Part shown: in pieces, positions 1-64,000 of the stretch | Numbering within the stretch: position 1 is the stretch's first letter | How the letters are laid out: each line of letters opens with the position of its first letter | NCBI GenBank assembly: GCA_964035015.1 | Contig: OZ035998.1 | Location: forward strand, 28,602,029-28,666,028 | Direction: 5' to 3' | Origin: Corallium rubrum | Taxonomy: Eukaryota; Cnidaria; Anthozoa; Scleralcyonacea; Coralliidae | DNA: 64,000 nucleotides | Position numbers and translations under genes: made by a program | Notes under the pieces: generated by a model | What the model was told of the DNA's origin: nothing | The model's input: the letters and a program-made list of their open reading frames with translations, nothing else | The model's database searches: none

Positions 1-77
1 AAAATTCCTGAAAAGTTCTACTTTCTCCACCTGGGATTTCAGAATTTATTTACAAGTTGAATAGCAAACTGAAAACT

Positions 78-822
78 TTAAAGGATGAGTGTCCAGCTAA
101 TGCATTGCGTGCTCGCAACCTTGCTCGGGCCATGAAATTAAACAAGTGAAGCAATCCCTCGATATCTGAGCAATCCTTGCAGTAAATTACTCATTTCAAT
201 AAGACCAGGATTTGTTTTGATTAGGCGCTCTTGTTCTCTGGCGTTTAATTTTCAAATGCAATACTGCAATTTATCGCAGTGTTTTGTTTGTAGTTGTAGG
301 CTCCTTCGAATAGGCTACAGCAACACAAGAGTGAAGACCATCCAAATATTTTTGAGTTCTCAGACAAAGACAGATCATTGTCAATTAATTTCACGCGGAG
401 CGTCAAAAGTAATGTATTTCTCTTCTCAGTTTCCTAGCAAACCTTATAAGATCCTTTTATTCCCTATATTCTATGAGCAGACGAACAGAAATACGTCAGA
501 AACGTGGAGCGTGTATACAGCATACAGAAGTGTTATGCAGTATGCACAGTCTGCAAAGTGCGAAATATGTATTTGAAAGGCCGTTGTGATCAAAGCCGTT
601 GCGAATAGAACACGCTGACAGATTCGTGGAGTGTCGTTTATAATTATTTTCGAAAAATCCTGAGTCACACATCGCTACAAATCGATTCAAACGACTTTTG
701 GAAGAACCAAACAATGAGAAACTTAAATATATTGCGGCAGTTAGGCTAGATGCCAGCTGTTTCCCGTATGAAAACAAAAACACAAGCGCGCAATGTTAAT
801 AGCTGGACACTCATCCTTTAAT
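78..822. mobile_element. Foldback/MITE element with inverted ends
   Basis: The left end (TTAAAGGATGAGTGTCCAGC) reappears as its reverse complement at about 801-822, and the match continues imperfectly inward for about 40 bases. The roughly 745-base interior has only short meaningless open frames. It is read as a non-autonomous DNA transposon; the superfamily is not assigned because no convincing target-site duplication was seen. Confidence 0.6.
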
Positions 823-981
823 GTTATCAAGCTGGAAATTACTCAATAACAACTTTGCTAGCAATATTTTGTACACTTTGTAAACAATGAAATTTTTAAA
901 TTATATTGTTCATTACTGCCACAATATCTTTATTAAACATAACACCAACACTAAAATAAGAACACGTAAGAACAGAAATAC

Positions 982-1390
982 CTCCTTCATTTTCTGGTTT
1001 ATATATCCACTAATATTCACAGAAAACAACGGCTCATTCAATGTCTCGGCAGAACCATCTATACTGTCACCTACAGAAAAATGTTTGTCCTGCATATCAT
1101 TCTCAAATACTGACAATCCAGATGGTGTTCTCTGTGGCTGTTCAAATGCTGATGATCTTTTTGGTGATGATGGTGTTGAGATTTGAGTTGATATTGGTGG
1201 CAAGATGTTACTTCCATTTTTTGGTTCACAATTCAATACAGCGTTCACACTAGTTTCGACATCATTGACACTCTTACATTTAGCTTCACCGACATCAAGT
1301 GATTGGCCTCTAATAACTGGAGAAGTGTTCTTGCCTTCCATCAAAGCCCGAAGCGCTTCCTGTTTTGAGCCATATCTAACAAAACCAATT
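982..1390 (-). CDS. Exon of LOTUS/RRM gene: second half of RRM plus low-complexity linker
   Basis: Read on the minus strand, this exon opens after a pyrimidine-rich stretch ending in AG and begins IGFVRYGSKQEALRALMEGK. This is a good RNP1 strand (IGFVRY) followed by helix 2 of an RNA-recognition motif, then a polar Ser/Pro/Thr-rich linker of about 95 residues. A GAG|GTATTT donor follows KMKE. Entry phase is 2 and exit phase is 0. The first RRM strand sits in the exon at 8923-9411 on the same strand, so I infer one gene with at least one unlocated exon between them carrying RRM helix 1 and strand 2. By analogy with TDRD5, TDRD7 and TDRD10, Tudor domains might follow to the left of the window, but none is visible here. 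An unrelated RRM protein is the alternative. Confidence 0.6.
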
Positions 1391-1429
1391 CTTGGTGGAA
1401 AACGACATTTCATTAGTTTGGACAATCAG

Positions 1430-2597
1430 AAAATACTACTACTCCACAAGAGTCTATTGTACCAAATTAGGGGGGAGGGGAGAAAATTTAATCTAATCCC
1501 AGACATGGTCTTACCAACTGTTGGAGTCAAAAATTTCATTAGAAATCCGGCAGCAACCGGCAAACTCTGGCTGCTACTGTAACTTTTGTTCAATATTCAG
1601 ATATAAGATTTGGTATTAGTACAATTGCACACTTTTCAATTGAGTGTGTTTTAAAATTAATGAAACCCCTAGGAGGGTTGGGAATTTTAAAACCATCAAT
1701 GTGAACTTTGACTATACAGTATATGTGCACACGGTAACGTTTCGAAGCGTTTTTAAATAATTGCATGCATGGTTTTCAACTCGGTTTCTTTTGTCTTCAC
1801 CGGGTAATTTAATCTCTATAATTAAAAAAAAACAAAAAAAAAAAACAGGGGGGAATTTCTAATTTTCCCCTCGTTAGCATGCATGACCAAACATCCAAAC
1901 AGTATGCTCTTTTATACAACAAAGAAATGCATTATTATAACATAATCCACAAATCCTCTCTCAATTTTCGGGGACATTTAATCACTAATTTCCCGACATA
2001 TCATGGTATTACTTATAAGAAAACGTTTGTATTACCTGTATATGCAAATTTGCTGCGACTTTTGTCTCGAAAGAAATTGAATCTCATGGCTTATTTTATC
2101 GTTTTAGATCTCATGGCGTACATCACACTTAATAGAAAATATACATGGTTTGGAAACCCGGCAAACTTCAAAGCGGTTAACAATCGAACTACAATTCATG
2201 TTGAAAAGTACCTGAAGGTGCACAAATCCTTTGTTTTAGCTTTATCAATATTTAAACAGCTCGGTTGAGCGATTGAACCCAAATGTTGCTATTGAATGAT
2301 TACTTACACAGAAAACACAATACGTTCAGTAACCGAGAAAGTGCACAAATTTCCATAAACCTGAACAAAAATATAAAACAATGACTTTTGTCGAGCTTCC
2401 AAACTATGTTTATTTTCTATTAACCATGCATGCATGACTTATTATATCATCGTGGCTTATTATATCCAGTAATATCGGCTTTTAGTTTGTCACGCAATTC
2501 CATGAAATGCTTCCCGTTAATTCTATTGAAACAAATGAGATAAACTTATTTTTTATTGCCAATACCCTTTAAATACTGATTTGTTTGAGAAGCTATA
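1430..2597. other. Non-coding stretch, no gene recognised
   Basis: The sequence is AT-rich. Short open frames here have no recognisable domain. The segment around 2140-2230 (cggcaaacttcaaagcg) resembles sequences at 25745-25800 and 62735-62800, so it is a diverged copy of a dispersed repeat. If the LOTUS/RRM gene model is right this is intron. Confidence 0.5.
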
Positions 2598-2598
2598 A

Positions 2599-2600
<2 letters not shown>

Positions 2601-2658
<58 letters not shown>

Positions 2659-2823
2659 GGACGGACGGACGGACGGACGGACGGACGGACGGACGGACGG
2701 ACGAACGAACGAACGAACGAACGAACGAACGAACGAACGAACGAACGAACGAACGAACGAACGAACGAACGAACGAACGAACGAACGAACGAACGAACGA
2801 ACGAACGAACGAACAAACAAACA
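2601..2823. repeat. Compound tetranucleotide microsatellite (ACAG)n(ACGG)n(ACGA)n
   Basis: Three uninterrupted blocks follow one another: CAGA (about 2605-2657), CGGA (about 2657-2703) and CGAA (about 2703-2812), then a few CAAA units. All derive from a single period-4 ladder by point changes. The long open frames across it on both strands are artefacts of the 4-base period. It ends next to a small hairpin at 2834-2849 that also flanks the 7-kb array near 39.75 kb. Confidence 0.95.
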
Positions 2824-2833
2824 ATAAAACTTA

Positions 2834-2849
2834 ACCTCCTGGTGGAGGT
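2834..2849. repeat. Short hairpin ACCTCC-TGGT-GGAGGT beside microsatellite
   Basis: This is a perfect 6-bp stem with a 4-base loop just outside the tetranucleotide array. The same stem (ACCTCC-ACCA-GGAGGT) lies at 39742-39757 beside the (TTTG)n array, in the matching orientation relative to the repeat. Confidence 0.8.
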
Positions 2850-2992
2850 AAAATGACTCAGTTGAACCAGAGCCACTATAACCCCAAATAAATTACTCTA
2901 CACAAACTCTACTTAGATTCAACTCAAATTCATCTTATGAATCTCTGAAAAAATGACTCAACTTCCTTCCAGGTTTAACTCAGTCTGATTTA

Positions 2993-4030
2993 GGCCTGGG
3001 TCAAACGTCGCTCTTCTCATGCGCCGAATCAAATACAATTAGATTCGACGTTGGAGCGACTGTAGAGCGACATGGAATCAAACGTCGCTCCAGAGTCGCT
3101 CCTAATTAATTATTTTCGTAAACAAAAAGTGCATCTCTATTTTGTATTTCTCAAGCAAGTATAAATAATGCTATCGTCTCGAGTGACAATGAGTCTTTAA
3201 TCTATACATTGCACCAAATAGATTGCTCGAATTTAAAACTACTGAGTTTCATTTTAGTTTGACGACGGGCCGCCAATAAATTTAAAGTCTGACCGCCGTT
3301 CTGTCTCAGTGTTACTTGTCAGACTGTCGTGGAAGATGCTTAATAACTTCCTAACTACGCATTGTTGGAAAATATCATGTACATATGTTGTTAGAAATTT
3401 CATAAGCTTTCCTTTGATGCATATTTTACGTTTCTGCGTTATGTGGAACTTTTTAAAACGTCCACAATGTTCACACAATAATTACTTCAAAAATCAGGAA
3501 AACAAATATATTTCAAAACATAGTGTGAACATTTTGGACATTTAAAAAATTTAGATATAACGCAGCCGCAGGAACCTGAACTACAACTTACATAAAAGAT
3601 CATGGCATTTCTAACAACACACTTACAGGATATATTTCAACGATGCTATCTTCTGGCATAAACAACCGACACGATATAGCGTATTCGAACAATGTGAAAG
3701 TTGGTTGACTTTGTCTTTGTTCTACCGCATTCTCGTACCCAGATCTACGTTTAGTAGCCTTGCGTCAAGTATCTGCACATGCTCAGTTCTTGTTCAGCCC
3801 GAATTTTAAGGTAAAATAATTTATGCATTTAGTTCGGCGCATGAGAAGAGCGACGTATGACTTGGCGTCGCTCCAGTGTCGCATTATGCGACAGGTCCTG
3901 CCGCTCCAAGTGAGCTCTGCCGCACTTAATCCATTCTGCTGCACTTAATTGAATCAAACGTCGCTCTTCTGTAGCACTTAATACATCTATTTGATTCGGC
4001 GCATGAGAAGAGCGACGTTTGACCTAGGCC
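2993..4030. mobile_element. Harbinger-like MITE, about 1.04 kb, TTA target duplication
   Basis: The terminal inverted repeats begin GGCCTGGGTCAAACGTCGCT and end with the complement (AGCGACGTTTGACCTAGGCC). The element is bracketed by TTA at 2990-2992 and 4031-4033. The 3-bp TWA-type duplication and GG-starting ends fit PIF/Harbinger. Internal copies of the AAACGTCGCTC motif appear near 3085 and 3955. No transposase is encoded. A shorter relative lies at 33012-33601. Confidence 0.8.
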
Positions 4031-4784
4031 TTAGTCTCTTCACTTTGAGCTTTTTATCCTCAACCTAACTCACTTCTGATTTCTTGAACTCGTCATAATA
4101 TAAGCTTCTTTGACATCACCATATTTCAAAAATGGTATCATTAAGTCACTCTAAAATAATATAATGAAAAGAACATATCTAAAGTGACTTTGAATTATAA
4201 AAAAATTACCGTATTTTGTGACGTATACTGTCAGAATTCCACGTCATGTACAGGGTATTAAGTCGACCAAAATTTGTTGGACCAGAAAATCATAATTTTT
4301 ACAATACCCCGAGTATAATCCGAGTCCCTCAAATTAAGTAAAGACCGGACACAGAGTAGTATTCACAGCAACTTTTAATTAATAATAGTTTAGAAATATC
4401 TAGAATCATCACAATTTGTCTTCAGGAGCATTTTTATTTTGTCAAATTGTTTCTGCCACTCTCAAACAAGCTTCTCATTACATTAAACTTGCACCCAGCA
4501 GTAGACTTGCCACTTGTTGGACTTTTTGCCAAATTCTACAATCTTCAACTTCAATCTTGTTTTGCAATCCGTTGGTTTGGCTAGCCCTTTACATTTTTAC
4601 TCTGTCTATGAACACTGGTCAGATGATTTTACTATTCAAAAGAGAGCCATTGGATACAGACCACACCCTGCCAAGTGGCACAACTTCTGTATATAACTAA
4701 CATTTTAGAGTACTATACCCCCACCAAGGTCCCACTCCCCTTCCCTGACAGTTTTTTGCACATGTAGTCAGTCACTGTGAGACC

Positions 4785-5000
4785 TTCTACATGAGAATCA
4801 GCAAAGTGAAAAGGTAGTAAACTGACAGAAGTTTAGTACCACAATAGATTTGCATTTCACTCTGATGAAGGGCTACAATTGAAAAATGTTTGTAGTTCGC
4901 AGCAAAATATCTTGGCAGTTTACAAGTTACAACCTTTTTACTTCTCTCTACATCAAAAACACTACCTACATAGCATTCTACTTTTTTATATCAGATGAAC
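4785..5000 (+). mobile_element. Penelope-like 3'-end fragment with degenerate hammerhead-like core
   Basis: The core CTGATGAAGGGCTACAATTG followed by AAAA near 4870-4895 resembles the CUGANGA...GAAA hammerhead arrangement. The preceding segment aaggtagtaaactg recurs, in the opposite orientation, near 32909-32930. The resemblance to Penelope-like elements is by motif only; no reverse transcriptase or endonuclease is present here. Confidence 0.4.
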
Positions 5001-5266
5001 ATAATAAATAACCTCAATTCAAGTATACTCCTCTCAACAGTTAGCAATCCATAGAATTACCTTGTTCTTTAAAAACCCCACTAAATTGCAGGGTCCGAAA
5101 TAGCGCTTCAGAACAGCTTCGCTTTTTTCAGTTCCAGTAGTTCTTTTCCTAATTAATTAAACATTGTCCTTCAAATTCAATTCAACATTACTCTTCTTTC
5201 TGAGATGGTCTTTTCATTCATTTTACGGACTTTTATTTTCTTTGTGTGGTCTATGTTATATATACA

Positions 5267-6235
5267 CAGTGAACTCTATATATAAGGACTGGAACGCTAC
5301 CTCCATAAGGCCAGGCAGCCTTATGATTGGATGAAGCCAAACTTCCGGTTGCTGGGGGCAACTGACCGACGTCCAAGGAGCGGTAGAAAACAGAACAACT
5401 GAACAATGGCCCAGCGAGATTTTTTTTGATTTTTTTGTAGTTGAACTTCTTTAGAATTTATATAACGAAGCCACTATGTATTAGAATCATTGTTCTTTCT
5501 GTCTGAGGTATGTTTGCTGGCAAAAATAGATTGAAGGAGGAAATATATTGCCAAACGAAAGCAAAATTTTTCTTGGAGTGATGGAAACTCCTGACGAAAA
5601 TTCAGGTTTTATTTAGTATTTATTCGTCTTTATTTTATGAATTCTTGCAACCTTGTCAAGCTGCGTCTTTGCTCTTATGAATAGTCTCCTCATACCTTTT
5701 GAATCATTGTAAGACCACATATATGTTTGATGCCTTTAAAACACTGTCGGTTCGTATATCTGTGTTTTGTTTGATTTTTTGACTGTTCAGAAAATTTAAT
5801 ATTTATGGTTTTCATTGATCATGTCAGCATCCATATGGATGCTCTACAAATTATAGCCACTAGATTTCAGTAGGCTTTAGCCCTGATTAATGCTATCTTT
5901 ATTTGATTCAGGATAGTTCATAGACTTTTTTCTTGAATTTTGATACCTCGACAATTGGAGCTGCCCTACAAAAAATCAAGAGATCCACGCGGTTTCGGAC
6001 TCAAATTGTGTTTTAGCTCAAATATCCAAGCTAGTTTTTTGCTGCTAAAAGACTTTAGAAGAAATGTCTATTACTGTAGCATGTTTGCATTTCTTTGTAA
6101 TAACAAAATATAACTTAAAAAATAAAGATTTTCTTGCATACAAAGAGGACTGGGGCTGTCCTGCATGTCAGCCTCCATGATGGCTTCAAAATTTGGTTTG
6201 TAGGTATTGTTCCAGTCTTTATATAGAGTTCACTG
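5267..6235. mobile_element. Non-autonomous DNA transposon with CAGTG...CACTG ends
   Basis: The left end CAGTGAACTCTATATATAAG and the right end CTTTATATAGAGTTCACTG are inverted over about 27 bases. The interior is AT-rich and non-coding. The ends resemble hAT-type termini, but I could not see a matching 8-bp target duplication. Confidence 0.6.
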
Positions 6236-6239
6236 CATT

Positions 6240-6720
6240 TTACACAATGTTCTGAAAAATTTCACTACATTTAAAACATACTGCTTTCTTACTTTTACTT
6301 TACATTCTGAGAAGTTATAAATGCTACATTCTGAAAAGTTATGTCTCGTTCAGAATAGTTACTGTTTGCTACGTTCTTATAAGTTACACTACGTTTAGAA
6401 AAGTTACGCTATGTACCTTGTGTAAGTTACGTTATCCATTCCGAGAAGTTATACTGCATACTGTACATTCTGAAAAATCATGCCTAATTCTAAGAAGTTA
6501 CTGCTGTCAGAAAAGTTGCGCTACGTTCTAAGCAACATTTAAAGAAGTTATATGTCACGTTCTGAAAAATTACACTAACATGTACATTCAGAAAAGTTAC
6601 GCTATGTTCAGACGTTATCCTTGCGCTACTGTACGTTCAAGAAGTTAAGATACATTCAGAAAAGTTGCACTACTCTTCTACTAAGAAGTCATGCTAAAGA
6701 GAAAGTTCAGGTTACGTTGT
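6240..6720. repeat. Degenerate tandem repeat, unit like cattctgaaaagttacgctacgtt
   Basis: About 18 diverged copies of a 22-30-base unit containing (t)tctgaaaagtta run head to tail, many with acactac or gctatgtt joins. It has the character of an old, decayed minisatellite. No coding potential was seen. Confidence 0.7.
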
Positions 6721-6965
6721 CGTTGTGTTTTGAGTTGATATGGTGCATGTGAGACGATACTACCTTAGTTAGTCGTTACACTACATTTTTCAAACGCGAG
6801 CTTTGTAATTTTTTGTACAACTGCTTCGCAGATTTTAGAAATTTTCATAATTGCTTCGCTACCGTATTTGATTTGCAAAGCATTAATTCGGACCTTCAAT
6901 TGAGCAGGGAATTGTCAAGCAACAATTTAGCAGAGTGACTACCAACTGTTGGAGGGTGCATACTT

Positions 6966-7084
6966 AAGAAATGAATCGTGCATAATACTTCAAGAAACAA
7001 TAGTCAATAAATTAATGATCAGATAATTTGATCATTAATTTATTGACTGTTGTTTCTTGAAGTATTATGCATGATTCATTTCTT
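6966..7084. repeat. Near-perfect palindrome, about 57-bp arms
   Basis: The left arm begins aagaaatgaatcgtgcataa and the right arm is its reverse complement with very few mismatches. They are joined through a short centre near 7021-7029. It is probably a recently inserted MITE or snapback element; the RNA would fold into one long hairpin. Confidence 0.85.
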
Positions 7085-7324
7085 GCTGTGGCCATCCCCC
7101 CAGGCACCCCCGGGTAAGTGTAACCTACCACTGCTCAGGGATAAGGAATTGTATTGATCATCTGGTCCTGCAAATGTCTGGAGGAGGGTAGGTAGGTGCC
7201 CAGCCTGCATGTACTGTACACCAATCAGTTTGGCAAGATGGTGTAACATTCTGTCAATACTTTGAGTATATTTATAAAAATTTGAGACTATTTATATGGA
7301 AAATACTTTCCATATAAAGCAAAG

Positions 7325-7520
7325 ATGAATCTGATAGGTGTTCTATTATACCAAACAAATAATCATACAATTAACAAATAAATATACCTTGTGCAACCTG
7401 TCCAAAGATTGCTGTCCAATATGTAGTTGTCCTACATCACAAAATATTGGACTGACATGTGATGGTAATAAAAAGGATAAAGGGATAAAGGATAAATGCC
7501 CCCTGCTTATCCTCTGGTAA
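7325..7520. repeat. Dispersed repeat, related to 25310-25500
   Basis: The segment running from gatgaatct through ctgtccaaagattgctgtcc and gtagttgtcctacatc aligns with 25311-25500 at roughly 80 percent by eye. The next piece of the same family (tagacatttgactggatgat) appears near 8428. The open frames here are repeat-derived. Confidence 0.7.
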
Positions 7521-8341
7521 AAAGGTATGAAATTTTGTTTTCCCACAAGAATTTAGGGATTTATAAGCAGTGGAAACACAAGCATCTGCATGCATGGCTA
7601 ACAAGAATTTTGTTGTAAGCATTACTGTACTTCTGATTTCTGATTTAATACTGATCTCTGGAGAGTGTGCCAAAACTTTGTTATTTTAGTAGGTGCAGGA
7701 TGTCAGTTGCTTTTATAAAGCAAAAGACAACTGATAAAGTTTAGTGTTCGAAAAGTAACAATGCCTCATGTAAGACATTCCTTTACAGTGAAAAGAAAGC
7801 TGGAGATTGAAAATTGGTACCATACAGGGAAAACAGAGAAAATTTTCATACCACTGAACATGAATTTGGGATTTCACGCAGGAGAATTTGAGAATGGAAT
7901 CAGAATTATGCTACTTTATTAGCACATGAATATGATCGCGACAAGTTCACAAGTGCAAACTTCACGAAGGCAGAAAGCCAGGCCCCTTTTCTCATTTGTT
8001 ACATGTGGATCTCAACCAGATTCCTCAACGCAAAGCTGTAGACATTCAATTCTAAGATGAAAGAGATGACTCTGAACTTCAGACTTCGCGGGATTTGATG
8101 AAGATGACTTTGAACTTTAAAAAAATAACCAATGGACTTTAAACATTGTGCTTACAATAACTTGTCAGTTCTTTAATATTTTATTCCAGTTAATTTTGTC
8201 AGTGGAACTATGAAAAGCTGTAGGCAAATGTGTTTTTTGGTGTATCACTTTAGAAGTACTGTAGATGTTGTGTTACTCAGATTTTAGTTGGGGGTGGGGT
8301 GGGAGTGGGGTGGGGGTTTATACCCAGATGATATGGGGTAA

Positions 8342-8368
8342 ACACACACACACACACACACACACACA
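8342..8368. repeat. (CA)n microsatellite
   Basis: This is an uninterrupted CA run of about 13 units between two G-rich non-coding segments. Confidence 0.9.
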
Positions 8369-8611
8369 GGTTTTGGGCCCAAGTCCACGTGCAAGATGAG
8401 GGGGTGTATACCCATGCCAGTACATGTAGACATTTGACTGGATGATTATTTGTGAGGATCTATATATAAATTGTCAATGTTGTCGCTGGGGCAGGAAATT
8501 GCAATTTCCCATATGTCTGGGGATAGGAAATATGCAGCTTACTAATAAAAAATATGCAAATCCCTGATCCCTGGGGATGGGTCGAGGCTGGGGGAGATGT
8601 GCCTGGGACAG

Positions 8612-8842
8612 GCCAGACTGCTAACTTTGCTGTGTGTGCGGAAGATATTCCACATGCAATTTTTCCACGTGCTCACACTCACATATGCAATTACCAATGT
8701 GCTCCATCAAAATAGTGGACGAATAAAATTATATCCAAAAAATATGGATTTTTTGCTAATACGGGTCAGCCCGTATTTCGCGCGCATTTTTTGTCGCAAA
8801 AAAAGTATTCCGCGCGCGGTTAGCAAAGTTAGCAGTCTGGGG
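8612..8842. mobile_element. Small MITE in intron of LOTUS/RRM gene
   Basis: The ends CCAGACTGCTAACTTTGC and GCAAAGTTAGCAGTCTGG are exact inverted copies flanking about 190 bases. It lies just downstream (minus strand) of the exon-1 splice donor, so the apparent C-terminal extension of the LOTUS reading frame is transposon sequence rather than protein. Confidence 0.8.
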
Positions 8843-8922
8843 GAAAGGTAGTCATGGTCACAGCATGAATAACATGTTTCACAGCAATAATCGTTTTTAC
8901 TGATCGAAGCACCATCACTAAC

Positions 8923-9411
8923 CTCAGTGCAGTCAGGTGGAAGCTTTGCAACATAAACCTGATAAAACCCACTTTTATTAGGTAACATTTCATTTCCTCC
9001 CCACGTCTCAACCACTGTGATCTTCAAGCTATCGCCATCTTGTTGAACCCTCCGACCAGACGGGGGCATTAAGCAAGGGGGAGTCGTATCCGTATTGCTT
9101 TGAGACAACTGATCGCTTGACACACTCTTTACGTTCTTTTTCGCATGTGACGACATATAAATACCTTTTACCTCCATGGCATAAACACGATTCTCTTTAT
9201 CTTTGGTGCTGTACTGCAAACGACATACATCGGGTACGGCGCATAAAAACTCTCGTAATGATTTAAAACCAAGCTTTCTCCAATCCAGTCTTTCGCCAGC
9301 TAACTCGCAATAGTCTCTCTCAATTTTACTTTCTTTTACACCATTACTAGATACTAAAACCGAGTGTAAAAAGCTCTTTAGTTCGCTTGGCACTGTCTGA
9401 GGCCCTGCCAT
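8923..9411 (-). CDS. LOTUS (OST-HTH) domain plus start of RRM, exon 1
   Basis: The first ATG in frame is at 9411; the frame stays open upstream to 9501 but begins there with GTG, so the ATG (MAGPQTVPSELKSFLHSV) is preferred. Residues about 7-80 form a LOTUS/OST-HTH winged helix: the segments VPSELKSFLHSVL, KLGFKSLREFLCAVPDV and RVYAMEV match the pattern of the TDRD5/TDRD7 N-terminal LOTUS. An Asn/Ser-rich linker follows, then FYQVYVAKLPPDCTE, which is RRM strand 1. The exon ends at GAG|GTTAGT, a strong donor, phase 0. LOTUS domains of this class bind Vasa-type helicases and RNA in germ granules (family knowledge). The role in germ-cell/piRNA biology is inferred. The RRM continues in the exon at 982-1390. 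Confidence 0.75.
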
Positions 9412-9486
9412 GTTTTTCTCTTCAACACGTTGTGAGATTGAGCCCACGGATACAACAAGAGGTTGGTCTTCGGTTTTTCCATCCTT

Positions 9487-9636
9487 AAGCCGGTTTTCCA
9501 CTTGGCGATTTTTCTGGCGCGAAGTTTCTTTTGTTCGAATTCAATAGATTTCTGATTAGTTCCAGCTCAGAGCTCATGAGACAAAAGAAAAACTCGCTTC
9601 GCGCGAAAAAAGTCGCCTAGTGGAAAATCGGCTTTA
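9487..9636. mobile_element. Short inverted-repeat element at the 5' side of the LOTUS gene
   Basis: The sequence ccggttttccacttggcgat is mirrored by gtcgcctagtggaaaatcgg near 9612-9631, with GGCGCGAAG / CTTCGCGCG inside. It ends about 75 bases upstream of the chosen ATG, so it probably forms part of the promoter or 5' UTR and would supply the upstream in-frame residues if they were translated. Confidence 0.6.
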
Positions 9637-9775
9637 AAGCTGGTAAAATGTCGCACGCTCGACTTTTTTCTTTTGTCTTGTGAGTTTCCATGGAACGAAG
9701 TAGAAAACTATTCAATTTGTACAAAGTTGTTTGTTTGTTGTTTTGTTTGTTTTGGGGTTTTATTTGAAGATGGGG

Positions 9776-10078
9776 TGGGGGGGGGGGGGGGACATGAATG
9801 AACGAACGAACGAACGAACGAACGAACGAACGAACGAACGAACGAACGAACGAACGAACGAACGAACGAACGAACGAACGAACGAACGAACGAACGAACG
9901 AACGAACGAACGAACGAACGAACGAACGAACGAACGAACGAACGAACGAACGAACGAACGAACGAACGAACGAACGAACGAACGAACGAACGAACGAACG
10001 AACGAACGAACGAACGAACGAACGAACGAACGAACGAACGAACGAACGAACGAACGAACGAACGAACGAATGAATGTT
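9776..10078. repeat. Poly-G tract followed by (GAAC)n array
   Basis: A G run of about 15 bases precedes about 70 perfect GAAC units (about 9794-10073). No interruption was seen. The three open frames on either strand (NERT and SFVR repeats) are period-4 artefacts. Confidence 0.95.
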
Positions 10079-10079
10079 A

Positions 10080-12440
10080 GAGGGCACTGAATATAATTAT
10101 GACCATGACATTGGCAAAGACATGACAATGACAACCGTGAGGACAACGATATATTCACATGAAAAGGGGCAGGGAAAATGACAACAGTGCCAATAATAAT
10201 ATATTTCACAGCTTTCCTACACTTTTCACTTTGTGTAGCTCTGCTGGGTCTGTGTAAAACCTAAAATAATATCACAAGAAAGTTGTTGCTTAAAATATAG
10301 TAATATCTAAAGAAAGTACATGTAAATAGTAATTATTATAAGACTCACTAGTTATTCAAAGCAATGATCAACGAATATGTTTCTTGCATGTCATTTTCCA
10401 CAATTCTGCCTTCCTTATTTGACGTCATCACTTGCCTTATTTGCATATTAACAAAACCTCAATAACTCGAGAGCAAAAATCGATTATGTATATATCACCG
10501 AAAATTTCAATGTTGACATTCTTCACAACTTTAATCAAATTTTGCAATCAGTAGCACGTTAAGATTCTTAAAACTTAAATTATATTCTACTGTAAATGTT
10601 TATCGTTTCAATCGGCAGATTTAAGTGTCAACAGTCGCAGGAAACTATTATGCTGTGGGATAGTATAACCGCGGTTGTTAATTTCTGAATACCGCATTAA
10701 AAGTGCTTTTGACTGCCGTGCGCTATCTGTTTTGATTATCTGATTTAGGTATTTATTTGTTAGATGGAGCAGAACTGTTAACGAGTTCAAAATGATCAAC
10801 AAACACCTTTAACTTTATGAAGTGTCTTAGTATACGAAATATTTGGCCAAGAAAAGGTGAGGTCTAATAGTTTTATGGTATATAGAAGTAATTCATGAAT
10901 AACAGTACAAGAAGATAAAATTCCGGCGTAATTTTCTTCCAAGCAGACAAATTCTTATCGACGGTGTACCGTTCACCTTCTGAAAAGATAAACCATAATT
11001 CCACTTGCCGTTTTTATATTTTTCTCATGAAAAGTTCATTTCCTGAAACCGCCTGGAAGTTCTTCTTTACTTAACTCTTGGTTATTCTACGTCAAAGCAA
11101 AACAGTGCTGTCTTCTCTAGCTTTCGTACTGGAACACTCCGACAGCATATTATTGACTGATAAACGTGCATGGAAACCAAAATCTGTTCTTTCAATGCGC
11201 ACCCTTAAGCATCCAAACTTTTTTGTTTCTATCTTAATGAAAACTGTTCGATAAAACTCTTACGGAAAAGAGCCGTGTCATCCTAACTTACTAAATTCAC
11301 TGTGAGCCACAGTGAACAGACGCCACTGCGCGGAGTGGTCTGTATGTAAATACTGGAGGTTGAAGACTATTTAAATTAGACAGATAACTGATTAATAATG
11401 GTTATGTCAGCTGTTTTGCATATAAAATTACGACCTGCGAGCGTTTGTCACAAACGAAATTACCTTCAGGCTGCCTTTAATAATAAAATTGTCTTTTTGA
11501 GTTGGACTTCTAAAACACATGTTTACAGTACAGCTTAATTGTTGTGTTCTATTAATCTATGTCCTATGATTTGATGGAACAAGTATTTTTGGACCGTCCC
11601 AATGTAGTGTCTCAGCATGAGGTAAACATATGCAACATCTTAGTCCTGGTCATCAGATTCGCACTGTTAACACAATTATATATAATATAAGCGCGGTAAA
11701 GTGCAAATGACAAGACCCAAATGTGTCGATGTTTCAGCAAGCCATTTTCGTGCAATTTTTATCGTATCTCGATCGTTTATAGCCTGTACTGTAGGCAGTA
11801 GTCATCTCTTAATTCTTCTTGCTTTTTGGACTATATATTTCATATGTATATGTTTCTTTTGCGTATAAAAGCACTATTCACCTTTGAGGTCTGAATGTCT
11901 GATACGCTAGCACTGAACATAAACCGAATAACTATGTTTCTGATCATAATGATGCAAACTTTACTTTTTAATTAGCCGCCAAAGACGATGTTCGTCGTAC
12001 CTGTGACTGTGTTAGGAATGACATTGTCAGGAATGTTCGTCGAACAACCGTTCCACACTCAAAGTCAAGATCCTTTTCTAGCCAAACAAAAAAGCCATCA
12101 AATATTTATTCATCATATATGTGTCAAGGTAAGCAAACTGATGAGCTAATAGTGAAATAAGTTAACATAAGCACCGTTTACTCACCTTCGAGGTATGGAT
12201 CGTTTTTACTCACGTAACCAGTGACCCCGTTGGGGTAGTGAAACAATACGAAGTGTTTGAATAAGAATTGAGCTAATTTTCACGTGGAAAAAAGTTACAA
12301 ACAATTATTTCCAGTTGAGTTATTTATTTGCTTTATTTTATTTTATTAGCTTTAACAGTTGCACATTACAAACATAATTACGCAGAACGAAAACAGTTTT
12401 GGCAGGGACACCACAACAACAAAAGCCAATTACTGCGGTC
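10080..12440. other. Intergenic stretch without a recognised gene
   Basis: This is AT-rich unique-looking sequence. I found no exon with a known domain, no long inverted repeat and no tandem array. Given the minus-strand LOTUS gene starting near 9.4 kb, the first part may hold its promoter, but no specific element can be named. Confidence 0.5.
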
Positions 12441-13102
12441 CCAACTCACTTAAAACAAAATAGAATGGGTAGATATTGCATAAATAATGCCCAGGGCCAG
12501 CTTAAGCACGTGGGGGGCCCTGGGGCACTCATCTGGTGGGGGCCCCCTATATGAGCATTTGTTACCTGAACAATTCAAAACAGCCAACGGGACTAAAATT
12601 TCCGGATTGCAATCGAGTGTGCGGTATACTTTACTTTTGTAACTATGGCGATGAAATAGGATTGAAGACAATTAGACAATATATACTTTGTATGCTTTTG
12701 CCTTTTGACAGCTACATGTACAGTATGAACATACGAATCTAATTATCTAAACTGACATTTGACGGTCTGACAGATAGGGATGACATACATTCTTATGACA
12801 GTTGCCGTATACTACAATAACCGAATGCAATTAATGCAACAATCTGTTCAAAGGAAAAGTTGGGCACATGAAAGTCATGACTCATGAAACCAAAAATCCA
12901 ACAAAATAAACAAATGATAAATTAGATGAGCTAGTTGCGCATGGCACACTGATGAAAGTCATGAAATTAGTGCAGTACGTGGATTCAACGTGAATTTCCG
13001 TGAAGTATAAAACAACACACTGTCCTGATTAATCGTGCCTAAAATTGCTAAAAAATTAAAATATTTCACATAATTTTTCAAAACGTGAAAATTTCGGTCA
13101 TT

Positions 13103-13132
13103 TTGGTGGTGGTGGTGGTGGTGGTGGTGGCA
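13103..13132. repeat. (GGT)n trinucleotide run
   Basis: About nine GGT units are followed shortly by C-rich and CA-rich runs (13150-13180). The His-rich open frame on the minus strand is a by-product. Confidence 0.85.
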
Positions 13133-13249
13133 CGTTGAGGCACGTGCCCCAGCCCCCCCCCCTCCCCCACACACACACACCCAACGTACCCCAATGTCGT
13201 TAATCCGGGCCTGATAATGCCAGCGAATCAAGATTAGAAGCAACATTCT

Positions 13250-13437
13250 AATAGACCTTATTCAAAAATGGCCGCCGAATTAAAATTCTTTTATATACAT
13301 ATAAATTAGCCCTTCTGAACTCGTTTTCATGTGTGAAATTCAAAAGAATTTTTACTTTAAAACGAGGTCATAAGGGCTAATTTATATGTACATAAAAGAA
13401 TTCTAATTCGGCGGCCATTTTTGAATAAGGTCTATAA
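13250..13437. mobile_element. MITE with about 75-bp inverted arms
   Basis: The left end atagaccttattcaaaaatg is mirrored by catttttgaataaggtctat. Inner matches (ggccgccgaattaaaattct and its complement) extend the arms almost to the centre. TA occurs at both outer edges, as expected for Tc1/mariner-type or Stowaway-type elements. Confidence 0.85.
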
Positions 13438-14096
13438 ACCTGACACATTGCGAGCAATATTGCATGAAGGGCAAATTGTTCTCCTTGAACGAGGATCTTC
13501 AGGGTCATAGGAATGCACACGTGCGTTATTATAATATTTAATTAAAAGTGTATTAAAAGAGTTATTGAAAAAAAGTGTTTTAAAGAGTTTTTGGCGCTTG
13601 TCTTTTAGTACTGTTTAATAAACGAGCAGGAGCGTTTTATCAGATATAAAGACATGAGGCGAAGCCGAGTGTTTTTATATCTGATACTGAAACACGAACT
13701 GCGAGTTTATTGAACGGCTTCAAAAACGAAGCACTTGGTAAGTTCATTGGCGTTATTTTGAAAAATAACCTTGTCTAAGCCGAGAAAATCAAAGCTAAAG
13801 TTTATGTAATCAGGAGGTATCTTTATCACATATAAAGACACTGATTAAACGTTAATTTCTTTTGAATTTTCTTCATGAATTATTAATGAGTTTTTGAACT
13901 AAGTATAGAATGCGCAATTTTCACCCTATATGACGTCAACTTCTTTTCAATTTTTCTTTTGAATTCTTTTCAATTTCGTTTATTGTCTTTATAACTTTTG
14001 TCTCAGTTTGTATATTTTCAATTAATTCAAAAAGCTGAATATGACGTCAATGGCCGAAAATTAAATAACATACTCTGCACTTATTAAAAAGGCCGT

Positions 14097-14291
14097 CTAT
14101 AGACCACTTTCATAATAGACCTTTTTTAGACACTTTAAGTATTTCTTATGTGCACCTAAATAAACCTTTCTGGCCTCGTTATGAAGCAAAAATTCTTTTG
14201 AATTGCAGACACACAAGCGAGGCCAGAAAGGCTTATTAAGATGCACATAAAAAATATTCAAATTAATCGCTAGTATGAAAGTGGTCTATAG
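14097..14291. mobile_element. MITE family 'TATAGACCACTTTCATA', complete copy
   Basis: The terminal motif tatagaccactttcata and its inverse lie at the two ends. Inner arms carry aaacctttctggcctcgtta and its inverse. A second, end-truncated copy lies at 58049-58200, which shows the element is mobile in this genome. Confidence 0.85.
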
Positions 14292-14429
14292 CTGTGTGCT
14301 AACAAATGCTATTACGATAGGTGTCAAGAAAAATTTGAATTTGTTCAACATAATTATTAAGGTGGGAATTCTGTGTACACGAAAAATTTATCAATCATTT
14401 CCTGTAAACATTATGCAACCATTAACCCT

Positions 14430-14927
14430 TTAAAGGACATTGGCAATAAAAAATAAGTTTGTCTCATTTGAAAGAACTCGTCAAATGGTATAAGAAGACC
14501 TTTTGCAAATTTTCCGTATTTGTTTTGGTTTTGGAAATATTTCGACCAAAGACAGCGTGCTGTCCGCCATCTTGTTGTAATATTGGGTCTAATTAACTAG
14601 GAAATGGTGACGTCACAACCAGGGTAAACCTGATGAAACTACTCCGTGGGTGACCAGATTTTCACGGAAGGCTTTTCAAATGTTGTGGGTCAATTTAAAA
14701 TGGAAATAGCGCAACAAAAAGTCGAGTTTCTAGCTCATAATGTCATAAGGTTGGCAAGATAAAAATTTCACTTTACCCTGGTTATGTCGTCACATGAATA
14801 ATTTTGCATATCGAAAACAATTCCAAGATGGCGGACAGCACGCTGTCTTTAGTCAAAATATTTCCAAAACCAAAACAGATACGGAAAAATTGTAAAATTA
14901 GGTCTTCTTATACCATACCTTCATATA
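14430..14927. mobile_element. MITE with about 100-bp arms
   Basis: The left arm contains gacagcgtgctgtccgccat and ggttttggaaatatttcgac; the right arm (14818-14925) carries their reverse complements. The stretch ccgccatcttgttgtaa is also found in altered form at 59358-59375, so a related element lies in the 59.2-59.6 kb interval. Confidence 0.8.
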
Positions 14928-15472
14928 CCATACCAGAGTAAAAGTAATAAGAAGTTGCTAAATGGCAACCATGCCAAGAACAAAACTAACATTAGTACAA
15001 GTGTACATTGAAATGGTAGCCGTACTGGTGAACTAAAACAATGAAATGGCGGCCATACTGGTGTACGTACCAAAACATTGAAATGGTGGCCATACTGGTG
15101 TACCAAAACATTGAAATGGCCGGACCATATTGGTGTACCAAAACAATAATACACACTTGATAATAACATCGACTTTTAGTGCAAGACATCAGTACAATAA
15201 TAAACAATAAAAGCAAAAATAAAGCAAACCACAAATATCAGTAAAACAGTTACCTCAATACATTTAAGCTTTAATACATACAGCATTCACAGACACAAGT
15301 CAGTTCAGCTAAATGACAACTTCGATGAAGACGTAAAACACAGCATGTTTACCTTTCACTTGCAAGTTGGCTTGATCAACTTTCTTTGTTCTTTGATTTA
15401 CAGCACTTGAGCAATATTTTTCAGTACCATTTATAAATTAATAACACATGTAAATTCGTTTGTTTCAGAAAT

Positions 15473-15550
15473 TGCAGCTGGCCCAATGGTTAGAGCTTCT
15501 GGCTAGCATTCAGAATGTTGCGGGTTCGAGTCCCGCTTAGAACTCAGAGT
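15473..15550 (+). repeat. tRNA-derived SINE head
   Basis: The sequence TGGCCCAATGGTTAGAGC fits an RNA polymerase III A box, and GGGTTCGAGTCCC fits a B box at the normal spacing. The ends do not pair as an acceptor stem and no CCA-compatible end exists, so this is a SINE and not a functional tRNA. Diverged copies occur at 55250-55325 (opposite strand) and near 55747-55790. Confidence 0.75.
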
Positions 15551-15969
15551 TTTTCTGAGTATTACTATAAACTAACACAGCTTGTACAGCAAACAACTGA
15601 CAATTATTACATGTAAATTGATCGAGAAATTTCGTAAAAGTTTGATCGAGTATTACACATTTTCAGCGTACGGTTATCGAGATCGCGGACCAACCCAGGT
15701 CTAATATAGTATAAAAGCATTGCGAACGTGTTTATCATTAAAACACAAATTCACTTCGAACAACACAACCAAAGGCGTCAGGAGAAAAAACAAACTCGCC
15801 ACTGGCTCCTGCATGAAAATCCGCCATGATGAAACATCAGCATTTGAGCTACATGCCTCACTTTCGCAAAGACTTTCGAGTCAATATCGCGCGGCCGGGA
15901 GACTAATGCTGGCAATGCCAAAAAAATAATATACACTTATTTTTAACATGCCTCAGTTTCCTTTGTTCT

Positions 15970-16115
15970 TTTAGGGGAATATATTCAATAGCCCCTGGCA
16001 AAACAGTAGATTAATATTCCCCTCTAATATTCCCCTCTCAGGCTCTAATATTCTCCTCTACCATTCCTCGCTATAATATTCTCCTCTAATCTTCCCGTCT
16101 AATATCCCCCGCACC
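15970..16115. repeat. Degenerate tandem (ctctaatattcccc)n
   Basis: About eight imperfect copies of a 12-16-base unit run head to tail. No coding sequence. Confidence 0.65.
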
Positions 16116-16628
16116 ACTCCTTATACGCGGTATAGGCGGCAAAATTTGGCTAGTTCAAATCACCTTCCGACTACAAGATTTCTTTCAGGGCTAGCCAAAA
16201 AACTCGCCTCAATAATGTATATGGCTTCCAACCAACTCTCCATATAATAAGGGCTGCTTTACACAGGCATTATATCATGTGGATTTGACACCAATATCGT
16301 CTGAACCAACGAGTTCTTGGTTTGCACTTGACGTCATGGCAGCCATGTTGGAGGAACTTTAACAAAAGCACCTGTTTAGCATTGATCAAAAGATTGATTG
16401 CAAACCATCAATTGAGGTTGCGAGATGATAATTTGCCTATTACGTCCTCGTCTGTTAAAATTTTTTTCGTGGTCCAAATCGGTCCAAATTAGACTTACTA
16501 GATTACACTTACATAGATCTTTTCGAAGTACAAAGAAGACGACCTATTCGAACGAGTACCGGCGAAACGTCCTCGGCATGCATACAGTCGGAGAAATTAC
16601 CCGCGGGTAAATACCGGCGACCCATCAC

Positions 16629-16709
16629 AAATTGAAAAGAAATACTTGACCCGTGTAGTCAGTTTCAAAAGAACCACCGGAATGGGTCAAGTATTTCTTT
16701 TCAATTTAG
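16629..16709. repeat. Hairpin with 23-bp stem
   Basis: The sequence attgaaaagaaatacttgac and its exact complement gtcaagtatttcttttcaat are separated by about 30 bases. Confidence 0.85.
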
Positions 16710-17574
16710 TCCTGATTATCTGTGACGGCAGTGAAGGTCTATAGAAATCCGGCCTGGAGTTGGGCTGGCCAGGCCTGAAAACTTTAATTTAGTGGCGTAG
16801 GTGAACTGAGATTTTCCCTGCTGGCAGAGGTCGATCTCTATATGCGGCGTGAATTGAACCTCGGGCCGGTGTCCCAGTAAACATGTCCCCCTCTTCGGAA
16901 ATTTGTCCCCCCCCCCCCCCCTCAGAATGATTCCTTACAGGATAATTGATATACGTGTAATGTGGACAAAACTTTTTAAAAGTAAAAAATATATATTTCT
17001 GAAGGGTCCTACTAATTACTGCCCAAGACGGTATACATATTAGAGGCCTTCAATAATAAAGAATAGATCGCACATTTACGGCACACCGCAAACTGCAGTT
17101 CGAAATCAGCGGTTAGCCGTTAGAAGTTAGGACAGGTTGTATGTTCAGACTGAAAGCTTCCGTTTGTGATTTGCCGTATGTAAGTATATTCGATTTATAC
17201 TGAAAGGTCTCCCACGGCGCCATTGAAATGTTAATCGCAGTCGGCAATGATTAATGTATTTGTTTTTGAACATCTATTTAACTAATAAATTGGAAATTCA
17301 GCATGACCATGACCATGACCACTGACGAAATTGAAATTCTAATGCACTTCCGCGAGCTGGCTTTCGGACGTTCTCTTTCATTATTTTGACACCAAAACTA
17401 TCGAATAACGTGGAACAGTCTGATAGCCTTTTTTCCCTCAGTAAGAGAAAATATCAGACGTCTACGAAATTGGACTTCGCAAAAAATGAAGGCGTATGAA
17501 AAGGAAGAGGCACACTATATATATGCACGGCACACTATATCAATATATATATATATATATAGCATGTTCTAAGG

Positions 17575-17745
17575 ATTTAGGGTGAAGGAAAATTCGAGTG
17601 TAGAATATATACATTTTAAGACCAAACCGGGAGCAGTTGCGAAAAATGCAACTACACAGGCCCTCCGGCAGGAATTGAACCCACGACCTTGCGATTCTAG
17701 TGCAATGCTACGACCACCGAGCCACGGAGGCCGTCAACAAATCAC
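17575..17745 (-). repeat. tRNA-derived SINE, copy 1
   Basis: Read on the minus strand it contains GCCTCCGTGGCTCGGTGGTC (A-box region) and GGTCGTGGGTTCAATTCC (B box), followed by a body running to CGAATTTTCCTTCACCCTAA. It is nearly identical to the opposite-strand copy at 17916-18112. Confidence 0.85.
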
Positions 17746-17915
17746 AACAAATCGCAACAAAACGAACAAATCGCAACAAGTCGCAACAAATAAATGATAT
17801 TGGGCATTTCACTCGATTACACAGCATGTTCAAATGCCCAATATCATTTATAATATACCCAATTCTCTCCTGGCATTACCACCTTATTATATATACAGAA
17901 CTCGCGATCGAGCTC

Positions 17916-18112
17916 TCGGCGACGGCCTCCGTGGCTCGGTGGTCGGAGCATTGCACTAGAATCGCAAGGTCGTGGGTTCAATTCCTGCCGGAGGGCCTGT
18001 GTAGTTGCATTTTTCGCAACTGCTCCCGGTTTGGTCTTAAAATGTATATATTCTACACTCGAATTTTCCTTCACCCTAAATCCTTAGAACATGCTGTGTA
18101 ATCGAGTGAAAT
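17916..18112 (+). repeat. tRNA-derived SINE, copy 2, inverted relative to copy 1
   Basis: It has the same head and body as the copy at 17575-17745 and almost no differences by eye, which implies a recent duplication. The two copies, about 180 bases apart, would pair into a stem of about 150 bp in RNA. Confidence 0.85.
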
Positions 18113-18122
18113 GCCCAATATC

Positions 18123-18224
<102 letters not shown>

Positions 18225-18227
18225 CGA

Positions 18228-18350
18228 GAAAGAAAATTTCGAGTTTAAGAATATATGCAGCCCAGCAAACACACACACACACACACAATATATATGTGTG
18301 CATGTGTGTTTGCTAGCCTGCATATATTCTTAAACTCGAAATTTTCCTTC
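18228..18350. repeat. Small inverted repeat around a (CA)n core
   Basis: The sequence aaatttcgagtttaagaata and its complement tattcttaaactcgaaattt flank a CA/TG-rich centre. Confidence 0.75.
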
Positions 18351-18399
18351 ACCAAAGACCCTCGCCATTATTAAAATTTGCTGTCTGCTTTACGCCAAG

Positions 18400-18500
18400 A
18401 GCGTGTTGGCTCGAGGTTAATGAAGGGTTCCGCGTGAAACGTTAGTATTTCGTTGTCGAAATTCTCGGCAGCTCACCATTTTCTTGCTTTGTTATTATTA
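18400..18500 (+). mobile_element. Decayed Penelope-like 3' end
   Basis: The sequence atgaagggttccgcgtgaaa followed by cgttagtatttcg has the spacing of the hammerhead-like cores at 50119-50149 and 32952-32981, but the CTGA box is mutated. No coding part remains. Confidence 0.4.
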
Positions 18501-19009
18501 TAATAGTGTAGTTTGCCGTTTTTCAAAAAACGGTATATACAGTAGACGCCTTTTTTCAATGAGCGATGACTCTCAAAAGCGACCCGTATTGGTCATGCAT
18601 ACTGGTGTACGTAGTAGCTGGGAGATAGGTGATGCTGGCTTTGCCATGCATGTGCCATTCTTTGCCATTCTGGGGGTAGGTGATCAGGAATGGCTTTGCC
18701 ATTCATGTGTTCCACCATCAAAACTTAGTGACAGTCCAATTAAGCCAAAGTTTTTATTAAATAATGATAAGTTTATATATTGCAGTTTTTGTAAATATAT
18801 ATTTAGCTGTTATAATTTATCATTCAGAAATATATATTTTTCACTTTTAAAAAGTTCTGTCCACATTACACGTATATCAATTATCCTGTAAGGAATCATT
18901 CTGAGGGGGGGGGGACAAATTTCCGAAGAGGGGGACATATTTCCTAGGAAATCTGTCCCGGGGGGGACACAATTTTGGGGGGGACAGATTTCCTGTGACA
19001 CCGGATTCA

Positions 19010-19843
19010 TGAAAACGACCTACAGTAAAACACTACATCTGAGCTAGAGTCAGTCCAGAGTTTGGGCTGGCCTCATGTAAATATACTAGTTTGTTGATAC
19101 TAGTTAACTTTATAAACCTCTTTCTCTCACATATAATAGGCGAGTTTCAGAAGAAAAAAACCCGGCAAGCTCCACTCAGAGTAAACATACTTTTTAAAAT
19201 CAACAAAGTATAGATACAGTTTCTGGATGTTTAACACTGTTATTCTGCTGTTGTTTGCTCGCTAACAGTCTGTTTTCCATTGCTTACTCTGTGGGGAGCG
19301 GGGAGCCCGCCAGGAGCCCGCCAATTCCTTTGCAAAATGAGGCGCGCGCATGCAATACCTTGAAATTCGCCTATAAAGGACTATTTAATTGGAAATGTAT
19401 TCTAAAAAATTATTACATATTCATGACATCGTGTTCGGAAACCACTTCCACTTTCGTAGATTAACTTCTATATGCAGTATTAAAAACGCGACAACGTGAG
19501 TCCAATTGCATGGAAATTTCATTTATTTGTAGTTTGACATTAAAATCATAAGACGAATACGTTCTGAATGTTTCCAAGTGTATTCGTGCATTCCTATCCC
19601 AGGTGTTCGCCCACTGTTCATTACCTTCGCAAGAATTCGTAACGCAATTGAGATATCGTTATGCACAGAAGCGCATCAATGCGTTCAAACATTGACTTAA
19701 ATCCCAAAGGGGCAATTTTCTCTAAAAAAAAACTCGTTCCCCAACCATTACATACAGTCGATGAGCTGTCAGTGCTTCGATTGGAGAAGAAGAGAGTCTA
19801 ACGCCAAAAAGAATACGTCAGGTCCTGAGACAGTGAACTAAAA
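19010..19843. other. Region upstream of the AIP3-domain gene
   Basis: This should contain the promoter and 5' UTR. I could not identify a TATA box or other core element with confidence. No repeat structure was obvious in it. Confidence 0.4.
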
Positions 19844-52819
<32,976 letters not shown>

Positions 52820-53109
52820 CCCTTTTATTTGATTTCTTTTGAGAGACTTTGGGCGAACATGACCCGAACACTATATATATACGAAGCTGTAAGTTATTTA
52901 AAATATAATGTAAGGTTGTGTTAGATTGAGGTATTCAAAGACCCTGTTACACGTAGTTTTTTCAAGGGTTTGAGCGTGACAATCACATTTTTTACGCTTA
53001 AGCTAATTTGGGCTTTGATGTCACGAGTGTGACTTAGCATTGCCGTAAAACTGGAAATTGGCATATACAGACAATAGTAAAACTCAATTAAATTAGACAA
53101 TGGCAAAGT

Positions 53110-53705
53110 TAAAGTGTTTATCACTCCAAATACACGGTATTACTGATATAGATTCTATGTAAAGTGAATGGTTGAATGTCAAAATATTCTTCAATCTGAA
53201 TTTCTAAAATGTTATTATGTTAATGAGGATGACGTCAATGCAGACATAATTTGCATAAACGTTCTATCCCAAGAGAAATATTTCCCAATTCGCACGTTAA
53301 TGACATACATGAATAGCATATTCTATATTTTGTCATCTTTTCTTTTTTCATTAAATATTTCAAGCAGCTTATGGGAAAACGAGAAAAGAAACACAAATGG
53401 CTGCTTTGACGTTATCCTCATTACCATTTTCGAAATACAAACCTCAATAGATACTTCCCGAAATTGCTTACAGCTTGAAATCGAGGCTGGGTATGAAAGA
53501 TAACAGTAAATGCACGATCTCATTGCCAACCTCGACTTGGAGCTATTGTTCCATAGGCAATGAAGCGAATTCGGGAAGTGTCTATTGCACAAAAATTAAA
53601 AATTCAAATCGAAAAATGTTTTGGCTTTGAACTATATACTTCACATATAGAATCAATATATATCAGACTGTCAGTAATGTCGTATTTAGGGTGATTAGGG
53701 ACCTT
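53110..53705. mobile_element. Second copy of the 51.2-52.0 kb MITE, interrupted
   Basis: The ends (ggtattactgatatagattc ... inverse near 53690) and inner landmarks (gaggatgacgtcaatg, cctcattaccattt, caaacctcaatag) match the copy at 51249-52012. A hairpin element is inserted at 53450-53586. Confidence 0.75.
53450..53586. mobile_element. Small hairpin element nested in the MITE
   Basis: The sequence acttcccgaaattgc at the left is mirrored by gcgaattcgggaagt at the right, with ctcattgcc and ggcaatgaag inside. Confidence 0.6.
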
Positions 53706-56130
53706 TAACTAAACAGCAAAACTAACTATGGGTATTGTCGTTTTGCTATGCTAACGCAGTTTCAAAGACTGAATAAGTCTACGAAGTTTGAGTCAGTTTT
53801 AGCGAAAGATATACCTGACTTTCAATCATGCATTTCAGTTATGCGTTCAGTAAAGCAGAGAAAACGAAACTTTTTATTTTTTTATTTGTTTGATTATAAT
53901 ACACATTTCTTTCTGTGAGACAAGTTGCAAGAAAAAGATGACGTGTGTCACATGCATGGGGTAGTGTACAACAGGCACAGATTTCCATTTTTTGCGACCA
54001 GTTTGCACTGAAAACGCTAAGTGTGACAGGGCCTCGACATACTTGGGGTTTTTTTTGTAACAGTATTTTAAGCGTGATTTTTATATTATAATGCATATTC
54101 TGACGTGAAGATGTGATTTCGTATCAGGTTATATACATGATGTGTGGAACTGATCGATGGCGTGTGCTGTACAGCGCGCTGCCTCTCACTACTTGGGAGT
54201 TACAAGGTGTTTACTGCCAAGCTCATACGCTCATTTGATCCACTGGCCACTAGTGAACCCACTAGGGCGTTTATCGCCAAGCTCATTCTCCCAGCTGACC
54301 CCTAGGGTGTTTACTGTCCGCTCGTACGCTCAGCTAGGCTGTAAACACCCTAGTACGTCAGCTGCATGGTACTCTGAGGTAACGTATATAAGCTATCAAA
54401 GACGTATGTGAGTCGAGCTACGGTAAAGCGCGAACTACCCTTATTTTTTTCAAATATTACGTAAATATCGTTCTTCAATAATCGACAAATACCAAAGGTG
54501 ATCTTTAATGATTTATTTAAAACATTTTTGTAGTTCATGAATTAGTAACAATACGAACTAAAGTTTGGATCAACTATATTTCCACTATAGTCCACCAACT
54601 GATGTTGATTTCTGTATTTTAAGTTAGGATTAATAAATAGTTGCTTATATGAATACATCGATGTTCTATGTACAATCGACAAACAGACTCGTTAAAGACG
54701 ATTTCTATGTATATAAAGGACCTACCAAGGTTTTCCTAAATTATTTTATTACATCACCTTTCAACTTCCATGGAAAATCGAGACATATACTGCAATTCCA
54801 CGTACAGTAACTATACACTAACTATTGTAATAACCCATGCAATTTGGAGTTCTAGATTGAGATTCGAGATATTATCCTGTTCGGACTGAGGCATAACAAC
54901 GGTTATTACATAGACACTGAGATTTCCGATAAATAAACAAAGAAGGCTTTCAAATTCTCTAAGCTTTCATTTCCTATATGATTTTTCTTACTGCATGGTG
55001 AATTGTATCGAATCGATTTTCTAATTTGCGATACGCTTTTTTTTCACTAGTGGAATACAGCGTATCATTGTTCTAGTCGGCTAGCAGTTTTCCGTTCAAT
55101 GTTGTTTTCAGCAAACTCGCTGGTGTCAACATATTTTGTCAACATTTTGTTAAAACTGTACTTCTCGAAGAAAATTTGTAAAAACTTCATTGTGAGCAAT
55201 GCTAGCAAGAACTTCACGTACGCCAGTATAGTACTTTGAGCTCTAGATTGGACTCGAACCCGCAACTTTTCAAATGCTAACCAGACACCCTAACTAATAA
55301 GCCACTAAAACTTAGATGGCAAACCGAGGACGTTTATGGTATTAATTTTAGACATCTGAAGATAGTTCAATACTTTCAAAACGCCGCAGTACTGCTAAAA
55401 GGATTGTAGTGTCTGTATTGAAGTCCATCTTAATTAAGCAACAGTTTTCATCGTTTGGCGAGTTGACGTCGTCCTGAGGACGTGAAAATGCTCTAAGTGG
55501 CATATAAATAACGAGGAGGGTACAAAGATTACCCATGGAATAGAAATTATTCATTCTCTTTGCTTGCAACTACAATTCCTTTGTTTAAAGATGTTGTCGT
55601 TGGGGTTGATGTTGTAGATCTTAACGTCTCTAATAAATTGAAGTATAGGAGCATGTGTTGCAAGTCGCTTTGCACATACCGTTAAACTCGTTTCCAGTTA
55701 TAAATATCGTAAACAACCTTGGTCAGTTGGTCTGACATTTGAGTTCTAATAGTTGAATTGTTAGAGCATCGGGCTAGCATTTGAAACAAGAGAGAAAGAA
55801 GTATCAGAGGCAATGAACAGTAATGTTCTAGTCTTATCCTGATTTCTCTTAAGGTAGCATTAACAAAAAAATGCCAAAATATAAAGAATTTTATTTCAGT
55901 TTTGTAACAAATTATTGTATGTTCTATCAGGACAAATTATTTAATTGTATTGCAACGTTTTAATATTTTTTGGCAAACCTTTCACAGGTTAGATGTAGTT
56001 TTGATAAGTTAGATATTTTTCTTATTTTATCGTGTTTTGAACTCAGGAAACGTAATTAATTATGTTGTGACTACAATGCTATCATCAATAACAAATGAAC
56101 AAAACTGAATTTTAAAAATCGCAGAACAGA
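53706..56130. other. Intergenic interval between convergent genes
   Basis: This lies between the plus-strand AIP3 gene and the minus-strand receptor-domain gene. It contains imperfect repeats of ctagggtgtttactg / caagctcat at 54190-54350 and two SINE fragments. The minus-strand frame at 55348-55569 has a hydrophobic start but no recognised domain. Confidence 0.5.
55250..55325 (-). repeat. tRNA-derived SINE head
   Basis: The minus strand contains TTAGTTAGGGTGTCTGGTTA (A-box region) and GGGTTCGAGTCCA (B box). It is related to the copy at 15473. Confidence 0.65.
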
Positions 56131-56134
56131 AAGA

Positions 56135-56140
56135 TTTATT
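56135..56140 (-). terminator. Candidate poly(A) signal AATAAA
   Basis: TTTATT on the plus strand reads AATAAA on the minus strand about 250 bases past the stop codon at 56391. This position supports the gene ending at that stop. Confidence 0.5.
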
Positions 56141-56390
56141 TGTTACAGAATTGAAATAAAAAAAATCATACCTGAGGAATTAGGATAGAATGGGACCCAT
56201 TACTATAACGTATATTTCCTCACTTACTTTATGCTCTCTTCATATGAACAAAAAAAAAAATGATATATTTTGCTACGCCGCCGTCGCTATACTACTCGAG
56301 TCGTGCGGATTTATACTGTCGTAGTTTCAGTGAGATACTGTATTAAATAGAACGGAAATTGTACCTTTGTTATATATTATGCTATTAGTT

Positions 56391-56626
56391 CTACAAATTA
56401 ATTTGGCTATTTTTCGGTAAGCTGCATTTCTCGGTATTGCAAAAACAGAACAAATTATTTGGCCCAAAAGACGCACATCTCGGTTTGGGTTCTTTATTCC
56501 AACACCCTCTTTCTCGAAGCTTCAGCGTCGTTCCAACCTTTACCCACCAGCTGAAACACGAAAATTCCTGACACTGTTTAAACTTTTTTACACTTTGCGA
56601 ATCTCCCATCTTATAATAAGCGCATA
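56391..56626 (-). CDS. Receptor-domain gene, last exon: TGF-beta type II receptor-like ectodomain
   Basis: The acceptor CTTTTTTTAG|TA joins in phase 1 and gives V-CAYYKMGDSQSVKKF, then QCQEFSCFSWWVKVGTTLKL, RERGCWNKEPKPRCASFG and NNLFCFCNTEKC. The order C-A-x-x-K, CF.xW.....G, GCW and FC.C....C is that of ACVR2/BMPR2 ectodomains (three-finger fold). Eight cysteines are seen where type II receptors usually have ten, and the usual CCC triplet reads CFC. The frame then ends SLPKNSQINL-stop. No transmembrane helix or kinase follows, so the product would be secreted unless an unseen splice (for example a weak GTAGAA just before the stop) continues it. Confidence 0.75.
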
Positions 56627-59600
56627 CTAAAAAAAGAGAAAATTAACAAGAAATTAATTTTTTTTTTCAGTCGTATTTTGGGGTTTGAAAAACTAGAGAG
56701 GCGTTTGTGTGTGAATAAGTCATTTGGCTATATAACGGCTTATAGAGGCAGGCAATCTCGCCCCATTTTTGGCAATTCGTACAGAAAAAAAAATGTCCTA
56801 AAATTGCACAAAATCTTATAAGAACGGTTTTATATTATATAAAAAACATAAGAGATACTAGAAACCTGCACAAAACTACGGATGGTCAAAATTAAATCGA
56901 GAATGAAAGGGATTGAAAATGTGACCTCTTGATTTACAGCAATCAAGTTTGTGTAAAAACTTAGTCTTAAAGGTTCAAAAATACTCCATGGTTGTTCGGC
57001 GACTCGTATTTCGTAACTGAATTAATTTTGAAATTTCCAGCTTAGAGAATCAACACAGACAATCGAGGCCCTTTATAAAGCTAAAGTGCTAACTCTTTGT
57101 TTGATTCAAATCTCTTTCTTCGTTCGTCCTGATTAATCGGCTCATCTTGATGTGAGATATTGGTTATAAAGTTTTAGGTATGGCGATAACGGTGCTAGTG
57201 CTAGTGCTAGTGCTTCTGTGACGCTGTTGGTGTTGGTGACGGTGTTGGCGTTGGTGATCGTGTTGCATTGGTGATGGTACTGATGACGCTATTGGTGTTG
57301 ATGAAGGTTTTGGCGTTGGTGATGGTGACAGTTTTGGATTGGTGGTGACGGTAATGGCGATGGCAATGGTGATGGTGACTGTGTTGGCATTGGTGATAGT
57401 GATTGTGATGGTGTTGCCCTTGGTGGTGGTGACGGTAATGGGGAGGTGATATGATGGTGATGTTGATGCATGATGATGTTCATGCTGACAGTGATGCTGA
57501 TTGTGACGCTGACAGTAATGGTGATGATAATACAGCTATATTTAAAAGCTGCTGTAAATCGAGGATCTGTGCTTGAAATTCTTTCAAAATTTGGTGTTCT
57601 ACCACAATCATTCTAAGGGAGAATGAAATCAAAATAAAATTATCACTTTCAGAAGATTATTTCATTTTCTCTTTAAACACGAACTTAATTCCGCCTTAAA
57701 TCTGGGTGAATACGAAATATAGTCGTACCTGGAACTTTTATCTTGACGGTTATTGGTGATGATGGCCTGGACGCAATCCCCTTCTTATACGATGATACTT
57801 CAACCACGGAAGTAGCGTTGAGGTAGAGATCATCAAATGAGAAGAAACGAGTACTGGGTTTTAAGTACTTCGATCTATGACCACTTTCGCTTACGGTATA
57901 TAGAATAGCTACGTATCCATCAATCGCATTACGGACATCCTCAGAGTTGGTTATAAGCACTGTGATAGAACGTCGTAACTGCTTGGCCAGTCTTACTTTG
58001 GGAACTGCAGGTAAAAAGAAAAAAAATTATTAGAATGTGTCGTGTTATAGACCACTTTCATAATAGTAACTAATTTGAATATTCTTTTATGTGCATCTTA
58101 ATAAGCCTTTCTAGCCTCGTTTGTGTGTCTGCAATTCAAAAGAATCTTTGCTTCATAACGAGGCTAGGAAGGCTTATTTAGATGTACATAAAAGAATATC
58201 GTCCTCAGGGCCATTTGTAGGGGCTGGGCCAAGATGGCGGCCCAATACAAAATGGTGGGAACAAATGGCCATGGCACAGCTGCCAAAAATGCCCCATAAA
58301 ATGGCGTATTTTTTCCCTCGGACCAAGTCTTCACTAAGTTGATCACGTCAAGTTAGGCTCAATTTTTTCTGAAGATTTTAGTTCAACTTGACTGACCCAA
58401 ACTGAAAACAATCAAAACTGACATTCATTTCCAAATACGTTGTGGAATTATTAAAACAAAGACTTCTAATAAATATCTGTAATTGCTTAGTATTTATCAT
58501 TTGCTTCACCGTTGTATCAAATTCGCAAGAAACTGGATTGCCGTTGTCTGGACGGGGCCGCCTTCTTTTCGGAAGTTCGTTTTTGAAATATCTCAGTTTG
58601 TTTGATATGTAAATATCACATGTTGTGACATACACGTACATAATGAGTTCTCACAGAAGGTTATATATCTTCGCTATTGTCGAACGAAATCACTTGAATT
58701 TCTACATGTGTAGTGTTGTTTGTTGTTGCTTTAAATATATGGTTTACATGCACTTTGTTTGGTGAAACGATTTTTGGCACTAGTGAAAAATACCATATGA
58801 ACGTTCTCGTTGACTGGCGTTTACCGTCCCAATGTTGCCTTGAACTGTCCAGCAAAACATGGTTAATAAGCAAAACAATTAAGCAAGATTGCTTGTTTGT
58901 TAAAGTAGGCTTTCAACCCTGGCGCGCGCAATGTTGTCGTGGGACAACCTTATCATTTTTTCTCTCTAACATTTCAATGTTAACTATAGAAAATTATGTT
59001 TGTCTTATTTGAAAGAATGGTACGCTGAAAATGACAGGGGAACATTGTTTGCAGTTTGACGTTTCTTGGCTTTGCTGTTGAGACGTTGGAGGCTGTTTGA
59101 TATGTAAATTAAAGATTTTGACGTCATATATGCATCATGACCTGGAAAAGGTCATATATTGTCAGTGCTATTATCAAATCAACTTAATTCGAAGGAAGGG
59201 CGTGTTTCTCTCAAATTAGGGTAAGAGCAACAAAAATTACAACTACACATTTTTAAATTTCTGATTAACAAACTGTCTTGCGATGGTAATCCAAGTGAAC
59301 AAAACAACTCTTGTGCCAAACAACATCACTAATTTCGGCAAAAGACAATCTTGCCGTTCGCCATCTTGTTGTAAGACCTTGCCTAATTAACTAACGTCAT
59401 AAGCTGGGTAAACATTATGAAACTTATTCTTCTGGCAGCTGAATTTCTGTGGTATGTTTTTAATGCGTTGTGGTTTAATCAAGAATGAAAATCATGTACA
59501 AAAAAATAAGTTTCAGACTTTTATATTTGAAAGCATGGCTAACTAAAGTTTTCGCTTTACCCAGCTTGTGACGTCACATGCATATCAAAAATGTATCCAA

Positions 59601-59754
59601 GATGGCAGATACTGATTCAGATTAGCAAATTATGGAATAGCTTGCCAGTTGATTTGAAACTTTCATCTACTTTGTCGTCTTTCAAGAAGGGTTTGGCAAC
59701 TCAAACAACCAACACCTCAGTTCCAAATTAAATTAAATAACACTATATAAATTT

Positions 59755-59800
<46 letters not shown>

Positions 59801-60644
59801 AAAGCTTCTAGGACAGCGTCGGCCACGGTTGAAATCCAAATATTACCAGGGTTAAGAAAAATCTTCTCAAGAAGATTTTTCTCTTTTTTTCAGGCCAACG
59901 TGACTTAACCCTGGTAATATTTATATATATATATATATATACGTCACACTATTATTTCCTATCGGCCCTTATGAAAAGCAATTTTGTAACTAGATTAAGA
60001 TTCCGAGTTTAAATAAAGACTCTCTCTCCCACAACACCAAACATTATATTTGATAATAGCAACCATATGTAACCTACGATAACTCACTATGCACGTGTGA
60101 CGTCAAAATGTTTAATTTGCATATCAAACAAACTCAAATATCTCAACAACGAAGCAAGGAAACAAAAAATTCGCTTAATAGGCAGACTGTACTTCATAAA
60201 CAGAGAGAGGGAAATGGGGGAAAGAGAGGAGGAGAGACGGAGATGGATAAAATAGGTAAAAAAAAAAGAAGGGAAAAACCAAATGGGGAGGAATATTTGC
60301 ATGCAAGTAGGAAAAGGGAACGGAAGGGGAGAGACATAAGAGAAGAGAAAGGAGAAGGGAAGAGAGAGAAAAAGGAGAGTGGGAAAAAGAAAGAGATGAA
60401 GATGGATACAAACCTGGCAGTTGATTCGCTTGGGTCCTGGTTGAATTATTACCGTTACAAAAATCTGTATTGCAGCATTTCATAAACTTGGCAGAACAAT
60501 AGAGGGATGCATGTGTGTTATCCAAGCAACCGTAGGATGCAACGGGTCCGCTGGTTTCAGTAAAGCAGTATCGTTGACGAGTATAACAGCTACCCAGTCT
60601 GTCATCACAATATTCCTTGGAACATTTACAGCGAATAGCAATTG
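56391..60644 (-). CDS. Type I ectodomain - FN3 - type II ectodomain protein (partial at 5' end)
   Basis: Three exons (60414-60644, 57729-58004, 56391-56626) on the minus strand all begin and end in phase 1 and join in one frame. They encode, in order, a BMP/TGF-beta type I receptor-like cysteine-rich domain, a fibronectin type III domain and an activin/BMP type II receptor-like cysteine-rich domain, then a stop. The first exon enters in phase 1, so at least a signal-peptide exon lies upstream (right) and was not located. A candidate poly(A) signal lies at 56135. I infer an extracellular protein able to hold a ligand with both receptor-type modules. It could act as an antagonist, carrier or co-receptor; which of these cannot be told from sequence. 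I know of no standard family with this order of domains. An alternative is two neighbouring genes whose exons happen to be in phase. Confidence 0.65.
57180..57530. repeat. Degenerate GGTGAT/GGTGTT repeat
   Basis: About 350 bases of imperfect hexamer (ttggtgatggtgacggtg...) lie in the intron between the FN3 and type II-like exons. The His/Ser/Pro-rich frames are by-products. Confidence 0.85.
57729..58004 (-). CDS. Receptor-domain gene, middle exon: FN3 domain
   Basis: The acceptor TTTTTACCTGCAG and donor CCAG|GTACGA give a phase 1-1 exon. The protein runs PKVRLAKQLRRSITVLITNS, then DGYVAILYTVSESG, FSFDDLYLNATSVVEVSSYK and KGIASRPSSPITVKIKVPG. The order of strands (GYVAILY as strand C, L-x-L-N/TxxxVxVxxY as F, GIASRPSSPITVK as G) is that of a fibronectin type III domain. 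FN3 exons are classically phase 1-1 and easily shuffled, which would explain its place between two receptor-like modules. Confidence 0.75.
58049..58200. mobile_element. Truncated copy of the 'TATAGACCACTTTCATA' MITE
   Basis: The left end and both inner arms match 14097-14291 (aataagcctttctagcctcg and its inverse); the final 40 bases are missing. Confidence 0.8.
58560..59620. repeat. Mosaic of MITE fragments in intron of the receptor-domain gene
   Basis: Pieces of the AAAGTGCCTAT family occur at about 58560-58690 and 58975-59170. A relative of the 14430-14927 element follows at about 59240-59610 (gccatcttgttgtaag ... atccaagatggcaga, inverted). No exon was recognised. Confidence 0.6.
59757..59945. 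repeat. (TA)n tracts around a hairpin
   Basis: Two TA runs flank an inverted repeat (atattaccagggttaag ... cttaaccctggtaatat), with a second small hairpin (aaaatcttctcaagaagattt) inside. Confidence 0.85.
60414..60644 (-). CDS. Receptor-domain gene, first visible exon: TGF-beta/BMP type I receptor-like ectodomain
   Basis: A long pyrimidine tract ends TTTATTCCAG, then CA-ATT opens IAIRCKCSKEYCDDRLGSCY, TRQRYCFTETSGPVASYGCL, DNTHASLYCSAKF and MKCCNTDFCN. The cysteine order C.C....C......C.....CF...GC.........C....CC....CN fits the BMPR1/ALK-type Activin_recp domain closely, including the terminal CCxxxxCN box. The exon ends CTGCCAG|GTTTGT, phase 1. Ly6-type proteins share the fold, but the C.C start and CF/GC pairs favour the receptor family. 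Confidence 0.8.
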
Positions 60645-61063
60645 CTGGAATAAACAAAATAAAAGGTAGAAAATAAAGTGAAATTTATAAAATGTCTTAA
60701 AATGTGTGAGAGAGAAAAGCCTGGAGAGAAAGCAGATAATCCATTTGCTGAACAAAAACCTTGACATGTTCTCCATTGCAATATAGAATTACTATCATTG
60801 TTTTTAAATTTATGACTTTTTGGTTCTAAGGGGCTGTTCATATATGATACAGCATTTATGTCACCAAAATCTTATTACGACTATTTGAGTAGTGCAAAAT
60901 GACACAATAAAGCAAAATTGCCGTTTTTCTGTAAGTATAGCACACAGGGTAGTCCAAATCTTTTTGGTAATGCATTCCTTATTCTAGGACCATATGTGAT
61001 AAACGCGTTTAGTTAAGTTTGACTGTTCTATGAAAATATTACAACTGCATCTATATATAGGAT

Positions 61064-61332
61064 CTACAATCAGTGACAAAAGTGTTGGGACACTTCAACC
61101 TAAACGACAATATTTCCACTCCAAGTATTCCCCAGTCCACCTGTTCAATGTTGGTGACCCTTTAGGCTTTCGTCTCAGCGCTTACTGAGTTCCTTACTTT
61201 AAATTCAACATTAAATAGGGAGGGGGAGGGGGAGGGAGGGACACACTTTAATACGAAAAAAAATTGAAACAAATATTAGGTTATTACCAACAATGCGAGG
61301 TGTCCCAAGGTATTTTGTCACTGATTGTAGTT
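61064..61332. mobile_element. Tc1/mariner-like MITE
   Basis: The ends tacaatcagtgacaaaagtg and ttttgtcactgattgta are inverted, with TA at both outer edges consistent with a TA target. It contains a G/A-rich run (61215-61240). Confidence 0.8.
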
Positions 61333-61359
61333 TGATATTTATGAATGTCACGAGTTATT

Positions 61360-62245
61360 TTAAGACCCCGTTTACACGATGCCGGTACAATTTGAAAACA
61401 GAACAAAATCATACCTTGCGTTTACACGATACCGGCACAAAAATGACATGAAAACGGCACAAGAAGACGGGTTCCTTGACGGCACGAAATGAAAACGGAA
61501 CACTAACGGGTATCGTGTAAACGCCCGTGCCGTAACCGTTTGATGACGGTAATCACGATATATACGACCACAGTATTCAGGTCAGCAGTATTCACAAAGT
61601 CCTCTCAATTCTCATTGGAAGAGAATAGTCGCACGCTAATCTGTCACTAGAGAGCTTAAGCATATTAGGCGTTTTTGAGACACGGACGGTGACCAGAAGA
61701 ACAGGAATACAATACAGAACTACTGAACCGCGTATTCTTTGAAAAGACTTTTTTACCCAAAAGAAAGGCTATGAATAATCACATAATCTAGGCTGTTAGC
61801 TCATAAGCTTAAATTTCATCTTTATATAAAAATACAGATCCCTTTATTTTATATTGTAATGTAAAAAAATTATTCCCCTCAAAATGCAAGTTTCAGTCTA
61901 CTTTAAAAGTATGTCTATTGTAGTTAAACAACGATGACAGGCCTCAACGTTCTAGAAGTTCCCGTCGTCTCAAGAACGCGAAAACGCTCTCAATGACGTC
62001 TTCTGTAGAACGACGACGGCGTTCTCTTTGCTCTTGGAATTTTAAATTGCTCATTATCATTGCTTTGAATGAAAAATGCTGTTGAATTCAATCGCCGTCC
62101 GTGGCTCTAAAACGTCTGTTGCTTAAGCTGTCTATTATATTATACCGGCACCGTGTAAACGCAAGACTTTTTGGCCTGTATTTACACACCGGCATGATTT
62201 TGTTCCGGATTCAAATTGTACCGGCATCGTGTAGACGTGGTCTGA
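61360..62245. mobile_element. MITE with 'CGTTTACACGATGCCGG' ends
   Basis: The left end agaccccgtttacacgatgc is mirrored by gcatcgtgtagacgtggtct. Extra copies of the subterminal motif (tttacacgataccggcac, accggcaccgtgtaaacgca) lie inside each end. Non-coding. Confidence 0.8.
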
Positions 62246-62689
62246 ATAAGGAGTTTAAATTATCAGGGGCACGTTTGCTAACAATATCATACATAAGATT
62301 AGATAGGTTTTCAAAACGTATGAATGATACAGGTAAAACTTTCCGAGACGTTTCCCTTGACAAGTAAGAACGCCTGGCGTTAGATAGAGTATACTAAAAT
62401 AGTAAAGTCTGCATGGTTTGAAAACAAACGACTCGGTTGGCAAGGAGTTAATCAAGTAATATTAAAGAACGAGGCAATTAAATATAATGAACTTCCACAA
62501 TTTATACTGACCCTATAAACATTGACATACAGAAATCATGAAAGTGCGACAGGTATATATCCTATAATTGTACCTCTTATTTTTTTAAAAATATAGCTCC
62601 CTCAGTGCAGTGTTTACACAATGTTTATTAAAGGGCAGTAAAACGGAAAATCTTCTCTTTAATTTTGATTTTATTTAGAAGTACTTTCC

Positions 62690-62885
62690 GTATGAGAAAT
62701 ATATCGTTCTTATCATAGTCAATCGAGATATGGTCTGGAAACTCGGCAAACTTCAAAGCGCCTATAATGAGCTGTGATTTTATGTTGAACCGGTATGGAT
62801 GAATAACCGATTGTTTGAAGTAATATTTCAAGTCCTCTGCCCAGTACTTCCCTGGTATTTCAAGTCCCTTCACGTTGTGCAATTC
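62690..62885. repeat. Dispersed repeat shared with 25.7-26.0 kb
   Basis: The sequences tatcatagtcaatcgagata then tggaaactcggcaaacttca then cctataatgagctgtgattt match blocks at 25743-25800 and 25995-26020 (the latter inverted). The minus-strand frame here is repeat-derived. Confidence 0.75.
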
Positions 62886-63121
62886 AGCGCTTCTGATTGA
62901 TTGATTATCTCATGAATTATTAATGAGTTTGAGAAAGTTAGTTATTTGCACTGGTTATTCGGATTGTTAGTCAATCACATTTATCACACGGGAGACTAAT
63001 GCTCATTATTTTGTCCTGGTGCAAGTCACGCTACTTCTCTGGCCTTTTTAGAGTTTTCTTTTTCCATAAAAATTTGTTGATCAGACCAGTTGTATATATA
63101 ATAAATCTCTTATAAAAGGTT

Positions 63122-63184
63122 TCGGTGTGTAGTATCGCTGTATATTTTTACTCGTAAAAATATACAGCGATACTACACACCAAA
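63122..63184. repeat. Perfect palindrome with 29-30-bp arms
   Basis: The sequence ggtgtgtagtatcgctgtat and its exact complement meet at a 2-base loop (tc). Outer bases continue as a weaker match (ataagag / ctaataag). Confidence 0.9.
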
Positions 63185-63189
63185 ACATC

Positions 63190-64000
63190 TAATAAGATAT
63201 ATTTATTACATCAATATCTCATCATATTCCAGAGATATTCAGGTTTTTGTAAAATGAGATGCCTTATGACGTCATCTATTCACCATAGATCAAACAAACG
63301 TCCCAAATGAGGAATATATCAAGCAGTAACTGTGTACATTGCAATGTACCATTCGTATAAGAACAACTTCAATTAAAGTTTCAGCACAATCTATACCTAT
63401 TATTTCGGTAGATATTCCTCCTTTACGAAATTAGTGGAGTAGATGACGGCATAAGGTATCCTATTTGCATTTTTTAAAACCAAAATATATTTGGGACAAG
63501 ATGAGAAATTGAAAATGCGAAAAGGCTATTGTTCTTTATTTGAAAAACATTGCTAAATAAGATCAAAATTAAGATAGAGAATTTTGGCGTCTTACTGCCC
63601 CTTTATAATTATCTTTGTATAGTTATCGATTTAGAACTAATCGGAAATCATTTTTTTTTATGATAAGAACTTCCTAATCACCTGAGCGAGCGATGGGCGT
63701 TTCCGCCCTGTTTGGAAACCATTTATCTTTTTGGCATGACTTAACTTCTTTTGCGTAAAACTGCGTGAACGTAAATTTAGTATATCCTGTATTCATGGAG
63801 CTAGAATCGATAGTATCCTGGAAAAGCCCTTAAGTTGCAACACGTCAATGATGCAAATAACACGATTCTCCACAGCAATATATAAAGAGGGTTCACAATA
63901 ATAAGCTTCTTAATTCGATATCTGGCTGATCTAATCCCGACTAACGCCTTCGTTATTTAGGAATCCCATATCCCGTTGTTCGATCTCCTTATTTCTCGAA
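63190..64000. other. No recognised feature
   Basis: This is AT-rich sequence to the window edge. I see no exon, array or clear inverted repeat. Confidence 0.4.

Follow-up and report, generated by a model that had tools for sequence, protein, structure and literature searches.

Three exons on one strand predicted to encode a secreted protein with a type I receptor-like LU module, an FN3-like spacer and a type II receptor-like LU module

The minus strand of the 64,000-nt stretch of DNA analysed here (the window) carries three exons that join in a single reading frame, an earlier observation that the present analysis confirmed. Exon 1 (60414..60644) encodes a type I receptor-like LU module with 10 Cys (IAIRCKC...CCNTDFCN), exon 2 (57729..58004) an FN3-like module of 91 full residues and 0 Cys, and exon 3 (56391..56626), the last coding exon, a type II receptor-like module with 8 Cys (CAYY...CFSWW...GCW...FCFC....C) and the stop codon. 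Splice sites and frame delimit exons 1 and 2 as phase 1-1 exons, and exon 3 is entered in phase 1. The two introns on this strand, both of phase 1, are 2409 nt (58005..60413, separating modules 1 and 2) and 1102 nt in length (56627..57728, separating modules 2 and 3). Both junctions of the joined exons fall in phase 1 and the frame stays open for 246 codons before the stop, in keeping with the preliminary description of three exons in one frame and one phase. Exon 3 ends in TTG TAG, and the first AATAAA 3' of the stop (56135..56140, read on the minus strand from 56140 to 56135) lies at a distance of 250 nt, so that the stop directly after the last module and the nearby AATAAA of the same description are both borne out. 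The splice sites had been called good as a whole; by an ad hoc weight matrix this holds for the acceptors of exons 1, 2 and 3 (ttccag, ctgcag and tttttttag, scoring 5.8, 7.2 and 5.7) and for the donor of exon 2 (CCAG/gtac, 4.1), but the donor of exon 1 (CCAG/gttt) is weak at 1.9. The donors of four genuine receptor ectodomains in the same genome score 1.5 to 8.9 with the same matrix.

Genome searches with each of the three exons returned no close paralogue. Two of the loci that these searches produced (L009 and L020) were set aside as chance matches by their reading frames, and the search with exon 2 matched a further locus (L017) at E 1.18. Positions 54,002-64,000 and the 10 kb beyond them were scanned with Pfam, stops being read as X. 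Zero families came up on the minus strand, and the single plus-strand match, Epiglycanin_C (E=0.033), was below the threshold; these long-region scans are insensitive to the extent that they likewise missed exons 1 and 2. The joined protein matched zero families in NCBIfam, a prokaryote library.

The preliminary description had suggested that a signal-peptide exon be located to the right of exon 1, and a fitting candidate with a TATA box does lie there, 12.4 kb upstream of exon 1 on the minus strand and outside the window (contig C8:28675089-28675134; MRSLFLLVISVVISN/A, CAAACG/gtaaga). Its TATAAA stands 93 nt ahead of the ATG, and its score was matched by 0 of 60 first-order Markov simulations. 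A runner-up at 84373-84235 scored 3.13, as against 4.78 for the chosen exon, and a hydrophobic stretch in frame just before exon 1 was rejected as a signal peptide because it has no ATG and overlaps the pyrimidine tract of the acceptor. The proposed first intron would measure 12,416 nt, of which the share within the window is 60645..64000; zero phase 1-1 exons of at least 35 residues were found between the candidate signal exon and exon 1 with a donor threshold of 2, a threshold below which exon 1 itself (1.9) would fall. It is plausible that the candidate signal exon and exons 1-3 form one four-exon gene, and we infer that, if the candidate is used as proposed, the product would be secreted as a soluble protein from a precursor of 262 residues.

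No kinase had been noted beside these modules, and this was upheld when two receptor-kinase queries gave zero matches at E<=1 in the 94 kb searched; the same queries do detect kinase exons in two receptors of this genome, the type II receptor (E 7e-57) and the C49 type I receptor (E 6e-59), in each case near the corresponding ectodomain exons. The preliminary description had also allowed that the last exon might continue to a transmembrane helix and kinase, and such a continuation was looked for: the sole GT at the end of exon 3 scores -5.9, compared with the 1.5 to 8.9 of the four genuine ectodomain donors, a GT inside the exon at 56547 (3.5) would delete most of the module if used, and 0 TM-like spliceable exons were found from exon 3 down to 46.9 kb. 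Every 19-mer of the mature chain averages a hydropathy of 0.63 or less. Neither the membrane helix nor the Ser/Thr kinase by which type I and type II receptors are recognised was found for the predicted product.

By its sequence the module of exon 3 is type II-like, and its type II signature is clearer than the type I signature of exon 1. In pairwise tests against 18 references (among the vertebrate ones, a stretch of ACVR2B was confirmed against a database entry), the best 4 were the four type II ectodomains, with z values of 9.6 for the genome's own type II receptor, 6.1 for ACVR2B, 6.0 for ACVR2A and 5.2 for BMPR2; the next reference reached 2.9, and against each of the four exon 3 scored above 500 of 500 cysteine-preserving shuffles. 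Aligned to the same four ectodomains, exon 3 has Cys 1 and 4-10 and lacks Cys 2 and 3, as read from an alignment other than the two-sequence MAFFT alignments, which misplace the first cysteines. Loss of the LU 2-3 disulfide is described for the BMPR2/ACVR2 ectodomains (PMC6600238, in excerpt) and exon 3 shares it; the extra disulfide of BMPR2/ACVR2 is missing in exon 3 and in the genome's own type II receptor alike. The hydrophobic triad with which ActRIIB meets the ligand knuckle consists of Tyr60, Trp78 and Phe101 (PMC12415261, in excerpt), and Phe, Trp and Phe of exon 3 align with these positions when matched by eye, a correspondence that concerns the presence of the residues and not binding. 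Exon 3 further shares with the own type II receptor (C8:40.69 Mb) and with ACVR2/BMPR2 the eight core Cys in order, the elements CF..W, GCW and FC.C, the triad positions and the phase 1 start. It differs from them in having no membrane helix or kinase, in having a stop close to the site of the donor in the receptor exon and in carrying Ser after the last Cys, and its identity to the own type II receptor is 25-30 percent. These comparisons sustain the ACVR2/BMPR2 likeness that had been proposed for the last module.

Other searches with exon 3 were less discriminating. Activin type IIB receptor chains were among its weak PDB matches (E=5.1-7.6) and Pfam gave zero matches. Profile scores separate receptor ectodomains from other LU proteins poorly: with a type II profile exon 3 scored 13.0 bits and PSCA 12.3, and with a human-only type II profile exon 3 scored 11.2 bits, the type I receptor ALK2 scored 15.5, and exon 3 ranked four among 2595 open frames. 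When the genome was searched reciprocally, with the ectodomain of its type II receptor as query, exon 3 was not among the matches listed.

The module of exon 1 appears, less clearly, to be a ten-cysteine LU domain that leans to type I. Its highest z values were for BMPR1B (8.5), an own type I receptor (5.6) and PSCA (4.7, third of the 18 references); z was at least 3.0 for 5 of the 9 type I references, and exon 1 exceeded 500 of 500 cysteine-preserving shuffles against 3 of these 9 and also against PSCA. With BMPR1-type I receptors, of which the nearest in the genome is at C20:5.02 Mb, it has in common the ten Cys, the C-x-C start, GCL, the CCxxDxCN end and the single phase 1-1 exon, and it differs from them in that neither a membrane helix nor a GS box nor a kinase was found and in that the likeness is common to LU domains in general. 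Ten Cys with Asn after the tenth, by which LU domains are recognised, are present in exon 1 (CN); exon 3, with 8 Cys and CS, has Ser where LU domains carry Asn. The stretch between Cys 7 and 8 carries type I ligand contacts, and it measures 6 residues in exon 1, as against 10-13 in six human type I receptors and 13-16 in three of the genome's own. The best PDB matches of exon 1 were three-finger venom proteins, and its match to the BAMBI model of Pfam had E=4.2. Exon 1 scored 15.1 bits with a type I profile, compared with 14.8 for CD59 and 14.3 for PSCA, and 12.4 bits with a human-only one, compared with 14.2 for PSCA; with two type I profiles it ranked five among the 2595 open frames, the own type II exon also being ahead of it. 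The BMPR1-like character once given to the first module is less firm: the ten-Cys frame, C-x-C start and phase 1-1 exon speak for it, but PSCA is nearly as close, the best PDB matches are venom proteins and the Cys 7-8 stretch is short.

The fibronectin type III fold is a seven-stranded beta sandwich. Exon 2 is FN3-like at a sub-threshold level: fn3 (PF00041) was its sole Pfam match (E=0.14, 12.8 bits, cut-off 25), which agrees with the FN3 domain that had been placed in the middle but falls short of a significant assignment, and the PDB gave zero matches up to E=10. A domain search for Activin_recp and fn3 had been proposed as a check, and its outcome was mixed. Exon 1 matched Activin_recp (PF01064) below the threshold (E=0.25, 12.8 bits, cut-off 20.9) as exon 2 did fn3, but exon 3 and the joined protein (0 families) had no Pfam match; the joined protein had three weak PDB matches, of which two were three-finger proteins from venom and one was CDw150. 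For the four genuine ectodomains of the genome, matches to Activin_recp range from E 0.0057 to 8e-9, and 3 of the 4 pass the cut-off, the fourth having 18.0 bits, so that the modules of exons 1 and 3 are more divergent than those of working receptors. The finding is based on anatomy and comparative tests and not on a significant database match.

By their splice signals, each of the four genuine receptor ectodomains in this genome is a single phase 1-1 exon. Ordinary LU domains are typically encoded by two exons, the intron being placed at the loop 2 tip (PMC6600238, in excerpt), an arrangement that is not seen here, where exons 1 and 3 each hold one whole module. As excerpted, the same source describes uPAR and C4.4A, which resemble the predicted protein in having more than one LU domain per chain, but which consist of LU repeats only, with the generic two exons per LU, whereas here an FN3-like module stands between two unlike single-exon LU modules. 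The BAMBI pseudoreceptor has a type I-like ectodomain without a kinase and interferes with signalling (PMC11226491, in excerpt); it is membrane-bound by name and carries that single ectodomain, whereas the present product is predicted to be soluble, with no 19-mer above 0.63, and to include a type II-like module as well. A parallel in architecture is offered by the engineered soluble ActRIIB:ALK pairs that trap ligands (Kumar et al. 2021, PMC8443706, in excerpt), in which type I and type II ectodomains are likewise united on one soluble molecule without a kinase. Those are Fc heterodimers of two chains with mammalian domains; the present product is predicted to be natural and single-chained, with divergent modules joined by an FN3-like spacer, and its ligand binding is putative. 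The domain order had been reported as unfamiliar, and among the matches listed from the open-licence PMC literature we found this engineered example but no natural chain with both types of ectodomain.

Based on these comparisons, the reading that we favour, with a probability of about one half, is that the gene specifies a secreted protein, built by exon shuffling, that acts as antagonist or carrier of a BMP/activin-class ligand. The outer parts of type I and type II receptors normally cooperate in catching BMP/activin ligands. A signal peptide, the type I receptor-like LU, the FN3-like spacer, the type II receptor-like LU and the stop would follow one another in a chain assembled from shuffled phase 1-1 exons for extracellular modules, in which the exon of the type II module became terminal. 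The Phe/Trp/Phe triad would let the type II-like module grip the knuckle epitope of the ligand. From its place on the spacer, the type I-like module might occupy the wrist site on that dimer, make a second and divergent contact, or make none. With neither membrane anchor nor kinase, a bound ligand would be sequestered or ferried without signalling. That the predicted protein binds, antagonises or transports ligand is what we infer from its modules. The weak donor of exon 1 and the long first intron are among the points against an antagonist or carrier. The 'two-headed trap' of the preliminary description would be a special form of it, a natural single-chain heterobivalent trap evolved by exon shuffling whose modules grip the wrist and the knuckle of the same BMP/activin dimer, and that form seems unlikely to us.

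A less likely but serious alternative is that the gene encodes a secreted LU-FN3-LU protein that was not derived from receptors, or is no longer receptor-like, and that binds a partner other than TGF-beta ligands in adhesion, matrix or some other three-finger role. Exon 1 scores with PSCA and three-finger proteins about as well as with several type I receptors, PSCA and ALK2 equal or exceed the profile scores of exon 3, the Pfam matches are sub-threshold or none, and LU domains are known to diversify and often to lose the 2-3 disulfide (PMC6600238, in excerpt). Against this reading, the top 4 of 18 references for exon 3 are all type II ectodomains, led by that of this genome, and the ligand triad is kept; the single phase 1-1 exons, like those of the genome's receptor ectodomains, and the type I-style C-x-C start of exon 1 likewise count against it. 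Somewhat doubtful is a narrower form of the antagonist or carrier, within which it falls together with two-headed binding, where only the type II-like module would bind and module 1 would be a degenerate LU domain acting as stabiliser or matrix anchor. The clearer type II signature and the short Cys 7-8 stretch of exon 1 (6 residues) are in its favour, but exon 1 retains its ten Cys and its CCxxDxCN end, and in pairwise comparison it comes closest to BMPR1B and an own type I receptor. It is improbable that no such protein is made, either from a dying gene or from exons of different genes, as the weak exon 1 donor and the lack of a close paralogue for any exon might suggest, given the undamaged frame, the kept cysteine frames, the matching phases, the stop and AATAAA, the fitting signal exon with its TATA box and the zero kinase remnants found in 94 kb. 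A disguised membrane receptor, in which exon 3 is spliced to a membrane and kinase exon lying far away, much as real receptors of this genome run on beyond their phase 1 ectodomain exon, is very hard to credit in view of the poor terminal donor of exon 3, the lack of a TM-like spliceable exon to 46.9 kb and the zero receptor-kinase matches in 94 kb.

Provided that the protein is made and functions, nature would have produced an antagonist from two receptor-ectodomain modules, of a kind met only in engineered form among the literature matches listed. It would also show LU domains combined by shuffling with a module of another family, which is described for a few proteins only in a review that uses the term 'proto-module' (PMC6600238, in excerpt). 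Should the heterobivalent trap prove true, an anthozoan would have preceded the drug designers and might use the protein in the shaping of morphogen gradients or in ligand carriage. The secreted components of BMP signalling are reported to differ between groups (PMC11226491, in excerpt), and a made and functional product of this gene would add an extra regulator of BMP signalling in a cnidarian-like lineage.

The three minus-strand exons of the preliminary description stand as proposed, in their positions, splice dinucleotides, phase and common frame. Exon 1 (60644-60414 of the window) and exon 2 (58004-57729) each have an AG acceptor and a GT donor in place, and exon 3 (56626-56391), the last coding exon, ends at TAG. 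The exon 1/2 and exon 2/3 junctions are both phase 1, a single frame is open for 246 codons up to the TAG, and the nearest AATAAA lies 250 nt 3' of that stop, in agreement with the spacing of about 250 bases described before. A minus-strand search for exons ending in phase 1, extending 33,356 bases upstream of exon 1, yielded two candidates for the signal-peptide exon that had been expected to the right. The clearly better one, at C8:28675134-28675089 (minus strand of contig OZ035998.1), encodes MRSLFLLVISVVISN/A and has the donor CAAACG/gtaaga; its score of 4.78 was matched by 0 of 60 first-order Markov sequences. The other candidates in this stretch scored lower (minus strand, none in phase 0 and one in phase 2; opposite strand, two, one and one in phases 0, 1 and 2). 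TATAAA occurs 93 nt upstream of the candidate's ATG. We infer that this exon splices to exon 1; no intervening phase 1-1 exon of at least 35 residues appeared between them in a scan with a donor threshold of 2, which might overlook weak-donor exons because it excludes even exon 1 (donor 1.9). The predicted introns are 12,416, 2,409 and 1,102 nt long, and the spliced precursor would have 262 residues.

Elsewhere in the window, a minus-strand open frame at 8710-9540 contains an OST-HTH/LOTUS domain (E 1.5e-9), a type of domain that occurs in germ-granule proteins. Tandem repeats include about 70 copies of GAAC at 9796-10074, a 113-base unit at 30180-30741 (a 229-base period is reported as well) and a very long, 7-kb GTTT tetranucleotide array at 39777-46803 (~1757 copies, 99 percent match). 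Elsewhere in the genome, a search for GFP-family proteins gave a single match with E no higher than 0.001, at C15:1058146-1058367. Its nearest PDB relatives are drFP583-like red fluorescent proteins, which come from anthozoans; this makes a cnidarian source plausible.

The possibility that exon 3 continues into a membrane helix and kinase, as in an ordinary receptor, was looked for and finds no good donor, and no exon to carry it in the stretches searched. On the donor matrix, the GT where exon 3 ends has a score of -5.9, against 1.5 to 8.9 for the donors of four genuine receptor ectodomains in this genome, and the one GT within the exon that scores 3.5 would, if used, remove most of the module. 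Between exon 3 and 46.9 kb the search found no spliceable exon encoding a membrane-like helix, and neither of two kinase queries (human ACVR2A and TGFBR1) had a match at E 1 or better in the 94 kb around the gene, although they recovered the adjoining kinase exons of both control receptors (type II on C8, type I on contig C49); this agrees with the absence of a kinase claimed earlier. No 19-residue average in the mature chain exceeds a hydropathy of 0.63, and the chain has three glycosylation motifs, two of which overlap. The product, if made, is soluble, as judged from the lack of a usable exon 3 donor, membrane exon, kinase or hydrophobic 19-mer.

Two kinase queries identified at least three type I and at least one type II receptor genes in the genome. 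One type I kinase frame, at C49:3238677-3238021 (locus L022, also in L005), has VAVR for VAVK, HRN for HRD and SKG for SKN, and nonetheless matches Pfam kinase families; this suggests a naturally occurring type I pseudokinase receptor that may serve as a decoy. In 4/4 cases (splice signals judged by eye) the receptor ectodomain is a single exon with phase 1 introns on both sides. Genes for LU domains typically have two exons per domain with an intron at loop 2 (PMC6600238). Exons 1 and 3 share the pattern of the receptors, with a whole module in one exon, and fit an origin by exon shuffling. From the last cysteine, exon 3 reaches its stop at ten residues and the real type II exon its donor at eleven to twelve.

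The reading of the last module as ACVR2/BMPR2-like is sustained by pairwise comparison with 18 references (500 cysteine-preserving shuffles each). The four highest scores of exon 3 were all to type II ectodomains (that of this genome, z 9.6; ACVR2B, 6.1; ACVR2A, 6.0; BMPR2, 5.2), with 0/500 shuffles as good for each, and the fifth reference reached z 2.9. Aligned with these, exon 3 has cysteines 1 and 4-10 and is missing 2 and 3, a loss that PMC6600238 describes for BMPR2/ACVR2; the positions of the ActRIIB hydrophobic triad, taken from PMC12415261, are Phe, Trp and Phe. Searching the genome with exon 3 returned the ectodomain exon of the real type II receptor (L008, followed by kinase exons; E 0.9, 30 percent identity); the remaining match, L009, was taken as chance. 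Pfam gave no match to exon 3, and the PDB search gave nine sequences, headed by a synergistic-type venom protein (E 0.65), the other eight being activin receptor chains (seven named type IIB; E 5.1-7.6). With a type II profile, exon 3 scored 13.0 bits, exceeding 300/300 cysteine-preserving shuffles. When 4550 open frames, drawn from the window and from 29 of 51 loci, were scanned, it came second, behind the real type II exon, with a modest E (0.044). Against the type II reading, PSCA (12.3) and BMPR1A (11.8) come close on the profile that gave 13.0 bits, a human-only profile gave exon 3 11.2 bits (top shuffle 11.0; fourth among 2595 open frames) and ALK2 15.5, and the reciprocal genome search with the type II ectodomain did not return exon 3. 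We class the last module as type II-like. The genome's own type II ectodomain (C8:40688008-40688277; L018, L008) has eight cysteines, lacks the extra disulfide of BMPR2/ACVR2, and matches Pfam Activin_recp and, under the cut-off, Quiver (E 4e-5, 25 bits).

For the first module, described earlier as BMPR1-like, the cysteine framework and the best pairwise partner agree with that description, while other LU proteins intrude upon it. All ten cysteines of a plesiotypic LU domain are present in exon 1, with Asn after the tenth. The module starts with C-x-C, as do the six human type I receptors compared and two of the three from this genome; the five LU proteins compared have C-x-x-C. Its pairwise order is BMPR1B (z 8.5), the type I receptor at 5.02 Mb of contig C20 (5.6), PSCA (4.7) and BMPR1A (4.5), and z was at least 3.0 for five of the nine type I references and for a single LU reference out of five. 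On a type I profile including three receptors of this genome, the exon 1 frame came fourth of 4550, just after those three (E 0.0063); on two profiles without some or all of them it came fifth of 2595, with the genome's type II exon also ahead. CD59 (14.8) and PSCA (14.3) approach exon 1 (15.1) on the human-plus-C49 profile, and PSCA (14.2) exceeds it (12.4) on the human-only one. The PDB search gave six sequences, led by four venom three-finger proteins (E 0.11-0.6) and followed by PSCA (1.2) and BMPR1B (4.2). With moderate confidence we regard exon 1 as type I-like. Its cysteines 7 and 8 are separated by just 6 residues (10-13 in human and 13-16 in own type I receptors), which makes it doubtful that the module could bind ligand in the full type I manner.

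The FN3 assignment of the middle module had the fn3 family as its sole Pfam match, at a sub-threshold E of 0.14, and no PDB match up to E 10; the genome held one further weak match (E 1.18). Exon 2 is likely to be FN3 because of its size, its lack of cysteines and its single phase 1-1 exon.

No natural protein of this kind was found among the literature matches listed. Engineered soluble pairs of type I and type II ectodomains sequester ligands, as PMC8443706 describes. That only the type II-like module binds ligand seems rather unlikely, and that both modules grip one ligand dimer less likely again. One- and two-headed binding together have a probability of roughly 0.5, which is that of our main reading: for a soluble protein that joins a type I-like module to a type II-like ligand face, the simplest role would be ligand antagonist or carrier.
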